Origin: Agromyces tardus
Lineage (GTDB): Bacteria > Actinomycetota > Actinomycetes > Actinomycetales > Microbacteriaceae
Assembly: GCF_003710805.1 (NCBI RefSeq)
Contig: NZ_RHHB01000003.1
Coordinates: forward strand, 124,001 to 188,000
Reading direction: 5' to 3'
DNA: 64,000 bases
Shown: one piece after another, positions 1 through 64,000 of the stretch
Layout: every line of letters starts with the position of its first letter
Position numbering within the stretch: the stretch's first letter is position 1
Translations under genes and position numbers: made by a program
Notes under the pieces: model-generated
Told to the model about the DNA's origin: nothing
The model's database searches: none
Seen by the model: the letters and a program-made list of their open reading frames with translations, nothing else

Positions 1-1035
1 GTCGGCGACTTCGCCGCGGTCTTCGCCGTCATCTGGATCGCGTGGCTGAACGGCACGATGATGCACGACCTGCACGGCCGCGACGACGTCGGGAGCCGCA
101 ACCGGGTGTTCGCGCAGATGCTCGTGCTCACCGTCATGGCGACCCAGGTCGCCGACGCCCCCGGCGAGACCGGCACGGGATTCGCGCTGTCGGCCGCCGC
201 GCTCTTCGCCCTCATGTCGGTGCTGTGGTGGTGGGTGGCCCGGCAGGACGACCCGAGCTGGCGGCCGGTGACGCGTCCCTACATCGTCGGCACGGCGGCG
301 TTCGCGATCCTCCTGGCCGCCACCGCCCTGCTCGACGACGCCCAGCGCGTGCTCGCCTGGGGCGTCATGTCGGCGGCCTACCTCGCGCTCGCCGTGATCG
401 TGTCGGGGGTGACCGCGTCGGGTCGCAGCAACCCGCTCACCGTCACCGAGTCCCTCGCGGAGCGCAGCGGGCTGCTCGTCATCATCGTGCTGGGCGAGGT
501 GTTCCTCGGCGTCGTCGAGGGTCTCACCTCCGTGGAGTTCGGCGGGCTCCAGCTCGCCACGGCGCTGGCGGCCCTGGCCGTGGGGTTCGGCATGTGGTGG
601 ACCTACTTCGACCTCGTCGGACATCGGCTCCCGGCCGCCAGACCCGGGGCCGCGGTGAGCTGGCTCGCACTGCACCTGCCGCTCACCGCTGCGGCGGCTG
701 CCGCCGGCGCGTCGATGGTCGTGCTCGTCGAGGGGGCCGGCGAGGGGCGAGCGGATGCCGGTGCAGCCTGGGTCCTCTCGGGCGGCGCCGCCGTGCTGCT
801 GCTCTCCCTCATCGGGTGCACGCTCCAGCGCGAGCCGGGCGCCGACGTGCCCGGCTGGCCCGAGCGGATCGCCTGCCTGGTCGCAGCGGCCCTGGCGGTG
901 GGCCTCGGGGCCGCCCGGCCGTCGGGCGTCGTGCTGTGCCTCGGGCTCGTCGCCATCCTCATGATCCCGTGGCTCGTCGGCGTGGTCCGGGGCACGGTGA
1001 TGCCCGACGACGCCTCCTCCGCGGCGGCCGGGTGA
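1..1035 (+). CDS. Low temperature requirement A (LtrA)-like membrane protein, 5'-truncated by window
   Basis: The frame is open from base 1, so the N-terminus lies outside the window; an internal ATG at 58 is not a likely start. About 344 residues are visible. They are very hydrophobic, with about eight membrane segments. Two stretches match the LtrA family: an early W-x-N-G-T followed by D-L-H-G-R-D-D, and E-R-S-G-L-L-V-I-I-V-L-G-E about half way along, the most conserved LtrA motif. LtrA proteins are integral membrane proteins named from Listeria growth at low temperature; their biochemical role is unknown. The gene ends 47 bases before the convergent carboxylate-amine ligase gene. The family call is confident, the function is not. 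Confidence 0.85.
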   Translation, partial: VGDFAAVFAVIWIAWLNGTMMHDLHGRDDVGSRNRVFAQMLVLTVMATQVADAPGETGTGFALSAAALFALMSVLWWWVARQDDPSWRPVTRPYIVGTAAFAILLAATALLDDAQRVLAWGVMSAAYLALAVIVSGVTASGRSNPLTVTESLAERSGLLVIIVLGEVFLGVVEGLTSVEFGGLQLATALAALAVGFGMWWTYFDLVGHRLPAARPGAAVSWLALHLPLTAAAAAAGASMVVLVEGAGEGRADAGAAWVLSGGAAVLLLSLIGCTLQREPGADVPGWPERIACLVAAALAVGLGAARPSGVVLCLGLVAILMIPWLVGVVRGTVMPDDASSAAAG

Positions 1036-1082
1036 GTCCGAGCCGCGCTGTCGAGTCGCGCGCGGTCGCGGTCCGGGCGGGG

Positions 1083-2285
1083 TCAGGCCGGCGTCGAGGC
1101 CGAAGCCGCTGCGCTGGGAGGCCCGTCGATCGCGGTCGGCTCGCTCCGGCGCACGTACGGCGGCGAGGCGATCGTGGCGGCGTAGAGCCGGCGGAGGCCC
1201 GCGATGCCGTTCTTCTGCCACGCGGCGCGCTGACGCGCGGCGCCCGTGCCGTCGCGGAGCAGCCGCTCGACCAGGTCGTGCACGAACTCGCGATCGCCCG
1301 TGCTCGCGAGCTGCTCCTCGACGTGGTCGAGGAGGCGACGCACGACGTCGGCCGCGGGCGCGAGCGTTCCGGTCGCCGGGTCGAACGCGTCGGTGCCGAG
1401 CCCCGTGTGCGCCGAGTGCACGATCGCGGCCGAGAGCAGTTCGGGCGGCAGGTCGACGGCGAGGCTCGCGGTGACCGCGTCGCGCGGCGCGTCGGCGGTG
1501 CCGCCCGCGTCGACGTCCTCGACCGCCCGCATCACGAGCGCGCGGCACAGGGCGGCGATGAGCAGGGTGTCGTCGGAGGTCAGTTGCGCGTCGGCCATGC
1601 GGAACTCGATCGTTGGCAGGTGCTCCGAGAGGCGCACGTTCCACGAGATGAGCGCGAGGTCGGCGGTGCCGCCGATGCCGAGCAGCTGGCGGAGCCGGCG
1701 GTCGTAGTCCGCGGCATCCGTGAACCGCGGCGGGCAGCCCGACGTGGTCCACCGTCGCAACTGGATCGTGCGCCAGCTCGCGTACCCCGTGTCGTACCCG
1801 CGCCAAAGAGGGGAGTTGCCGCTCATCGCCGTGAGGAGCGGCAGCCACGGCCGCACGGCGTTGAGCGCGGCGACGCCGTGCTCGCGACTCGGGATGCCGA
1901 CGTGGATGTGCAGGCCGCTCATCTGGTGGTCGGCGATGATGCCGGCCATGTCGCGCACCACCCGGTGGTAGCGCTCGTTGTCGGTGATCGACGGGAAGGC
2001 GTGCGCGTCGGGCGGCGTGCCGACGCTCGCGGCCGACACGCCGTACCGGCCGGCGTCGGCGGCCACCTCGCGACGGAACGCGTGGAGTTCGGCCGCGGCA
2101 TCCGTCATGTCGGTGAAGACCCGCGAGGCGTGCTCGATCTGCGAGGCGAGGAACTCGCGCATCGTCACGTCCTGCCAGCGGGGATCGACGGCGAGCCGCC
2201 GGTACACGTGCTCTGCGACATCCGCGGGCTGCATCGTATCGGGGTCGAGGAAGAAGAACTCCTCCTCGATTCCGAAGGTGGTCAA
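1083..2285 (-). CDS. Carboxylate-amine ligase, YbdK / glutamate-cysteine ligase 2 type
   Basis: Conserved GCS2-family features are visible: T-F-G-I-E-E-E-F at the N-terminus (nucleotide/metal-binding Glu residues), S-G-L-H-I-H-V-G in the middle, and P-T-I-E-F-R-M-A-D near residue 235. These ATP-grasp-like ligases couple a carboxylate to an amine; members with this architecture have weak glutamate-cysteine ligase activity in vitro, and the true substrate is often unknown. I prefer the TTG start at 2285 because AGGGAG sits seven bases upstream and homology begins right there. An ATG at 2354 would add 23 residues of low-complexity, Arg-rich sequence. Length from the TTG is 400 residues, slightly long for the family because of an Ala/Ser-rich tail. 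Confidence 0.85.
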   Translation of the reverse strand: MTTFGIEEEFFFLDPDTMQPADVAEHVYRRLAVDPRWQDVTMREFLASQIEHASRVFTDMTDAAAELHAFRREVAADAGRYGVSAASVGTPPDAHAFPSITDNERYHRVVRDMAGIIADHQMSGLHIHVGIPSREHGVAALNAVRPWLPLLTAMSGNSPLWRGYDTGYASWRTIQLRRWTTSGCPPRFTDAADYDRRLRQLLGIGGTADLALISWNVRLSEHLPTIEFRMADAQLTSDDTLLIAALCRALVMRAVEDVDAGGTADAPRDAVTASLAVDLPPELLSAAIVHSAHTGLGTDAFDPATGTLAPAADVVRRLLDHVEEQLASTGDREFVHDLVERLLRDGTGAARQRAAWQKNGIAGLRRLYAATIASPPYVRRSEPTAIDGPPSAAASASTPA

Positions 2286-2423
2286 CGTCGGCTCCCTCCG
2301 CACTCGCGCGTGTGGCCGCTCGCCCCCCGACGTGCCCGCGCCGCGTGTGCTCATCGCACTCTGCGCCGCCGGGGGTGCCGTGTCAAGGGCTTTCGACCCG
2401 CAGCGAATCGTGTTCGCAGGCGA

Positions 2424-5400
2424 CTACCAGCCTTCGTCGAGCACCCGGTCGAGCAGGGCGACGAAGTGGTCGGCCGAGCTGCGATCCAGGCACAGCGGCG
2501 GCTTCACCTTGAGCACGTTCTGGTGGTCGCCGGTCGGTTGCATGATGACTCCGAGCTCGAGCAGCCGGTCGCAGATCGCAGCGGTCTCCTCGGTCGCGGG
2601 CTCGAGTGTCGCCCTGTCCCGCACGAATTCGACGCCGAGGTAGAGGCCCAGGCCGTGCACGGCTCCGATGAGCGGATGCCGCGTGGCGAGCGCCTCGAGC
2701 GCCGCCTTCAGGTGCGCGCCGATCTCGAGCGCGTTGCGCTGCAGACCCTCGTCGTGGAACGCGTCGAGCACGGCCATGCCGGCGACGCTCGAGGCGGGGC
2801 TGCCGCCCGTGGACGAGAAGAAGTAGCCCTGCGTGCGGAACCGGGCCGCGATCTCGCGCGTCGTGATGACGGCGCCGAGCGGGTAGCCGTTGCCGGCGGC
2901 CTTCGCGACGGCGATGACGTCGGGCACGACGCCCTGCTGCTCGAATCCCCAGAACCACTGCCCGAGGCGGCCGTAGCCGGCCTGCACCTCGTCGGCGATC
3001 GCGAGTCCGCCCGTCTCGCGCACCGCCGCGTAGACCTCGGCGAGGTAGCCGTCGGGTAGCGGGATGCCGCCGGCGTTGCCGTAGAACGTCTCGGCGATGA
3101 ACGCGGCGGGCGCGGTGCCGTCCGCGGCGAGGGCGCGGATGCGGTCGGCGGCCTCGGGCGCGTAGCGCGCGGCATCCGCCCCCCGGTGCACGCCGCGGAA
3201 CGGATTCGGCGCGTCGAGCGCGTGCACCCAGTCGGGACGCGTCGCGAGGGCGTTCGGGTTGTCGGCGGTGGAGGTGCTCACGGCGTCGGACGCGTAGGTC
3301 CAGCCGTGGTAGGCCTCGAGGAGGGCCACGACGTCGCGGCGGCCGGTCGCGGCGAGGGCGACGCGGATCGCGAGGTCGGTCGCCTCGGAGCCCGAGTTCA
3401 CGAGGAACACGGTGTCGAGCGGATCGGGCGCGAGGGCCGCGAGGCGCTCGGAGAACTCGACGACGGCGCCGTAGTTGAAGCGCGAGTTGGTGTTGAGGGT
3501 GCGCAGCTGCTTCGCGACGGCGGCCGCGAGCTTCGGGTGGCCGTGGCCGAGCGGCGTCACGTTGTTGACCATGTCGAGGTAGACGCGCCCGTCGGTGCCG
3601 ACGAGGTGCTCGCGCCAGCCGCGCTCGATGCGCGGCGGGGCGTCGTAGTAGTGCTCCTGCACCTCGGCGAACGCGCGGTCGCGCCGGGCGACGAGCGCCG
3701 CGGCGTCGCTCCCCCCGCTGGTCGAGTAGCCGCGCAGCGGCGTATCGAGACCCGGGTCGCCTCCGTCGGTCGAGTAGCCGCGCAGCGGCGTATCGAGACC
3801 CGGGTCGCCTCCGTCGGTCGAGTAGCCGCGCAGCGGCGTATCGAGACCCCCCTCCCCGAGCCCCATCGCCGCCCCTGGATCCTCCGTGAGCCCGAGCCAC
3901 CCCGGTGCGACCTCGGGGCGCACGAGGTGCGGGACGCGGGGCCCGTGCGCCGCCTCGAGGCGCACCCGCGTCCTCGTGCGCGCCGGCACCGTCCCGTCGA
4001 GGATGGTCGCGCCATCCGCCCCCTCGACCACGAGGCGTGCGTCGCCCGTGGCCGCGAGGTGCTGCGATTCGGCGAACCACACGTCGATCCCGGTCGGCAC
4101 GGTCGCGGATGACGTCGTCGAACGGATGCGGCTCTCGCTGAGCCGGGGTGTGCCGCGCTCGAGCCACGCCGCCGACGCGCCCGCGTCGAGCGCGGCGAGA
4201 GCGAGCCGCTGCTCGAGTTCGGGATCGAGCCAAGCGCCGGCGTCGACCTCGTCGGAGGTGATCGAGACGTCGAGGCGCGCGGCGCGGGCGGGGTCGAAGC
4301 CGGGGGTGGTCTCGATACGCGTCGCCGCCCCTGTGCGGGTCGAGGAGCGCCCGGCGGAGCCGGCCGCGTCTCGAGACCCCGCTCCCGCGGCCTCCACGGC
4401 CCCGGCTGCGGGGACGCCGAGCGCCGCCGCGATCACGCCCGTCATGACCTCGCTCGGCACCGACACCGCCTGTTCGAAGATGCGCCATTCGCGGGCGATG
4501 CCGTCGGCGGCGTAGGCGTTGTCGCCGCCGTCGATCTGCACCTGGTGCTCGCCGCTCACGACGAGCACGGCCCCCCGCAGCACGACGAGCGGCCAGAGCG
4601 CGGCGACCTCGGCGGACGAGAGCGGGCGCAGCGCGTGGAACGCCCGCACGGCGGGCAGCACTGAAACGGGCTCGGCGCCCGCGTGGTGCAGGATCGACGA
4701 GATCGTGATCGCGAGCTCCGACACCGCCCAGCTCGCGGTGACGTCGCCGAAGTCGATCATGCCGTCGGGCAGGCGGATGCCGCGGTCCGTCGTGCAGACG
4801 ACGTTGTCGTCGGTGAGGTCGAGGTGCACGGCCTGCACGGGGAGGTCGGCGGCGAGGGCCTGCACCGTCGCCCAGGCGCGAGTCGCGGCATCCGTCACCT
4901 GCGTGCGCTTCGCCGGATCGGGGTGGTGCGGGGCGAGGAGCTCGACGACGCGATCGGCGTGGCGCAGGTCCCACTGCAGGATGCGATCGAGCCCGGGGTG
5001 CTCGAGGCCGGCGAGGGCGAGGCTCGCGTGCGCGGCGAGCTCGCCCATGCGCGCGAGGACCCGGGGAGAGAGGTACGTGTCGCCGTGCAGCGTGCCGCCG
5101 GGCAGGTACTCGAGCAGGCGGATCGCGAGTGCGCCCTCGCTCGTGTCGGCGACCACGGATCGCGCACCGCCGTCGTGCGCGATGCTCGTGGTGGCGATGC
5201 GGAAGCCGGGCGAGGCCGTGGCGATGCGTGCGGACGCCTCGTCCTGCGCGGCGAGTTCGGCGGCGGTGAACGCGGGGTTCGTGATCTTCACAACGCCGAG
5301 CGGTTCGCCGCCGGCGCTCGGTCGGGCGAGGAAGTTCTGGTCCTGCTGGCTGCCGAGCGGTTCGAGTGCGACGTCGAGGCCCCAGTGGTCGCGCACGATC

Positions 5401-5483
5401 GCCGCGACCTCGTCGGCCGGCAAGCTCGGCGCCGGCAGTTCGCCGGCGGAGAAGAAGTCGAAGCCGTTCGTGCCTCGTCGCAT
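2424..5483 (-). CDS. Fusion protein: aminoglycoside-phosphotransferase-like kinase + class III aminotransferase
   Basis: A 1019-residue protein in three parts. Residues about 20-330 form an APH/homoserine-kinase-like domain with H-L-D-L-T-D-D-N (catalytic loop) and M-I-D-F-G-D-V (metal-binding DFG-like loop). Residues about 350-600 are a poorly conserved linker region. Residues about 600-1015 are a PLP-dependent class III aminotransferase with V-N-S-G-S-E-A-T-D-L-A, F-I-A-E-T-F-Y-G-N, I-A-D-E-V-Q-A-G-Y-G-R and the expected lysine in V-A-K-A-A-G-N-G. Such kinase-aminotransferase fusions are known and resemble enzymes acting on phosphorylated amino alcohols, such as ethanolamine-phosphate or hydroxylysine-phosphate phospho-lyases. 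The substrate here is an inference. The ATG at 5483 is preceded by GGAAAGGGG; a longer frame to 5624 is Arg-rich and unlikely. Palindromic repeats sit in frame inside the linker. Confidence 0.85.
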   Translation of the reverse strand: MRRGTNGFDFFSAGELPAPSLPADEVAAIVRDHWGLDVALEPLGSQQDQNFLARPSAGGEPLGVVKITNPAFTAAELAAQDEASARIATASPGFRIATTSIAHDGGARSVVADTSEGALAIRLLEYLPGGTLHGDTYLSPRVLARMGELAAHASLALAGLEHPGLDRILQWDLRHADRVVELLAPHHPDPAKRTQVTDAATRAWATVQALAADLPVQAVHLDLTDDNVVCTTDRGIRLPDGMIDFGDVTASWAVSELAITISSILHHAGAEPVSVLPAVRAFHALRPLSSAEVAALWPLVVLRGAVLVVSGEHQVQIDGGDNAYAADGIAREWRIFEQAVSVPSEVMTGVIAAALGVPAAGAVEAAGAGSRDAAGSAGRSSTRTGAATRIETTPGFDPARAARLDVSITSDEVDAGAWLDPELEQRLALAALDAGASAAWLERGTPRLSESRIRSTTSSATVPTGIDVWFAESQHLAATGDARLVVEGADGATILDGTVPARTRTRVRLEAAHGPRVPHLVRPEVAPGWLGLTEDPGAAMGLGEGGLDTPLRGYSTDGGDPGLDTPLRGYSTDGGDPGLDTPLRGYSTSGGSDAAALVARRDRAFAEVQEHYYDAPPRIERGWREHLVGTDGRVYLDMVNNVTPLGHGHPKLAAAVAKQLRTLNTNSRFNYGAVVEFSERLAALAPDPLDTVFLVNSGSEATDLAIRVALAATGRRDVVALLEAYHGWTYASDAVSTSTADNPNALATRPDWVHALDAPNPFRGVHRGADAARYAPEAADRIRALAADGTAPAAFIAETFYGNAGGIPLPDGYLAEVYAAVRETGGLAIADEVQAGYGRLGQWFWGFEQQGVVPDVIAVAKAAGNGYPLGAVITTREIAARFRTQGYFFSSTGGSPASSVAGMAVLDAFHDEGLQRNALEIGAHLKAALEALATRHPLIGAVHGLGLYLGVEFVRDRATLEPATEETAAICDRLLELGVIMQPTGDHQNVLKVKPPLCLDRSSADHFVALLDRVLDEGW
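3721..3848. repeat. In-frame tandem palindromic (REP-like) repeat, 48-bp period, 2.7 copies
   Basis: Two full 48-bp units (3721-3768, 3769-3816) and a third of about 32 bp (3817-3848) are identical where they overlap. The core GTCGAGTAGCCGC-GCA-GCGGC... can fold on itself (GCCGC/GCGGC and CGA/TCG arms). Because 48 is a multiple of three, the repeat stays in frame in the aminotransferase fusion gene and encodes a 16-residue unit beginning G-L-D-T-P-L-R-G-Y-S-T. The same core type occurs elsewhere in the window outside genes (22935-22967, 50852-50923). Confidence 0.95.
4338..4378. repeat. Second REP-like palindrome inside the same coding sequence
   Basis: This stretch starts GGTCGAGGAGCGC and ends GCGTCTCGAGACC, the boundary sequences of the dispersed palindromic repeats. 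A partial copy (GGTCTCGATACGC, 4309-4321) precedes it. It lies in the linker between the kinase and central regions of the fusion gene and adds a low-complexity G/S/R-rich segment without breaking the frame. Confidence 0.8.
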
Positions 5484-5656
5484 GCGCGTGCCCCTTTCCG
5501 ATTCGACGATAACGACCCGCTGCCGGATGCCGCCTCTCCGCCGTGTCGAGCGGCACCGCGCCGCTTCGCCGCCACGGCGCCGCGGCAGGCGGATCTCAGG
5601 GGCGACGCGCGCGCCGGTTCCCACGGATGTCGGTGGACCGACGTACCGTGACTGCC

Positions 5657-5878
5657 ATGACGAACCACCTGCAGCCCACGCTCGAGCCCCACGTGCTCGA
5701 CGAGCCGTGCCTCCGCTGCGGCTCCACCTCGGTGCGAGCGATCGTCTACGGCCCGCTCGACATCGAGGTCGAGGCGACGGATGCCGCGGCCGCCCGCTTC
5801 CTCGACGACGCCCCGATCTTCGACTGCCGCGACTGCGGCTTCGAGTGGGGCGAGGCGGTCCGCGACCTCCTCAGCTGA
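5657..5878 (+). CDS. Small zinc-ribbon protein
   Basis: A 73-residue protein with two CxxC knuckles: C-L-R-C-G near residue 17 and C-R-D-C-G-F near residue 58. This spacing is typical of a small zinc ribbon. The start at 5657 follows CGTGACTGCC without a strong Shine-Dalgarno; upstream codons in the same frame are Arg-rich and look non-coding. It is divergent from the kinase-aminotransferase gene and convergent with the 5909-6472 gene. I recognise no specific function. Confidence 0.7.
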   Translation: MTNHLQPTLEPHVLDEPCLRCGSTSVRAIVYGPLDIEVEATDAAAARFLDDAPIFDCRDCGFEWGEAVRDLLS

Positions 5879-5908
5879 GGTCCCGGGGTTCCTGTCCGGG
5901 GCGCACGC

Positions 5909-6472
5909 TCAGGTTCCACCGACCTGGACGAAATAGGCGTCGATGCCGACCTCGGCGAGCGCCACGGCACCGAGATGGGCGAACACCTGCCACCCCGCCG
6001 CCGGGTCGTCGAGTTCGACGCCGATGACCGTGTGCTCGGGCAGGTACCCGTGCGCTGCCGAATCGACGATGCGCGGCCGGCGCGCGCCGACCTCGGCGAT
6101 CGCCCGCTCGAGGGCTTCGCGCCCTGCCTCGAGTCGTTCGGCCGGCGACATCCGTGCCATGACCATCGGCGTCTCGCGAGCCGCGCCGATACGGCCGCGC
6201 GCCCGAGCGGGACCTGCGGTGTGTGGGGCCGTCGCACCGCTCCCGGGGTCGCGAGTCGCAACCGGTTCGAGACCTCGGTGCCGAGCGCCTGCGAGCGCGA
6301 GCCGGTCGGCGGCACGGTCGAGCCCGTCGTCGAGCGCGACCTCCCGCAACGATGCGAGCGCCCGAACCGCGTCTCGCACGACATCCTTCCGCGTTCGCCC
6401 CGTGAGGTGCGCCAGGTCGCCGATCAATCGGTACGTGTCGGCATCGACTCTGACCGCGTGCGGTTCCGCCAC
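5909..6472 (-). CDS. Hypothetical protein with ribbon-helix-helix-like N-terminus
   Basis: A 187-residue protein. Residues 1-40 (V-R-V-D-A-D-T-Y-R-L-I then L-T-G-R-T-R-K-D-V-V-R-D-A-V) look like the beta strand and two helices of a CopG/Arc-type ribbon-helix-helix DNA-binding domain, as in some antitoxins. The remainder has no motif I recognise. The GTG start at 6472 is preceded by GAGGAG at a good distance. No toxin-like partner lies next to it: upstream is a 524-bp non-coding gap and downstream a convergent zinc-ribbon gene. It may be an orphan regulator; this is an inference from the N-terminus only. Confidence 0.6.
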   Translation of the reverse strand: MAEPHAVRVDADTYRLIGDLAHLTGRTRKDVVRDAVRALASLREVALDDGLDRAADRLALAGARHRGLEPVATRDPGSGATAPHTAGPARARGRIGAARETPMVMARMSPAERLEAGREALERAIAEVGARRPRIVDSAAHGYLPEHTVIGVELDDPAAGWQVFAHLGAVALAEVGIDAYFVQVGGT

Positions 6473-6996
6473 AACAGCTCCTCGCTCTCCATCCGGGTTC
6501 CGTCACCCGTGCTCGCACCGACGCCGTTTCGCGCCAGAGCCCTGTGCTCGCCAACCTGGCTCGCCGGCCTGGTGCTCGCCACCCCTGCGCTCGCGAGGCC
6601 CTGTGCTCGCCAGCCCAGCGCTCGCTAGCCCTGTGCTGCCAGGCCCGGTGCTGCCAGGCCCGGTGCTTGCCAGCCCGGTGCTTGCCAGAGCCCGCGCGCC
6701 TGAACCGCTCGTGCTCGCTCCGCTCTGCTCACTGCAACGCGTGCTGGCGGACTCACTGTTGCGCCCTCCAGAACCTGTTGAAAAGTACACAAGTTCACAA
6801 GTCCACCGGTTTCTCATCGGCACACACTCACACCGCCGTGATGCACGCGGCGGTGTGGAGGAGGGGTGCGCAAGGAGGAACGACGCGGTTCGGCGCTGCG
6901 GCGCACGTCATCTCCGGAATCGCCGGACACCCGACGATCGGCGCGGCGGCGGTTCGTGATCCGCGCGGCAGCGGCCGGTGATCCGCGCGGCACCGG
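6473..6996. other. 524-bp gene-free stretch
   Basis: It holds the 15-bp minisatellite at 6573-6693 and a relatively AT-rich patch (about 6777-6830) that could contain the promoter of the leftward 5909-6472 gene. A 106-codon leftward frame (6503-6823) crosses the minisatellite, but its composition is low-complexity and I do not call it a gene. Confidence 0.6.
6573..6693. repeat. 15-bp minisatellite, about eight degenerate units
   Basis: Units follow TGCT(C/T)GCCAGCCC(A/G)G. The last six (about 6604-6693) are exactly 15 bp apart, and two of them (TGCTGCCAGGCCCGG) are identical neighbours. The 15-bp period preserves reading frames on both strands. Confidence 0.85.
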
Positions 6997-8055
6997 CTAG
7001 TCCGGGCCCGGGGTGCCCGCGCCGGGCTCCGCCTCGAGGAGCTCCTCGCGGATGCGGCGGAGGTCCTCCATGAGGGAGCCGACGAGGATCCAGTGGCCGG
7101 ACTTCGGCGGCGAGACCACGAGTGGCGACGTCAGCGCGGGGATGGCGGAGGTGGGCGGCTCCGGTACGACGTCGGCCAGGTGCACGGCGAGGCGCACGTC
7201 GTGCGCGACGCGGCGCAGCTGGTCTGCGATCGCCTGCACGGTGGGTTCCTCGGCGAGCCCGGTGTCGTAGTGGTCGCTGACGGCGCGGGTCATGCCGATG
7301 ACCTGCGTCACGATGGGGCCCAGGCGCTCGAGCAGCCGACGTTGCTCGGCGATCTCGCCGCGGTGGGCCGACCGGCGGGGGTTGAGCGTGAGCGATTCCT
7401 CGGCGTCGGTGATCGCGGCATCCGCGGCGTCGCGCATCGGGCGCAGCAGTCGCGCCTCGATCATGAGCCGCTCGATGTCGGCGGGGCGCTGCGGGTGCTC
7501 GAGTGCCCTGGCGAGGCGGTCGACGGATGCCGCGAGCTCGCCGCCCAGGAGCGCCAGGTCGCGCCGCGCCGGCTCCACGAGCACGGGCGGCACGATGATC
7601 GCGTTGACGACGATGCCGATCGCGGCGCCGATGAGCGTCTCGAACACGCGGTCGAACGCGTACTCGGGGGCAGTGCCGCCGAGGGCGAGCACGAGCATCG
7701 CACTGATCGCAACCTGGTTCGACGTGGCCGTGGTCATGCGGAGCGCCCACGCGATGAGGATCGCGATGACGATCGCGGCGAGCACCACCCAGCCGCTCTG
7801 CCCGAACACGAGCCCGAGCACCGACGCGATCACGACGCCCGCGATGACGCCGACGCTGCGCTCGATCGCCTTGCCGAGCGACTGGTTCACGCTCGGCTGC
7901 ACCACGAGGAGCGCCGCGATCGCCGCGAACACCGGGAGCGGCCCCGGGATCAACCACCCGGCGACGAGCCAGGCGGCCACCGTCGCCACCGCGGACTTCA
8001 GCACCTGCAGCAGCGGGGCCCGCTTGGTGGCCCGGAACCGCTCGGAGAACCGCAT
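6997..8055 (-). CDS. FUSC / aromatic acid exporter family membrane protein
   Basis: A 352-residue protein. Its N-terminal half has six hydrophobic segments (residues about 18-160), including V-F-A-A-I-A-A-L-L-V-V-Q-P-S-V-N-Q-S, a signature region of FUSC/ArAE-type transporters. The C-terminal half (about 165-340) is helical and charged and probably cytoplasmic. Family members export aromatic acids or fusaric-acid-like compounds; the substrate is not predictable here. The stop is followed by the non-coding minisatellite region. Upstream, a hairpin terminator separates it from msrBA, so it likely has its own promoter, although the gap is only about 70 bp. Confidence 0.85.
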   Translation of the reverse strand: MRFSERFRATKRAPLLQVLKSAVATVAAWLVAGWLIPGPLPVFAAIAALLVVQPSVNQSLGKAIERSVGVIAGVVIASVLGLVFGQSGWVVLAAIVIAILIAWALRMTTATSNQVAISAMLVLALGGTAPEYAFDRVFETLIGAAIGIVVNAIIVPPVLVEPARRDLALLGGELAASVDRLARALEHPQRPADIERLMIEARLLRPMRDAADAAITDAEESLTLNPRRSAHRGEIAEQRRLLERLGPIVTQVIGMTRAVSDHYDTGLAEEPTVQAIADQLRRVAHDVRLAVHLADVVPEPPTSAIPALTSPLVVSPPKSGHWILVGSLMEDLRRIREELLEAEPGAGTPGPD

Positions 8056-8083
8056 CCCCCAACGCTAGCGGGCGCACGCCGAA

Positions 8084-8112
8084 CGCCCCGGCGATCGGGG
8101 ATCACCGGGGCG
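8084..8112 (-). terminator. Hairpin terminator of msrB-msrA
   Basis: Perfect 8-bp arms CGCCCCGG / CCGGGGCG enclose a 13-base loop, just past the msrA stop. There is no T-run, as is common in high-GC actinobacteria. Confidence 0.55.
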
Positions 8113-8127
8113 CTCGCAGCAAGCCGA

Positions 8128-8679
8128 CTAGGCGGAGGCGGCCTCCGCGGTGTCGCGCTTCGGCAGCTTCCAGTCGGGGCGCGCGAAGTGGCAGGTGTAG
8201 CCCCACGGGATGCGCTCCAGGTAGTCCTGGTGCTCGGGCTCGGCCTCCCAGAAGGCGCCCGCCGGGGCGACCTCGGTCACGACCGGTCCCGGCCAGATGC
8301 CGGAGGCGTCCACGTCGGCGATGGTGTCGATCGCGGTGTCGTACTGCTCGGGCGTGGTCGGGTAGATCGCCGAGCGGTAGCTCGTGCCGATGTCGTTGCC
8401 CTGCCGGTTCTTCGTGGTGGGGTCGTGGATCTGGAAGAAGAACTCGAGCAGGTCGCGGTAGCTGGTCTTCGTCGGGTCGAACACGATCTCGATGGCCTCG
8501 GCGTGGCTGCCGTGGTTGCGGTACGTCGCGTTCGGCACGTCGCCGCCCGAGTACCCGACGCGCGTCGAGACGACGCCGGGGCGCTTGCGGATGAGGTCCT
8601 GCATGCCCCAGAAACAGCCGCCTGCGAGCACTGCGGTCTCGGTGCCGGGGGTCGTGGTGATGGCGCCGGGGGTGGTCAT
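8128..8679 (-). CDS. msrA: Peptide-methionine (S)-S-oxide reductase MsrA
   Basis: A 183-residue cytoplasmic repair enzyme reducing the S-epimer of methionine sulfoxide. The catalytic motif G-G-C-F-W-G is near residue 20. The family motifs [17 protein letters not shown] and F-F-x-I-H-D-P-T follow. Its ATG overlaps the msrB stop by four bases (ATGA), so the two are translationally coupled and cover both sulfoxide epimers. The C-terminus is short, without an obvious pair of recycling cysteines. Length is normal. Confidence 0.96.
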
Positions 8680-9194
8680 GATGCGTCCTTCGTGTCGGTG
8701 CTGGAGGTGGCGGTGGCGGTTGCGGTCTCGGCGGATGCTGCGGCATCCGCCTGGGTGAACAGTGCGCGGTAGGCGCCGTATCCCTCGCGCTCGAGGTCGT
8801 CGAGGTGGATGAATCGCAGCGCGGCGGAGTTGATGCAGTAGCGCAGGCCGCCGGCGTCCGCGGGCCCGTCGTCGAAGACGTGCCCGAGGTGGCTGTCGGC
8901 GCCAGCCGAACGCACCTCGACGCGCTTCATCCAGAGCGACCGATCGACCTTCTCGGTGACGACGCTCTCGTCGATGGGCTTCGTGAAGCTCGGCCAGCCC
9001 GAGCGGCTGTCGTACTTGTCGGTCGACGAGAAGAGCGGCTGTCCGGAGACGACGTCGACGTAGATGCCGGGCTCGTGGTTGTTCCAGAACTCGTTGCGGA
9101 ACGCGGGCTCGGTGGCGTCGTCCTGCGTGACCTTGCGCTGCAGGGGGGTGAGGCGGTCGAGTGCCTCGGGAGTCTTGCGGTAGTCGGGTGACAC
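8676..9194 (-). CDS. msrB: Peptide-methionine (R)-S-oxide reductase MsrB, zinc-free type
   Basis: A 172-residue enzyme reducing the R-epimer of methionine sulfoxide. [20 protein letters not shown] and the catalytic R-Y-C-I-N-S-A-A-L are all present. Both CxxC pairs that bind structural zinc in many MsrBs are absent (G-I-Y-V-D-V-V-S-G and V-R-S-A-G-A-D-S replace them), so this is a zinc-independent form. The GTG start at 9194 has AAGGAGGA four bases upstream; the frame is open to 9266 but that part is Pro/Gly-rich. The C-terminus carries an unusual Ala/Thr/Ser tail of about 30 residues. Confidence 0.95.
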
Positions 9195-9376
9195 GGTTCC
9201 TCCTTCTGGCGACGCTGGCTGCGGCGCCTGCACGCCGGAACCCCTCGGCGGGGTCGTGGGCGTCACCAGAGAGAACCGGTGGGAGGCGGACGCTGTTCCG
9301 CAGAATGCGCCCCGGGACTGTGGGTTTCCTGTGTGCGTGCTGTGGGTGGCTGGGAGCGGCGTGCGAGGATCGCGGT

Positions 9377-10333
9377 ATGGCCGACCGACTGATGCTGCTC
9401 GATACCGCGTCGCTGTACTTCCGGGCGTTCTACGGGGTGCCCGACTCGATCAGGCGGGCCGACGGCACGCCGGTGAACGCGGTGCGGGGCCTGCTCGACA
9501 TGATCGCGCGGCTCGTGACCGACTTCGAGCCGACGCACGTCGTGGCGTGCTGGGACGACGACTGGCGCCCGCATTGGCGGGTCGACCTCATTCCGAGCTA
9601 CAAGGCGCACCGGGTGGCGACGCTCGTGCCCGCCGGGCCCGACGTCGAGGAGACGCCCGACGGGCTGGTGGCGCAGGTGCCGCTCATCCGCGAGGTGCTG
9701 GGGTTGTGCGGCATCCCGATCGTGGGGGTCGCCGCGCACGAGGCCGACGACGTGATCGGCACGCTCGCGACGCAGGCCGGCATGCCCGTCGACGTGGTCA
9801 CGGGCGACCGCGACCTCTTCCAGCTCGTCGACGACGACGCCGGGGTGCGAATCATCTACACCGCGCGCGGCATGAGCCGCCTCGAGCTCGTGACCGACGA
9901 GGTGGTCGTCGAGAAGTACGGGATCGAGCCCTCGCAGTACTCGGACTTCGCCGTGCTGCGGGGCGATTCGTCCGACGGACTGCCGGGTGTCGCGGGCATC
10001 GGCGAGAAGACCGCGGCGGGCCTGCTCGGCGATTTCGGCTCGCTCGACGCGATGCTCGTGGTCGCCTCGGGCGACCCCGACGTGACGGATGCCGCGCCGC
10101 GGATGTCGGCGACCATGCGCGCCAAGCTCACGGCCGCCCACGACTACCTCGCGGTGGCGCCGACCGTCGTGAACGTCGTGCGCGACCTCGACCTGCCCGA
10201 CGCCGACGCGCTCGGCGCGCGCCTCGCACCCGTCGCGGGTGCCGCGCGCGAATCGCTCGAACGTCTCGCCACCGAGTGGAACCTAGGCGGCGCGGTGCCG
10301 CGCGTGCTCGCGGCGCTCGACCGCGCGGCCTGA
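9377..10333 (+). CDS. 5'-3' exonuclease (PolA N-terminal-domain-like, stand-alone)
   Basis: A 318-residue FEN/5'-nuclease-superfamily protein. It shows [14 protein letters not shown] near the start, then a W-D-D-D-W-R-P...Y-K-A-H-R block. The metal-binding acidic cluster E-A-D-D-V-I-G-T and V-T-G-D-R-D-L-F follows, and then the helix-hairpin-helix region with [19 protein letters not shown]. It resembles the 5' nuclease domain of DNA polymerase I without the polymerase, a form common in actinobacteria, and probably processes flaps or RNA primers. ATG at 9377 fits the first conserved strand; the frame is open further upstream but is not conserved-looking. Confidence 0.93.
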
Positions 10334-10417
10334 CGCGCCGGCGCCGGCGACGCGCGTCGGCCACGCGTCGGCCGCGCGTACGCCGAGAGTCGGCCGAGAG
10401 TCCGCAGCGCGGGCCTG

Positions 10418-10458
10418 CCACATGTCGTGGGCGGTCACCCACATGTCGTGGGTGGTCA
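10418..10458. repeat. Tandem 21-bp direct repeat
   Basis: CCACATGTCGTGGG(C/T)GGTCA occurs at 10418-10437 and 10439-10458. Each copy contains a short dyad (CCACATG...). An 11-bp tandem (GCCGAGAGTCG) lies just upstream. Function unknown. Confidence 0.8.
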
Positions 10459-10484
10459 CCGCGCTCGAGGACTTCCTCCTCCCA

Positions 10485-10522
10485 CGATCGCGGTAGCCGA
10501 GTAGCCCCCACTACCGCGATCG
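10485..10522. repeat. Perfect 12-bp inverted repeat; dispersed palindromic element and probable bidirectional terminator
   Basis: CGATCGCGGTAG (10485-10496) and CTACCGCGATCG (10511-10522) flank a 14-base loop containing CCGAGTAG. It lies between two convergent genes, so it can end both transcripts. A related copy lies at 42079-42113. Confidence 0.75.
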
Positions 10523-10561
10523 CGAAACGGAACGTGCTCCCGCTCGCGGGCGCGGCGACCG

Positions 10562-11413
10562 TCAGCAGCCGGGTCCGTCGGGACGCGCGTTGCAGTCGCC
10601 GGCGACGAGCACCGTGTCGAACTCGCCCACGAGCACGGGCTGCGGCGGAGCGTCGACGGCGAGCGTGCCGTCGATCCAGCGCCACGCTGATCCGTCGAAC
10701 CGGTATTCGGCGACGTAGATCACCGCGAGCGCGACGGTGTAGCGCCCGGATGCCGCGTACCGGTGGCTCGTGGACGTGTCGGAGAACTCGGCGCGGCCGA
10801 GCGCCTCCCAGGTGGCCCCGGGCTCCGACGCCTCCACGACGGACCCGTCGGAGTGACTCCACCGGTACCCGACGGGGTGGAACCGCACCTCCGCCGAGCG
10901 ACCGAGCAGCGTGCCCGGCACCGTCTGCACGGATGCCGCGGCCACGAAGTTCGCCGGAAGCCCGATGACCGCCCACCCGCTCGGCTCCATGCCGTTGCCC
11001 GGCGTCGCGGGCCGGAACGACGCGATGTCCCGCATCGTCACCGCCGGCTCCCCGGCGGGCGGCGGAGCGGGTTCCGCGCCCGTGAACGTGCAGGGCACCG
11101 GGTTGAGCGGGCCGCACATGTCGACGGGTGGCGGCGCCGGGGCGCTCACTGAAGCATCGATTGTCTCTGCAGAAAAAGAGTCGCCGTCGGCGGAGGGTGG
11201 GCCGAGAGTCGAACTGTCGGAGGCGACCTGTTCGAACTCTCCCTCGAGGGTTATCGCATCACTATTGACGATGCCATTGACTGTGCAGATGCCGGCTTGG
11301 ACCTGCTCGGTGCTGCAGGACGGGGGCGCGGCCGCGGCCGCAGATGACACAACTGGGCCGCACACTAACAGGAGGGTCGCTCCTGCGATCAGCAGAAGTT
11401 GTCGCCCGACCAC
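10562..11413 (-). CDS. Secreted hypothetical protein (Cys-containing, possibly PKD-like)
   Basis: A 283-residue protein with a signal peptide (hydrophobic residues about 5-27, A-A-A-A-A-P junction). A low-complexity Ser/Pro region follows (about 45-120). The folded part (about 125-275) ends in a Cys-bearing C-D-N-A-R-P-D-G-P-G-C. The pattern Y-R-W-S-H-S-D-G-S and H-R-Y-A-A-S-G-R-Y-T-V recalls PKD-type beta-sandwich repeats of surface proteins, but this is tentative. Its start overlaps the end of the upstream lipoprotein gene by 25 bases, so the two form one transcript. Codon use in 11160-11700 is less GC-rich than the neighbours, hinting at a recently acquired segment. Confidence 0.65.
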   Translation of the reverse strand: MVGRQLLLIAGATLLLVCGPVVSSAAAAAPPSCSTEQVQAGICTVNGIVNSDAITLEGEFEQVASDSSTLGPPSADGDSFSAETIDASVSAPAPPPVDMCGPLNPVPCTFTGAEPAPPPAGEPAVTMRDIASFRPATPGNGMEPSGWAVIGLPANFVAAASVQTVPGTLLGRSAEVRFHPVGYRWSHSDGSVVEASEPGATWEALGRAEFSDTSTSHRYAASGRYTVALAVIYVAEYRFDGSAWRWIDGTLAVDAPPQPVLVGEFDTVLVAGDCNARPDGPGC

Positions 11414-11967
11414 AGCTGGCTCCCGGAAACCAACACGGAACCCGGCCCGCCCTCAAACGAGAGCAGCACGGGCACCCTCGAATCGCGATCCGCTGGTGTG
11501 ACGTCCACCCCAGCGGAGTTGATTAGGCGCGTGCCCGAGACGTCCACGCACGCATACATGGATATCCGCGGAGGCTGCTCGGACTCTGCGTATTCGGCCA
11601 GCGAGACAGTATCGAACGTGGTTCTGCCCGTGGACCGAAGCCCTGACGACACGAAAGCGGCAAGTTCATCGATGCGTTGGGCGCCGTATTCAGGCGTCGT
11701 GTAGGCGAGGATTCTTTCCGTTCCCCCACCGTCGCTAATGATGGCATCGTTCATTGCGAGGTACGCCTCATGAGCCGCGACCGCCGCCGCGAGCGCTTCC
11801 TCGTCCGAGGCGAAGATCGGCTCGGCCGAGGCGGATGGGTCCGCAGACGGAGCGGGCGAGACCGTCGGCGCGGGCGACGTGCACGCGGCCAGCGCGACGA
11901 CGAGCGCGCCGGCAGCGCCGGCCGCGAGCGCAGCGCGGCGGCGGCGGACGACGGGAGTGCTGGGCAT
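11389..11967 (-). CDS. Putative lipoprotein of unknown function
   Basis: A 192-residue protein. ATG at 11967 begins a lipoprotein signal: several Arg, a hydrophobic stretch, then the lipobox L-V-V-A-L-A-A-C at about residue 29. A Pro/Ser/Ala linker follows and a small domain with two Cys (Y-A-C-V-D-V and the C-terminal D-N-F-C). It is first in a two-gene unit with the secreted protein at 10562-11413, with a 25-base overlap. A role at the cell envelope is likely; the function is unknown. Confidence 0.7.
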   Translation of the reverse strand: MPSTPVVRRRRAALAAGAAGALVVALAACTSPAPTVSPAPSADPSASAEPIFASDEEALAAAVAAHEAYLAMNDAIISDGGGTERILAYTTPEYGAQRIDELAAFVSSGLRSTGRTTFDTVSLAEYAESEQPPRISMYACVDVSGTRLINSAGVDVTPADRDSRVPVLLSFEGGPGSVLVSGSQLWSGDNFC

Positions 11968-12031
11968 GCCGACCACCGTAGGGGATTCGGCCGACGCCGA
12001 TTCCGCGCCGTCCACAGCCCGAGCGGCCGCG

Positions 12032-12856
12032 CTACGCGGCACCGCCGACGGTGCGCGCCACCGCCTTCCACGCGCGCAGCGTCAGCGTGATCGTGCCGTC
12101 CGCCGCGACGGGCAGGGCCCCGCGCAGTTGCTCGCGCAGCTGCGAGCGCCGAGCGTCGTCCAGCGACATCGCGTACGACGGGCCCGGGCCCTGGCCGCCG
12201 AGGAACGGCGTCCAGTAGTCGTCGAAGTCGGCGAAGACGGCGGCCACCTCGATGGGCTCCACGACGACCGACGTCGCGGCGACCCCGGGTGCACCGGTCA
12301 GCAGGGCACGCAGGAACGCCGGCGTCCAGTGCCCGAACTTCGCGTCCTCGTGCAGCGGTGCGACGGCGGGATCGAGCGCGACCGCGGCGTCCCAGAACAG
12401 TTCCAGCAGGGGCATGCCCCCGGTGAAGTCCCATTGGTAGATCGCGACGAGTCCGCCGGGCGCGAGGACGCGCGTCATCTCGGCGACCGCGCGCTCGGGG
12501 GAGTCCACGAAGTTGAGCACGAGGCCCGACACCACGGCATCGACCGACGCGTCGGGCAGCGGCAGCGCCGCGGCATCCGCTCGCTCGAATCGCACCGTGT
12601 CGCCGAGGTCGGCCAACCGGGCTCGGGCCACCTCGAGGAACCCCTCCGCGGGGTCCACCCCCACGAGCGACGCCGGCGCCCACCGCTCGAGCACCGCGCC
12701 CGAGAGGGCGCCCGTGCCGCAGCCGACGTCGAGCCAGCGCAGGCCCGGCGACGCGTCGAGGCCGTCGGCGAACCGCTCGGCGATGCGGCGACTCCAGCGG
12801 CCCATGAACCGCTCGTAGGCGTCGCCGTTCGCCCACACCGTGCCCGTCTGCGTCAT
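12032..12856 (-). CDS. SAM-dependent class I methyltransferase
   Basis: A 274-residue protein with the Rossmann-type SAM-binding motifs: L-D-V-G-C-G-T-G-A-L-S (motif I, about residue 45), V-G-V-D-P-A-E-G-F (motif II), F-E-R-A-D-A-A-A-L-P-L-P and V-S-G-L-V-L-N-F-V. It resembles the UbiE/methyltransferase-11 group; the substrate is unknown. It shares a very short (42-bp) divergent intergenic region with the nucleoside deaminase. Confidence 0.88.
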   Translation of the reverse strand: MTQTGTVWANGDAYERFMGRWSRRIAERFADGLDASPGLRWLDVGCGTGALSGAVLERWAPASLVGVDPAEGFLEVARARLADLGDTVRFERADAAALPLPDASVDAVVSGLVLNFVDSPERAVAEMTRVLAPGGLVAIYQWDFTGGMPLLELFWDAAVALDPAVAPLHEDAKFGHWTPAFLRALLTGAPGVAATSVVVEPIEVAAVFADFDDYWTPFLGGQGPGPSYAMSLDDARRSQLREQLRGALPVAADGTITLTLRAWKAVARTVGGAA

Positions 12857-12898
12857 CCACCCGTTCTACTCCGCAGCCCCGGCCGCCACAATGGAGCG

Positions 12899-13396
12899 AT
12901 GCACAGCACGACGGATGCCACCACGGTCACCGATGCCGGCCTGCCCCACCTGCGGCGCTGCGTCGAACTCGCCCAGCAGGCGCGGGACCGCACCGACCAC
13001 CCGTTCGGCTCCGTGCTCGTGACCGCCGACGGCCGGCGGGTCGAGGCCATGAACACCGTCGTCACGCAGGGCGACCCCACCGGCCACGCCGAGACCAACC
13101 TCGTGCGCGTCGCCGCGGCCGAGCTGCCCGCCGAGGTGCTCGCGACGAGCACCCTCTACACGAGCACCGAGCCGTGCGCGATGTGCGCCGGCGCCATCTA
13201 CTGGGGCGGCATCGCGCGCGTCGTCTACGCCCTCTCGGAAGAGGGGCTCGCCGAGATCGTCTCGGCGCAGGAGGGCGTGCCCACCATGGACCTGCCGTGC
13301 CGGGAGGTCTTCGCGCGCGGCGGTCGGCCGGTCGCGGTCGCGGGCCCCGCCGACCTGCCCGAGGCGGTCGCGGTGCACGACGGCTTCTGGGTCTGA
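12899..13396 (+). CDS. Nucleoside/guanine deaminase-like zinc enzyme
   Basis: A 165-residue member of the cytidine/deoxycytidylate deaminase superfamily. The zinc site is complete: H-A-E-T (about residue 62, proton-shuttling Glu) and P-C-A-M-C (about 91-95). G-S-V-L-V near residue 40 is also typical. It is closest in feel to stand-alone nucleoside or guanine deaminases rather than TadA, which usually lies elsewhere. The start at 12899 lies 10 bases downstream of a weak GGAG-like sequence. It is divergent from a methyltransferase and convergent with a small membrane protein. Confidence 0.88.
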   Translation: MHSTTDATTVTDAGLPHLRRCVELAQQARDRTDHPFGSVLVTADGRRVEAMNTVVTQGDPTGHAETNLVRVAAAELPAEVLATSTLYTSTEPCAMCAGAIYWGGIARVVYALSEEGLAEIVSAQEGVPTMDLPCREVFARGGRPVAVAGPADLPEAVAVHDGFWV

Positions 13397-13423
13397 CGGC
13401 GAGCGGATGCCGCAGGCACCCGC

Positions 13424-13813
13424 TCAGGCCGTGACGCCCGCCGGATCGGTAGGGGCGAGCCAGTGCGCGGGCGCCGGAAGCGCCACGCCGTTCGCGGCCG
13501 CGACGATCACCGCGAACGCGTAGAACATGATGAGGATCGCGAGGCCGCCGAGCACCATCGTGAGCGGCACCGTCCACGAGACCGGTACGCCCGCGCCGCG
13601 GTAGCGCGGCACGGCGAGGTACGCGACCCACATCGAGATCGCGCCGAAGCCCGTGATCCACACGGTGCGCAGCGCGTCGCCCTGCAGCGGCGCGGCGATC
13701 GCGAGCACGAGGGCGCCGACGGCGAGGAACAGCCCCGTCCACGCGAACATCCGCGCGAAGCCGATGCCGCCGGTGCCGTCGTCGGTCCACCAGGGCCGGG
13801 TCGGTTCGCTCAT
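13424..13813 (-). CDS. Small four-helix membrane protein of unknown function
   Basis: A 129-residue protein with about three to four hydrophobic segments (residues about 18-42, 50-68, 80-105). The N-terminus S-E-P-T-R-P-W-W-T-D-D is charged and aromatic. No motif tied to a family was recognised. The start at 13813 lies close to the divergent lipoprotein gene at 13950. Confidence 0.65.
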   Translation of the reverse strand: MSEPTRPWWTDDGTGGIGFARMFAWTGLFLAVGALVLAIAAPLQGDALRTVWITGFGAISMWVAYLAVPRYRGAGVPVSWTVPLTMVLGGLAILIMFYAFAVIVAAANGVALPAPAHWLAPTDPAGVTA

Positions 13814-13949
13814 CCTGCGATGGTACGAGGGTTCGGGGCCGGCCGGGCGGATGCCGCGACGGCGCGCTGCGGCCCGGACGCGGGGTAGCGGCGATCCGCC
13901 CGGCGCCGCGAGGATGGGAGGTCCACGCCGCGCGAGAAACGAGCACCGC

Positions 13950-15215
13950 ATGCCCGCACCGCACCGCCGCACGATCGCGGGAGTCGTCGCGGCCGCGGCA
14001 TCCGTCGCCCTGCTCGCCGCCTGCACCGCCGGCACGGGCGACTCCGCCGGCACCGCCCCCGCGACGTCCACGCCCGCGAGCGGAGGGTCCGCGACGACGG
14101 ATGACGCGGTCCAGTCGCTGCTCGACACGGCGGCCGCCGCGCAGTTCGACGCTCGGGCGCTCGGCTCGCTGGTCGCCGAGATCCGCGTCGACGGCGACGT
14201 CGTGGCGCAGACGGCGCTCGGCGAGGCGGTGCGGGGCGAGCCGATCACGCTCGACGGGCGGTTCCGCAACGGCGCCGTCGCGATCACGTACGTGAGCACC
14301 GTCATGCTGCGCCTCGCCGAGGAGGGCATCATCGACCTCGACCACCCGATCGAGGAGTGGGTGCCCGACCTGCTCGAGTCCGACCAGGTCACCCCGCGCA
14401 TGCTCGCGAATATGACGGCCGGGTACCCCGACCACGTGAAGAACCAGGACTTCGTCGACGCCGTCGTGGCCGACCCGTTCCTCGTGTTCACGAACGACGA
14501 CCTGCTCGAGTACAGCTTGGCGACGCCGCGCCGGTTCGCGCCGGGCGAGAACTGGGACTACTCGCACAGCGACTACGTGGTGCTCGGCCAGGTCCTGGAG
14601 GCGGCGTCGGGCAAGAGCCTCGAGGAGCTCATCGCCCAGTACGTGCTCGACCCGCTCGAGCTCGACGGCACGGTCGCCGACCAGACGCCCGCGATCCCCG
14701 CGCCCGTCGTGCACGCCTTCACCGCCGAGCGCGGCGTGTGGGAGGACTCGACCTACTGGAACCCGTCCTGGACCCTGCCCGAGGGCGCCGTGGAGACGAG
14801 CACGATCGGCGACGTCGCGTCGAGCTTCGACGCGATCGTCGGTCGCGGCGAACTGCTCGGCGCCGACTCGTACGAGGCCCTCATCGATCCGGCGCTCGTG
14901 GGCTTCGGCGAGCCGCTCGACGGATGCCCCGCCTGCCACACGATGACCGAGGAGTGGTCGTACGGGCTCGGCACGATGCTCGTGGGCGACTGGGTGAAGC
15001 AGACGCCCCTGTTCGGCGGCTACGCGTCGTCGGTGCTGACCCTTCCGGAGTCGCACGCCGAGGACGGCCGGGCGATCACGATCGCCGTCGCGGTGACCTA
15101 CACGCAGGGCTCGTACGACGACTGGAGCGTGAGCCTCAAGAACTACGCCGACGAGCTCGCGCTCTCGCTCGGCGCCGAGCTCGCGCCGGGCACCCCGCCG
15201 CCCTCGGGTCGCTGA
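13950..15215 (+). CDS. Serine-hydrolase (class C beta-lactamase fold) lipoprotein, catalytic residues lost
   Basis: A 421-residue protein with a lipoprotein signal (lipobox L-L-A-A-C about residue 25). The overall pattern is clearly that of beta-lactamase/D-alanyl-D-alanine carboxypeptidase-like hydrolases (R-L-A-E-E-G-I-I-D-L-D-H-P-I, R-F-A-P-G-E-N-W-D-Y-S, Y-V-V-L-G-Q-V-L-E). The key residues differ. Where the SxxK motif should be (F-R-x-G-S-V-T-K) the sequence is F-R-N-G-A-V-A-I. The YxN motif reads Y-S-H. The late HxG motif is replaced by L-F-G-G. I infer a pseudoenzyme anchored outside the membrane, perhaps ligand-binding. The frame and codon use are intact, so it is not an ordinary pseudogene. 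Confidence 0.85.
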   Translation: MPAPHRRTIAGVVAAAASVALLAACTAGTGDSAGTAPATSTPASGGSATTDDAVQSLLDTAAAAQFDARALGSLVAEIRVDGDVVAQTALGEAVRGEPITLDGRFRNGAVAITYVSTVMLRLAEEGIIDLDHPIEEWVPDLLESDQVTPRMLANMTAGYPDHVKNQDFVDAVVADPFLVFTNDDLLEYSLATPRRFAPGENWDYSHSDYVVLGQVLEAASGKSLEELIAQYVLDPLELDGTVADQTPAIPAPVVHAFTAERGVWEDSTYWNPSWTLPEGAVETSTIGDVASSFDAIVGRGELLGADSYEALIDPALVGFGEPLDGCPACHTMTEEWSYGLGTMLVGDWVKQTPLFGGYASSVLTLPESHAEDGRAITIAVAVTYTQGSYDDWSVSLKNYADELALSLGAELAPGTPPPSGR

Positions 15216-15330
15216 ACCCGGACGCGACCCGACCGCGCGCAACCCCTTCCGCGGCCTCGCGGCGACCGCCAGACTGAGGGGGTGCCGCTCGGCACGTCTC
15301 CACTCGACGACGACGAACCGGGGTACCCCC

Positions 15331-16119
15331 ATGCAGCGACACGTGTCCGCCGAGATCACCCTCTCCGTCGAGGACCCCGCGCGACTCGCGTTCATGGTCG
15401 CGGTCGCGGGCGAGACCTCGATCGAGCGCATCGAGCTCGCCTCGGGCGGGTCCGTGGTGCGGCCGGTCGAGCTGACGGATGCCGCGGGCAGCCGCATCCA
15501 CGTCGTCGACGCGTCAGCGGGGCCGCTGTCGCTCTCGTACGCGGCCACCGTCGACGGACAGCGCCCGCCGGCGCCGGTCTCGGAGGTGGACCTGCTCGCC
15601 TACCTCCGGCCGAGCCGCTACTGCGAGGCCGACCGGCTCGCCCCGACCGCCCGCGCCGAGTTCGCGGGGCTCGAGGGTGCCGCGCTGCTCGACGCGGTGT
15701 CGTCGTGGGTCGGCACCGAGCTGAGCTACGTGCCGGGGTCGAGCCTGCCGACCGACGGGGCGGTGCGCACGCTGCTCGCGCGGCAGGGCGTGTGCCGCGA
15801 CTACGCGCACCTCGTGATCGCGCTGCTGCGCGCGCTCGACGTGCCGGCGCGCCTCGCCGCGGTGTACGCGCCCGGCCTCGACCCGATGGACTTCCACGCG
15901 GTCGCGGAGGCGTACGTCGAGGGCGCCTGGCGGGTGGTGGATGCCACGGCGCTGGCGCCGCGCTCGACGCTGCTGCGCATCTCGACGGGGCGCGACGCCG
16001 CCGACACCGCGTTCCTGAGCTCCTACGGCGGCGCGGTGACGCTCGAGTCGATCGAGGTCTCCGCGGTCGTCGACGTGCTGCCGCGCGACGACGTGCGGGA
16101 GTTCGTGGAGCTGCGGTAG
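15331..16119 (+). CDS. Transglutaminase-like cysteine peptidase-fold protein
   Basis: A 262-residue protein. The transglutaminase-core triad is visible: G-V-C-R-D-Y-A-H-L (Cys), F-H-A-V-A-E-A-Y-V (His) and W-R-V-V-D-A-T (Asp). The N-terminal about 100 residues form a beta-rich domain typical of bacterial transglutaminase-like proteins. No signal peptide is seen, so it is probably cytoplasmic. Substrates of this bacterial group are mostly unknown (peptidase or amidase is more likely than cross-linking). It ends 10 bases before the convergent monooxygenase gene. Confidence 0.88.
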   Translation: MQRHVSAEITLSVEDPARLAFMVAVAGETSIERIELASGGSVVRPVELTDAAGSRIHVVDASAGPLSLSYAATVDGQRPPAPVSEVDLLAYLRPSRYCEADRLAPTARAEFAGLEGAALLDAVSSWVGTELSYVPGSSLPTDGAVRTLLARQGVCRDYAHLVIALLRALDVPARLAAVYAPGLDPMDFHAVAEAYVEGAWRVVDATALAPRSTLLRISTGRDAADTAFLSSYGGAVTLESIEVSAVVDVLPRDDVREFVELR

Positions 16120-16129
16120 CGCCTGCGGT

Positions 16130-17323
16130 TCACACCGCGACGGGCTCGTACTCGGGCAGGGGCACGTCGTGCTGGCTGCTCATCGCCCGCTCGAAGAGGG
16201 TGAGCAGGGGGCGGCGCATCGACGCGCGCACGTACGACTGCAGCACGCGCCGCGCGAGGCGCGACTTCGGCGTGGCGAAGGAGCCCGAGCCCGGGGGCAG
16301 CTTGCGACCCGCCTCGATGTGCGGCGTCATCGCCGTCTCGTAGGCTGCGAGCGCCTCCCGCGGGTGGGCGTGGCGTGCGAGCTCGCTGCCGAGTACGTGC
16401 GCACCGATGAGGGCGAGCGCCGTGCCCTGGCCGCTGAGCGGCGAGGGGCAGTAGCCCGCGTCGCCGAGCAGGACCACGCGGCCTCGGGCGAGCTGCGGCA
16501 CGTGCAGCTGCACGAGGTCGTCGAAGTAGAAGTCGGGCGAGGCGTCGAGCCCGGCGAGCACCTCGGGCAGGTACCACCCGGCGTCAGCGAAGGCCGCGCG
16601 CACCGCGCGCTGCTGCGCGGCGACGTCGCCACGATCGGGCGACGCATCCGTGCCGAACCAGGTGAGGATCGCGTGGGCGCTGCCCGACTCCTCGTGCGGG
16701 CGGATCATCGCCATGCGGCGGCCGGGCAGCACGTCCAGGAGCGACCACCCGTCGAGCGGCTCCGGCTCGGGCACCGTGAAGAACGACATGCGGCCGCCGA
16801 GCGGCCGAGCGAATTGCGCCTCCTCGCCCCACAGGAGCCGGCGCACCCGCGAGTGCACGCCGTCGGCTGCGACCACGAGGTCGAACCGCTCGGGGGCGGC
16901 ACGGTCGAAGCGCACGTCGACACCGTCGTCGTCCTGCTCGAGCGCCACGATCGAATCGTCGAAGCGATGCTCGACGCGCCCCGCCGTGGCGTCGAAGAGC
17001 ACCCGGGTCAGCTCGCCGCGCACGATCTCGAGGTCGGCGACCGGACCGTTGCCGCCGAACAGCTCCACGCCGATCACGGCGAGGGTCCGATTGTCGTCGT
17101 CGACGTAGCGCATGCCGCGCTGGGCGAGCTGCGCCTCCTCGATCCGGGAGAGCAGGCCCATGCGGGCCGCGGCCTCCCGCGAGGTGCCGCGCAGGTCGAC
17201 GAGCTGGCCGCCCGAGCGCAGCGCCGGGGCGATCTCGACGACGACGACGTCGTGGCCGCCGTCGGCGAGCACATGGGCGAGCGCGAGACCGGCGATGCCG
17301 GCACCCGAGACCAGGACCTTCAT
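16130..17323 (-). CDS. FAD-dependent monooxygenase (PHBH/TetX-like)
   Basis: A 397-residue flavoprotein. N-terminal Rossmann motif V-S-G-A-G-I-A-G-L-A-L-A at residues 4-15, Arg-rich A-A-D-G-V-H-S-R-V-R in the middle, and G-D-A-G-Y-C-P-S-P-L-S-G-Q-G (second FAD motif, about residue 278). This is the aromatic hydroxylase/TetX-like group, which inserts oxygen into aromatic or polyketide substrates. The ATG at 17323 has GAGGAGGAA upstream. It is divergent from a TetR regulator with a palindromic operator between them, so the repressor probably senses a compound that this enzyme modifies. The substrate is unknown. Confidence 0.9.
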   Translation of the reverse strand: MKVLVSGAGIAGLALAHVLADGGHDVVVVEIAPALRSGGQLVDLRGTSREAAARMGLLSRIEEAQLAQRGMRYVDDDNRTLAVIGVELFGGNGPVADLEIVRGELTRVLFDATAGRVEHRFDDSIVALEQDDDGVDVRFDRAAPERFDLVVAADGVHSRVRRLLWGEEAQFARPLGGRMSFFTVPEPEPLDGWSLLDVLPGRRMAMIRPHEESGSAHAILTWFGTDASPDRGDVAAQQRAVRAAFADAGWYLPEVLAGLDASPDFYFDDLVQLHVPQLARGRVVLLGDAGYCPSPLSGQGTALALIGAHVLGSELARHAHPREALAAYETAMTPHIEAGRKLPPGSGSFATPKSRLARRVLQSYVRASMRRPLLTLFERAMSSQHDVPLPEYEPVAV

Positions 17324-17381
17324 GATTCCTCCTCGTCGGGCGGCCGGGCGGCCGCCACGAGAGCGATGGTACGGACGTATA

Positions 17382-17393
17382 AGACATTTGTCT
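17382..17393. promoter_or_regulatory. Palindromic TetR operator candidate
   Basis: AGACATTTGTCT is a perfect 12-bp dyad in an AT-rich patch of the divergent intergenic region. A half-site repeat (ACATTTGTCTGA) follows at 17397-17408. The position suits co-regulation of the monooxygenase and the TetR gene itself. Confidence 0.7.
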
Positions 17394-17429
17394 AATACAT
17401 TTGTCTGAATCGTCGGGTAGCCTTGTGCC

Positions 17430-18020
17430 ATGGGCAATCGTGAGGACCTGCTGGAGAGCGCCCGCCGCTGCATCGTCGAGAAGGGCTACGCCCGCACCAC
17501 GGCGCGCGACATCGCGGGCGGCGCGGGGGTCAGCCTCGCCGCGATCGGCTACCACTTCGGCAGCAAGGAGGCGCTCATGGCCGAGGCGCTCCTGGCCACC
17601 GGCATCCGCATCGGCGACGCGCTCGACGAGGCGCTGCGCGGGGCGCCGGCGGGCGACCTGCTCGGCCGCATCTGGGATCGTTCGCTCGAGGTGTTCGGCG
17701 ACCAGCGGGCGCTGCTCGCCGCAAGCATGGAGAACCTCGCCCAGATCGACCGCATCCCCGCCGTGGCCGAACGGATGCGCGCGGCACAGCGCGGCGCGGT
17801 CGATGGCATCGCCGAGCTCCTCGCCGAGCCGCTGCCGCGAGCCACGGCCGAGGAACGACAGGCGCTCGCCGCCTACTACTTCGCGGTGATCAACGGGCTC
17901 GCGATCGTCTGGCTCATCGATCCGTCGATCGTGCCGACCGGCGACCGCCTCCGCCTGGCCGAGCTCGCCGGGGGCGCCAACGTCGCGGCAGCGGACGCCG
18001 GCGCCGCGGGTGCGAGCTGA
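17430..18020 (+). CDS. TetR family transcriptional regulator
   Basis: A 196-residue repressor. The N-terminal helix-turn-helix is typical: A-R-R-C-I-V-E-K-G-Y-A-R-T-T-A-R-D-I-A, then G-V-S-L-A-A-I-G-Y-H-F-G-S-K-E-A-L. The C-terminal ligand-binding part is all-helical and variable. It probably represses the divergent FAD monooxygenase and itself through the dyad at 17382-17393. The ligand is unknown. Confidence 0.92.
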   Translation: MGNREDLLESARRCIVEKGYARTTARDIAGGAGVSLAAIGYHFGSKEALMAEALLATGIRIGDALDEALRGAPAGDLLGRIWDRSLEVFGDQRALLAASMENLAQIDRIPAVAERMRAAQRGAVDGIAELLAEPLPRATAEERQALAAYYFAVINGLAIVWLIDPSIVPTGDRLRLAELAGGANVAAADAGAAGAS

Positions 18021-18210
18021 GCGCAGACGCGAGTCTCAGGCGCGACTCGCGGGCGCAACGCCCGGGCCGCGGCATCCGCTCGTGTCGATCGAGGCGCGGC
18101 TCGCTCGTCATCACCGTGACGGCCGAGATCCGGCCGGCGAGATGAACGAAGTCGTGGAGCGATCGGGGTGCGCGAGTACCCTGTCGCGTGATCGGCTCGA
18201 GGAGGACACG

Positions 18211-18588
18211 ATGCGGTACACGCTGTTGATGCACTATCCGGAGGCGACCGAGGAGCAGATCGGGGCCGAGGTGATCGAGGAGGCGCAGCGGGCGTTCGCG
18301 AGCTACGCGGCCACCCTCCAGTCCGCCGGTGCGCTCGTGGGCGCGGAGGTGCTGCAGCCGTCGGCGAGCTCGACGACCCTGCGGCTCGCGGACGGCGAGC
18401 TGCAGGTGCAGGACGGCCCGTTCGCCGACACGAAGGAGCAGCTCGGCGGCACGATCGTGCTCGACGTGCCCGATCTCGACGCGGCCATCGACTGGGCGCG
18501 CCAGGCGCCGCCGCTGCAGTGGGGCGCGATCGAGATCCGCCCGGGCTCGGTGTACACGGTCGACGGGGTATGGACGCCGAACACGTGA
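18211..18588 (+). CDS. YCII-related DGPF-domain protein
   Basis: A 125-residue protein starting M-R-Y-T-L-L-M-H-Y and carrying the diagnostic motif Q-D-G-P-F-A-D-T-K-E-Q-L-G-G (about residues 70-83). DGPF proteins are a dimeric alpha-beta fold and are typically encoded next to ECF sigma factors of the ECF42 group, as here. GAGGAGG lies six bases before the ATG. The stop overlaps the GTG start of the sigma gene (GTGA), so expression of the two is coupled. The role is unknown; it is likely a functional partner or target of the sigma factor. Confidence 0.9.
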   Translation: MRYTLLMHYPEATEEQIGAEVIEEAQRAFASYAATLQSAGALVGAEVLQPSASSTTLRLADGELQVQDGPFADTKEQLGGTIVLDVPDLDAAIDWARQAPPLQWGAIEIRPGSVYTVDGVWTPNT

Positions 18589-19853
18589 GCCCGCCCGACG
18601 CGTGGGCGGCCGCCGAGCGTGCCGCCCGCGCGTCCTACGGTCGGCTGGTCGCGCTGCTCGCGGCGCCGACCGGCGACCTGGCGCTCGCCGAAGACGCGCT
18701 GTCGGGCGCCTTCGAGCAGGCGCTCACGACGTGGGCGGATGCCGGTGTACCCGCCAATCCCGAGGGGTGGTTATTGACCGTGGCCCGCAATCGGCAGCGC
18801 GACGTGTGGAAGTCGCCGGCGCATCGCGCCACGAGGCCGCTCGACGCCGGCGGTGATGACCACACCGCAGCCGACGCGGTCGACCGCCGGCTCGGGGCGG
18901 TCGCCTCGATCGACCCGATCGCCGACGTGGATCCGTTCGCGATCCCCGACAAGCGGCTCGAGCTGCTGTTCGTGTGCGCCCACCCCGCGATCGACCCGGC
19001 GGTGCGCACGCCGCTCATGCTGCAGGTCGTGCTCGGGTTCGAGGCGTCGCAGGTCGCAGCCGCGTTCGCGGTGCCGCCCGCCGCGATGGCGCAGCGGCTC
19101 GTGCGCGCGAAGCGCCGCATCCGCGACACCCGCATCCCCTTCGCGGTGCCCGACCGGCGCGCGATGGCGGAACGTCTCCCGCCCGTGCTCGAGGCGGTCT
19201 ACGGATGCCACGCCATCGCGTGGCGCGAGGGAGCCGGGTCGCTCGCGGGCGAGGCCCAGTACCTCGCGGTGACGCTCGCGGCGCTCCTCGAGCGCGAACC
19301 CGAGGCATGGGGTCTCGCGGCGCTCGTGACGCTGTCGCTCGCGCGGCAGCCCGCGATCAGGGCCCGTAACGACCGCCCGCCCTTCGTCCCCCTCGACGAG
19401 CAGGATCCCGCGACGTGGGACGCGGCGCTCATCGCCGAGGGCGAGGAGTACCTCCGCCGTGCGTCGGAGCACGCCGGCCCGCCCGGCCGGTTCCAGCTGG
19501 AGGCGGCGATCCAGGCGGTGCACTGCGACCGCAGGCGCTCGGGCGCGACGGACTGGCGGGCCCTGCGCACGCTCTACCTCGCGCTCGACGGGATCGCCCC
19601 GAGCCTCGGGGCGAGGGTCGCGCTCGCCGCGGTGACGGGCCGGATCGACGGCCCCGACGCCGGCCTCGCCGCGCTGCCACCGGAGCCCGCCGATGGCTTC
19701 CAGCCGTGGTGGGCGACGCGCGCCGACCTCCTCGACCGCGCCGGCCGCTCGGGCGAAGCCGCCGAGGCGTACGCGCGGGCGGCCGACCTCGCCGACGACG
19801 TGGCCGTGCGCGATCACCTGCTCGCCCGCCGCCGTCGCCTCGAGGGCGGGTGA
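18585..19853 (+). CDS. ECF sigma factor, ECF42-like with long C-terminal extension
   Basis: About 422 residues, more than twice a normal ECF sigma. Sigma2 and sigma4 regions occupy the first about 185 residues (A-L-S-G-A-F-E-Q-A-L, N-P-E-G-W-L-L-T-V-A-R-N, later a helix-turn-helix around V-A-A-A-F-A-V-P-P-A-A-M-A-Q-R-L-V-R-A-K). The C-terminal part is helical, TPR-like, with P-P-G-R-F-Q-L-E-A-A-I-Q-A-V-H, characteristic of ECF42. No anti-sigma gene is adjacent. ECF42 sigmas are thought to be controlled by their own C-terminal extension. I chose the GTG at 18585 because of the GTGA overlap; an ATG at 18570 is also possible. Confidence 0.9.
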   Translation: MSPPDAWAAAERAARASYGRLVALLAAPTGDLALAEDALSGAFEQALTTWADAGVPANPEGWLLTVARNRQRDVWKSPAHRATRPLDAGGDDHTAADAVDRRLGAVASIDPIADVDPFAIPDKRLELLFVCAHPAIDPAVRTPLMLQVVLGFEASQVAAAFAVPPAAMAQRLVRAKRRIRDTRIPFAVPDRRAMAERLPPVLEAVYGCHAIAWREGAGSLAGEAQYLAVTLAALLEREPEAWGLAALVTLSLARQPAIRARNDRPPFVPLDEQDPATWDAALIAEGEEYLRRASEHAGPPGRFQLEAAIQAVHCDRRRSGATDWRALRTLYLALDGIAPSLGARVALAAVTGRIDGPDAGLAALPPEPADGFQPWWATRADLLDRAGRSGEAAEAYARAADLADDVAVRDHLLARRRRLEGG

Positions 19854-19873
19854 CGCAGCCGAGACCTCGGTTC

Positions 19874-21853
19874 CTACCCGCCGACGTGGATGACGGGCCG
19901 TTCCTCCGGGTCGGGCTCGGCCTCGCGGATGATCTCGCGCACGACGGGGGGAGTGTCGCCGCGCCCGAGCAGGATGTACCGCATCATGTGCAGGAGCGGG
20001 TTGCCCTCGGACCACTCGAAGTAGGCGTGCGGGCGCACGCCCGTGGCATCCCGCAGCGCGAGGAGGATCGCGGCGATGGCGTTCGGCGCCGCCGGGCTGT
20101 CGGCGCGCAGCACACGGTGGCCGTCGATGTCGACGCCGCGCACGTGCAGCACCTCCCGGAACTCCGACGGGTCGATGATGTTGATCTCGAGGAAGAGCAC
20201 GTCGGCGCGACCGGGCACGGGATTGAGCCGGCGCTGGGAGTGCTCCTTCTCGAGGTATTCGGCGGCGTCGCCGGCGCCGGGCCGGTTCGCGATCACGTTG
20301 AGGCGGGCGTCGTAGACGAGCGAGTCGTGGATGAACTGCCGAGCCGCGTCGTCGAACTCGATGCGCTCGGCGCGGATCTCGGTGGTGCGGGTGAGCCGGG
20401 AGACGACCGAGACCACGACGATGCCGAGGATGAAGAACAGCGAGATCATGATCCCGTCGGGCTTCTCGATGACGTTGTCGACGAACGCGTACCCGAGGAT
20501 CAGGGTCAGCACGGCGAATCCGACGGTGGCGACGCGTTGGCGCCTGCGGATCGCCGACACCAGCACCGCGAACGCCGCCGACACCATCATCGCGAGGATG
20601 CCCGTGGCGTACGCGCCGGCCTGGGCGTCGACGTCGGCGTTGAACGCGACCGTGATGAGGATGCTGATCGTCGTGTAGACGAGCACGACCGGGCGCACCG
20701 CGCGGCTCCACTCCGGCGCCATGCCGTACGTCGGCAGGTAGCGGGGCACGATGTTGATGAGGCCCGCCATCGCCGAGGCGCCCGCGAACCACAGGATGAA
20801 CACGCTGCTGAGGTCGTACACGGTGCCGAACGTGGGGCCGAGGAACTCGTGCGCGAGGTACGCGAGTGCGCGGCCGTTCGCCTCGCCGCCGGGCTCGAAC
20901 GCGTCGGCCGGGATCAGGAGGGTCGTGACGAGGCTGCTCGAGATGAGGTACACGCTCATGATGACCGCGGCCGTGGTGAGCAGCTTGCGGGTGTTGCGGA
21001 TGCGTGAGGCGAGTCGCTCCTCGGGCGTCTCGCCCTTCGACGCGACGAGGGGCATCATGCTCACGCCGGTCTCGAATCCCGACAGGCCGAGCACGAGCAG
21101 CGGGAACGCGATGAGCGCCGGGAGCAGGATGCCCGAGAATCCGCCGCCCGTCGAGGTGAGCGCCGCCACCCAGTCCTCGAACGGCACGGGGTCGGCGACG
21201 AGTCGCACGATGCCCTCGGCGATCACGATCGCGTTGAGTGCGAGGAACAGCGTGACGAGCGGGATCGCGACGTTCACCGCCTCGGTGAAGCCGAGCAGGA
21301 ACACGCCGCCGAGCACGAGCAGCAGCAGGATGGTGATCGTCACGGCCTGCCCGTCGAGGGCGTCGGGCACGATCGGGTTCTCGATGAGGTGCACCGTGGC
21401 ATCCGCCGACGACAGGGTGATGGTGATGATCCAGGACGTCGCGACGAAGCCCAGCAGCACGAGCACGAAGATCTTGCCCCGCCAGAACGGCAGCAGTCGC
21501 TCGAGCATGGCGACCGAGCCCTGGCCGTGCGGGCTCTCCTTGGCGACCCGGCGGTACATCGGCAGCATGCCGAGCAGGGTGAGGCCCACGATGAGCAGCG
21601 TGGCGATGGGCGAGACCACTCCGGCCGCGAGCACGGCGATCGAGGGCAGGTACGACAGCGTCGAGAAGTAGTCCACCCCGGTGAGGCACATCACCTTCCA
21701 CCACGAGTTCTGCTCGGTGGTCGACTCCATGGTCTCGGGGCCCACGGGCTGCACCGTGTGCTTGAACAGCCACTGCGAGAGCGGCGTGCCCGGCCGCGGC
21801 TCCCGGGGACCCGGCACGCTCGCGGGGAACTCGAACCGATCCCAATCGCGCAT
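19874..21853 (-). CDS. APC superfamily amino acid permease with C-terminal cytoplasmic domain
   Basis: A 659-residue membrane transporter. About twelve membrane segments span residues about 55-490, beginning with the conserved [14 protein letters not shown] soluble C-terminal domain of about 160 residues (from about [10 protein letters not shown]) includes [10 protein letters not shown]. Members of this large group in actinobacteria are usually annotated as amino acid or polyamine permeases; the substrate is unpredictable from sequence. The soluble tail suggests regulation. It is convergent with the sigma gene and divergent from the GlxA-type regulator. Confidence 0.85.
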
Positions 21854-21955
21854 GGACCCCTCCCTGCGGGCCGCCGTTGCCGGACCTGCACATCATCCCA
21901 CCGTGCGGTCGCGCCGGCACGCATACGATCGAGCAACCGGGAGTGGGAGGAACGG

Positions 21956-24077
<2,122 letters not shown>

Positions 24078-24095
24078 ACCGTTCGGTCGAGGATG

Positions 24096-24132
24096 TCGCG
24101 CCGGCGGGGGAGTGGAGCCCCCGTCGGCGCGA
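24096..24132. terminator. Bidirectional hairpin terminator between gap and the SDR gene
   Basis: Arms TCGCGCCGGCGGGGG and CCCCCGTCGGCGCGA pair over 15 positions with a single G-T wobble around a 7-base loop. The genes on both sides converge. Confidence 0.8.
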
Positions 24133-24136
24133 TTCG

Positions 24137-25165
24137 TCAGTGACGGACGAGTCCCAGGTCGACGAGGTCCTGCGCGGAGGCCACGATCGCCTCATCGCGG
24201 TCGCGCGGCTGCCAGCCGAGCAACCGCTCCGCCTTCTCGCTCGTGGCCACCCGCGACGGGCCGAGGAGCTGCGCCGCGGCGCGCAGGTCGGGCCTGAGGA
24301 GTCCGGCCGCGCGCACCGCCCAATCGGGGAGCACACGGGTGGGCACGCGCATCGCGGCGTCGCCGAGCCGGTCGCGCAGGAGCGTCGCGAGCTCGTGGAA
24401 CGAGATGGGAGCGCCGGCGACCGCGAGGAAGCGCTCGCCGGCGGCATCCGGATGCACCATCGCGAGCAGGTGCAGGGAGGCGACGTCGCGCACGTCGACG
24501 GCCATGGTGGTGCCGTCGGGCACGCCTGGCGCCTCGCCGTTGAGCAGGGCGAGGAGCATCCCGACCGAGCTCGAGAGGTCGGGTCCGAGCAGCGGCCCGA
24601 AGACCGCGACGGGATTCACGACGGCGAGCTCGAGCGCGCCGCCCTCCCGGCCGACGAAGTCCCACGCGGCACGTTCCGCGAGCGTCTTCGCCTGCACGTA
24701 GGCCCCGAGGTCCGCGCCGCCCAGTTCGGTCCAGTCCGCCTCGGTGTAGGGTCGGCCGGGTCGGTGACCGTAGCCGATCGCGGCGAACGACGAGGTGAGC
24801 ACCACACGCCGCACGCCCGCATCGCGTGCCGCCGACAGCACGCGCAGGGCCCCGTCGCGCGCGGGAACGATGAGCTCGTCGGGATCCTTGGGGTCGCGGG
24901 GCGGGAACGGGGACGCCACGTGCAGCACGAAGTCCGCCCCGGCGACGGCCGCGGGCCATCCGGCATCGGCCAGCAGGTCGGCGTCGACGAACTCGATCGG
25001 CGTCGGGTCGGGGCCGGCGGCGCGCACCAGCGCCCGCACCTCGTCGGCGCGGCTCGGCGATCGCAGCGTCGTGCGCACGCGGTAGCCGGCCTCGAGCAGC
25101 TGCACGATGCAGTACGCGCCGATGAATCCCGAACCGCCCGTGACCAGCACCAGCTCACCGCTCAT
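24137..25165 (-). CDS. NAD(P)-dependent extended SDR (dihydroflavonol-4-reductase-like aldehyde reductase)
   Basis: A 342-residue protein. T-G-G-S-G-F-I-G-A-Y (residues about 9-18) is the Rossmann motif, followed by Y-R-V-R-T-T-L-R with basic residues favouring NADPH. D-F-V-L-H-V-A-S-P-F and the S-S-F...Y-x-x-x-K catalytic pattern (A-Y-V-Q-A-K-T) are visible. This group reduces aldehydes or ketones; the substrate is unknown. Its promoter must lie in the 90-bp gap behind the protease terminator. Confidence 0.87.
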   Translation of the reverse strand: MSGELVLVTGGSGFIGAYCIVQLLEAGYRVRTTLRSPSRADEVRALVRAAGPDPTPIEFVDADLLADAGWPAAVAGADFVLHVASPFPPRDPKDPDELIVPARDGALRVLSAARDAGVRRVVLTSSFAAIGYGHRPGRPYTEADWTELGGADLGAYVQAKTLAERAAWDFVGREGGALELAVVNPVAVFGPLLGPDLSSSVGMLLALLNGEAPGVPDGTTMAVDVRDVASLHLLAMVHPDAAGERFLAVAGAPISFHELATLLRDRLGDAAMRVPTRVLPDWAVRAAGLLRPDLRAAAQLLGPSRVATSEKAERLLGWQPRDRDEAIVASAQDLVDLGLVRH

Positions 25166-25201
25166 GTCGCCCCTCCGGATCGGACTCTACTCCTGGCACG
25201 A

Positions 25202-25235
25202 CAGCGGGCCCGCCTCCGGAGAGACGGGCCCGCTG
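25202..25235 (-). terminator. Terminator of the M6 protease gene
   Basis: Perfect 11-bp arms CAGCGGGCCCG / CGGGCCCGCTG with a 12-base loop, just downstream of the protease stop and upstream of the next leftward gene. Confidence 0.8.
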
Positions 25236-25255
25236 CGTGGTGCGGATGACGCGGA

Positions 25256-27574
25256 CTACTGCGGGTTCGCCACGTCGACCGTCATCGTGCTGCCCGAAGT
25301 CTGGCCGGTGACGGTCACGGTCACGCCGTGGCCCGCCACGTAGACGCCGCCGAGCGGGTTCGTCGAGCTGAAGTACGCGTCGGCCTTCGCGTCGGTGAAC
25401 GTCGGGATGCCCGGGGTCGAGGGAACGAGCGCCTCGAGCGTCTTCACCGTCTGGTTCTTGCCCTTGCCGTCGAGGACCTCCTTGTGGAACTTCACCACGT
25501 CTGTCGCCTGCAGGCCGAAGGTCGCGTCGAACGGCTGGCGCCGGTTGCTCGGCCCCGTTCCGTCCGAGTACGTGATCTTCACCGGACGCGCGTCCACCGG
25601 GAGCGCGAGGCCGTGGCCCTGGTGCTCGATGGTGTTGTTGTCGGTGTAGGCCTCATCGACCGCCCACACGAGCAGGCCGTCCTGGAACGGGAAGCGCTCC
25701 ACCCAGTCCGGCTTGGTCAGGCCGTTGCTGAACTGGTAGGGGCCCTCGGCGAGGGTCTCGTCGTAGCCGGCGTAGGTGCGGTTCTCGGCCAGGTAGTACC
25801 GGTCGCCCGAGGAGACCTCGGTGCCGTCGCTGATCGTGAAGCCGCCGTCGGCGGTCCAACCGTTGACGCCGTTCTCGACGTCGTCGGTGAGGAGCGTCGT
25901 GCCGCCGTTCTTCACCACGATGTCATCGATGAACGCACCGGCGAGGTGCACCCCGCCGTCGCTCTGATAGCGGAACCGGAACTGCGTGTCGGCGTTGCCG
26001 CCGGGAACCGTGAAGCGCAGGTTCGCCCACTTGCCGTTGGTCGAACCGCTGATGGGCGATCCGATCTGCTTCCACGTGTCGCCGTCGGTCGAGTACTCGG
26101 CGTAGACGTAGTCGTAGCCGTCCTCGATCTCGTACCAGGCCTTGGCCGTCACGGTCGCCTTGCTGATGCCCGACAGGTTCATCGTGCGGGCGAGCGTCGT
26201 GTTGAGGTCGTCGGCGCTCGAGGTCCACCACGCGTTCGAGCCCGAGTAGGGGGCCGTGTAGGTGGTCTCGATCTCCGAGTCGGGCACGTCGATGACGAGC
26301 GCCTGGTCCTGGCCGGTGGTCTGCACCGCTGCCGGGCTCAGGGTGAACGATCCGCTCTCGCCCTGGTCGACGACCGAGTAGTCGAGCCAGCCGAGCTGGA
26401 GCTTCTCCCACGGACCCATGTGGTTCGGGGTCGTGCCGATGTCGTCGCCGCCGTGGTTCATCCACGAACCGCTCGACATGAGCGTCCAGAAGGCGGTGCT
26501 GTTCTCGCCGCCGGCGGTGTCGTAGAAGTCGGGCAGGCCGAGGTCGTGGGCGTACTCGTGCGCGAACACGCCGAGGCCGCCGTTCTCGGCTTCGACGGTG
26601 TAGTCGCCGATCCAGTACCCGGTGTCGCCGATCTGCGCGCCGCCGAACTTGGCGCCGTCGGGGCCGGTCGTGCCGTAGTCGGTGGAGTTCACGTACCAGC
26701 GGTGCGACCAGATGGCGTCCTCGCCCTGTGCGCCGCCGCCGGCGTCCTCACCCTCGCCGGCATGTACGGCCTGGAAGTGGTCGAGGTAGCCGTCGGGCTC
26801 GTCGAAGTTGCCGTCGTTGTCGGCGTCGTAGCGGTCCCACACGTCGAACGAGGCGAGCTCGGCCTTGATCTCGTCGACCGACTTGCCGTCGGCGACCTGT
26901 GCGTCGTACCAGGCGTTCCCGGTGTCCTCGATGAACTGCCATGATCCGCCGTAGTCCTCGACGCTGTTGTCGCCGTAGGTCGAGGCGTTGCCGGGCACCT
27001 GCACCCAGTCGCTGACCTCGCCCGCGACGGTGTAGTCGCCCGAGGACTGCTTCGAGTAGAAGTCGGCGAACGACTCACCTGCACCGAAGAAGAGGTCGTG
27101 GTAGTAGTCGGTGTTGAAGTCCGGCTCCCAGTGGGTGCTGTTGTTCACCGTGCGGTCGGGCTGGGGGATCTCGTTGTGCAGCGGGCCGGGCGTCGTGCCC
27201 AGCTTGCCGCTGCCCGAGTCGCCGAACTCCGAGAGGATCGTGAACACCTGGCCGGTGCCCTTCACCGCGGCCTGGTAGTACTTGCCCGCCGTGTCGACCG
27301 AGTCGCCGTCGGCGCCCGAGCCTGCGTTCAGGTCGACGACGCCGTTCGCATCGGGCGTGACCTTGCCCGACAGGATGAGCTTCTGCGCTGCCTTGCGCCG
27401 CTCGTTCTGCCGCTCGGTGAGGGGGCCGGGTCGGTTGTCGAGCCGCTGGGCGGCTGACGAGCTCGGGTCGTCGGCAGTCGGCGCGGCGATCGCGGCGGGC
27501 CCGAATGCGGCCCCCGCCATCACCGTGACGCCGGCCACTGCGGCGGCGAGCATTCCGCGCGTACGTGACTTCAC
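25256..27574 (-). CDS. Secreted immune inhibitor A-like M6 metalloprotease
   Basis: A 772-residue secreted zinc protease. Signal peptide of about 30 residues ending A-A-I-A-A-P, then a pro-region. The catalytic site H-E-Y-A-H-D-L-G-L-P-D-F (HExxHxxGxxD) lies near residue 330 in the peptidase M6 domain. It is followed by beta-rich MAM/VEG-like modules with many Asp/Asn/Gly and a C-terminal domain. Family members degrade extracellular proteins, including host defence peptides in Bacillus; here a saprophytic role is as likely. GTG at 27574 has AAGGAG five bases upstream; a GTG at 27580 overlaps the Shine-Dalgarno and is less likely. The gene contains none of the genome-typical CGGATGCC octamers. 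Confidence 0.92.
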   Translation of the reverse strand: MKSRTRGMLAAAVAGVTVMAGAAFGPAAIAAPTADDPSSSAAQRLDNRPGPLTERQNERRKAAQKLILSGKVTPDANGVVDLNAGSGADGDSVDTAGKYYQAAVKGTGQVFTILSEFGDSGSGKLGTTPGPLHNEIPQPDRTVNNSTHWEPDFNTDYYHDLFFGAGESFADFYSKQSSGDYTVAGEVSDWVQVPGNASTYGDNSVEDYGGSWQFIEDTGNAWYDAQVADGKSVDEIKAELASFDVWDRYDADNDGNFDEPDGYLDHFQAVHAGEGEDAGGGAQGEDAIWSHRWYVNSTDYGTTGPDGAKFGGAQIGDTGYWIGDYTVEAENGGLGVFAHEYAHDLGLPDFYDTAGGENSTAFWTLMSSGSWMNHGGDDIGTTPNHMGPWEKLQLGWLDYSVVDQGESGSFTLSPAAVQTTGQDQALVIDVPDSEIETTYTAPYSGSNAWWTSSADDLNTTLARTMNLSGISKATVTAKAWYEIEDGYDYVYAEYSTDGDTWKQIGSPISGSTNGKWANLRFTVPGGNADTQFRFRYQSDGGVHLAGAFIDDIVVKNGGTTLLTDDVENGVNGWTADGGFTISDGTEVSSGDRYYLAENRTYAGYDETLAEGPYQFSNGLTKPDWVERFPFQDGLLVWAVDEAYTDNNTIEHQGHGLALPVDARPVKITYSDGTGPSNRRQPFDATFGLQATDVVKFHKEVLDGKGKNQTVKTLEALVPSTPGIPTFTDAKADAYFSSTNPLGGVYVAGHGVTVTVTGQTSGSTMTVDVANPQ

Positions 27575-27740
27575 GTGCACTCCTTACATTGGAATCGCCC
27601 GGGATCGCCGGGCAGGATTCCGCGAACATAACATTCACAGGGTCTGCAAGGGAATGGTCTTGACTCAGACGTGATGTGTTGATCTCTCTCCGTTTCGAAG
27701 TTGAGCGGATGTCACTTCTTCGCCGACCCGCGACGTGCAA

Positions 27741-27764
27741 GAATCGGCAGCTCGGTGCCGATTC
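27741..27764 (-). terminator. Hairpin downstream of the flavoprotein gene
   Basis: Perfect 9-bp arms GAATCGGCA / TGCCGATTC with a 6-base loop. It lies about 80 bp beyond the flavoprotein stop and well before the protease start. Confidence 0.6.
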
Positions 27765-27846
27765 GTTGCGTTCCGGGGTGATTCACTGACGGTTCATTGC
27801 GTGCCTCCTCGGGCATACGAGCCGGGCGAGTGGGCGGCCACAACGC

Positions 27847-28959
27847 TCAGGCGGTGACGCCGGGCGCAGCCATCGGGGCCGCGGCGCGTGCCGCCGCGAG
27901 GGCGTCCACGACGTATGCCGCGTCGCGGTCCATGCCCATGAGGGTGGGGGAGGCGATGGAGTACTGCATCGGCATGCCCACGAACGCGAGGCCGCGGCAT
28001 CCGCTCGCCAGGCCCCGGTGCTCGATCGGGCGGCCGTCGTCGCCGACGACGCCCGGGATGTCGATCCAGCCCAGGTCGGGCAGCGACCCGGTGCACCAGA
28101 CCACCGTCGTCGCGTCGACGACCGTGCCGTCGGCGAGCACGGGACGCCCGCCGTCGACCCCCTCGACGCGGCCGACCTGCACGACGCCGGCGCGCTCGAG
28201 GTCGTGGGGCTTGTTGCGCACGAGCATGACGCCGTGGTCGAGGCCGTGCGCCTTGATCGCGCGCCCCTGCTCGGTGTCGATCGTGACCCCGCGCAGGCGG
28301 CGGATGAAGATGCCGCTCATGAGGTTGCCGAGCGGCTTGTCGATGTCGACGGGCACGTGTCCCGGGTGTCGGCCGGCGAGCGTCACGGCGTGCCCGTTGC
28401 GTGCGGCCTCGAGCGCGATGTCGGTGCCCGAGTTCGCGGCGCCGACCACGAGGACGGGTCCGTCGGCGAGCTGCTCGGGCCCCCGGTAGTCGAGGGAGTG
28501 CAGCTGCCGGATCGACGGGTCGAGATGCGCCGCGAACGCGGGCATCGTCGGGATGCGATGCGCACCGCACGTCACGATCACGTGGTCGGCGAGCACCTCG
28601 TCGCCACCCGTCAGCGCGAGGCGGAACCGTCCGTCGGGCTCCGCGGTGAGCGATTCGACCCGCGCCGACAGGCGCACCGGCAGGCGGAAGTGCCGCGCGT
28701 ATCGCTCGAGGTAGTCGGCGAGCTCGGCGCCCGTCGGGTACGCGAACCGGCCGATGTCGATGCGCAGCCCCGGCAGGCTCAGGAAGGGCCGCGGGGTGAA
28801 CAGGCGCAGCGAGCGGTAGCGCTCGCGCCAGGTGTCGCCGATGCGCGCGTGGTCGTCGAACAGCTCGAAGCGCTCGCCGCGGTCGGCCAGTCGCTTGCCG
28901 ACCGTGAGCCCGGCGGCGCCGGCCCCGATGACCGCGGTGTCGAGAACAGTGGTGGACAT
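27847..28959 (-). CDS. Flavin-containing monooxygenase-like FAD/NAD(P) oxidoreductase
   Basis: A 370-residue protein with two dinucleotide-binding motifs: A-V-I-G-A-G-A-A-G-L (FAD, residues about 9-18) and V-V-G-A-A-N-S-G-T-D (NADPH, about residue 170). It also has I-G-D-T-W-R-E-R-Y-x-S-L-R-L-F-T-P, typical of FMO/CzcO-type proteins. It probably oxygenates a small nitrogen- or sulfur-containing compound or acts on metal-stress-related substrates. The upstream LuxR regulator is 60 bp away on the same strand, so the two may be co-transcribed. Confidence 0.88.
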   Translation of the reverse strand: MSTTVLDTAVIGAGAAGLTVGKRLADRGERFELFDDHARIGDTWRERYRSLRLFTPRPFLSLPGLRIDIGRFAYPTGAELADYLERYARHFRLPVRLSARVESLTAEPDGRFRLALTGGDEVLADHVIVTCGAHRIPTMPAFAAHLDPSIRQLHSLDYRGPEQLADGPVLVVGAANSGTDIALEAARNGHAVTLAGRHPGHVPVDIDKPLGNLMSGIFIRRLRGVTIDTEQGRAIKAHGLDHGVMLVRNKPHDLERAGVVQVGRVEGVDGGRPVLADGTVVDATTVVWCTGSLPDLGWIDIPGVVGDDGRPIEHRGLASGCRGLAFVGMPMQYSIASPTLMGMDRDAAYVVDALAAARAAAPMAAPGVTA

Positions 28960-29019
28960 GACAGCCTCCTCGATCGTGCACCGTGGCGTGTGCCGATCGG
29001 TGCGGTGATGAGGGCGACG

Positions 29020-30693
29020 CTACGGATGCCGCGGCGGGGCGGCGTCGGCAGAACTACCCAGTTCCGGGGTGACGGGCACTCGGTCCGCGGCGGTCAGCCC
29101 GTGCTCGAAGGCGAACGCCGTGGCGGCGGCCCGGTTCGCGAGATCGAGCTTGCCGAGGATGTTGCTCACGTGCCGCGCGACCGTGCGCTCGCTGAGGAAC
29201 AGCTCGGTCGCGATCTGCCGGTTCGATCGACCGCCCGCGACGAGTCGCAGCACGTCGAGCTCCCGGCGGGTGAGGCCGGCGGATGCCGCGGGCCGGTCGT
29301 CGCCCGCGGCGATCCGCTCGAGCCGCCCCAGGTCGGCGACGGCACCGAGCCCGGTGAGCACCGTGCGAGCGGCGTCGAACTCGAGCTGGGCGTCCTCCTC
29401 GTCGCCCAGGGCGCGGCACGCGCGGCCGAGGAGCACCCGCGTGATCGCCGCCTCGTAGGGGGCTTCGAGTTCTCGCCAGGCCGACCACGAGCGGCGCAGC
29501 AGCGGGAGCACCTGCTCCGTGGCATCCGTGCCCAGGAGCACGCGGGCCTCCGCGCGGTCGGCCTGCGCCCGCAGGTAGTCGGTGCCGAGCAGGTCGGATA
29601 TCGCGCGCAGGTCGGATGCCGCGCGGCGGGCGACCTCGGCCTGGCCGTGCTCGATCTCGAGCTCGACCTGCGCGGCGAGCAGCTCGGCGCGGAGGCCCGG
29701 GATCGGCGACGCCTCGAGCGCCCGGGCGACGCCGGCCCGGGCCGCCCCGGGCCGGCCCTCGTCGCGTCGCAGCAGCGCGAGGCCCGGCTGCACCTCGCGT
29801 CCGAGCTCCGAGGCGCGACGGTACGCGGCCTCGGCTTCGGCGCGCCGCCCCACGAGGCGGTTGAGCTCGCCGATGCCGTAGTACGCGTTCTCGAGGGTCT
29901 GCGCGCGGCGCTCGCGTGCGCAGACGTCGACGAGGGTGGCCTCGGCCTCATCCCACTCGCCCATGAGCCGGAGGACGCTCGCGCGGTGCACCGAGCACTC
30001 GCCGCGGAACGGCTCGAGTCCGCGCTGCGCGTCGCACCAGTCGTTGAGGTCGCGGGTCCAGACGCGGGCGCGGTCGAGGTCCCAGCGGTCGAGGCAGCTC
30101 GCGACGATCGCGCAGTAGGCGGGACCGGCGGCGCGATCGCTCACCCGCCCCGACGAGATGGCGAGCATGACCCGGTCCATGCACGCGAACCCCTCGGAGA
30201 TGCGGCCGACGTGGATGAGCGAGCGCCCGAGCCCCATCGTGGCGAGCACCTCGAGGTCGTCGTCGCGTCCGGCCTGCGCCAGTGCGAGGGCGCGCTCGCC
30301 GAGGCCGATCGATTCGTCGAAGCGCCCCTCGGCGAATGCCCGCTGCCCTTGGGCGAGCACGGCGTTCGCGTCGTCCTGCGGTGGGCGCCCCGCGGCGACG
30401 AGCAGCTCGAACAGGCGCGCCATCCAGGCGCCCGCGCGCACGGTCTCGCCGTGGTCGGCGAGCGTGAACCCGAGCCAGAACACGCAGCGGATCGCGGCAT
30501 CCGTCTCGCCCGCGTCGAGGTACGCGCGATGGGCGTCGTCCCACGCGCGCACGCACTCCGCCTCGTGCCCGAGGAACCACGCGGCGAGGCCGAGGTCGTC
30601 GAGCTCCGCGGCGGTGAGCGCGTCCCTGCGGGCCGCGAGCTCGTCGAAGCTGGCGACCCAGTCGACGGCGCTCTGCGCGTGTCCGGCGGACAT
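29020..30693 (-). CDS. TPR-containing LuxR-family transcriptional regulator
   Basis: A 557-residue regulator. Residues about 15-460 are alpha-helical repeats of TPR type (many A-x-x-x-x-A/L pairs in about 34-residue steps). The C-terminal about 65 residues are a LuxR/GerE helix-turn-helix: L-T-R-R-E-L-D-V-L-R-L-V-A-G-G-R-S-N-R-Q-I plus S-E-R-T-V-A-R-H-V-S-N-I-L. It lacks the N-terminal ATPase of MalT/LAL regulators. ATG at 30693 is favoured; the frame runs to 30726. The downstream flavoprotein is its likely target. Confidence 0.85.
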   Translation of the reverse strand: MSAGHAQSAVDWVASFDELAARRDALTAAELDDLGLAAWFLGHEAECVRAWDDAHRAYLDAGETDAAIRCVFWLGFTLADHGETVRAGAWMARLFELLVAAGRPPQDDANAVLAQGQRAFAEGRFDESIGLGERALALAQAGRDDDLEVLATMGLGRSLIHVGRISEGFACMDRVMLAISSGRVSDRAAGPAYCAIVASCLDRWDLDRARVWTRDLNDWCDAQRGLEPFRGECSVHRASVLRLMGEWDEAEATLVDVCARERRAQTLENAYYGIGELNRLVGRRAEAEAAYRRASELGREVQPGLALLRRDEGRPGAARAGVARALEASPIPGLRAELLAAQVELEIEHGQAEVARRAASDLRAISDLLGTDYLRAQADRAEARVLLGTDATEQVLPLLRRSWSAWRELEAPYEAAITRVLLGRACRALGDEEDAQLEFDAARTVLTGLGAVADLGRLERIAAGDDRPAASAGLTRRELDVLRLVAGGRSNRQIATELFLSERTVARHVSNILGKLDLANRAAATAFAFEHGLTAADRVPVTPELGSSADAAPPRHP

Positions 30694-30743
30694 GTCGTCA
30701 GTATGCGCCGGGCGGTGGGCGGTCACAAGGTGCGCCGCGGAGC

Positions 30744-31805
30744 TCAGCCGGGCGGCGGTGCGATCGACTCCCGTTCGATGAGCACCTGGGGGAACACGAG
30801 GTGCTCGGTGGGCGCGCCGTCGCCCGCGATGCGGCGCACGAGGAGCCTCGCGGCCTCGGCGCCGATCTCGTGGATCGGCTGCGACATCACGGTGATCGCC
30901 GGATCGGAGAGACTCGTCCAGTCGGCGTCGTCGAACGCGACGAGCGAGACGTCGCGCGGAATGGCGACCCCGAGGTCGCGCAGCGTGCGGAAGGCGGCCT
31001 GCGCGACGAGGCTGTCGGAGGCGAGGATCGCGGTGACGCCCTCGTCGACGAGCGAGCGCACGATCGCGTCGACCCCGTCGCGTCGGGCGTTGAGCCGCAC
31101 GAAGGCCTCGGGGTTCGGTACGCCGGCCTCGCCGAGCACCGCCGTGAAGCCCGTGACACGATCGTTCACCGAGCTCGAGCCGAGGCGGTCGCCGAGGCGG
31201 TAGTCGCCCTCATGTCCGATCGTGGAGATGAAGGCGATGCGCCGGTGCCCGGCCTCCACCAGCAGCTCGGTGAGGCGGCGGGCTCCCGCGAGGTTGTCGG
31301 CCACGACGGTGTCGACGTCGAGCCCGTCGGCGACGCGGTCGAAGAGCACGAGCGGGCGCCCGCTCTCCACGGCGGGATGGAGGCTCGCGGGGACCGTCGT
31401 CGAGGCCGGGGCCACGAGGAATCCGTCGACCCGCTTCGCGAGCAGGACCGAGATCGCGTTCTCCTCGGCGCCCGCCTCCTCGTCGGAGTTCAGCAGGATG
31501 AGGTCGAAGCCGGCGGCCTTCGCGACGTCGGCGGCGCCGCGCGTCGCCTGGCCGAAGAACGGGTTCTCGATGTCGCCCACGACGATGCCGATCGAGTTCG
31601 AGCGCCCGGTGTTCATCGTCTTCGCCAGGGCGTTGGGGTGGTAGCCGAGCTGTTCCGCCGCCGCGCGCACGCGATCGCGCACCGCCTCGCTGACGGCGCC
31701 GTAGTCGCCGAGGGCACGCGCCGCAGTGGCCTTCGAGACCTTCGCGGCAGCGGCGACGTCGCTCACGGTGATCTCGCGGCGACCGTTCGCTGGGTCTGCT
31801 GGCAT
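30744..31805 (-). CDS. LacI family transcriptional repressor
   Basis: A 353-residue repressor. N-terminal LacI helix-turn-helix and hinge: V-S-D-V-A-A-A-A-K-V-S-K-A-T-A-A-R-A-L then Y-H-P-N-A-L-A. The periplasmic-binding-protein-like sensor domain covers residues about 65-345. GAGGGAG precedes the ATG at 31805. Two perfect 16-bp palindromes of LacI type lie just upstream at 31871-31911, between this gene and the divergent transporter operon, so it should repress that operon and itself. The inducer is likely the transported compound or a derivative. Confidence 0.93.
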   Translation of the reverse strand: MPADPANGRREITVSDVAAAAKVSKATAARALGDYGAVSEAVRDRVRAAAEQLGYHPNALAKTMNTGRSNSIGIVVGDIENPFFGQATRGAADVAKAAGFDLILLNSDEEAGAEENAISVLLAKRVDGFLVAPASTTVPASLHPAVESGRPLVLFDRVADGLDVDTVVADNLAGARRLTELLVEAGHRRIAFISTIGHEGDYRLGDRLGSSSVNDRVTGFTAVLGEAGVPNPEAFVRLNARRDGVDAIVRSLVDEGVTAILASDSLVAQAAFRTLRDLGVAIPRDVSLVAFDDADWTSLSDPAITVMSQPIHEIGAEAARLLVRRIAGDGAPTEHLVFPQVLIERESIAPPPG

Positions 31806-31828
31806 CGAGGCTCCCTCGGAAAAAGTTG

Positions 31829-31858
31829 TTGACGGATGTCTCGCCGCCGGGGTACTGT
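31829..31858 (+). promoter_or_regulatory. Promoter of the ABC transporter operon
   Basis: TTGACG (31829-31834) and TACTGT (31853-31858) with an 18-bp spacer. The first LacI operator begins 12 bp after the -10 box, on the expected transcription start, so a bound repressor would block the polymerase. Confidence 0.6.
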
Positions 31859-31870
31859 CCCTGAAACGCG

Positions 31871-31911
31871 TTGAGACCGGTCTCAATCTAGGTCATTGAG
31901 ACCGGTCTCAA
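31871..31911. promoter_or_regulatory. Two identical perfect LacI-type operators
   Basis: TTGAGACCGGTCTCAA occurs at 31871-31886 and 31896-31911, 25 bp start to start. Each is a perfect 16-bp palindrome with the central CG of LacI sites. The tandem arrangement would allow cooperative binding by tetramers. Confidence 0.93.
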
Positions 31912-32152
31912 CAAGAGCCGCACCGAACGGAGCGACTCGGCGTCGCACAACCGCACATCGGCACCACCGCGGCCCCGCCGCATCCGCACCACCACAGCAC
32001 GACAGCACCACCAGAGCATCACCCGGCACCACCGCGGCCCCCGCCGCATCCGCACCACCAGCACCACAGCACCTGCACCACCCGCAGGCGGGCCACCCGG
32101 CGCCGCCCGCGGCACGCACCGCACACACATCTCCCCACACGAAGGAACCACC
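31912..32152 (+). other. C-rich, G-poor 5' leader with imperfect direct repeat
   Basis: A 240-base stretch between the operators and the binding-protein gene. It is dominated by CAC/CCG triplets, poor in pairing potential, and contains a roughly 41-48-bp repeat (31960-32000 and 32025-32072). No credible gene is present. The composition resembles Rho-loading sites, so transcription attenuation is possible. Confidence 0.6.
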
Positions 32153-33004
32153 GTGACCCACCGCACCACCCTTCGCCGCACGGCCGTCGTCGCCCTGGCA
32201 GCCGCGACCGCCCTCGTGCTCTCGGCCTGCGCGACGAGCGCCGCCGGCTCCTCGGACTCCGCCGCCGAGGACAACCCCTACGGCCTCATCACGCCGGGCC
32301 AGATCCGCGTCGCGAGCCTCGGCGACGCGAAGCCCTACACGTTCACCGACGAGTCGGGCGAGTTCACCGGCTTCGACGTCGAGCTGTTCACCGACGTCGC
32401 CGAGCGCATCGGCATCGACGACGTCGTCTTCACCGGCCAGGACTTCTCGGGCCTGCTCGCCGCCGTGGCCAACGGCCAGTTCGACGTCGGCGTCGCCGCG
32501 ATCGGCATCACCGACGAGCGCAAGCAGACCGTCGACTTCTCCGACGGCTACCTCGCCGGCTACCTCACCGTCATGGCGAGCCCCGACGCGGGGATCTCCG
32601 ACGAGGGCGACCTCGCGGGCAAGCGACTCGGCGTCGTGCAGGGCACCCTGCAGGAGGCGTACGCGGTGAAGAACTTCACCGACACCGAGCTCGTGCGCTT
32701 CCCCGACAACAACTCCGCGATCTCGGCCGTGAACAGCGGCTCGATCGACGCGCACTTCCTCGACTACGAGGCGGCCAAGGAGTACGCCGCCCAGTACGGG
32801 CTCGTGAACGCGATCGACATCCCGTCGTTCGACGCACCCGCCGGCTTCGCGATCGCGAAGGGCAAGCCCGAGTTCCAGGCCGCGCTCAACGAGGCGCTCG
32901 CCGCCGCGATGGAGGACGGCACCTGGAAGGAGCTCTACGAGAAGTGGTTCCCGGGCTCGCCGATGCCCGAGCAGTACCTGCCCTCGAGCGAGCAGTCCGA
33001 GTAG
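32153..33004 (+). CDS. ABC transporter substrate-binding lipoprotein, polar amino acid type
   Basis: A 283-residue extracellular solute-binding protein, family 3. Lipoprotein signal with lipobox V-L-S-A-C near residue 27. [14 protein letters not shown] and F-T-G-F-D-V-E-L-F are the diagnostic first and second strands; later [10 protein letters not shown] is typical. Family members bind amino acids or opines. It is the first gene of an operon with permease, ATPase, dehydrogenase and FAD oxidase under the LacI repressor. AAGGAA precedes the GTG start. Confidence 0.92.
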
Positions 33005-33073
33005 TCCGACCCTCGGCGTCCGGTGCGGTGCATCCGCCCCGCACCGGACGCCCCTCAGCACACGGAGCACCTC

Positions 33074-33862
33074 ATGGACTGGCTCGACAACCTCATCACC
33101 ACGTTCCTCGACTTCGAGGCGATGGCGCAGGTCTTCCCCCAGCTGATCGGCATCGGGCTGATCAACACGCTCATCATCTCGATCGCGGCGACCGTCATCG
33201 GCGTCGTGCTCGGCATGGTCGTGGCGATCATGGGCATCTCGACCTCGCGCTGGCTGCGCATCCCCGCGCGCATCTACACCGACGTCTTCCGCGGCCTGCC
33301 CGCGATCCTCACGATCCTGCTCATCGGGCAGGGCTTCGCGCGGGTCAGCCAGCAGCTCTTCGGCCCCTCGCCGTACCCGCTCGGCATCCTCGCGCTCAGC
33401 CTCATCGCGAGCGCCTACATCGGCGAGATCTTCCGCGCCGGCATCCAGAGCGTCGACCGCGGCCAGCTCGAGGCCTGCCGCGCCCTCGGCATGAGCTACG
33501 GCACGTCCATGCGGCTCGTCGTGGTGCCGCAGGGCGTGCGCCGCGTGCTGCCCGCGCTCGTGAACCAGTTCATCGCGATCGTGAAGGACTCGAGCCTCGT
33601 CTACTTCCTCGGCCTGCTGGTCTCCGAGCGCGAGCTCTTCCGGGTCGGCCAGGATGCCGCGGTGCTGACCGGCAACCTCTCGCCGCTCGTGCTGGCCGGC
33701 CTCTTCTACCTCGCGATCACGGTGCCGCTCACGCACCTCGTCAACTACTTCGACAACCGATTCCGCACCGGACGCCGCAAGCCCATGCCGCCCAGGAGCG
33801 GACTCGACGAGGTGGAGGAGCAGAACCCCACCGTGGCGCTCACCTACGGAGAGAACTCATGA
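33074..33862 (+). CDS. ABC transporter permease, polar amino acid type
   Basis: A 262-residue permease of the HisM/GlnP type with about five membrane segments. The EAA loop is clear ([12 protein letters not shown], about residue 135), followed by V-V-V-P-Q-G-V-R-R and the D-S-S-L-V-Y motif typical of amino acid uptake permeases. ATG at 33074; the stop overlaps the ATPase start by four bases (ATGA). There is only one permease gene, so a homodimer is expected. Confidence 0.92.
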
Positions 33863-34630
33863 CGTACACCACCCCCGTTCCCATCACCGACGGCCACCTC
33901 TACACGGGCTCGAGCCTCGAGCTGCGGAACCTCACGATGGCCTACGGCGACATCGAGGTGCTGCGCGACGTGAGCCTCGAGGTCGCCCCCGGCACGACGA
34001 CCTGCATCATCGGGCCGTCGGGCTCCGGCAAGTCGACGCTGCTGCGCGGCGTGAACCGGCTGCACGAGCCCCGCAGCGGCGACGTGCTGCTCGCCGGCGA
34101 GAGCGTGCTGACGCAGAAGCCCGACGCGGTGCGCAAGCGCATCGGCCTCGTCTTCCAGCACTTCAACCTCTTCCCCGACCACACGGCGCTCGAGAACGTG
34201 GCCCTGGCGCTGCGCAACGTGAAGGGCCTCTCGCGGGCGGAGTCGCGGCGCCTCGCGCACGAGCGCCTCGCCGAGGTGGGCCTCGCCGAGCGCGCCGACC
34301 ACCGGCCGCGCGACCTGTCGGGCGGCCAGCAGCAGCGCGTCGCGATCGCCCGGGCGCTCGCGATGGAGCCCGAGGTGATGCTCTTCGACGAGGCCACGAG
34401 CGCGCTCGACCCCGAGCTCGTGAAGGGCGTGCTGAACCTCATGGCGGGCCTCGCGCAGCGCGGCATGACGATGCTCGTCGTGACGCACGAGATGGGCTTC
34501 GCCCGCAAGGTCGCCGAACCAGGTCGTCTTCATGGACGAAGGCCGCGTGGTCGAGGCCGGCACCCCCGGCGACCTCTTCGACCGACCGCAGAGCCCGCGC
34601 CTGCAGCGCTTCCTCAGCGAGGTGCTGTGA
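33859..34630 (+). pseudogene. ABC transporter ATPase, polar amino acid type, with 1-base frameshift
   Basis: The frame starts normally, with Walker [10 protein letters not shown] at residues 52-60, signature L-S-G-G-Q-Q-Q-R, Walker B V-M-L-F-D-E-A and the switch region T-H-E-M-G-F. At 34516-34520 (GAACC) there is one base too many. Removing one A restores [17 protein letters not shown] and a stop at 34628-34630, giving a normal 256-residue protein whose TGA overlaps the next ATG. As written, the frame misses that stop, runs through about 37 Arg/Pro-rich codons and continues in frame into the dehydrogenase gene. All ATP-binding motifs lie before the shift. It is either a real recent mutation or a sequencing error. 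Confidence 0.85.
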
Positions 34631-35685
34631 TGACGGATGCCGCGCGACCGGCGATCCGCACCGCCGTCATCGGCTTCGGCACGAGCGGCCGCGTCTTCCA
34701 CGCACCGTTCCTCGACGCCGCACCCGAGTACTCGCTCGACCTCATCGTCACGCGCGACCCGTCGAGGCGCGCAGCCGCCGAGGCGCGGCATCCGTCGGCG
34801 AGGTCCGTCGCAACGGTCGACGAGCTGTGGGCCGCCGCGGAGCGGATCGACCTCGTCGTGATCGGCTCGCCGAGCGGCACGCACGCGGCCCTGGCCGAGG
34901 CCGCGCTCGACGCGGGCCTCGACGTCGTCGTCGACAAGCCCTTCGCGGTCACCGCAGAGGAGGGGCGGGCGCTCATCGTGAAGGCGGCCCGCCTCGGGTG
35001 CACGCTCACCGTGTTCCAGAACCGGCGGTGGGACGGCGACTTCCGCACCGTGCGCCGGCTCCTCGACGAGGGCGAGCTCGGCGAGGTCCGCCGGTTCGAG
35101 TCGCGGTTCGAGTGGTGGAAGCCCGAACCGCCCGCCTCGTGGAAGACGGACGCGACCGCCGCCGAGGGCGGCGGCATCCTCTACGACCTCGGCACCCACC
35201 TCATCGACCAGGCCGTGCAGCTGTTCGGACCGGTGGCGGAGCTGACGGCGGTCGAGATCGAGCGGCGGCGACCCGGCGCCGCGGCGGACGACGACGTGTT
35301 CGTGGCTCTGCGGCACGAGTCCGGGGTGCGCTCGCACCTGTGGATGAACGCGGTCGCCCCGGTCGCCGGCCCGCGGTTCCACGTGCTCGGCTCGCGCGCG
35401 GGCTACACGAGCTGGGGGCTCGACGGCCAGGAGCCCGCGCTCATCGCGGGCGCCCTGCCGGGCGATCCCGGGTTCGGCGAGACACCCGAGGCCCGATGGG
35501 GCGTGCTCGGCGTCGACGGCAGCGCGCGTCCCGTGCCGGCCGAGCGCGGCGACTACGGCGAGTTCTACCGGCTCCTCGCCGCCGCGCTCCGCGACGGCGC
35601 GCCCGTGCCCGTCGACCCGGCCGACGCGGTCGCGGTGCTCGAGCTCATCGAGCAGGCCCACGCCGCGGCATCCGTCATCGCCTGA
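34630..35685 (+). CDS. Gfo/Idh/MocA family NAD(P)-dependent oxidoreductase
   Basis: A 351-residue dehydrogenase. N-terminal Rossmann motif [12 protein letters not shown], then V-V-D-K-P-F-A-V (about residue 100, the Lys-Pro motif of the family) and [15 protein letters not shown] (catalytic His/Asp helix). Typical substrates are sugars, inositols or related cyclic polyols. The start codon overlaps the expected ATPase stop by one base. Because of the upstream frameshift, the frame is continuous from the ATPase, so a fused product is possible. It is part of the LacI-controlled operon. Confidence 0.92.
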
Positions 35686-35725
35686 TCAACACGGGCATCG
35701 AGAACACGAGAAGGAAAGCTGAGCA

Positions 35726-36901
35726 ATGTCAGGAACAGAATCGAAGAACGTCGTCGTGATCGGCGGCGGGATCCTCGGCGCGTCGACGGCCGCGCACCTC
35801 GCACGAGGCGGCGCGCACGTGACGCTGGTGACCTCCGGCGCGCTCGCCGACGGGGCGTCCGGCCGCTCCATCGCGTGGCTGAACTCGTCGGGCGACCGTT
35901 CGGCCGAGTACCACTACCTGCGCCTGCTCGCGCTCGACCGCTACCGCACCTGGAGCGCGCGTCACCCCGAGAGCCGCGCGTACCTGCGCTTCGACGGCGC
36001 GATGAAGTGGGCCGGTCCGGGCGCGAGCTTCCGTGACACGTTCGCGTTCGAGCGCGCCCGCGGGTACGACGCCGTCTGGGTCGACCGTGCCGACGTGGCC
36101 GGGTTCGCGTCCGACGTGAACGCGGCCGCTGTGGCCGACGAGGGGGCGATCTTCAACCCGGGCGAGGGCTGGGTGAGCCTGCCCGAACTGATCGCCGCGC
36201 TCGCCGGCGAGGCCGTCGCATCCGGCGCCCGCGTGATCGAGCACGCCGGCGACGCGCGCGTCGACGTGCAGGACGGCGTCGCGACCGGGGTGGTCCTCGG
36301 CGACGGGACGCGCCTGCCGGCGGGACAGGTCGTGCTCGCGACGGGAGCCTCCGTTCCCGTGCAGCTCGCCGCGCTGGGCGTGGTCGTGCCCGATGCCACC
36401 CCCGCCGCCTTCGTGCTGTTCACCGATCCGGTGGATGCCGCGGTGACGACCGTGCTGAACACCCCCCGCGTCGCCGTGCGACCGACCCCCGACGGACGGC
36501 TCGTGCTCGACGCCGACTGGGCGGAGCAGTCGGTCGTCGTCGGCGACGACGGCTCGATCTCGGTCCCGGAGGAGTCGGTGCAGGGCCTGCTGGAGGAGGC
36601 GTCGAGGGTGCTGGCCGGCAGCCCGCGGTTGACGGCCGAGCGGGTCGGCGCCGGACTGAAGCCGATCCCCGGCGACGGCGAGCCGGTCGCGGGCGCCGTG
36701 CCCGGGATCCACGGCCTGTACACGCTGTTCACCCACTCGGGTGCGACGCTGGGCCTCATCCTCGGCGAGCTCCTCGCCGAGGAGATCCTCACCGGCCGCC
36801 CGTCACCGGTGCTGGAGTCGTTCCGGGTCGACCGGTTCGACACGGGGGCCGAGCTCGACGAGGTGGGCACCGGCGCCTGGGCGCCGGTCGTTCCGTCGTA
36901 G
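35726..36901 (+). CDS. DAO-type FAD-dependent oxidoreductase
   Basis: A 391-residue flavoprotein of the D-amino acid oxidase/sarcosine oxidase fold. V-V-I-G-G-G-I-L-G-A-S-T-A is the N-terminal FAD motif (residues about 9-21), and the C-terminal H-S-G-A-T-L-G-L-I-L-G-E-L-L contacts FAD. G-L-Y-T-L-F-T-H-S-G is typical of DadA/glycine-oxidase-like members. AAGGAAAG precedes the ATG. As the last gene of the amino-acid-type ABC operon it may oxidise the imported secondary amine or opine. Together with the Gfo/Idh enzyme it suggests catabolism of an amino-acid-sugar conjugate, which is inference. Confidence 0.9.
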   Translation: MSGTESKNVVVIGGGILGASTAAHLARGGAHVTLVTSGALADGASGRSIAWLNSSGDRSAEYHYLRLLALDRYRTWSARHPESRAYLRFDGAMKWAGPGASFRDTFAFERARGYDAVWVDRADVAGFASDVNAAAVADEGAIFNPGEGWVSLPELIAALAGEAVASGARVIEHAGDARVDVQDGVATGVVLGDGTRLPAGQVVLATGASVPVQLAALGVVVPDATPAAFVLFTDPVDAAVTTVLNTPRVAVRPTPDGRLVLDADWAEQSVVVGDDGSISVPEESVQGLLEEASRVLAGSPRLTAERVGAGLKPIPGDGEPVAGAVPGIHGLYTLFTHSGATLGLILGELLAEEILTGRPSPVLESFRVDRFDTGAELDEVGTGAWAPVVPS

Positions 36902-36910
36902 CCGATGCCG

Positions 36911-36943
36911 GAAGCGGTGGACCCCGCAAGCGTCCACCCCTTC
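36911..36943. terminator. Bidirectional terminator
   Basis: GAAGCGGTGGAC / GTCCACCCCTTC, with one C-C mismatch in the stem and a 9-base loop. It is placed between the convergent FAD oxidase and AAA-RyR genes. Confidence 0.75.
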
Positions 36944-36950
36944 CGTGCGC

Positions 36951-39560
36951 CTACAGCCGGTGCACCTCGAAGCCCGCCATCGCGAGGAGCTCGGGGATGG
37001 CGCGCACCGCCTGGCGGTCGCGCTCCCTGATGTCGTCGGGGAGCTCGTCATAGGGCACGAGGTAGGGGGTGCGCCGACGCTCGACGTCGCGCACCGGGTG
37101 CTGCACCCAGCCGCCGAGCCGGCGCTCGGCGACCCAGCGGGCGTGCTCCGCGGCGGCCATCGTCTCGATCTCGGCGACGCTGAAGCGGGCGAGCGTGGGC
37201 TCGCGCCCGGTGACAGGCATGATGTCGCATCCGATCTCGCGCAGGGTCGCCGCGACATGGTCGGCCTGCCGCCGGTTGGACTCGCGCAGGTGCTCGGGCA
37301 GCGCCTCCCAACCGCGCATCGCCGCATCGTCGGGCGCCGCACTGTCGGCCTGCTCGGCGAGGTAGCGCTCGTGGACGGCGCGGCCGAGCTCCTCGCGCGA
37401 GGCGCCGAGCAGCACGTCGCGCAGCACGAGGCGCAGGAAGACCTCGGCGTCGACCTGCAGCGCGAGCTGCGGGGCCGGGGGCAGCGCGTCGGGCTCCCAG
37501 CTCGTCTGCCCGGCGAGCAGGCTCATGTCGAGGATCGCCTCCATCGACCGCGCGCCGTGCTGGTACGCGGGCACGTGCAGCATCGCTCGCAGGATCCCCT
37601 CGTCGATGCGCGCGTCGCCGTGCCCGTCGAGCAGGCGGCGCGCCTTGCGCTCGATGAGCGACCGCAGCAGCATCGCGCGGCGCACGACGTGCTCCACGTC
37701 GCCGGGGCCGGTGGGGTTCGGGCCGGCGATGTCGACGTAGCCGCGCAGCCGGCTCACGAAGTCGGGGCCCTTGACGGCGCGGAATCGGGCGAGCTTCGCC
37801 GACTCCGCGGCATCCGCTCGCCCTGACGTCGCCGCGGCCTCGGCCGTCGCCGCGGCCGACGCCCCGGCCGTCGGCTCCTCGCCGGCGAACTCCGCGAACG
37901 AGCTCGACGTGCCGCCCGCGAAGACGAAGATCGCCCGGCCGATCGGATGCGTCGCCTCGCCCTCGCGGAACTCCCCGTCCTGCATCGGCGCGAGGAAGAA
38001 CTTGAGCCACCCGAGCTCGCCCTCGAAGGCGGCATCGAACTCGTCGAAGAAGACGAGCGGCAGCTGCCCGCGCAGCACGGTGTCGCGCACGAGGTGGAAC
38101 GCGTGGTTCAGGTCCTCGGGCGAGCGCAGCTGCGAGAGGTTGAAGCTCAGGCGGCCGATCCGCACGTCGCCCGACGCACTGCCCGCGACCTCCTTCGCCA
38201 CCTGCGTCACCGCGAACGACTTGCCCGACCCCGGGGCGCCGAACACAGCCACCGACAGGGGCGTCTCCGCCGAGCCCGAGAGGTACTCCTCGATCAGGTT
38301 GCGCAGCGACCGCAGCCCCTCGATCTCGGTGCGGTCGGCCGTGCGCAGCGCCCCGAACGTGCCCACCGGCACCCCGTGCAGCTCCTCCGCCCGCGCGTGC
38401 AGCACGAGGTCGCGGGCGAGTCGCTCGAGCGCCGCGCCCGACAGGTCCTCGAGGATGCTCCAGTATCCCGGCGCCGAGGTCTCGGCCGCGGCAGGCGGCG
38501 GCACCTCGGCGCGCGCGAAGGCGTCCTCGTCGTCGCCGGTGTCGAAGATCGACGGATGCGGGAACGCATCGACGTCCGCAGCCGAACCGTAGCCCGCGCG
38601 CAGCAGCCGGCGCGCCGCCGCGAGCCCCGAGCGGATGCCGGACTCCACGAGATCCTCACGCTCCTCAGAGTCCACGGCGGCGGATGCCACGGCCCGCACG
38701 AGTGCGGCCGTGAACGCGTCGCCGCAGCCCTGCATCGCCCCGCCGTGCCGGGCCGCGAACCCGCCCTCGGCCTGCGCGGGATCGAAGAGGAGCACGCTGC
38801 GAGTCCGGTCCGGCCCCGCGCTGTAGTGGATCGCCGCATCGAGGCCGAGGCGCACCACGAGGTGCCGTGCGTTGGCGAGCGGCGCGAGCCAGCGGTTGCA
38901 GGCCATCTCCCACACGAAGTCCTTCGCGGTGCGCTCCCACGAGAGCTGTCGGCTCAGGTTCACGCCCGCGGCCCGCAGGTCGTCGGCGGTCACCACGAGC
39001 ACGAGCCGCTCGGGGTCGCGGGTGCGCAGGTGCTCCCACAGCGCACCGTCCATCAGCGGACGGCCGAGCTTGGCCACCACCCACGGGCGGGTGCCCTCGG
39101 CGGTCAGTGCTGCCGGCCAGGAGTCGGCTGCGTGCCGGAAGGAGTTGCCGGCGTCGTCGAGCACGACCACCGCGGCATCCGCTGCATCGCCGGCAGCCGC
39201 CTGAGCCGCCGCGGCGCTCGCCGCAGCGCCCTCGGCGGGGCCGCGATAGCCTCCGAAGCTGCCGACGCGCAGCACCGTCGTGCCGGTGCGACGGTCGACG
39301 GGAAACGGCGCCAGGTCCGCCATCGAGAGCAGCGCGGCATCCGACGCCTGCGGATCGGGCACCGCCGGTGCGGCCACGTCCATGCCTCCTGCGCGACGCA
39401 GCATCTCGGCGAGCAGCAGCGCTCCGCCCGGCAGCACGACCCACGACGCGCCGTCGGTGAGCTGCCAGTTCTGCCCCCGGTCGGCCGCGGGCACCCGCCA
39501 GCGCACCCAGTCGAGGCACACGTCGCCGGCGACGACCACCTTCGGCGCGGTCGGGTTCAT
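36951..39560 (-). CDS. PfkB-like kinase + AAA+ ATPase + RyR domain triple fusion
   Basis: An 869-residue protein with three recognisable modules. Residues about 5-345 are a PfkB/ribokinase-like domain (V-V-V-A-G-D-V-C-L-D-W at the start; G-C-G-D-A-F-T-A near 275 matches the GAGD anion-hole/catalytic-base motif, with Cys for Ala). Residues about 400-720 are an AAA+ ATPase with Walker A G-A-P-G-S-G-K-S near 440 and Walker B L-V-F-F-D-E-F-D near 500. The last about 80 residues form a RyR domain (A-A-E-H-A-R-W-V-A-E-R-R-L-G-G-W, P-Y-L-V-P-Y-D-E-L-P-D, A-I-P-E-L-L). No membrane segments. GGAGGA precedes the ATG at 39560. Prokaryotic RyR domains are thought to sense nucleotide-like ligands, but their role is unsettled. 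It is divergent from the DUF429 gene across an iteron-like array. Domain calls are confident; the function is unknown. Confidence 0.85.
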   Translation of the reverse strand: MNPTAPKVVVAGDVCLDWVRWRVPAADRGQNWQLTDGASWVVLPGGALLLAEMLRRAGGMDVAAPAVPDPQASDAALLSMADLAPFPVDRRTGTTVLRVGSFGGYRGPAEGAAASAAAAQAAAGDAADAAVVVLDDAGNSFRHAADSWPAALTAEGTRPWVVAKLGRPLMDGALWEHLRTRDPERLVLVVTADDLRAAGVNLSRQLSWERTAKDFVWEMACNRWLAPLANARHLVVRLGLDAAIHYSAGPDRTRSVLLFDPAQAEGGFAARHGGAMQGCGDAFTAALVRAVASAAVDSEEREDLVESGIRSGLAAARRLLRAGYGSAADVDAFPHPSIFDTGDDEDAFARAEVPPPAAAETSAPGYWSILEDLSGAALERLARDLVLHARAEELHGVPVGTFGALRTADRTEIEGLRSLRNLIEEYLSGSAETPLSVAVFGAPGSGKSFAVTQVAKEVAGSASGDVRIGRLSFNLSQLRSPEDLNHAFHLVRDTVLRGQLPLVFFDEFDAAFEGELGWLKFFLAPMQDGEFREGEATHPIGRAIFVFAGGTSSSFAEFAGEEPTAGASAAATAEAAATSGRADAAESAKLARFRAVKGPDFVSRLRGYVDIAGPNPTGPGDVEHVVRRAMLLRSLIERKARRLLDGHGDARIDEGILRAMLHVPAYQHGARSMEAILDMSLLAGQTSWEPDALPPAPQLALQVDAEVFLRLVLRDVLLGASREELGRAVHERYLAEQADSAAPDDAAMRGWEALPEHLRESNRRQADHVAATLREIGCDIMPVTGREPTLARFSVAEIETMAAAEHARWVAERRLGGWVQHPVRDVERRRTPYLVPYDELPDDIRERDRQAVRAIPELLAMAGFEVHRL

Positions 39561-39614
39561 CGGATCCTCCTCCAGCCCGCGCCAGCGTGACACGGGCGGC
39601 CGGGCGGAGACGGG

Positions 39615-39692
39615 GGACTTGGTCCCGCCGCGGGCGACCGGACTTGGTGCGCTGCGGGGCCGGACTGGAACCCGGTCGGGCGCCCGGACTGG
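39615..39692. repeat. Four iteron-like repeats in the divergent intergenic region
   Basis: GGACTTGG at 39615 and 39640, and GGACTGG at 39662 and 39686, are spaced 25, 22 and 24 bp. Each is followed by GC-rich sequence with GGGCG(A/C)C. They may be regulator-binding sites for the AAA-RyR and DUF429 genes or a decaying 24-bp minisatellite. Confidence 0.7.
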
Positions 39693-39726
39693 CACTCGCG
39701 GCGGGCGCCCGCCCTAGGATGCGAGG

Positions 39727-40488
39727 GTGCTGACCGCTGGCGTCGACCTCGCCGCCGACACGAAGAAGACCGCCCTCGCGACCATCCGCTGGAGCGCCGG
39801 CCGCGCGGTGGTCGAGCAGGTCGTGCTCGGCGCCTCCGACGAGCTCATCGTCGAGGCCGCGGCATCCGCCGACCTGACCGGCATCGACTGCGCCTTCGGG
39901 TGGCCCGACGACTTCGTGGAGTTCGTGCGCCGCCACGCGGCGGGTGAGCGGGTCGACCTCACCCGCGACCGCGGCATGGACTGGCGCCGGCGCCTCGCCT
40001 ACCGCGAGACCGACCGCGACATCCTGCGCCGCACCGGCCGCAGCCCGCTGAGCGTGGCGACCGACCGGCTCGGACTCACGGCCATGCACTGCGCCGCGCT
40101 GCTCGACGCGATCGCCGACCGCATCGGCCCGGTCGCGCGCAGCGGCAGCGGCCGCGTGGCGGAGGTGTACCCCGGCGCCGCGCTGCGCGTGTGGGGCCTG
40201 AGTCGCCCGAACTACAAGGTCGACGCGGCCGTTCGCGGCGAGGCGGTCGCCCGCCTGCTGCAGGTGGCGCCCTGGCTCGAGCTCGGGCCGACCGAGCACG
40301 ACATGGTGCGATCGGATGACGCGTTCGACGCCGTCATCGCCGCGCTGATCGCGCGGGCGCACGCCGTGGGCGGCACGCACCCGGTGCCGCCGGAGTTGCG
40401 CGAGCAGGCGGACCGCGAGGGGTGGATCGCCCTGCCCTCGGCCGCCCTCGAGACGCTCGTGGGGCCTGCCGCGGCCCGCGCCGAGTGA
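39727..40488 (+). CDS. DUF429 domain protein (predicted RNase H-like fold)
   Basis: A 253-residue protein. A-G-V-D-L-A-A-D at the N-terminus, D-L-T-G-I-D-C-A-F-G-W-P near residue 55, V-A-E-V-Y-P-G-A-A-L-R near 150 and S-D-D-A-F-D-A-V-I-A-A-L near 200 match the DUF429 pattern of a predicted RNase H-type nuclease, with acidic residues on the expected strands. The start is GTG at 39727. It is divergent from the PfkB-AAA-RyR gene, and I infer that the two work together. No experimental function is known to me for this family. Confidence 0.85.
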   Translation: MLTAGVDLAADTKKTALATIRWSAGRAVVEQVVLGASDELIVEAAASADLTGIDCAFGWPDDFVEFVRRHAAGERVDLTRDRGMDWRRRLAYRETDRDILRRTGRSPLSVATDRLGLTAMHCAALLDAIADRIGPVARSGSGRVAEVYPGAALRVWGLSRPNYKVDAAVRGEAVARLLQVAPWLELGPTEHDMVRSDDAFDAVIAALIARAHAVGGTHPVPPELREQADREGWIALPSAALETLVGPAAARAE

Positions 40489-40596
40489 CGGTCGAGGCCG
40501 ACCGTTTCCGCCTCGATGTCGATCCTGCGGCGCGCCGTTCGACGTCCAGAATGAGGGGCGGATCGTCCGCCGCACAGCTGAGGAAGAGGAATCGCC

Positions 40597-41148
40597 ATGC
40601 GCACGCTCATCGTCACCGAGTTCATCACCCTCGACGGCGTCGTCGACTCGCCCGGAGGCGGGCAGCATCCGCGCGCCGGCTGGACCTTCAAGGAGGTCCC
40701 GTTCGTCGAGGAGGCCTACGAGATCAAGGGCCGCGAGCAGGCCGAGGCGGGCGCGATGCTCATGGGACGCGTCAGCTACGACGAGTTCGCGCCGATCTGG
40801 CCGACCATGGCCGAGTTCGCGGAGTACAACGCGATGCCCAAGTACGTCGTGTCGAGCTCGCTGACCGATCCGGAGTGGAACAACACCTCGGTACTGCGTT
40901 CGCTCGATGACGTCGCCCGCCTCAAGGAGGGCGACGGGGGCGACATCCTCGTGCACGGCAGCGCGACGCTCGCCCAGGGGCTGGCCGAGGCCGGCCTCGT
41001 CGACCGCTACCACCTGCTCGTCTTCCCCGTCGCCCTCGGCGAGGGCAAGCGGCTCTTCAGCGGTCGTGAGCAGGGCACGTTGCGGCTGGTCGAGCACGCG
41101 GCGTACTCGAACGGGGTGGTGAAGTCCGTCTTCGACGTCGTCGCGTGA
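40597..41148 (+). CDS. Dihydrofolate reductase / RibD C-terminal-fold protein
   Basis: A 183-residue protein of the RibD-C family. M-R-T-L-I-V-T-E-F-I-T-L-D-G-V-V, G-A-M-L-M-G-R-V-S-Y, and the nucleotide-binding D-I-L-V-H-G-S-A-T-L-A-Q-G-L are characteristic. This stand-alone family is common in actinobacteria and is annotated as dihydrofolate reductase-like without proven substrate. GAGGAAGAGGAA precedes the ATG. Confidence 0.9.
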   Translation: MRTLIVTEFITLDGVVDSPGGGQHPRAGWTFKEVPFVEEAYEIKGREQAEAGAMLMGRVSYDEFAPIWPTMAEFAEYNAMPKYVVSSSLTDPEWNNTSVLRSLDDVARLKEGDGGDILVHGSATLAQGLAEAGLVDRYHLLVFPVALGEGKRLFSGREQGTLRLVEHAAYSNGVVKSVFDVVA

Positions 41149-41260
41149 GAACCGCGGCTCGCGGCAACCCGGTGCAAAGGTATCGGCAAGATACTTCTCC
41201 AGCTGCCGTGGCGGTGAAGCCGTCCTTGCCGCCGCGCCGTCCGGTCGGCAGCATGGGCGG

Positions 41261-41974
41261 ATGGACCCCGAGCCGAAGACTCCGACGCAGGTGTCACCAG
41301 AGCCGATCACGCCCGAGCAGTTCCACGACGCCGACGGGGTCGAGGACTGGCGCGTCATGTACTGGGGCGCGCACGCCTGGTTCGGCGCCGTCTCGTTCGC
41401 TGTGGGGGCCCGGTTCGTCGCGGCGATCGCCGAACTCGACGAGGAGTTCGGGCACGAGCCCGACGTCGACCTGCGCCGTGAGGGCGTCGCGGTGAAGATC
41501 GTGACCCGCGGCATCCGCAACCTCAGCACCCGCGATCTCGACGTGGCCCGCCGCATCTCGGCGGCGGCGCGCGATCTCGGCCTGCGGCCCGACCCGTCGG
41601 CCTTGCAGGTCGTGCAGGTGGCCGTGGCGTCGCCCGAGTCCGCCGACGTGATGCCGTTCTGGCGGGCAGCGCTGGGCTACGTGCCCGCGAACGACACGCA
41701 CCTCGTCGACCCGCTGCGCCGCAACTCGTCGGTGTTCCTGGAGCCCGCCGAGCGAGTCGGCCCGGGTCGCGGCCGCTTCCACGTCGACGTCGCGGTGCCG
41801 CACGACCAGGTGCACGCCCGCATCGAGGCCATCCTCGCCGCGGGCGGTCGAATGGCGGATGACTCGTTCGCGCCCGAGTGGTGGACCCTCGCCGACGCCG
41901 AGAACCACGGCGTCGACATCACGACGTGGTGGGGTCGCGAGTCGGTGCGGCTCGAGGCGGAGCGGGAGGACTGA
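41261..41974 (+). CDS. Fusion of pterin-4a-carbinolamine dehydratase-like and VOC domains
   Basis: A 237-residue protein. Residues about 15-110 resemble pterin carbinolamine dehydratase: F-V-A-A-I-A-E-L-D-E-E-F-G-H-E-P-D-V-D-L-R and L-S-T-R-D-L-D-V-A-R-R-I. The classical dehydratase His-His-Pro is H-E-P here. Residues about 118-230 are a glyoxalase/VOC-type domain (V-A-V-A-S-P-E, F-H-V-D-V-A-V-P, G-V-D-I-T-T-W). This pairing is seen in actinobacteria, but its role is unknown. It could act on a pterin-like or other small ligand. Confidence 0.8.
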   Translation: MDPEPKTPTQVSPEPITPEQFHDADGVEDWRVMYWGAHAWFGAVSFAVGARFVAAIAELDEEFGHEPDVDLRREGVAVKIVTRGIRNLSTRDLDVARRISAAARDLGLRPDPSALQVVQVAVASPESADVMPFWRAALGYVPANDTHLVDPLRRNSSVFLEPAERVGPGRGRFHVDVAVPHDQVHARIEAILAAGGRMADDSFAPEWWTLADAENHGVDITTWWGRESVRLEAERED

Positions 41975-42078
41975 GCGTCCGGTCGGCGCCGGCGGGAGCG
42001 TCCGCCGACGCCGGCCGCGGGCCTCCGTTCGCGCCGAGGGGGCGTCCCTCCGCGCCGACCGGTTTTCCGTCCTGCAAC

Positions 42079-42113
42079 GCGGTCGCCGAGTAGCGTTCGC
42101 TACCGCGATCGCG
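42079..42113. repeat. Second copy of the palindromic element of 10485-10522
   Basis: Shares GCGGT(A/C)GCCGAGTAGC and CTACCGCGATCGCG with the 10485 element; the middle differs (GTTCG versus CCCCA). A nested dyad GTAGCG/CGCTAC is present. It lies between convergent genes and may terminate both. Confidence 0.75.
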
Positions 42114-42185
42114 GGCGGAAGGTGCCGCGTCGTGCGTCAGCTCGCGCCGCGTCAGCCCGCGTCGCGCGTCAGCCGGCGTCCCGCG

Positions 42186-43061
42186 TCAGGCGGCGGCGCG
42201 CTGCTCGCCCACGATGTCGCGCAGCGCCTCGACGAGCGGCGTCGTCGGGCGGCCGATCAGGCGCGAGAGCGTACCGTCGGAGTCGGCGAGGTCGCCGCGC
42301 GCGGTGCCCTCGTCCATCGCGGCCACGAAGCCCGCGGTGCCCTCGTCGAGGCCCGCCGCGAGCAGCGACGCGACGCGCTCCTCGGGTGTCTGCGCCACGT
42401 AGGCGACGTCGCGGCCGAGTACGCCGGATGCCGCGGCGGCGAGCTCCTCGTAGTTCCACGGCTCGTCGCCGCCGAGCTCGTAGACCCGGCCCTCGTGGCC
42501 GTCCTCGAGCAGCACGACCGCGGCGGCCTCGGCGTAGTCGCGCCGCGGCGCGGACGCGATCCGACCGGCCCCCGCCGCGGAGGCGATGACGCCCGTGGTC
42601 GCCGCGAGCGCGACATCCTGCGCGAAGTTCTCGGTGTACCAGTTGTCGCGCAGGATCACCGCGGGCACGCCCACCTCGGCGATGACCTGCTCGGTGCCGC
42701 GGTGCTCGGGCATGAGCACGTGCTGGCTCGTGTCGGCCTTCGGACCGCTCGTGTACACGAGCTTCGAGACGCCCGCGGACTTCGCGGCCTCGATCACGCT
42801 GCGGTGCTGCGCGACGCGGTTGCCGAAGTCGGTGCCCGAGATGAGCAGCACGCGGTCGACGCCCTCGAGCGCAGGGGCGAGGGTCTCGGGGCGGGTGTAG
42901 TCGAGCTCGACGCTGCGGATGCCGCGCGCCGCGAGGTCGGCGACCTTCGACGTGTCGCGTGCACCTGCGACGATCTCGGCGGGGGCAGCGCCGCGGGCGA
43001 GCAGCGATTCGACGACGAGGCGGCCGAGGTGGCCCGAGGCGGCGGTGACGAGGATGGTCAT
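42186..43061 (-). CDS. NmrA/QorB-type NAD(P)-binding atypical SDR
   Basis: A 291-residue protein. V-T-A-A-S-G-H-L-G-R-L-V (NAD(P)-binding, residues about 4-15), L-L-I-S-G-T-D and V-Y-T-S-G-P-K, and T-V-x-L-R-D-N-W-Y-T-E-N near residue 140 are typical of the QorB-like NAD(P)H:quinone oxidoreductase group. It is divergent from an HxlR regulator, a very common pairing, so expression is probably induced by quinone or electrophile stress. Confidence 0.88.
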   Translation of the reverse strand: MTILVTAASGHLGRLVVESLLARGAAPAEIVAGARDTSKVADLAARGIRSVELDYTRPETLAPALEGVDRVLLISGTDFGNRVAQHRSVIEAAKSAGVSKLVYTSGPKADTSQHVLMPEHRGTEQVIAEVGVPAVILRDNWYTENFAQDVALAATTGVIASAAGAGRIASAPRRDYAEAAAVVLLEDGHEGRVYELGGDEPWNYEELAAAASGVLGRDVAYVAQTPEERVASLLAAGLDEGTAGFVAAMDEGTARGDLADSDGTLSRLIGRPTTPLVEALRDIVGEQRAAA

Positions 43062-43125
43062 GGTGTTCCTTCCGATTGGTTCACCACTGGCCAACCGGAT
43101 GCCGCAGCGATACCTTCCCCCGCGG

Positions 43126-43154
43126 AGGTACCCACTTTTCGGTAAGGTACCCAC
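43126..43154. promoter_or_regulatory. Direct-repeat operator for the HxlR regulator
   Basis: AGGTACCCAC occurs at 43126-43135 and 43145-43154, 19 bp apart; the second ends at the regulator ATG. A reverse half-site TACCTT lies at 43111-43116. GGTACC-type dyads are consistent with HxlR binding. Confidence 0.7.
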
Positions 43155-43532
43155 ATGGTCGTCAGTCTTGCGCAGATCCGGGAGACATCCGGCGAAGTCT
43201 TCACCGAGGGCTGTCCCACCCGCGTCGTACTCGATCACATCATGAGCAAGTGGGGCGTGCTCGTGCTGCTCGCCCTCACCGACGGCACGCACCGCTGGGG
43301 GGAGCTGCGCCGCGAGGTCGAGGGCATCAGCGAGAAGATGCTCGCCTCCACGCTCCGCACGCTCGAGGCCGACGGGCTCGTGCGGCGAACCTCGTATCCT
43401 GAGGTGCCGCCGCGGGTCGAGTATTCGCTCACCGAGCTCGGCCGCGAGCTCATGGAGCGGATGCTTCCGCTCGTCGAGTGGGTCGCGGCGCACGCGGGCG
43501 AGGTCGTGGGGGAGTCGCGGCGATCCGCGTAG
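43155..43532 (+). CDS. HxlR family winged-helix regulator
   Basis: A 125-residue regulator. It carries the HxlR signature C-P-T-R near residue 20 (redox-active Cys in quinone sensors), K-W-G-V-L-V-L-L-A-L and the winged helix with G-I-S-E-K-M-L-A-S-T-L-R-x-L-E-A-D-G-L-V. A single Cys in C-P-T-R suggests sensing of electrophiles or quinones, in line with the divergent QorB-like gene. Start at 43155, directly at the second direct repeat. Confidence 0.93.
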   Translation: MVVSLAQIRETSGEVFTEGCPTRVVLDHIMSKWGVLVLLALTDGTHRWGELRREVEGISEKMLASTLRTLEADGLVRRTSYPEVPPRVEYSLTELGRELMERMLPLVEWVAAHAGEVVGESRRSA

Positions 43533-43715
43533 AGCGAGCTCGGCTCTCACGGGGTGGCACAGTTCGCAACGGCGCGGAGTCGCCGTAGCATCGAAGGGTC
43601 TCCCCGCGCAGCCCCGCTGCATCCGATCCCGGATCCCCATCCGCGATCCGCCCGCACCGACCGATCCACCCGAGTCCCACCGCCCGCCGGCACCCACCAC
43701 CCCATCGGAGCCCGG

Positions 43716-45287
43716 TTGACCACCCCACCCGCCGACGAACCCCGCCGTTCGGGGTTCGTCGCGCCCGCGGCGGAGTTCGAATGGCAAGCGGCCCGCGTCG
43801 ACGAGACGCGCGCGGCAGCGCACGGCCGGCGGGCTGCGGCGCCCGCGGCGGAGCTTCCGCCGATCGAGGTGCCGCGGCATCCGCAGCACGACCGCCCGCG
43901 CTACTACCTGTCCTCCCTCGAGCCGAGCGGCGACTTCGACGAGGTCATCGTCGCGGTGTCCCACGCGGGCAGGCGGCGGTACTTCGCGACCCGCGACGGA
44001 GCGCGGCTCGCCGAGGTCGATGAGCGCGCGTTCGAGCAGCGCAGCGAGGGCGGCAGCCGTTCGCTGCTCGAACTCGACGAGCGCGAGCTGGGCGAGCTCG
44101 AGGCCGAGCTCCAGTTCGTGCGGCCGGTGCGCGGGCGCGACCCCATCGCCGAGGCGGAGGATTCCGCGGACGCCGAGGCGGAAGCAGAGGCGGAGGCGGC
44201 TGCGGCTGCGGCTGCTGCTGTGCTCACCTGGGCGGATGCCGCAGAGCCGACGGATGCCGCAGAGCCGACGGATGCTGCAGAGCCCGAGCCCGAGCGCTGG
44301 ATCGACGCAGCACCCCTGGCCGAACCCGATTCCGTGGCGAACCAACGGGCCGGCGTCGCGTATGCGGACGAAGATTCGGACGGCATCGACGATTGGGCCG
44401 AGCCGACGGCGGTCGCAGGATTCGTGGCGGAATCGCCGGCAGCGACGCCCGATCCGGACCTGCCCGCCTACGAACCGATTCCGACGCGGGCGAGCGACCC
44501 CGAGCCGGCCCCGGAGCCGGAGCCGGAGCTTCAGCCAGAGCCAGAGCCCCAGCCCGAGTTCGATCCCGAGTCCGGGCTCGACCCTGAGCTCGACCCCGAA
44601 CCAGGGCTCGACCCCGAGACCGACCCCGAGCCGGCAACCCCGGCCACGCCGGACGCCACCGACGCGCCCGTCGCCGAAGACGACGAGGATTGGACGATGG
44701 AGGAATTCGAAGCCGAGATGATGGCCACGACGACCGACCCCGCGCAGCCGTTCGAGCGGATCGACGCGGAGGCCTCCGCGCGGGTCGTCGTCGCGGCATC
44801 CGTGGCGCCCGCCGTCTTGAGCACCGCGGACCCGACGCCCGAGGTCGTCGCCGTGGCGCAGGTGTCGCTCGCGCGGGGCATCTCGTTCGTCGCCCACCGT
44901 GGACGCCTCGACAAGAGCGGCCTGCCGTACGTCGACCACCCGGGACGCGTCGCCGAGCGGTTCGACATCGTGGCGGAGCACGTCGAGGCGGCGGCCGCGT
45001 GGCTGCACGACGTGCTCGAGGACACGCCGATCACGGCCCAGGAACTGCTCGAGGCGGGCATCCTGCCCGAGATCGTCGACGTCGTGCGCCTGCTCACCCG
45101 CACCCCGGATGTCTCGCCCGACGAGTACTACGCGCGCATCCGCAGCCACCCGTCGGCGCTCGCCGTGAAGCTCGCCGACATCGACGACAACACCGCGCCC
45201 TGGCGCCTGCGCCGCCTCTCGTACGGCACGCAGGTGCGCCTCGCCGAGAAGTACGCCTACGCGCGACGCGCGCTCGGCGTCGACTGA
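43716..45287 (+). CDS. HD-domain (SpoT/MESH1-like) protein with long acidic low-complexity region
   Basis: About 523 residues from a TTG at 43716 with GGAG upstream; the frame is open from 43554 and the start is uncertain. Residues about 60-135 form a short conserved segment (R-Y-Y-L-S-S-L-E-P). Residues about 145-350 are disordered, acidic and repetitive (D-A-A-E-P-T twice, then P-E-P and L-D-P-E repeats). The last about 140 residues are an HD phosphohydrolase like the hydrolase half of RelA/SpoT: Y-V-D-H-P-G-R-V (about 405), W-L-H-D-V-L-E-D-T (about 430) and K-L-A-D-I-D-D-N (about 486). It may hydrolyse (p)ppGpp or another nucleotide. No synthetase domain. Confidence 0.75.
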   Translation: MTTPPADEPRRSGFVAPAAEFEWQAARVDETRAAAHGRRAAAPAAELPPIEVPRHPQHDRPRYYLSSLEPSGDFDEVIVAVSHAGRRRYFATRDGARLAEVDERAFEQRSEGGSRSLLELDERELGELEAELQFVRPVRGRDPIAEAEDSADAEAEAEAEAAAAAAAAVLTWADAAEPTDAAEPTDAAEPEPERWIDAAPLAEPDSVANQRAGVAYADEDSDGIDDWAEPTAVAGFVAESPAATPDPDLPAYEPIPTRASDPEPAPEPEPELQPEPEPQPEFDPESGLDPELDPEPGLDPETDPEPATPATPDATDAPVAEDDEDWTMEEFEAEMMATTTDPAQPFERIDAEASARVVVAASVAPAVLSTADPTPEVVAVAQVSLARGISFVAHRGRLDKSGLPYVDHPGRVAERFDIVAEHVEAAAAWLHDVLEDTPITAQELLEAGILPEIVDVVRLLTRTPDVSPDEYYARIRSHPSALAVKLADIDDNTAPWRLRRLSYGTQVRLAEKYAYARRALGVD

Positions 45288-45290
45288 CAC

Positions 45291-45360
45291 CGGACGCCGG
45301 ACGCCGGGCGCCGGTCGCCGGTCGCCGGACGCCGGACGCCGGGCGCCGGTCGCCGGTCGC
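45291..45360. repeat. Heptanucleotide array with 35-bp higher-order repeat
   Basis: Ten consecutive CGG(A/G/T)CGC units, ordered A,A,G,T,T and then again A,A,G,T,T, giving two identical 35-bp blocks. It starts three bases after the HD-protein stop and ends 20 bp before the next convergent gene. Confidence 0.95.
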
Positions 45361-45380
45361 CTGTGGGTCCAGCCTCCCGC

Positions 45381-45794
45381 TCAGAAGCTCAACGCGTCCC
45401 ACAGGTCGCGCAGTCGGAAGCGCGGCTTCGGCGGGCGGTTCGCGTCGAATGCGTCCTCGACGATGAACATGACGTCGAGCCGCCACCTCGGCGGGACCGA
45501 GCGCAGCGCGGCTTCGAGCGCGTCGCCGTCGCGGATCGAGCCCCAGGGGATGCGCTGGAGCTCGACGGCCGGAACCGCCCGATCACGGTACGCGGCCTCC
45601 TCGACGAGCCCGCCGGCGAGGAGCTCGCGCGCGAATGCGCGGAGCGTCTCGAGCTCCTCGTCCATCCAGTCGGTGTACCGATCGCGCGCGTCATCCGGGA
45701 GCCGCTCGATCATCTGCTGCACGCGATCGGCGACGACGCTCTCGCGCCACGCCACGGGCGCTTCGTGCAGCTCCGCATCCTCATCAGTCCACAT
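45381..45794 (-). CDS. Hypothetical acidic protein
   Basis: A 137-residue, mostly helical, acidic protein (many Glu/Asp/Arg) with F-I-V-E-D-A-F and P-K-P-R-F-R-L-R-D-L near the C-terminus. ATG at 45794 is supported by GAGGGAG upstream; the frame continues to 45842 but is Arg-rich there. It shares its strand with the NERD gene 66 bp upstream and may be co-transcribed. No family recognised. Confidence 0.65.
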   Translation of the reverse strand: MWTDEDAELHEAPVAWRESVVADRVQQMIERLPDDARDRYTDWMDEELETLRAFARELLAGGLVEEAAYRDRAVPAVELQRIPWGSIRDGDALEAALRSVPPRWRLDVMFIVEDAFDANRPPKPRFRLRDLWDALSF

Positions 45795-45860
45795 CGTGCT
45801 CTCCCTCGGATCCCGTGTCCGCCGCGCCGGCAGCGTCGACACGCCGACCCGCGCCGCCCT

Positions 45861-46670
45861 TCACTGCAGCAATGCCGTGAGCACCGCCGGCACTGCCGGA
45901 ACGAGCAGCAGAGCAACGGCCGCGACGGCCGCCACCACCGCGACCATCCACCCTCGTCGCCGGCTCCGCGCTCGATCGACCGCCGCACGCAGCCGCTCGA
46001 ACGCCGAGTGATCGACGTCGTCGGCCTCCGGCATCCGCTTCCAGGTGGCCGGCTGCGCCGCGAGCGCCGCGAGGTGCTGCACCTGCGAGGGCCCGAGCGT
46101 GACCGGATGTCGCTGCAGCCACCGCACGAGCTCGGCCTCGCGCAGCACGACGACCTCGGTCGGGCGCTCGCGCACGGTCATCCGCCGCGCTCCGACCACC
46201 CCGATGATCGGCGTCACGTCGATGAGCGCCCGCGCCGCTGCCGACAGCAGCTGCGAGGTGCGCTTCGCCTCGTGCTTCGCGTTGCGCAGGTGGTCGGTGC
46301 GCTGGCCGTTCACGAGGATTCGGCGCCCGCCGATCCACACGTTCTGGCCGCGGTGGTGCTTGGTGTTGATCGTGAACACGCCGGCGGGCCCGATGACCAC
46401 GTGGTCGAGGTCGCTCGATCCCGTGCCGACCGGCACCGAGTGCAGCACGTACCAGCCGACGCCGAGCCGATCCAGCCGCTTCGCGACATCCAGCTCGCCG
46501 AGGGCCCCGGTGAACCACGGCTCGGCCTCGCGCCCGAGCGGCGAGACGCCGAAGAGCCGCTGCACGGCCGTGTTCGGCGGCACGCTCGCCTGCACGCGCA
46601 GGCATTCCGCGATGACGGAGGTCGCGGGGCGACGCAGCCCGAGCGACTCGGCGACGGCGTTCTCGTTCAC
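45861..46670 (-). CDS. NERD domain membrane protein (predicted nuclease-related)
   Basis: About 269 residues. NERD (nuclease-related) domain in residues about 45-150: G-A-L-G-E-L-D-V-A-K-R-L, S-S-D-L-D-H-V-V-I-G-P-A-G-V-F-T-I-N-T-K-H-H, i.e. the D...(N)xK pattern of the PD-(D/E)XK fold. The C-terminus is a single hydrophobic helix (about 245-268), so it is tail-anchored. GTG at 46670 has AGGAGG only three bases upstream; an ATG at 46724 is possible but would place the operator-like dyad inside the gene. Function unknown; NERD proteins are suspected DNA-processing enzymes. Confidence 0.8.
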   Translation of the reverse strand: MNENAVAESLGLRRPATSVIAECLRVQASVPPNTAVQRLFGVSPLGREAEPWFTGALGELDVAKRLDRLGVGWYVLHSVPVGTGSSDLDHVVIGPAGVFTINTKHHRGQNVWIGGRRILVNGQRTDHLRNAKHEAKRTSQLLSAAARALIDVTPIIGVVGARRMTVRERPTEVVVLREAELVRWLQRHPVTLGPSQVQHLAALAAQPATWKRMPEADDVDHSAFERLRAAVDRARSRRRGWMVAVVAAVAAVALLLVPAVPAVLTALLQ

Positions 46671-46679
46671 GTGCCTCCT

Positions 46680-46705
46680 GAATACGGTGGGAATCCTCCG
46701 TATTC
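46680..46705. promoter_or_regulatory. Palindrome upstream of the NERD gene
   Basis: GAATACGG and CCGTATTC are perfect arms, with an inner GG/CC pair. The 26-bp dyad begins 10 bp before the GTG start. It could be a repressor site or an mRNA hairpin that hides the ribosome site. Confidence 0.6.
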
Positions 46706-46738
46706 TGGCAGCTGCCCACGACACCGCGCGCCCCGCGA

Positions 46739-47107
46739 TCAGCCCCGGTCGTGGATGGTCACGAGGTAGCCGTCGGGGTCGGCGAAGGTGAAAGTGCGGC
46801 CGAAGGGACCGTCGACGGGTGCGGACGTGATCGTGGTGCCCGCGGCGACGAGATCGTCGTGCAGCCGCTGCGCGTCGTGGGCGCGAACCCAGAGGCCGAC
46901 GCCGCCGCTGGGCTGGGCGAGCGTGTCGAGGTCGACGCCCGGCAGCGGCTCGCGCACGGCGAACGGGATGGGCTGCGTGGCGAAGACGACCGCGTGCGGG
47001 GGCGACGCCTGCGCGCGGGCGAGGCCGAGGTGCTGCTCGTAGAACGCCGCCGAGCGCTCGAGGTCGCGCACCTGCAGTGAGATGAAGTCGGGTCCGATCG
47101 TGGACAT
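46739..47107 (-). CDS. VOC family (glyoxalase/bleomycin-resistance-like) protein
   Basis: A 122-residue single VOC domain: F-I-S-L-Q-V-R-D-L-E-R-S-A-A-F-Y-E-Q-H-L-G-L at the N-terminus and G-R-T-F-T-F-A-D-P-D-G-Y at the C-terminus. Such proteins bind metals or small ligands, including antibiotics and methylglyoxal adducts. It is divergent from a MarR gene with two dyads between them, so it is probably MarR-repressed. Confidence 0.88.
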   Translation of the reverse strand: MSTIGPDFISLQVRDLERSAAFYEQHLGLARAQASPPHAVVFATQPIPFAVREPLPGVDLDTLAQPSGGVGLWVRAHDAQRLHDDLVAAGTTITSAPVDGPFGRTFTFADPDGYLVTIHDRG

Positions 47108-47125
47108 GATGTTGCCTCCCGTGAA

Positions 47126-47170
47126 TGTCAGAACATTGACAATCAGCATTCTATGTCAGACTACTGACAT
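47126..47170. promoter_or_regulatory. Two dyad operators in the VOC/MarR divergent region
   Basis: ATGTCAG-ACTA-CTGACAT (47153-47170) is a perfect dyad overlapping the MarR start codon. TGTCA-GAACAT-TGACA (47126-47141) is a second, related dyad. Both suit autoregulation by the MarR protein and control of the VOC gene. Confidence 0.8.
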
Positions 47171-47627
47171 GGGGGGATCTCGCTCGACCGTCGACCTCGA
47201 CACCTCGCTCGGCTACCTGCTCAAGCAGGCGGCCAGTGCGCTGCGATCAGCGATGGATGCGGCGCTGCGGCCGCTCGGCCTGACCGTGCCGCAGTACGCA
47301 TGCCTCGAACTGCTCGCCCAGCGACCCGGCTTGTCGAACTCCGAGCTCGCGCGTGGCGCGTTCGTGACCAGGCAGTCGATGAACGTGCTGCTGCAGGGAC
47401 TCGAGCGCGACGGCCTCGTGTCCCGGCCCGCCGAGCCGCCGGCCGCCGGCCGTGCCCTGCCGGCGCAGCTGACCCCGCTCGGTCGGGAGCGACTCGAGGT
47501 GGCGAGCTCGGTGGTGCAGCAGGTCGAGGAGCGCATGCGCGCCGGGCTCGACGCGGACCAGCAGGGCGCGCTGCGGGCGCTGCTCACCGCCTGCGTCACC
47601 GCGCTGAGCGATTCCGCTCCGAAGTGA
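47169..47627 (+). CDS. MarR family transcriptional regulator
   Basis: A 152-residue winged-helix repressor. L-G-L-T-V-P-Q-Y-A-C-L-E-L-L, R-P-G-L-S-N-S-E-L-A-R and L-E-R-D-G-L-V-S-R-P match the MarR fold. The start codon lies inside the palindromic operator at 47153-47170, so binding would block its own translation start region as well as transcription. Confidence 0.92.
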   Translation: MGGSRSTVDLDTSLGYLLKQAASALRSAMDAALRPLGLTVPQYACLELLAQRPGLSNSELARGAFVTRQSMNVLLQGLERDGLVSRPAEPPAAGRALPAQLTPLGRERLEVASSVVQQVEERMRAGLDADQQGALRALLTACVTALSDSAPK

Positions 47628-47716
47628 TCGGCGGGCGTCCCGAGAACGAAGGATGCCTGCCTCCATCGGGCCGGTGGCGCCGCTACGGAGGAGGCGACGT
47701 CGCGCGATCCGGCGGG

Positions 47717-48823
47717 TCAGCCGAGCATCGCGAGGAACCGCCGCATCCGCCCGGCCATCTCGTCGGGCACCTCGGCGATCGCGAAGTGCCCGCCGGCCTC
47801 GAGCCGGTCGAACCATCGCAGGTCGAGGTAGTGCGCCGTGGCCAGCGACTCGGGGTAGCCGGCCTCGTGCCGCTGGATCCACACTGCGGCGGGCACGCCC
47901 GTGGGCGGGATCAGGGTGTCGGCGCCCTCGTAGTAGGGACGGAACGACGATTGGATCGTCTGGGTAACCCAGTAGATCATCGCCTCGGTGAGGATGCGGT
48001 CGCGCGAGATCCGCCGCTCCACGGCGGACGGGTCGCCGGGCGGGGTGTCGCTCCACTCGACGAGCTTCTCGGTGATCCAGGCGAGCAGGCCGACGGGGGA
48101 GTCGTTCAAGGCCGCCGCGAGGGTGTCGGGCCGCGTGCCCTGCACGTGGCCGTAGGCGCCGTCCGGTCCGAGCCGCTCGGAGAGGGCGTCGAAGAACGCG
48201 CGCTCGTCGGGGTCGGTGACGGCGTCGCGATCGGATCCGGTGGGGAAGTGCGCGTGCGTCGCGACGATGCCGGCGACGTGCTCGGGGTAGCTCGCCGCGA
48301 TGAGGTCGCTCACGTTCGCCGTGACGTCCTCGCCGTAGGTGACGTAGCGTTCGTAGCCGAGCACGTCGGCCATTAGCCGGTGCATGGTGTCCGCCAGGCG
48401 CCGCTCGGTCATCGGGCCGTTCGCGTAGGGCGACGAGAAGGCGAAGCCCGGCAGGCTCGCGACCACGACGTGCACGTCGGGCAGCAGGTCGGCGAAGTCG
48501 AGCTGCAGCGCGAACGTGTGCGGCCAGCCGTGCATGACGAGCAGTGCGGGCGCATCGGGCCGCTCCGAGCGCAGGTGCACGAAGTGCACGCTGGCGTCGC
48601 CGACCTGCGCGATGAACTGCGGATGCCGGTTCAGCCACGCCTCGCGGGCGCGCCAGTCCCAGTGCTGCCACGAGTCGACGAGCTCCCGCAGGTACGCGGC
48701 ATCGATTCCCGACGGCGGACGCCGGGGCGAATCATCGAGCAGCCGGGTGCGCGCCAGCCGCTCGCGCAGGTCGTCGAGCACCTCGTCGGCGACCTCAATG
48801 GTGAAGGGTTCCGGAGCCGTCAT
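47717..48823 (-). CDS. Epoxide hydrolase (EHN domain alpha/beta hydrolase)
   Basis: A 368-residue enzyme. The N-terminal EHN segment (residues about 5-75) contains the conserved W-D-W-R-A-R-E-A-W-L-N. The hydrolase core has the oxyanion motif H-G-W-P (about residue 97), the nucleophile elbow G-E-D-V-T (Asp, about 170) and the late H in E-A-G-G-H-F-A. It opens epoxides to diols, probably for detoxification or lipid metabolism. It converges with the MarR gene. Confidence 0.9.
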   Translation of the reverse strand: MTAPEPFTIEVADEVLDDLRERLARTRLLDDSPRRPPSGIDAAYLRELVDSWQHWDWRAREAWLNRHPQFIAQVGDASVHFVHLRSERPDAPALLVMHGWPHTFALQLDFADLLPDVHVVVASLPGFAFSSPYANGPMTERRLADTMHRLMADVLGYERYVTYGEDVTANVSDLIAASYPEHVAGIVATHAHFPTGSDRDAVTDPDERAFFDALSERLGPDGAYGHVQGTRPDTLAAALNDSPVGLLAWITEKLVEWSDTPPGDPSAVERRISRDRILTEAMIYWVTQTIQSSFRPYYEGADTLIPPTGVPAAVWIQRHEAGYPESLATAHYLDLRWFDRLEAGGHFAIAEVPDEMAGRMRRFLAMLG

Positions 48824-48900
48824 GATCCGACGCTAGGGGCGGCCACCGACACGCGCGCCGGCTCGGGCGCACGGGTGCGCGCCCGAGCCGGAGGCGGGTC

Positions 48901-49071
48901 TCAGCCGGAGGGATTGTCCACCGGACGACCGTGCTCGTCGACGGTGTCGGGCGCCCCGGGTGCATGGGGTGCCTGGGGCGCATCGGGCGCCTCAGGCGCT
49001 CCGCCCGATGCGGTGTCGGCGTCCTCGTTCTCGCCGGGCGTGCCGTGCGTGTTCTGCTTGTCGTCAGCCAT
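48901..49071 (-). CDS. Small disordered Pro/Ala/Asp-rich protein
   Basis: A 56-residue acidic protein, M-A-D-D-K-Q-N-T then repeats of (D/E/H)-A-P. GTGGAG precedes the ATG at 49071. Low complexity makes the call uncertain; similar short acidic proteins are often annotated in this lineage. Confidence 0.45.
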   Translation of the reverse strand: MADDKQNTHGTPGENEDADTASGGAPEAPDAPQAPHAPGAPDTVDEHGRPVDNPSG

Positions 49072-49199
49072 GACTCCACGCTCGCGCCTGGCCACCGGGT
49101 GCACAACGGGTTGACACGTCGCACGCGCCCGAGCGCAGCGGGCGTCGACCGCGCGTCACCGGGTCGCGGCATCCGCTCGCGTCTGGTAGCCATGTGCAC

Positions 49200-49817
49200 A
49201 TGAGCGCCGCCGCAGCCAGGGCACGACCAGCGGATGCCGCGCCGGCCGGCCCCTGGTTCGTCGCGCTGCTGCGGGGTGTCAACGTCGGCGGCCGGAACCC
49301 GATCCGCATGCCCGAACTCGTCGACTGCTTCCGCGACGGCGGATACGGGAACGTGAGCACCGTGCTGCAGAGCGGCAACGTGCTGTTCCGCGCCGACGGC
49401 GTGACGGCGTCGCGGCTCGAAGCCGACGTCGAGGCGATCCTCGAGCGGCGGTTCGAGGCACCACTGCTCGTCGTGGTGCGGTCACGGGACGAGCTCGCAC
49501 GCACGATCGATGCCGCACCCGCCGATCACGGGTCGGCGAGACTGCGCAGCGATGTCTTCTTCCTCAAGCGGCCGCTGACGGCCGAGCAGGCGCTCGCCGA
49601 GATGCCCGAGCTGCGCGAGGGCGTCGATGCCGTGGCGCCCGGCCCGGGCGCGATCTACTTCTCGCGAGTCGCCGCGCACGCGACGAAGACCCGCATCCAG
49701 CGCTTCATGGCGTTGCCGGTGTTCCAGCAGATGACCGTGCGCACGTGGCGCACGGTCATCCGGGTGCACGACAAGCTCGATGCTGCGAGCGGGGCGAGCG
49801 GGGCCGACGGGCGGTGA
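49200..49817 (+). CDS. DUF1697 family protein
   Basis: A 205-residue protein. W-F-V-A-L-L-R-G-V-N-V-G-G, M-P-E-L-V-D-C-F and L-Q-S-G-N-V-L-F are the diagnostic N-terminal motifs. The family is widespread in actinobacteria with unknown function. ATG at 49200; a GTG at 49194 would add two residues. Confidence 0.9.
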   Translation: MSAAAARARPADAAPAGPWFVALLRGVNVGGRNPIRMPELVDCFRDGGYGNVSTVLQSGNVLFRADGVTASRLEADVEAILERRFEAPLLVVVRSRDELARTIDAAPADHGSARLRSDVFFLKRPLTAEQALAEMPELREGVDAVAPGPGAIYFSRVAAHATKTRIQRFMALPVFQQMTVRTWRTVIRVHDKLDAASGASGADGR

Positions 49818-49835
49818 CGCCCCGAAGCGCCGGCG

Positions 49836-49864
49836 CGACCCGGCTGCGTTCGGCAGTCGGGTCG
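49836..49864. terminator. Bidirectional terminator
   Basis: Stem CGACCCG-G-CTGC / GCAG-T-CGGGTCG with one mismatch and a GTTCG loop, between convergent DUF1697 and DUF7882-like genes. Confidence 0.75.
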
Positions 49865-49871
49865 AACCGCG

Positions 49872-50237
49872 TCACGCGGCGGCGGCGGTGGGGCGCACAG
49901 GCTTGCGGATGCTGCGACCGCGCGCAGTGGGGATCACCGGCGTGTGCCGGTTGAGGTCGGCCATGTCGAGGCTCAGCCCGGTGTTGCTCGACGCCGCCAC
50001 CATGAGCGACTCGAGCCAGGCGCGGTCGAGCGGTTCGGAGCGCTGGTTGTCGGCTTCGGCGCGCACCGAGGTGCCGGGCGGGATGAGGAACTGGTGGTAC
50101 CGGGTCGCGGGGTCCGCCCACGTGAGGAGCATCGTCTCGGTGCGGCGCAGCTTCGCGACCACGACAGCGAAGACGTGCTCGAGCAGGTCGTCGTCGAGGT
50201 CGACCGTGGCCTCTTGTCCGATGTGCAGTGTTCCCAT
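49872..50237 (-). CDS. DUF7882-like small protein of Microbacteriaceae type
   Basis: A 121-residue protein starting M-G-T-L-H-I-G, with V-V-A-K-L-R-R-T-E-T-M-L-L-T-W, I-P-P-G-T-S-V-R and L-D-R-A-W-L-E-S-L-M. From memory these match the DUF7882 family (often misannotated as ATP-dependent DNA ligase) found in Microbacteriaceae. GGAGGCG precedes the ATG at 50237. A C-terminal basic tail (R-G-R-S-I-R-K-P-V-R-P) is present. Function unknown. Confidence 0.75.
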   Translation of the reverse strand: MGTLHIGQEATVDLDDDLLEHVFAVVVAKLRRTETMLLTWADPATRYHQFLIPPGTSVRAEADNQRSEPLDRAWLESLMVAASSNTGLSLDMADLNRHTPVIPTARGRSIRKPVRPTAAAA

Positions 50238-50405
50238 GGCGACGCCTCCTGAGCGGTCGAGCGGGCTCATCCGTTGGCTCGTGACCGCTGGTTGAGTTGT
50301 CGCTGTGCAGCGAGTTGCTGCTCTTCGCAGTCTCACTGCAATGCCGATCGGCCACTAGGAGTTGACTTCACAGGCGATGTGTGGCCCCCGTTTGCGGGGC
50401 ACGAG

Positions 50406-50693
50406 TCACATCAGGTCGAACGGCTCGAGCCACGACAGCTCCCACCACGGCCCGTCGAACTTCTCACCGGATGCCTCGGACTCGTCCTCGAGGTCGATCC
50501 GTCTGACCTCGATGCACACGTTCGTCCCGGGCGAGACGAGCACGTTCACGACCCGGTCGGGCGTGCGCACCACCTCCACGAATCCTCCGCCGGCGCGGAC
50601 CTGCGAGGTGATCGTCCGCATCAGCTCTTCGCGGTCGTACTCGGCGGGCAGGAGGTACTCCCGCTCGCCGATCCTGATCGTGGCCTGCAGCAT
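50406..50693 (-). CDS. Small hypothetical protein, possible distant partner of the DUF7882-like gene
   Basis: A 95-residue acidic protein (M-L-Q-A-T-I-R-I-G, ending W-W-E-L-S-W-L-E-P-F-D-L-M). It has the same size class, strand and strand pattern (I-G...L...G-T-N-V) as the DUF7882-like protein 170 bp downstream, which suggests a shared small fold. A beta-rich arrangement is likely. Function unknown. Confidence 0.65.
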   Translation of the reverse strand: MLQATIRIGEREYLLPAEYDREELMRTITSQVRAGGGFVEVVRTPDRVVNVLVSPGTNVCIEVRRIDLEDESEASGEKFDGPWWELSWLEPFDLM

Positions 50694-50851
50694 GTGCCCT
50701 CTTCCAGTTGCGAGCCAGTCTGCGCGCTGCGAGCACCGGTGCATACGCCCTTGACACGTCGACCTGTCGATACATGCTCGCGCGCGGGCGCGGCGCGCTG
50801 CGCCCCGCCGGCATCCCGGCGGGAGTACGCTCACGCGCAGCACCCTGTGCG

Positions 50852-50923
50852 GGTCGAGGAGCGAGCGCAGCGGCAGAGCAATCTGTGCGGGTCGGAGCGA
50901 GCGCAGCGAGCGTCTCGAGACCC
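50852..50923. repeat. Nested REP-like palindromic element
   Basis: Begins GGTCGAGGAGCGAGCGCAGCGG and, after an internal GTGCGGGTCGGAGCGAGCGCAG repeat, ends GCGTCTCGAGACCC. It is a doubled version of the element at 22935-22967. Confidence 0.85.
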
Positions 50924-50981
50924 GCGGCGTACACCCGGCGTACAAACGACACGCGGCCCCGGCCGCGACGAGGAGGCGGAG

Positions 50982-51413
50982 ATGGTTCCCGAGATCAACT
51001 ACTGGGCGGTACTGCTGGCGACCCTGTCGAGCATGCTCGTCGGCACGATCTGGTACGCCCGTGGCGTATTCGGCACCCGGTGGGCGAAGCTCGCGAAGGT
51101 CGACATGGACCGCCCGGGATCGAGCGCCGTGATGCCCATCATCGTGACGGTCCTCGTGAGCTTCGTCACGGCGTGGGTGCTCGCGGGCGCCTCCACGATC
51201 GCGTGGCACTTCTACGGCGGCAGCTACCTGATGTCGGCGCTGTTGACGGCGGCGATCCTGTGGGCCGGATTCACCGCCGCACGGTTCATCACCCACGACG
51301 CGTTCGAGGGTCGTCCGTCGTCGCTCACCGTGCTGAACATCGCACACGAACTCGTGACGCTCCTCGTCATGGGCCTCATCATCGGCGTCTGGCCTCCGGC
51401 CGGCACCGTCTGA
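50982..51413 (+). CDS. DUF1761 family membrane protein
   Basis: A 143-residue protein with four membrane segments (residues about 8-26, 45-65, 80-98, 115-135). I-N-Y-W-A-V-L-L-A-T and W-Y-A-R-G-V-F-G-T-R-W match DUF1761. GGAGGCGGAG precedes the ATG. The downstream small membrane gene is 13 bp away, so they are probably co-transcribed. Function unknown. Confidence 0.85.
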   Translation: MVPEINYWAVLLATLSSMLVGTIWYARGVFGTRWAKLAKVDMDRPGSSAVMPIIVTVLVSFVTAWVLAGASTIAWHFYGGSYLMSALLTAAILWAGFTAARFITHDAFEGRPSSLTVLNIAHELVTLLVMGLIIGVWPPAGTV

Positions 51414-51426
51414 GGTCGACTCGACG

Positions 51427-51828
51427 GTGCGTCGACTCGAACCTGACCGGACGGGTGAACCGGCGGGAGCACGCTCGGGCGCGCACGGCGATGCCGAGGC
51501 GCGCCGGCGTGCTGCCCGTGCCGCAGACCGCTCCGCCACGATCATCGGCCTGCTGCTCCTCGCACCGGTGGTGCTGTGGTTCGCGTGGCAGGGCGCCTGG
51601 ATCGGCGCGAAGGTCGGGCTGTGCCATTCCAGCGCCTGCAGGACCAGCGCCATCGACACCGGCATGGCCGTCGCCGTGTACGGTCCCCTCATCGCGTGGG
51701 TTCTCGCGCTCGCCGCCTCGATCCTGCGGCTCGCGCTGCGACGCACGGCCTGGTGGATCCCGCCGGTCGCATTGGTCGTGGCCATCGTGGCCCAGCAGGT
51801 CGGAGGCTCGATCGCCGACGGATGGTGA
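51427..51828 (+). CDS. Small membrane protein of unknown function
   Basis: A 133-residue protein from a GTG start; the first about 35 residues are Arg-rich and the true start may be later. Three hydrophobic segments (residues about 38-55, 78-98, 108-125) with an intervening two-Cys loop, C-H-S-S-A-C, that could form a disulfide outside. It follows the DUF1761 gene closely. No family recognised. Confidence 0.6.
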   Translation: MRRLEPDRTGEPAGARSGAHGDAEARRRAARAADRSATIIGLLLLAPVVLWFAWQGAWIGAKVGLCHSSACRTSAIDTGMAVAVYGPLIAWVLALAASILRLALRRTAWWIPPVALVVAIVAQQVGGSIADGW

Positions 51829-51914
51829 GCGCCGTCGCCGGCGTGGGGGCTCGGCTGTCGAGATCGGGCTCCTGCGCCATGGCGGGCTTCGACGGCCGAA
51901 CGTAGGATCGGAAC

Positions 51915-53255
51915 ATGGCCGGGTTCTGGGTCAGGCGCCCACGCGGTGCACGGGAACTCGACGTCGACGACGCCGAGCTGGCGAAGCGGGCTGGACTCGC
52001 CCTGGTCGCCGCCGACGAACGCCTCCGCGTCGCCGCCGAGGAACTTAGCTTCGCCGAGGCAGAGCTGGCGGATGCCGCAACGCAGCGCCTGCGCGAGTCG
52101 CTCGTCGCGTCGCGCGGGGTGCTGAGCGACGCGTTCCGCCTGCAACGGCTCGCGCACGGTGCGACGGCGGGCGCCGCCGGCGAGGTGCGGGCCCACTACG
52201 CCCGCATCGTCGAGCTGTGCGAGGGGATCGAGGGCGCCCTCGATGCGCAGAGCTTCGCGCTCGCCGAACGGATCGCACGGGCCCGCCGTGCGCCCGAGAT
52301 CATCGACGGCATCCGCGGCGACGCCGCGCGACTGCGTGCCCGCATCCCGCACGCCCGCAGCACGGTCGAACGGCTCGCCGCCCGATACGCGCGCGAGGCG
52401 CTCGTCGACGTCGAGACGAGTCCCGCCGAGGCGGAGCAGTTGCTCGATCTCGCCGAGCACAGCGCGGGCGTGGCCGAGCGACGGCGTGCCGCGGGGCGGC
52501 TCGAGCAGGGCGACGTCGCGCTCGAGGCATCCGTTGCATCGATACGGCGAGCGGCGGCGCTGCTCGACGCGGTGGAGGACCTCGAGGTCGAGGCGCTGCG
52601 GGCCGAGGCCACGCTCGCACTCGTCGTCGAGGAGGCCCGAGGCGATCTGGCCGCCGCCCTCTCCGAGCCCGTTTCCCGCGACGTCGCGACCGCCACCGCG
52701 ATCGCGGACCTGCAGGCTGCGCTGGCGGCCCTCCCGGCGGTCGGCGTCAACACCGACCCCGTCGCCCACCTCGCCCGGGTGCGCGCGGCGCGTGCGGCGC
52801 TGGATGTCGCGCTCGAGGCCGCCCGCGAGCGCGCGACGCATCCGCTTCCGCCCGTGGTCCACGTGCACCGCGCGATCCAGGATGCGGACCGGCAGCTCGA
52901 CATCGCCCGCGACGCCATCGCCGGCCACCCGGGCTGGGTCGGTGCCGAGGCCATGGCGCTGCTGGCGCAGTCCGAGCACCTCCGGATCGATCTGGGTCAC
53001 TACCTCGGCAGTTCCGCGGCGGCGGCGATGTCTGGGGGCTCCGGGGCGGCACGAGGAAACGGATCAGGACCGTCAGCGGCACCGGGAACGGCGACGATCA
53101 CGGTCACCGACCTGGCCCACCGCGAGCGGGTGATCGCGATGGCCCAGCGGGCGGCATCCCTCGCAACCGAGTCACTGCTTCTGGCCCGTCGCGATATCGA
53201 TGCGATCCGCTCGCAGGGCTCGGGGGAACCCCGCGGCATCCTCGGTCGGCGGTGA
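51915..53255 (+). CDS. Long alpha-helical protein, intact member of a local paralogue family
   Basis: A 446-residue soluble protein, almost entirely helical and Ala/Arg/Glu-rich. It resembles the helical region that follows the TPM domain in some actinobacterial secreted proteins, but this copy has no TPM domain, signal peptide or membrane segment; that likeness is from memory and tentative. Landmarks are L-A-K-R-A-G-L-A-L-V-A-A-D-E-R near residue 22, A-R-A-R-R-A-P-E-I-I-D-G-I, A-E-Q-L-L-D-L-A-E-H-S-A-G-V-A, and a low-complexity Gly/Ser/Ala insert near 375-395. Two decayed paralogues lie at 57646-58989 and 59099-59641. Confidence 0.75.
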   Translation: MAGFWVRRPRGARELDVDDAELAKRAGLALVAADERLRVAAEELSFAEAELADAATQRLRESLVASRGVLSDAFRLQRLAHGATAGAAGEVRAHYARIVELCEGIEGALDAQSFALAERIARARRAPEIIDGIRGDAARLRARIPHARSTVERLAARYAREALVDVETSPAEAEQLLDLAEHSAGVAERRRAAGRLEQGDVALEASVASIRRAAALLDAVEDLEVEALRAEATLALVVEEARGDLAAALSEPVSRDVATATAIADLQAALAALPAVGVNTDPVAHLARVRAARAALDVALEAARERATHPLPPVVHVHRAIQDADRQLDIARDAIAGHPGWVGAEAMALLAQSEHLRIDLGHYLGSSAAAAMSGGSGAARGNGSGPSAAPGTATITVTDLAHRERVIAMAQRAASLATESLLLARRDIDAIRSQGSGEPRGILGRR

Positions 53256-53365
53256 GGGCCGCCGGCGCATCGAGCACGGCAGCTGACCTCACCTCACCAC
53301 CGCGGCACCCACCGCGACCGCACTTCGCGCCGCTTGGGCACCGCCGCAGCGACCGACCGCCCCTG

Positions 53366-54187
53366 CTACCCCTCAGCCTCGGCCCGCGCCTGGTCGATCA
53401 TGCGCTGCGCGACATCCGGAACCGAGTTCGTCCACTGCCGCGGCGGCCGCTCGTACCCGCTCGAGGCGGGCCGCGGCGGGATGACGACCTCGATGTGCTC
53501 GACGGGCCCCCACGGCACCTTCGTGAGCAGGTGCGCGATCATGTTGATGCGCGAGCGGCGCTTGTCGTCGCTCTCGACCTCGAACCAGGGCGCCTCGGCG
53601 ATGTCGGTGTGCACGAACATGGTGTCCTTCGCGCGCGAGTAGTCCTCCCACTTCGTGATCGACATGACGTCATTGGGGCTGAGCTTCCACCGCCGCATGG
53701 GGTCGTTGAGCCGCGACCGGAACCGTTCCTCCTGCACGACGTCCGACACGCTGAACCAGTACTTCAGCAGGATGATGCCGTCTTCCACGAGCATCCGCTC
53801 GAAGGTCGGCGCCTGGTGCAGGAACCGGTGGTACTCCTCGTTGGTGCAGTACCCCATCACGCGTTCGACGCCGGCGCGGTTGTACCAGCTGCGGTCCATG
53901 AGCACGATCTCGCCCGCCGCCGGCAGGTGCGACACGTACCGTTGGAAGTACCAGCGCGTCTTGTCGCGCGCGCTCGGTGTGGGCAGCGCCACGATGCGCG
54001 TGACGCGCGGGTTCAGGTACTCGGTGACCCGCTTGATCGTGGAGCCCTTGCCCGCGGCATCCCGCCCCTCGAAGATCACCACGAGTCGCGCGCCCGTGTG
54101 CTCGACCCACGCCTGCATGTCCACGAGCTGCGCCTGCAACGCCTTGAGCTCGCGCTCGTAGAGCTCCTTCGGCATCCGCTTGGTCAT
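53366..54187 (-). CDS. ppk2: Polyphosphate kinase 2
   Basis: A 273-residue PPK2-family kinase. Walker A in F-E-G-R-D-A-A-G-K-G-S-T-I (residues about 40-52), Walker B-like V-L-M-D-R-S-W-Y-N-R-A-G-V-E-R, lid motif R-F-R-S-R-L-N-D-P and K-x-S-P-N-D. It transfers phosphate between polyphosphate and nucleoside (di/mono)phosphates; the short one-domain form fits class I or III. The ATG at 54187 is two codons before the conserved start. Confidence 0.93.
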   Translation of the reverse strand: MTKRMPKELYERELKALQAQLVDMQAWVEHTGARLVVIFEGRDAAGKGSTIKRVTEYLNPRVTRIVALPTPSARDKTRWYFQRYVSHLPAAGEIVLMDRSWYNRAGVERVMGYCTNEEYHRFLHQAPTFERMLVEDGIILLKYWFSVSDVVQEERFRSRLNDPMRRWKLSPNDVMSITKWEDYSRAKDTMFVHTDIAEAPWFEVESDDKRRSRINMIAHLLTKVPWGPVEHIEVVIPPRPASSGYERPPRQWTNSVPDVAQRMIDQARAEAEG

Positions 54188-54209
54188 GCTCCACCCCCTC
54201 GGCTGCAGC

Positions 54210-55133
54210 CTAGGGCGGATGCCGCGCCGTGTCGCCGTCTCGCCGCCCCGCGTTGCGCTGTGTCGCTTGTCCCGCCCCGGCGCGGCGCCCCGCCGCCGGG
54301 CAATGCCGCGCCCGCGCCGCCGTGCCGCGCTGAGTCGCCGTGTCGTCGCTGGGGTCGGCGGGGTATCCGATGCGGCGCAGCACGTCGCTCACGATCGCCT
54401 CGATCGCGGTCTTCACCGGTGCCGCGGTCTCGGGATCCAGTCGGGCGTGCAGGTGCAACATGCCCGCGGCGTCTTCGCGGATCGTCAGCGACCGCTCCGC
54501 CCGGATCTGCTCCTCGCGCGGTTCGACCCCGTCGCGGTCGAGCCGCGCCTCGGCCTCGCGGACGCCGCGCACGAGCAGGTCGAGCGGCACCCGCGCAGCG
54601 AGGTCGACCAGCGCCGCCTCGGCAGTGTCGGCCAGCTCGGGATCGGCACGCAGGCGCACGCGGTCGAGCATCGAGGTGATGGCGGATGCCGCATCCACAC
54701 CGATCAGGGCCGACTCGAGCGCTGCGGCGACGTGCTGATGCCGCGACGGCAGGCGATCACCGCCGAAGGTCTGCCGCTCGGCGGTGGCGGTGCCGACCGC
54801 GATGAGCTTCGCCGCGTCGCTTCGGGACGACCCGGTCGAAGCGGCGATCAACCGAACCGGATTGTGGAACCCCTGCGCCCTCGCGAGGCTGGATTCGCCC
54901 GTCTCGGTGCTCGACCGCTTCGACACCTCGGCGGCGACGCGCGCGAGGAGCGCCTCGGCATCTCGTCGCACCCGAGCCAGCACATCGGTGACGCGCACCA
55001 GCCCGGCGTCGCTCATCTGTGCGACCTCGACCTGAGTCGCGCCGCCGATCGCCCCGAACGCGGGCATCGCGCCGTTCCACGCCGCGCGCAACTCCTCGAC
55101 GTCACGTTCGAGCGTGTGCAGCGGCTGTTCCAT
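54210..55133 (-). CDS. DUF222 (13E12-type) protein lacking its HNH nuclease domain
   Basis: A 307-residue protein. The DUF222 helical region covers residues about 25-260 (D-A-A-K-L-I-A-V-G-T-A-T, P-S-R-H-Q-H-V-A-A-A-L, L-H-A-R-L-D-P-E-T-A-A-P-V). Full-length relatives continue into an HNH endonuclease with H-x-x-P-W-x-x-G-G, absent here: after D-P-S-D-D the sequence turns into about 45 unrelated Arg/Ala-rich residues and stops. A truncated remnant of an HNH endonuclease gene is the best reading. The ATG at 55133 is favoured over a frame start at 55250. Confidence 0.75.
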   Translation of the reverse strand: MEQPLHTLERDVEELRAAWNGAMPAFGAIGGATQVEVAQMSDAGLVRVTDVLARVRRDAEALLARVAAEVSKRSSTETGESSLARAQGFHNPVRLIAASTGSSRSDAAKLIAVGTATAERQTFGGDRLPSRHQHVAAALESALIGVDAASAITSMLDRVRLRADPELADTAEAALVDLAARVPLDLLVRGVREAEARLDRDGVEPREEQIRAERSLTIREDAAGMLHLHARLDPETAAPVKTAIEAIVSDVLRRIGYPADPSDDTATQRGTAARARHCPAAGRRAGAGQATQRNAGRRDGDTARHPP

Positions 55134-55300
55134 GTATCCATCCTGTATCCACCCACCGACATTCGAATGGCAGGGAAACAGAGCCTGACCAGCCATATTG
55201 CCTGTGAGGAGATCCCCGTGATGGCGTCCTGTGGAGGACGAGTGGATCATCGGCCGGCTTCGAAGCGGCTAGAGCCGAACGAGCTCGTCGACGCGCACGC

Positions 55301-55486
55301 CTAACGCCCCGCCCGACTCTGGAACTCACGTCGAACGTCGGCGGCCTGCTCGCCATCGAGCTGCCACCGCGTCTCGTTGCGCCCCGCGAGACGGCCGTAC
55401 TTCGAGCGCAGGTAGACGCGGATGGTGCGCGGCGAAACGCCGAGTTCACGCGCGAGGTCGTTCGGGGTCACCGGGTTCGGATCCAT
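55301..55486 (-). CDS. Small helix-turn-helix protein
   Basis: A 61-residue protein. T-P-N-D-L-A-R-E-L-G-V-S-P-R-T-I-R-V-Y-L-R forms a MerR-like helix-turn-helix, followed by a basic R-L-A-G-R-N-E-T-R-W-Q-L-D loop. It could be a DNA-binding protein of excisionase or nucleoid type. ATG at 55486; the frame runs further up, but that part is not convincing. Confidence 0.65.
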   Translation of the reverse strand: MDPNPVTPNDLARELGVSPRTIRVYLRSKYGRLAGRNETRWQLDGEQAADVRREFQSRAGR

Positions 55487-55698
55487 GTCCGTGAACGTAT
55501 CGGCACGCTGCGACGGCCGGATGTCGCCGGCTCCGGCTACCGTGATGGGCAGGTTCACGAGTGGCAGCTGTCGGTACCTGGCCGGCTGCCCGGCAACCCC
55601 CTCCGTCGAGCGGGTGCCCCAGGGGAAGAACCGGCCCGCGGCATCCGTCTCGGGCAAGTCGACGGAGGTGACGCGCCTCCGAGCGAGAGGAGCGAACC

Positions 55699-56232
55699 AT
55701 GCCCGCTGACGAGTACTTCGAGGCTGCCTTCGACCAGATCCGTCGGATGTCGCCGGGCGACCCGCGGAACGAGCGGAGCCCGTGGGGGGACATTCCGCGG
55801 GAGGACCGACCGGCGTGGTGCCGCGCGATCCTCGCCTTCCCGACGCACTTCCCCGGGGCGACGGTCATGACGTTCGCGGCGCGGGAGATCCGCTCGGGCG
55901 GCGTCGCGACGCTGCATGCCTGGGCGGAGCAGGCGGCCGCGTTCCACCGCATCGGCTGCACGGCCGCCGACTGGTACCTGCTGCGCTTGTGCGTCGACCG
56001 GCGGCTCGAGCGGCTGCTCGCCCGCGAGGATGGCCGGTTCGTGATCGACACCCAGCGATCCGGCTATCGCTCCATCGCCCTGATCGCCGAGCACTGGACG
56101 GACTGGCTCCCGCTGCTCGCCTCCGGGCTCACGCCGCTGCGCGCCCTCGACCTCATCGTCGACGGGGACCGCCGATCGTGGCCGGGCGGCCGCGTGATCG
56201 ACGGCGATGGCAACCTGATGGCGTCGGCGTGA
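55699..56232 (+). CDS. Hypothetical protein
   Basis: A 177-residue protein with two Trp-rich helical stretches (D-W-Y-L-L-R-L-C-V-D-R-R-L-E-R-L and E-H-W-T-D-W-L-P-L-L-A-S-G) and a C-terminal L-I-V-D-G-D. Not membrane-bound. GAGAGGAG lies before the ATG. No family recognised; the intact frame and good codon bias support a real gene. Confidence 0.7.
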   Translation: MPADEYFEAAFDQIRRMSPGDPRNERSPWGDIPREDRPAWCRAILAFPTHFPGATVMTFAAREIRSGGVATLHAWAEQAAAFHRIGCTAADWYLLRLCVDRRLERLLAREDGRFVIDTQRSGYRSIALIAEHWTDWLPLLASGLTPLRALDLIVDGDRRSWPGGRVIDGDGNLMASA

Positions 56233-56338
56233 GCTGAGGGCGCGGGTGGTCGCCTCCTGCCCCGCTGCGCGAGGCGGCCACCATCACCCACCCATCAGCT
56301 CCGTCCGGCGCCGCCGCCGCGGCATCCGCTCGCCTCGC

Positions 56339-57556
56339 CTACGGCACGTTCGTGAACGTCGCGTTCGGATACAGGAAGCTCGGCGACACCTGCAGCGTGA
56401 GGGCGCTGGGGTCGTCGACCGACCAGGCGACCCGCCAGCTGATCGATCCGCCCGGCTCGACGGTGGTGGCCGGGGGGAAGCCCACGTCGTCGCCGGGGCC
56501 GAGCGGGTCGTTGCCGAGGTCGACGATCTGGCTCACCTCCTGGTCGCCCGACGAGAAGGTCGGCAGCGGCAGCGCCTCCAGGTCCGCCGTGGAGTTGTTC
56601 GTGAGCGTGAAGGTGAACACGACGTTGTTCGACCGGGTCGCGCCGACCGCGAACGCGCTCGGCGTGTACGGCTCGGGCGCGGAGACCGTGAGCGCGACGC
56701 CGTCGTCCCAGGTCATCGTGTCGCCGAAGGCGAGGGTGGCGGTGCCGGTGCCGCTGTCGGGTGCCCCGGGCTGCCCGGGCTGCCCGGGCTGCCCCGCATC
56801 GGGCCCCTGCCCGGCATCGGGCCCCGGCCCCGCGTCATCCGGCCCCGGCAGCGGCAACCCCGGGACATCCGGAATCGCCTCGTCGATCCCGTCGATCGCG
56901 CTGCCGATCGACCCGATGACGAACATGACCAGCATCACGATGCCGACGACCGCGGCGACGATCGACACCAGCAGCCCGGTGACCGCCGGCCATTTCGCGC
57001 CCCGCAGGAACAGCCCGATGATCGAGAGCACGAACGCGACGGGCACCAGGATCCACGCGAACCCGCTCACGGCGGGGGTGAACACGACCGCGAGCCCCGC
57101 GATCGCGACCACGAGCGCGATGATGCCCACCACGGGCGGGCCAGGATTCGCCGGCTCGGGGTACGACGGCGCTGTGTTCGACGGCTGGGTGAGCGGATGC
57201 CGCGGCAGCACCGTCGTCGCGGGCGCGCCGTAGCTCTCGGTCGGCGCCTCGCGGTTCACGCCTGCGGCAGCCTGCGGCGCGGACGGGTCGCCCCACCCCG
57301 CCGACCCGGTCGGGCCCCCGCCGTAGCCGGACCCCGCGGCATCCGACCCGCGCGAGCCCCAGACGAAGGGGATCGTCGGACCGTCATCCCCCGCGGGCAG
57401 CACTGCGGTGACCGCGGTGTCGGTGTCGCCCTGCGGTGCCGGCTGGGCCTCGGAGCCGGGCGCCACGTACTGCGTCCAGGCGTCGCCGTCCCAATACCGC
57501 CGCGCTCCGGACCCGTCTTCGTACCACCCAGCGGGTGCCCTCGTCGGGTCGCTCAT
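56339..57556 (-). CDS. DUF2510 + DUF4190-like + DUF4352-like membrane protein
   Basis: A 405-residue protein. The N-terminal A-G-W-Y-E-D-G-S-G-A-R-R-Y-W-D-G-D-A-W-T (about residues 9-28) is the DUF2510 motif. A Gly/Pro-rich linker leads to two to three membrane helices (about 145-215). A Pro/Gly/Gln-rich stalk follows (about 235-265). The extracellular C-terminal domain (about 270-400) is beta-rich with V-F-T-F-T-L-T-N-N-S, as in DUF4352 immunoglobulin-like domains. ATG at 57556. A surface protein of unknown ligand. Confidence 0.8.
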   Translation of the reverse strand: MSDPTRAPAGWYEDGSGARRYWDGDAWTQYVAPGSEAQPAPQGDTDTAVTAVLPAGDDGPTIPFVWGSRGSDAAGSGYGGGPTGSAGWGDPSAPQAAAGVNREAPTESYGAPATTVLPRHPLTQPSNTAPSYPEPANPGPPVVGIIALVVAIAGLAVVFTPAVSGFAWILVPVAFVLSIIGLFLRGAKWPAVTGLLVSIVAAVVGIVMLVMFVIGSIGSAIDGIDEAIPDVPGLPLPGPDDAGPGPDAGQGPDAGQPGQPGQPGAPDSGTGTATLAFGDTMTWDDGVALTVSAPEPYTPSAFAVGATRSNNVVFTFTLTNNSTADLEALPLPTFSSGDQEVSQIVDLGNDPLGPGDDVGFPPATTVEPGGSISWRVAWSVDDPSALTLQVSPSFLYPNATFTNVP

Positions 57557-57645
57557 CTCTCGATGGTGACAGAGCGGGAGCTCCATCGCATCGTTCAGTT
57601 CCGCACCCACAGCCGCCACCCAGCACCACCAATAGGATCGAAGGC

Positions 57646-58989
57646 ATGGCCGGACTCTGGGGCAAGCGAAAGCGCGTTGATCCTGAGCTCGAAGCCCAGG
57701 ATGCCGACCTGGCGAAGCGGGCTGGATCGGCCCTGGTCGCCGCCGACGAGCGCATCCGCGTCACCACCGACTAGCTCGTGTTCGCCGAGGCCGAGCTGGG
57801 GCACGACTCGACCGCAGAGCTGCGCATGTCGCTCATCGCGGTTCGGCAGCATCTGGGCGAGGCGTTCCAGTTGAACCAGCTCAATCACGACGAGATCCCC
57901 GACACCGCCGAGGAGCTGCGGGCCCGCAACGCGCGTATCGTGCAGCGCGAGTGGGCCGAAGACGTGCTCGATGAGCGCACCTCCGCCCTCGCCGAGAAGG
58001 TCGCGCGAGCGCGTCGGGCTCCCGAGATCATCGCCGGCGTCCGAGGAGATGCCGCGCTGCTCCGCTCCCGCGTCCCTCACGCCCGTGACACCGTCGAACG
58101 CCTCGCGGCCCGCTACGCGCCCGAGGCGCTCGCCCCGGTGGAGCCCAATCCCGCCGAGGCCGAGCAGCTGCTCGGATTCGCCGAGCACAGCGCCGGGGTG
58201 GCCGAGCGCCGCCGGCAGGCCGGGCAGCGTGAGCAGGCCAACCTCGCGCTCGAGGCATCGACGGAATCGGTGCGCCGGGCGGCGGCGCTCCTCGACGCGG
58301 TGGAGACCTTCGAGGTCGAGGCGCTGCGGGCCGAGTCCACGCTCGCGGCGATCGTCGAGGACTCCCGCGGCGACCTCGACGTCGCGCTCAAGGAGCCGCA
58401 CTCGCCCGGTGTCGCGACCGCGATCGCCAACCTGCGGGCCGCGCTCGCGTCCCTGCCGCGGGCTGGCGCCAACACCGACCCGTTCGCCCAGCTCAATAGC
58501 CTGCGCGAGGCGAACGCGGGGCTGAATGCCGCGATCGCCGCGGCCCGCGAGCGCGCGGCGCGGCCGATCCCGCCGCTTGAGCACGTGCGGCACGCCATCG
58601 ACGACGCCGACCGGCAGCTCGCGGTCACTCGCGACGTCTTCAATGGCTACCGTGGCTGGATCGGCGCCGACGCCCGCACCCGACTGGCCGAGTCCGAGCG
58701 CATCCGGATCGACCTCAACCGCTTTCTCGAGATGCCTGCGGCGGCCGTCACCGTCATCGATGAGGACCACCGAGAACAGGCGATGGCGATGGCGCGGCGG
58801 GTCGCGTACCTCGCGGGCGAGGCCCTGCTGCTCGCGCAGCGCGACATCGACGCATCCCGTCCGCAGGACCCGGGTCAGTGGGGCGGCCAGGGCTGGGGCG
58901 GCGGGCGACGCAGCGGCGGGTCCGACATGATGGGCGGCATCCTCGGCGGCCTGGTCATCGGCAGCATCCTCGACGGCTTCATCGACTAA
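57646..58989 (+). pseudogene. Paralogue of the 51915-53255 protein with an in-frame amber codon
   Basis: From ATG 57646 the frame reads M-A-G-L-W-G-K-R-K-R and stays in register with the intact paralogue, but codon 43 is TAG (57772-57774) where the paralogue has a Glu codon. After it the same frame continues to 58989 without another stop, with L-V-F-A-E-A-E-L-G and the same landmarks (A-R-R-A-P-E-I-I-A-G-V, A-E-H-S-A-G-V-A-E-R-R-R). It ends in a Gly-rich hydrophobic M-G-G-I-L-G-G-L-V-I-G tail that the intact paralogue lacks. The simplest reading is a recent pseudogene; restart at GTG 57778 could give a protein of about 403 residues. Confidence 0.8.
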
Positions 58990-59098
58990 GACGGATGCAG
59001 CATGGCAGGTGCCTGAGCCCACGCTGCGCCATGTCGTGGCATGCGCGACCGGTTCCCCATTCCGCAGCGCGCTCCGAGTGGCGAACCTACGATGGAGC

Positions 59099-59641
59099 AT
59101 GGCCGCGTTCCGGGTCGGGAGCAGACGCGGTGCGCAACAATTCGCGTCAGGGCCGACGAGGTCGGCCTCGCCAGGGCTGAGCGGGGTCTGAAGCGATGAG
59201 GCAGCCGATCGAGGCCTTCGTCGCGGTGCGCATCCAGCTGAACGATGCGTTCCGGTTGAACCGGCTCAGTCACGACGTTAGCCCGGGCATAGCCAACGAG
59301 GTGGGGCCCGTTACATGCGCATCGAGCGGTGCGAACGGGCCCTAGGCATCCTCGATGAGCAGACCTCGGCGCTCGCCGCGCGGATGACGCGCGCGCGGCC
59401 GCCCCGAGATCATCGCTGGCGTGCGAGCAGGTGTCGCGCATCTGTCCATGCATCCCACACGCCCACGAGACCGTCGACCGCCTCGCCACCCCGAGCACAG
59501 CGTGACGTGGCCGAGCGGCGGCGTGAGGCCGAGCAGGCGAATCTCGGGCTCAAGCCATCCGTTGAATCGGTACGTCGACGGGCGAGTCTTCTCGACTCGG
59601 TGGAGACCTTCGAGGTAGACCGCGTTCATGCAGCCGGATAG
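59099..59641 (+). pseudogene. Heavily decayed third paralogue
   Basis: Starts M-A-A-F-R-V-G-S-R-R in the pattern of the family, but reads into a stop within about 30 codons. Downstream fragments in shifting frames still show R-L-N-R-L-S-H-D, A-L-G-I-L-D-E-Q-T-S-A-L-A-A-R, R-R-R-E-A-E-Q-A-N-L-G and S-V-E-S-V-R-R-R-A-S-L-L-D-S-V-E-T-F-E-V-D. Several indels and internal losses are needed. It abuts the left edge of the compositionally distinct region. Confidence 0.75.
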
Positions 59642-59666
59642 TCAGACGCGGCAAGTGACTGCGTGG

Positions 59667-60539
59667 CTAGGCGAACTCTGATCCTCCAAGGTGCTCTGTC
59701 TTGAGACCGATGGCCTCGGCGCACGCATCCAAGAACGCCGCGTTCGTTAAGAACCATTCGCGCCCGACCTCGCCTTGGCGGCTAAGGCGGGTGCGGCGAG
59801 GATTGTCGTGGCCGGCCGTGCTGAGGAGGCGATGAAAGAGTCGTTCCACTTCTGCCGTGCTTCTTTCACCGGACCCGTACACGCGCAACAGTGCTAGCGG
59901 TTCCGGCATGTGCGTTCGCACGCCCTTGCGATAGTCGTCAATCCTTCGGCCGACAGATTCGGCGCGGCCGACCTTGATTAGAAACCGGTCGTCATCCGCA
60001 GGATGTTCGATGTACCACCCGTAGGAAAATGCGTAAATTCCGGGCAAGTCGAACAATCGGTCGGTAGCCTTCGACACTTCGCGTTCGAGGTTCTCCTCTT
60101 CCTCGCTCTCCGTCGCTTCGTCGGATGACTGTGACTGTTCAACGCGGCGCTCGGCATCCCGAAGTCGTTCTGTCAGTAGCGCGAGCGCCTCAGCAGAGAG
60201 GACGCCGCGTCCAGCCCTCGTAAGCGATCGCAGGGTTGACGCGATGGACTTGATCATGGAAGGCGATGATGAGTACTGGCCATCGATGGCGGCGCTAAGG
60301 ACTGCTTGAGCGTTGTACACCCAGCCCGTCGTCGCGACGTTATGGAGTTCGGAGAGTTCGCTCGGGTTCAGTCCTTGCTCGAGGCCCCGAAATGCGTCAC
60401 CCAGCCTAGTTTGGTCCTCGCGGATCAAGTCGCGGATCTCGTCGACAGGAGCGACCGGCTGTGATTGCGATTGGTCCTCCGGCGCGAACACGTCGACGAG
60501 TCGATCGGCAGACTCCTGATGTAACTCATGCTCAGACAT
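59667..60539 (-). CDS. GIY-YIG (T5orf172-like) nuclease-fold protein
   Basis: A 290-residue protein with an acidic, partly coiled N-terminal half (Glu-rich E-E-E-E-N-L near residue 150). The C-terminal GIY-YIG-like domain (residues about 163-260) has L-P-G-I-Y-A-F-S-Y, then F-L-I-K-V-G-R-A-E-S-V-G-R-R-I, a later A-E-V-E-R-L-F-H-R-L-L, and R-E-W-F. The catalytic Arg (R-R-I-D-D-Y-R) and Glu are present. The form resembles T5orf172/Mug113. Codon use is less GC-biased than to its left. It lies next to the GmrSD-like gene on the same strand, so a defence-associated role is likely. Confidence 0.78.
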   Translation of the reverse strand: MSEHELHQESADRLVDVFAPEDQSQSQPVAPVDEIRDLIREDQTRLGDAFRGLEQGLNPSELSELHNVATTGWVYNAQAVLSAAIDGQYSSSPSMIKSIASTLRSLTRAGRGVLSAEALALLTERLRDAERRVEQSQSSDEATESEEEENLEREVSKATDRLFDLPGIYAFSYGWYIEHPADDDRFLIKVGRAESVGRRIDDYRKGVRTHMPEPLALLRVYGSGERSTAEVERLFHRLLSTAGHDNPRRTRLSRQGEVGREWFLTNAAFLDACAEAIGLKTEHLGGSEFA

Positions 60540-60759
60540 ACCCACATCATCCGACAATTGTCGCGGCGCGACGAGCGCGCCCAGGAAGCGCGGCGAACGG
60601 CGGATACACGGTTCGCGAGCTCTACGTATCACGTGATGCTCTCGCACTGAACCAGAAGGTCACGGAGGCGAGCGAATCGCCAGCGGTTCGAATCGCGGAA
60701 GGCGGCGGCGCACCCGTTCGGTTAAGGCGAAAGGCATTGTGGGCGATCCCGCGCAGTGC

Positions 60760-62745
60760 CTATCCCTCGGAGGGGTCCAACTCATCGGCAATTGTGGTGA
60801 ACGGTACGAGCTCCTCACCTGGATCCACATCAAACTCTTGATCGTTTGCGCCTGGAGTAGGCGGCTCGGCCAAGTCGTATTCCGGGCGGACCCAGATCGA
60901 GGTAACCAGCGCCGTAAGATCACGAGCGCGCGCCTGGATAGCCGACGCACCCCAGTGATCATTCCCACCAGTCTGAAGCTGGTACCTCGTGGCCACGTCT
61001 CTTGTGATCTTGTATGGGGACTCTTCATAGAGTTCAGCCTTGCTCGCAAACCGCCGGGCTCCCAGCGCCGAGTTCTCCGATGGTGTCACGATCGTAAGGT
61101 TCGGCAGGGTGTGCAGCCATCGGCTCTGAACCTCCTGAAAGTCTTCTCCAATGTCAGCCAGGTCGGAAATCCATTCAATCGCTTCCCTGCTCTGTGGAAG
61201 GATATGTTCGATGGAATCGTCCGTTTCGCCATAGTTGAGCACTGTTGAAGGCGCCAAGGCGTGGTCCATCGTCGAGAGAATCAGCATCCGCTGCGCAGCT
61301 TTTTGACTGTGGTAGAAGTCCTCTTGCTCTATTCCGGCAGCAACCACGGCATCGGTTGGCCAGTCGCGCTGGTTGTGGATCATGCTCATCTGTAGTCTGT
61401 GCAGCCGATCTTCAACCCCGGATAGGTCCCCATGTAGGCGTGAAAGCATCGATCCGAATATCGAGCTAAGGGTGTTCGTCGGCAGTCCTGCCAAGAGGCG
61501 GCGAACTAGCAGGCTTTCTATCCAGCCGATGGCCTCGACGACTTGGTAAGTGTTGAGGTGACCCAAGTGGCGCTGTTCCAGCAGCCACATGGCGAGCGGG
61601 TATGCGGTAACGCCGCCCGCCTTTGTGAGCCGAGCGAACGCGCGACCTAGCCCCGCATTGGACTCCCGCTCCGGGTGAACGATCGCTGCATATAGTGCCG
61701 ACTTGCGCGCGAGGCTCTTCAAATACGCCTCCGTCGCCTCAGGGGTTCCGCCTTCAAGGCGAAGTTCCGCCTGCACCGTGCGATAGGTCCGTTTCTGGAG
61801 GATATTCGTTCCCCTGCTGACAACTTCCGCCCAGATCAAGCCCTCGACTTGTTCGGGTCGATGAAGATTCCTCTCGATTAAGCTCCAGTGTTCGCCTAAC
61901 GCCGCCTCTGCTTTGCTGCCGAGAAGCATGAATAGGTAATTCCGGAGAAGGTCGAGCTGCGTAAGCGGCCGGCCCTTAGCGTTGAGGGATTCAAATATTG
62001 AGTTGACGTCGTCGAGGTTGGCGGTTTCGATAGTAATGAGGGTCAGTCGCCTAGTTATCACCTCCTCGATGATCTCGAGATCAAGTGGAAAGCAGCCTGC
62101 AAATCTCACAAGCTGCGGCGCCTGTTCTGCGTTTACTCCTTGGCGTCGCAGCTCGGTGTGGAAGAACTTGTACGCCTGCAACATTCGCTTCGAATCAATC
62201 TCTGAAAGCCCTATCGATTCGGGCGAAAAGCTTCTTGCGCCGTCGTAGTCAATAATCGCTTCGAAAACCCTGCGATCCGCAGCGAGAGGAACCAGACGGA
62301 GCCTGTCAGAGCCAATCTCGTCTTCGTTGACAAGGTACCGGCGGTCGACACGCGCCCTTGCCGACGAGGCGCGTGCCTCTCGCTCCTCCTTGGTGCCGCG
62401 GGCATTCAACTCGCTACGCGATCGGACATCGCGGAGTGCACAAAGCAGCAGCAGCAGGGTGGTAATCCGCTGTTGGCCATCAATGACGTCGGAGCGTGGA
62501 ACCCCGAGTGCGCTCGGGCCCGCTAGAACGACGGTGCCTAGGTAATGCCCAGGAACGCTTTGCAGCTTCTTTTCCCTTTCGGGGTCTGACCAGATGCCGG
62601 ATAGGCGATCGTACTGATCCAAGATGTCCAACCAGAGAGTCTCGCGCTGTTCCTTTTCCCACGAGTACGCACGCTGAAAGGGCGGGACGCGGTACTGCCT
62701 TGGTCCCTTGATTAGACCAAGGAAATCAGTAGTCTTGCTTTCCAC
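60760..62745 (-). CDS. DUF262-DUF1524 protein (GmrSD-like type IV restriction system)
   Basis: A 661-residue single-chain protein. The N-terminal DUF262 domain (ParB/Srx-like NTPase, residues about 5-330) has Y-R-V-P-P-F-Q-R-A-Y-S-W and V-I-D-G-Q-Q-R-I-T-T-L-L (about 85). The C-terminal DUF1524 His-Me-finger nuclease (about 500-620) has S-I-E-H-I-L-P-Q, then L-P-N-L-T-I-V-T-P-S-E-N-S and F-A-S-K. Fused GmrS/GmrD-type proteins restrict DNA with glucosylated or otherwise modified bases in phages. The GTG at 62745 has GGGAG upstream; the frame beyond it (to 63225) looks non-coding and overlaps a divergent gene. No methyltransferase nearby. Confidence 0.9.
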   Translation of the reverse strand: MESKTTDFLGLIKGPRQYRVPPFQRAYSWEKEQRETLWLDILDQYDRLSGIWSDPEREKKLQSVPGHYLGTVVLAGPSALGVPRSDVIDGQQRITTLLLLLCALRDVRSRSELNARGTKEEREARASSARARVDRRYLVNEDEIGSDRLRLVPLAADRRVFEAIIDYDGARSFSPESIGLSEIDSKRMLQAYKFFHTELRRQGVNAEQAPQLVRFAGCFPLDLEIIEEVITRRLTLITIETANLDDVNSIFESLNAKGRPLTQLDLLRNYLFMLLGSKAEAALGEHWSLIERNLHRPEQVEGLIWAEVVSRGTNILQKRTYRTVQAELRLEGGTPEATEAYLKSLARKSALYAAIVHPERESNAGLGRAFARLTKAGGVTAYPLAMWLLEQRHLGHLNTYQVVEAIGWIESLLVRRLLAGLPTNTLSSIFGSMLSRLHGDLSGVEDRLHRLQMSMIHNQRDWPTDAVVAAGIEQEDFYHSQKAAQRMLILSTMDHALAPSTVLNYGETDDSIEHILPQSREAIEWISDLADIGEDFQEVQSRWLHTLPNLTIVTPSENSALGARRFASKAELYEESPYKITRDVATRYQLQTGGNDHWGASAIQARARDLTALVTSIWVRPEYDLAEPPTPGANDQEFDVDPGEELVPFTTIADELDPSEG

Positions 62746-62887
62746 AATGCTCCCTTTCGATGGCTGCCCTCGAATCGGATCGTAGGCGCTCCGAATTGTA
62801 CGCATGGCGAAGCCGTTATTGGCGGAGCCGCCCTGGCCGCCGGTTCTTACACACGCTGGTGAAGCCCTACTGGACCCCGTGGGCCGG

Positions 62888-63029
62888 CCAGGGCGCCCTC
62901 CTCGTGGGTCGGTCCAGGGCGCCCATCCCGCCTCTTCAACGTGAAGACTCGTTGGGTAGGGCACCGGTATGGTTGCTCCATCGACTGCTTTCTGACCGGC
63001 CGATATGAGTAACTGGCCGCTATGAGTAA
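62888..63029. repeat. Short direct repeats in the divergent intergenic region
   Basis: CCAGGGCGCCC at 62888-62898 and 62914-62924; GGCCGATATGAGTAA at 62998-63012 and GGCCGCTATGAGTAA at 63015-63029, the last containing the likely start of the next gene. The remainder of 62746-63021 shows no convincing gene. Confidence 0.7.
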
Positions 63030-64000
63030 GGGTCGCCCGCTCAGTGTTGGAGCGATAGGCCAAATGCCACGAGGGGACGAGGTGAAGCCTGTGGCGAACG
63101 TCACCGACGGAACATCGGCATTGGAAGACCCGGAGAAGACACTCGCGCAAAGCATCGCCGATATGCTGTCGCGTCCTGATTTCCTGCTTCCCTTGGTTGC
63201 CGCAGAGCGCCAATTCCGGGACCACTACTACGGTCTAAACGCGGCCGCGCTGCTTGAAGATCTGTTCTTCGACGCACTTGGAAACTTCCTGCGTCAGACC
63301 CGGCCCGAGGCGCGTTTACGGCGGCCCGCCGCCGGCCAAAAGGGATGGGATTACAGCTATGACGACCTGAGCGTGTCGCATAAAGTGGGTCAAAAGATTG
63401 GGCCGCTCGCTGCTATCTGGGATGCCACTAAGGTACATGACGGGACCTGGACTTTTGAGTTCCCGATAGTCTACGTTTTGGGCAAGAGTCAGCCGGCAAC
63501 CAAGATTGCAGTTGGCTTGAAGGACGGAACGCGGATTGAAGCACGATCCGTGGGTGAATTGGGCCGAGGCACGAGCCTCCGTGGCGGATCCCTACTGATT
63601 GTTCGTTGGCCCGCAAGTGGTGAGCCTGTTGAGCTCTTGGACGTAATCAATTCTCGCCCAGGCCAAAGTTCTTCCGACGTCCTCCCATTCGCTCGGGTCT
63701 GGGGTCATGTTGCAAGGGCCGTGGCCCGGGGAGTTCCCGCCAACGAGATCGACGTGCTCCGCATCAAGGGGCGTGATGCTGGGGCGGTTGCTGACGATCC
63801 CGACTGCCTGGAATCGCTTTCGGTAAACTTCCGTGGGGGCGTCTACCTGATCGGTGTCGAGGACCTTAAGGAACTGCCCGTCGTCAAGAACAATCGTGCG
63901 ATTCTGATTGACACACCCGTTGTGCAGAGGCTTCTCTCCACGACCCACGCGGCGGGGGCATTCTCTCCGTTGCCGTTGTGGTACTGGCTCTATTCCTCGG
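63022..64000 (+). CDS. Putative PD-(D/E)XK nuclease-like protein, 3'-truncated by window
   Basis: The frame from ATG 63022 (or ATG 63064) is open to the last base: 326 residues without a stop. L-L-E-D-L-F-F-D-A-L-G-N-F-L (about residue 77) followed by G-W-D-Y-S-Y-D-D-L-S-V-S-H-K (about residue 110) looks like the Glu...Asp...SxK pattern of a PD-(D/E)XK nuclease. W-T-F-E-F-P-I-V-Y-V-L-G follows. Codon use is AT-richer than the genome (AAA, ATA, TTA, CTA occur). Divergent from the GmrSD-like gene, it is probably part of the same acquired defence locus. The nuclease assignment is tentative; the gene call is firm. Confidence 0.7.
   Translation, partial: MSKGRPLSVGAIGQMPRGDEVKPVANVTDGTSALEDPEKTLAQSIADMLSRPDFLLPLVAAERQFRDHYYGLNAAALLEDLFFDALGNFLRQTRPEARLRRPAAGQKGWDYSYDDLSVSHKVGQKIGPLAAIWDATKVHDGTWTFEFPIVYVLGKSQPATKIAVGLKDGTRIEARSVGELGRGTSLRGGSLLIVRWPASGEPVELLDVINSRPGQSSSDVLPFARVWGHVARAVARGVPANEIDVLRIKGRDAGAVADDPDCLESLSVNFRGGVYLIGVEDLKELPVVKNNRAILIDTPVVQRLLSTTHAAGAFSPLPLWYWLYSS

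Follow-up and report, generated by a model that had tools for sequence, protein, structure and literature searches.

The window analysed here is a stretch of 64,000 nucleotides from Agromyces tardus (contig NZ_RHHB01000003.1, positions 124,001 to 188,000), and the gene that concerns us, called gene A below, occupies positions 36951..39560 on its reverse strand. It encodes 869 amino acids plus a stop, its third-position GC is strong (0.93), and a ribosome-binding site, GGAGGAGG in coding-strand letters, can be read at 39566..39573 of the same strand, serving the ATG at 39560. An intergenic gap (39561..39726) separates it from a divergent neighbour on the forward strand, a DUF429 gene of 253 amino acids (39727..40488). 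An earlier note on this DNA had described gene A as a fusion of a PfkB-like domain, an AAA+ motor with intact Walker A and B motifs and a C-terminal RyR domain, and all of these are indeed found in the single 869-aa ORF. The three parts, and the motifs within them, are given below in window coordinates and lie on the reverse strand.

The AAA+ ATPase domain covers about residues 405-700 (37461..38348) and was found both with PF00004, above the cut-off, and by structure matches, which are spread over Clp, Skd3, ORC2 and dynein. The Lys of Walker A (residues 441-448, 38217..38240), the D and E of Walker B (VFFDEFD, residues 503-509, 38034..38054) and a conserved Arg are present in all 36 members of the family.

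The N-terminal domain, about residues 3-353/359 (38502..39554), has the fold of the PfkB/ribokinase family with pseudouridine kinase as its nearest match. The GCGD that the earlier note had picked out stands at residues 278-281 (38718..38729), the position of the PfkB catalytic Asp, and the Trp of an SWE motif at residues 207-209 (38934..38942) is unchanged in 36/36 family members. An Asp in a GxGD-like context is however kept in just 2 of the 36, namely the window gene and that of the congener G305; a third Asp (L041) stands in another context, and the alignment position is less sure for the short-type relatives. The Pfam model PF00294 (PfkB) makes no call on gene A at E up to 1 and is absent among the best 25 of the 37 families listed across 31 relatives, and hhalign against PfkB gave a probability of 2.6 with all N-termini and of 59 with the long-type N-termini. 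Because the catalytic Asp is kept in so few relatives, the domain probably serves for binding and not as a kinase. A PfkB kinase working throughout the family is disfavoured by the same count, and the metabolite-modifying enzyme of the earlier note becomes doubtful, although the window gene itself has the Asp.

One could still see gene A as a metabolic nucleoside or ribose kinase with regulatory domains, e.g. for NAD or nucleoside salvage, since its fold is closest to pseudouridine kinase, the Asp is kept here and in G305, and a conserved upstream SBP-permease-ATPase-oxidoreductase-FAD cluster (gene names read by eye) adjoins the gene. We regard this as very unlikely, given the scarcity of the Asp in the family, the presence of the FAD cluster in congeners without gene A, and the patchy spread of gene A, which was found in 2 of 60 genomes in the genus (the window genome, G000, and G305). 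The cluster is found in 6/6 congeners with flanks fetched (of 12 loci returned), all of them without gene A, and a metabolic unit of the two is thereby ruled out.

The earlier note had further proposed that gene A and the DUF429 gene, as a predicted nuclease, form a two-gene system, a proposal that was to be given up if the two did not co-occur. They adjoin divergently in the window, and the DUF429 protein matches PDC-S44, a PADLOC candidate model (E 1.9e-14). Against this, a blastp search (E 1e-3) of the flanks retrieved for 34 relatives of gene A gave no DUF429 match, none of the five congeners with a strong DUF429 has gene A beside it, and in the one congener with both genes, G305, about 74 kb lie between them. 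DUF429 as a partner is ruled out by this missing co-occurrence, which makes the two-gene system extremely unlikely; the gene is a divergent neighbour, not a conserved partner.

The C-terminal RyR module, about residues 715-869 (36954..37418), was recognised with Foldseek, where the best match is human RyR3 R12 (9l9b_B) over 188 columns, and it includes a Pfam RyR domain (PF02026, residues 796-867, 36960..37175) that scores 46.7 bits against a cut-off of 27.4. A search with just the last 149 aa gives matches to human RyR2 entries (E 4.8e-14) and to 6uhi, a Bacteroides/human RyR chimera (3.1e-16). The module probably consists of two R12-like repeats, with inferred boundaries, and several relatives of gene A are without it. 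According to a 2026 preprint, phage RyR domains bind or cleave the 2'/3'cADPR made by TIRs, and phage RyR proteins degrade or sequester the TIR signal (PMC13232231). Residues H806, W809 and D848 of gene A correspond to H75, W78 and D117 of the phage protein RyDEP, an equivalence drawn from alignment to RyR repeats and from spacing, not from alignment with RyDEP itself. H806 is kept in 24/24 and W809 in 22/24 aligned relatives, and the position of RyDEP H100, which touches the ligand phosphates (residue roles per PMC13232231), is T831 in gene A and His in 16/24 relatives.

That the positions of the catalytic His and Asp of RyDEP are kept (H806, D848), together with what the phage proteins do to the signal, raises the question whether gene A ends a signal rather than receives it. 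Its RyR module would then cleave or sponge the TIR product, and gene A, as a host-encoded protein of the RyDEP kind, would damp or reset the response. We find this unlikely, since T831 replaces the ligand-contact His, a sponge needs no invariant AAA+ motor, and the full protein has no match at E 1e-5 in 50,697 phage records; moreover, of eight RyDEP homologues tested, six bound signals and none cleaved them (PMC13232231). The RyR domain of a relative does match 251 phage records at E 0.01, and at least three loci on viral contigs were matched, one of them with an AAA+ part. In plasmids, relatives of gene A were found in 2 of 72,556 records, and the RyR end alone had no match there.

The neighbourhoods of the relatives are more telling. 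The 34 relatives were confirmed from 60 stretches matched in a pattern scan, which is not a full census, and at 20 of these loci a TIR, DUF4062, SLOG-like or TrkA_N-RyR/RyR gene is at most two genes away; at 14 of the 20 the signalling-type gene lies on the same strand within 50 bp. Profile matches of the TIR, SLOG-like, DUF4062 and TrkA-RyR kinds (the last count takes in stand-alone RyR ORFs, L025) were seen in 32 of 126 near ORFs versus 0 of 239 distant ORFs over the 34 loci (Fisher p 9e-17, with each locus counted as an independent case). These neighbour HMMs were seeded from the near neighbours of the relatives, and a control was therefore run with Pfam, which is not trained on those loci. 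Among 96 near ORFs it gave TIR_2 8, RyR 7, DUF4062 6 and TrkA_N 5 times, and none of the four occurs in two or more of 120 distant ORFs (sampled from 187), among the 25 of 205 families listed; L013 and L015 were omitted from this tally as near copies of L016. Thirteen of the 34 relatives are without a signalling-type neighbour, of which three are near-identical Clostridium loci and two lie at contig ends.

The SLOG-like family had no match up to E 5 in a sequence search against PDB, so its label rests on the motifs TGHR, LAEGAD and GGT, which we take to be marks of SLOG, and on matches to SLATT/DUF4231 that stay under the cut-offs of those models. Two ThsA models match one member each among 96 neighbours of relatives, and a TIR beside RyR in G041 and G254 was found by one custom profile alone (E 4e-8 and 2e-7). 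DUF4062 genes adjoin 7 of the 34 relatives, and DUF4062 is a TIR-like NADase according to PMC13174449. Enrichment of defence islands, which the earlier note had asked about, is not seen in general with PADLOC, with 17 families in 96 near ORFs versus 30 in 120 far ORFs. The relatives often stand beside enzymes that turn NAD into signals, and gene A may therefore be a bacterial immune receptor. By way of these neighbourhoods, the idea of a conflict system with a signal-gated ATPase is supported, the two-gene system with the DUF429 nuclease is not, and the first reading of the locus as a whole is partly supported.

Among the window ORFs beside gene A no signalling-type gene was seen and no TIR is adjacent, nor were the SLOG-like/SLATT and 2TM-TrkA_N-RyR membrane partners, which accompany some relatives, seen adjoining it. 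In G305, a TIR-transmembrane gene, read from GTG, starts in a 4-bp GTGA overlap with the stop of gene A. The window genome has a single TIR_2 gene, on another contig than gene A (G000:C1:110126-110455), and in a midpoint-rooted tree it forms a clade, with support 98/95, with the G305 TIR and three TIRs found beside relatives (L019, L026 and L033). The tree used 22 of 23 genus hits, L152 giving no domain at the threshold, and has long branches for L145, L136, L025 and L137. Twenty other TIRs of the genus fall outside the clade, as do five of the eight TIRs beside the 34 relatives. The clade is present in 2/2 genus genomes with gene A and was found in 0/58 without it, a co-occurrence that comes from two genomes and takes no account of phylogeny. 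All five TIRs of the clade keep a Glu of catalytic type, presumably the catalytic residue, and a TM scan of the L033 TIR protein found no TM. The TIR is not the sole NADase candidate of the window genome, which also has three DUF4062 genes on contigs C12 and C45, away from gene A's contig region; G305 has one, also away from gene A, and SIR2_2 (PF13289) had no match in either genome.

The lack of an adjoining signalling gene in the window, with the TIR on a separate contig, could also mean that gene A lost its operon partner in this strain and is a decaying orphan. This is quite unlikely, as the ORF, the ribosome-binding site and the AAA+ motifs are intact, the third-position GC is strong, and the genome retains a TIR of the associated clade.

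Folds, motifs, neighbourhoods and the co-occurrence of the TIR clade were computed. We lean slightly towards gene A being the receptor and motor of a signalling module that is built on a TIR, uses an NAD-derived signal and probably acts against phage, with the TIR working in trans here, and the TIR protein is a likelier partner than DUF429; what we infer are the ligand, which way regulation runs, the target and a part in phage defence. A membrane-anchored TIR protein, in the window genome the single TIR_2 gene, would turn NAD+ into an ADP-ribose-type signal, which the RyR module may bind via H806, W809 and D848. The module with its signal bound would switch the AAA+ ATPase, and the PfkB-fold domain would mainly bind nucleoside or ribose, or serve in docking, rather than act as a kinase. 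The ATPase could then remodel a target directly, or the output might pass via membrane partners (SLOG-like/SLATT, 2TM-TrkA_N-RyR).

Several observations count against a TIR module: no signalling-type gene adjoins gene A in the window and the TIR is on a separate contig, the genome has further NADase candidates in its DUF4062 genes, thirteen of the 34 relatives have no signalling-type neighbour and several no RyR module, T831 stands in place of the phosphate-contact His, PADLOC shows no general enrichment, the co-occurrence comes from two genomes, five of the eight TIRs beside relatives fall outside the clade, and the L033 TIR protein shows no TM.

Direct sensing of cyclic ADP-ribose by ryanodine receptors is a long-standing question, and a bacterial RyR module beside NAD-processing TIR enzymes offers a tractable test system for this recognition. 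The preprint notes that a role of cADPR in the function of RyR has been proposed, and it calls for studies of this kind (PMC13232231). Such a bacterial module would also bring a new receptor class to TIR-based immunity and a host counterpart to the phage RyDEP story. Our tentative suggestion, which we would not call probable, is that bacterial tandem-RyR modules may act in the host as receptors for the cyclic ADP-ribose signals that TIRs make, mounted on several actuators (AAA+ with PfkB-fold, 2TM-TrkA_N), and that the animal link between cADPR and the ryanodine receptor may descend from that bacterial immune pairing. In the limited collection of literature searched we found nothing on PfkB-AAA+-RyR fusions or host RyR-TIR operons, and an earlier description is possible; a word search for bacterial RyR fusions in PMC7159879, PMC8195603, PMC3482391 and PMC7016017 gave nothing.

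The closest kind among known systems is Thoeris-type signalling. As in Thoeris and other TIR-cADPR anti-phage systems, TIR genes stand beside relatives of gene A, the spread is patchy, and a receptor domain for an ADPR-type signal, by analogy in gene A, is joined to an actuator. The presumed receptor is however RyR and not SLOG/Macro, the body is AAA+ plus PfkB-fold, and the TIR, adjacent in G305, is in trans (contig C1) in the window genome. Swarozyc, the system of DUF4062 NADases, is alike in the DUF4062 genes adjoining relatives, but is described as assembling with the phage portal, and the text of that paper does not contain the string RyR (PMC13174449). The N-terminal fold is shared with the PfkB/ribokinase family (pseudouridine kinase, ribokinase, HldA), but the gene A family is mostly without the catalytic Asp and the Pfam model makes no call. 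The module resembles the R12/R34 repeats of animal ryanodine receptors, as its match to the human RyR3 structure indicates, but it belongs to an AAA+/PfkB-fold protein and not to a calcium channel. Phage RyDEP is of the same RyR family (PF02026), and its H, W and Asp ligand positions are kept in gene A; RyDEP proteins are however phage counter-defence glycosidases or sponges (PMC13232231), whereas the RyR of gene A, which lies on a bacterial contig, forms one protein with an AAA+ ATPase and has a Thr for one contact His.

Relatives of gene A (window 36951-39560, minus strand; an 869-aa fusion of a PfkB fold, an AAA+ module and a C-terminal RyR domain) were obtained from a pattern scan of genome contigs, and at 20 of these 34 loci a TIR, SLOG-like, DUF4062 or TrkA_N-RyR/RyR gene lies at most two genes away, in 14 cases co-directional and either no more than 50 bp away or slightly overlapping. 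Counted by locus, the neighbours are TIR at eight, SLOG-like at eight, DUF4062 at seven and TrkA_N-RyR/RyR at seven. Signalling-type ORFs make up 32 of the 126 near ORFs, whereas there are none among 239 farther ones (Fisher p 9e-17). With Pfam alone the near ORFs (n=96) give TIR_2 8, RyR 7, DUF4062 6, TrkA_N 5 and NACHT 5 times, and each of these families has fewer than two matches in a sample of 120 distant ORFs. At L043, which would be a 21st such locus, the neighbour is a SIR2-TPR protein of 2268 aa, and a SIR2 family gene is found near the relative on a Methylobacterium plasmid, separated from it by a transposase gene and one further gene; 13 of the 34 loci have no neighbour of TIR, SLOG-like, DUF4062, TrkA_N-RyR or SIR2 kind. 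Judged by their record titles, loci with such neighbours include Deltaproteobacteria, Hydrogenedentota, Dehalococcoidia, Anaerolineales, Clostridia-type and Bacteroidota-type bacteria, Coriobacteriales, Thermoleophilia and two Alphaproteobacteria. PADLOC, used for the defence-island check that the earlier note had proposed, found no broad defence enrichment near the relatives.

The same note had proposed gene A and the divergent DUF429 gene (window 39727-40488, plus strand) as a two-gene system, which we reject. DUF429 has no match (blastp E 1e-3) among the flanking ORFs of any of the 34 relatives, in flanks of up to 8 kb that are often shortened by contig ends. It matches in 8 of 60 genomes of the genus, strongly (59-78% identity) in five besides the window's own, and in none of these five is gene A found in the surrounding 17-18 kb; in G305, the congener that carries gene A, the two are about 74 kb apart. 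One congener (G341) has DUF429 beside SDR, HxlR and HD genes as in the window, named by eye, without gene A, and the cluster on the other flank (SBP, permease, ATPase, oxidoreductase and FAD genes, also named by eye) is kept in all six congeners with fetched flanks, all lacking gene A. Gene A is therefore a sporadic gene, and the two blocks on either side of it also occur in its absence. It is present in 2 of 60 genomes of the genus, the window's and G305; 3 of 299 genomes in the family sample match, G041 and G254 through the RyR end only, and 20 of 396 in the phylum sample match its profile, beyond the C-terminal module only in the window's own genome and G367. Among PADLOC's candidate models, PDC-S44 matches the DUF429 gene itself (E 1.9e-14), and an HD-type protein at window 43554-45287, RelA/SpoT-like by eye, has a long acidic, proline-rich repetitive stretch.

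In G305, gene A terminates in GTGA, inside which the gene that follows, of TIR-proline-rich-TM type, can start. TIR_2 matches only once in the window's genome, on contig C1, and the protein there has the TIR-linker-TM layout that the G305 TIR shares. In a 32-domain TIR tree both group with the gene A-adjacent TIRs of loci L019, L026 and L033 (support 98/95), and 20 other TIRs of the genus fall outside this five-member clade, which is found in both gene A carriers as against none of the 58 other genomes of the genus (chance 1 in 1770, phylogeny ignored). All five keep the Glu of the NADase position. The TIRs next to the relatives L021, L024, L025, L031, L035 and L091 (two) lie on other branches, so the pairing is not limited to one type and the partners of gene A are TIRs in general. 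Beside the relative at L019, the TIR protein (L019:10840-13626) has a predicted TM segment, InlB-like repeats and an SBP_bac_5 part, and is receptor-like with a presumed peptide-binding outer domain.

According to a 2026 preprint (PMC13174449), DUF4062 is a TIR-like NADase. The window's genome has three DUF4062 matches (G000:C12:18369-28186 and G000:C45:90537-90782), possible TIR-like NADases, and the C1 TIR is for that reason not its sole possible NAD consumer. A single match in G305 lies far from gene A, and neither genome has a SIR2_2 match.

RyR domains also occur in other architectures. A second one beside gene A relatives is the TrkA_N-RyR protein, for which about two TM segments are predicted (L032:2740-4512, L019:5693-7462, L036:6546-8213, L026:2581-4236, L030:6696-8345), and in G041 and G254 a TM-bearing RyR protein (L063:8102-10765, L064:8513-10891) adjoins a frame matching a TIR profile built here. 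At L096:916-6961 a DUF4062-NTPase frame of 1400 aa precedes a RyR protein of 581 aa; nothing in the 9.2 kb examined there matches gene A. L093:1550-4845 holds a frame with three RyR-like matches and, on the opposite strand, a 164-aa RyR ORF, a TIR match lying about 5 kb away. One gene A relative, L030:8367-10727, has RyR matches at both its N-terminus and its C-terminus.

The PfkB domain had been taken for a metabolite-modifying enzyme, and this is doubtful: the window and G305 proteins have the GxGD-type Asp, but they are just 2 of 36 (L041 also shows an Asp there, the third of the column, but in a different context), while the SWE-motif Trp and the checked AAA+ residues are kept in 36 of 36. 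Over the GxGD region, long-type N-termini align with five PfkB kinases of the window's genome at hhalign probability 59 (E 9e-5), as against only 2.6 for all N-termini pooled and 0.4 or less for five unrelated profiles. We read the domain as a putative unit for binding or docking; the Asp-keeping branch may have kinase activity.

A 2026 preprint (PMC13232231) shows cleavage or binding of 2'cADPR and 3'cADPR by RyR domains of phages, and gene A could likewise act as a terminator that cleaves or sponges the TIR product, a role that we think rather unlikely. The best-supported reading is a chain in which a TIR would give an ADPR-type signal, passed by the RyR module to an AAA+ switch and so to an output. 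Fold, motifs, neighbourhoods and TIR co-occurrence are the computed part of the case; the ligand, the direction of control, the target and phage defence are inferred. The phage residues named in that preprint are H75, W78, H100 and D117, and in an alignment of 24 proteins the first His is kept by 24, the Trp by 22, a third-position His by 16 and the Asp by 20. By alignment with RyR repeats and by spacing, the equivalents in gene A are H806, W809, T831 and D848, and the substitution at T831 may give it an altered affinity or specificity.
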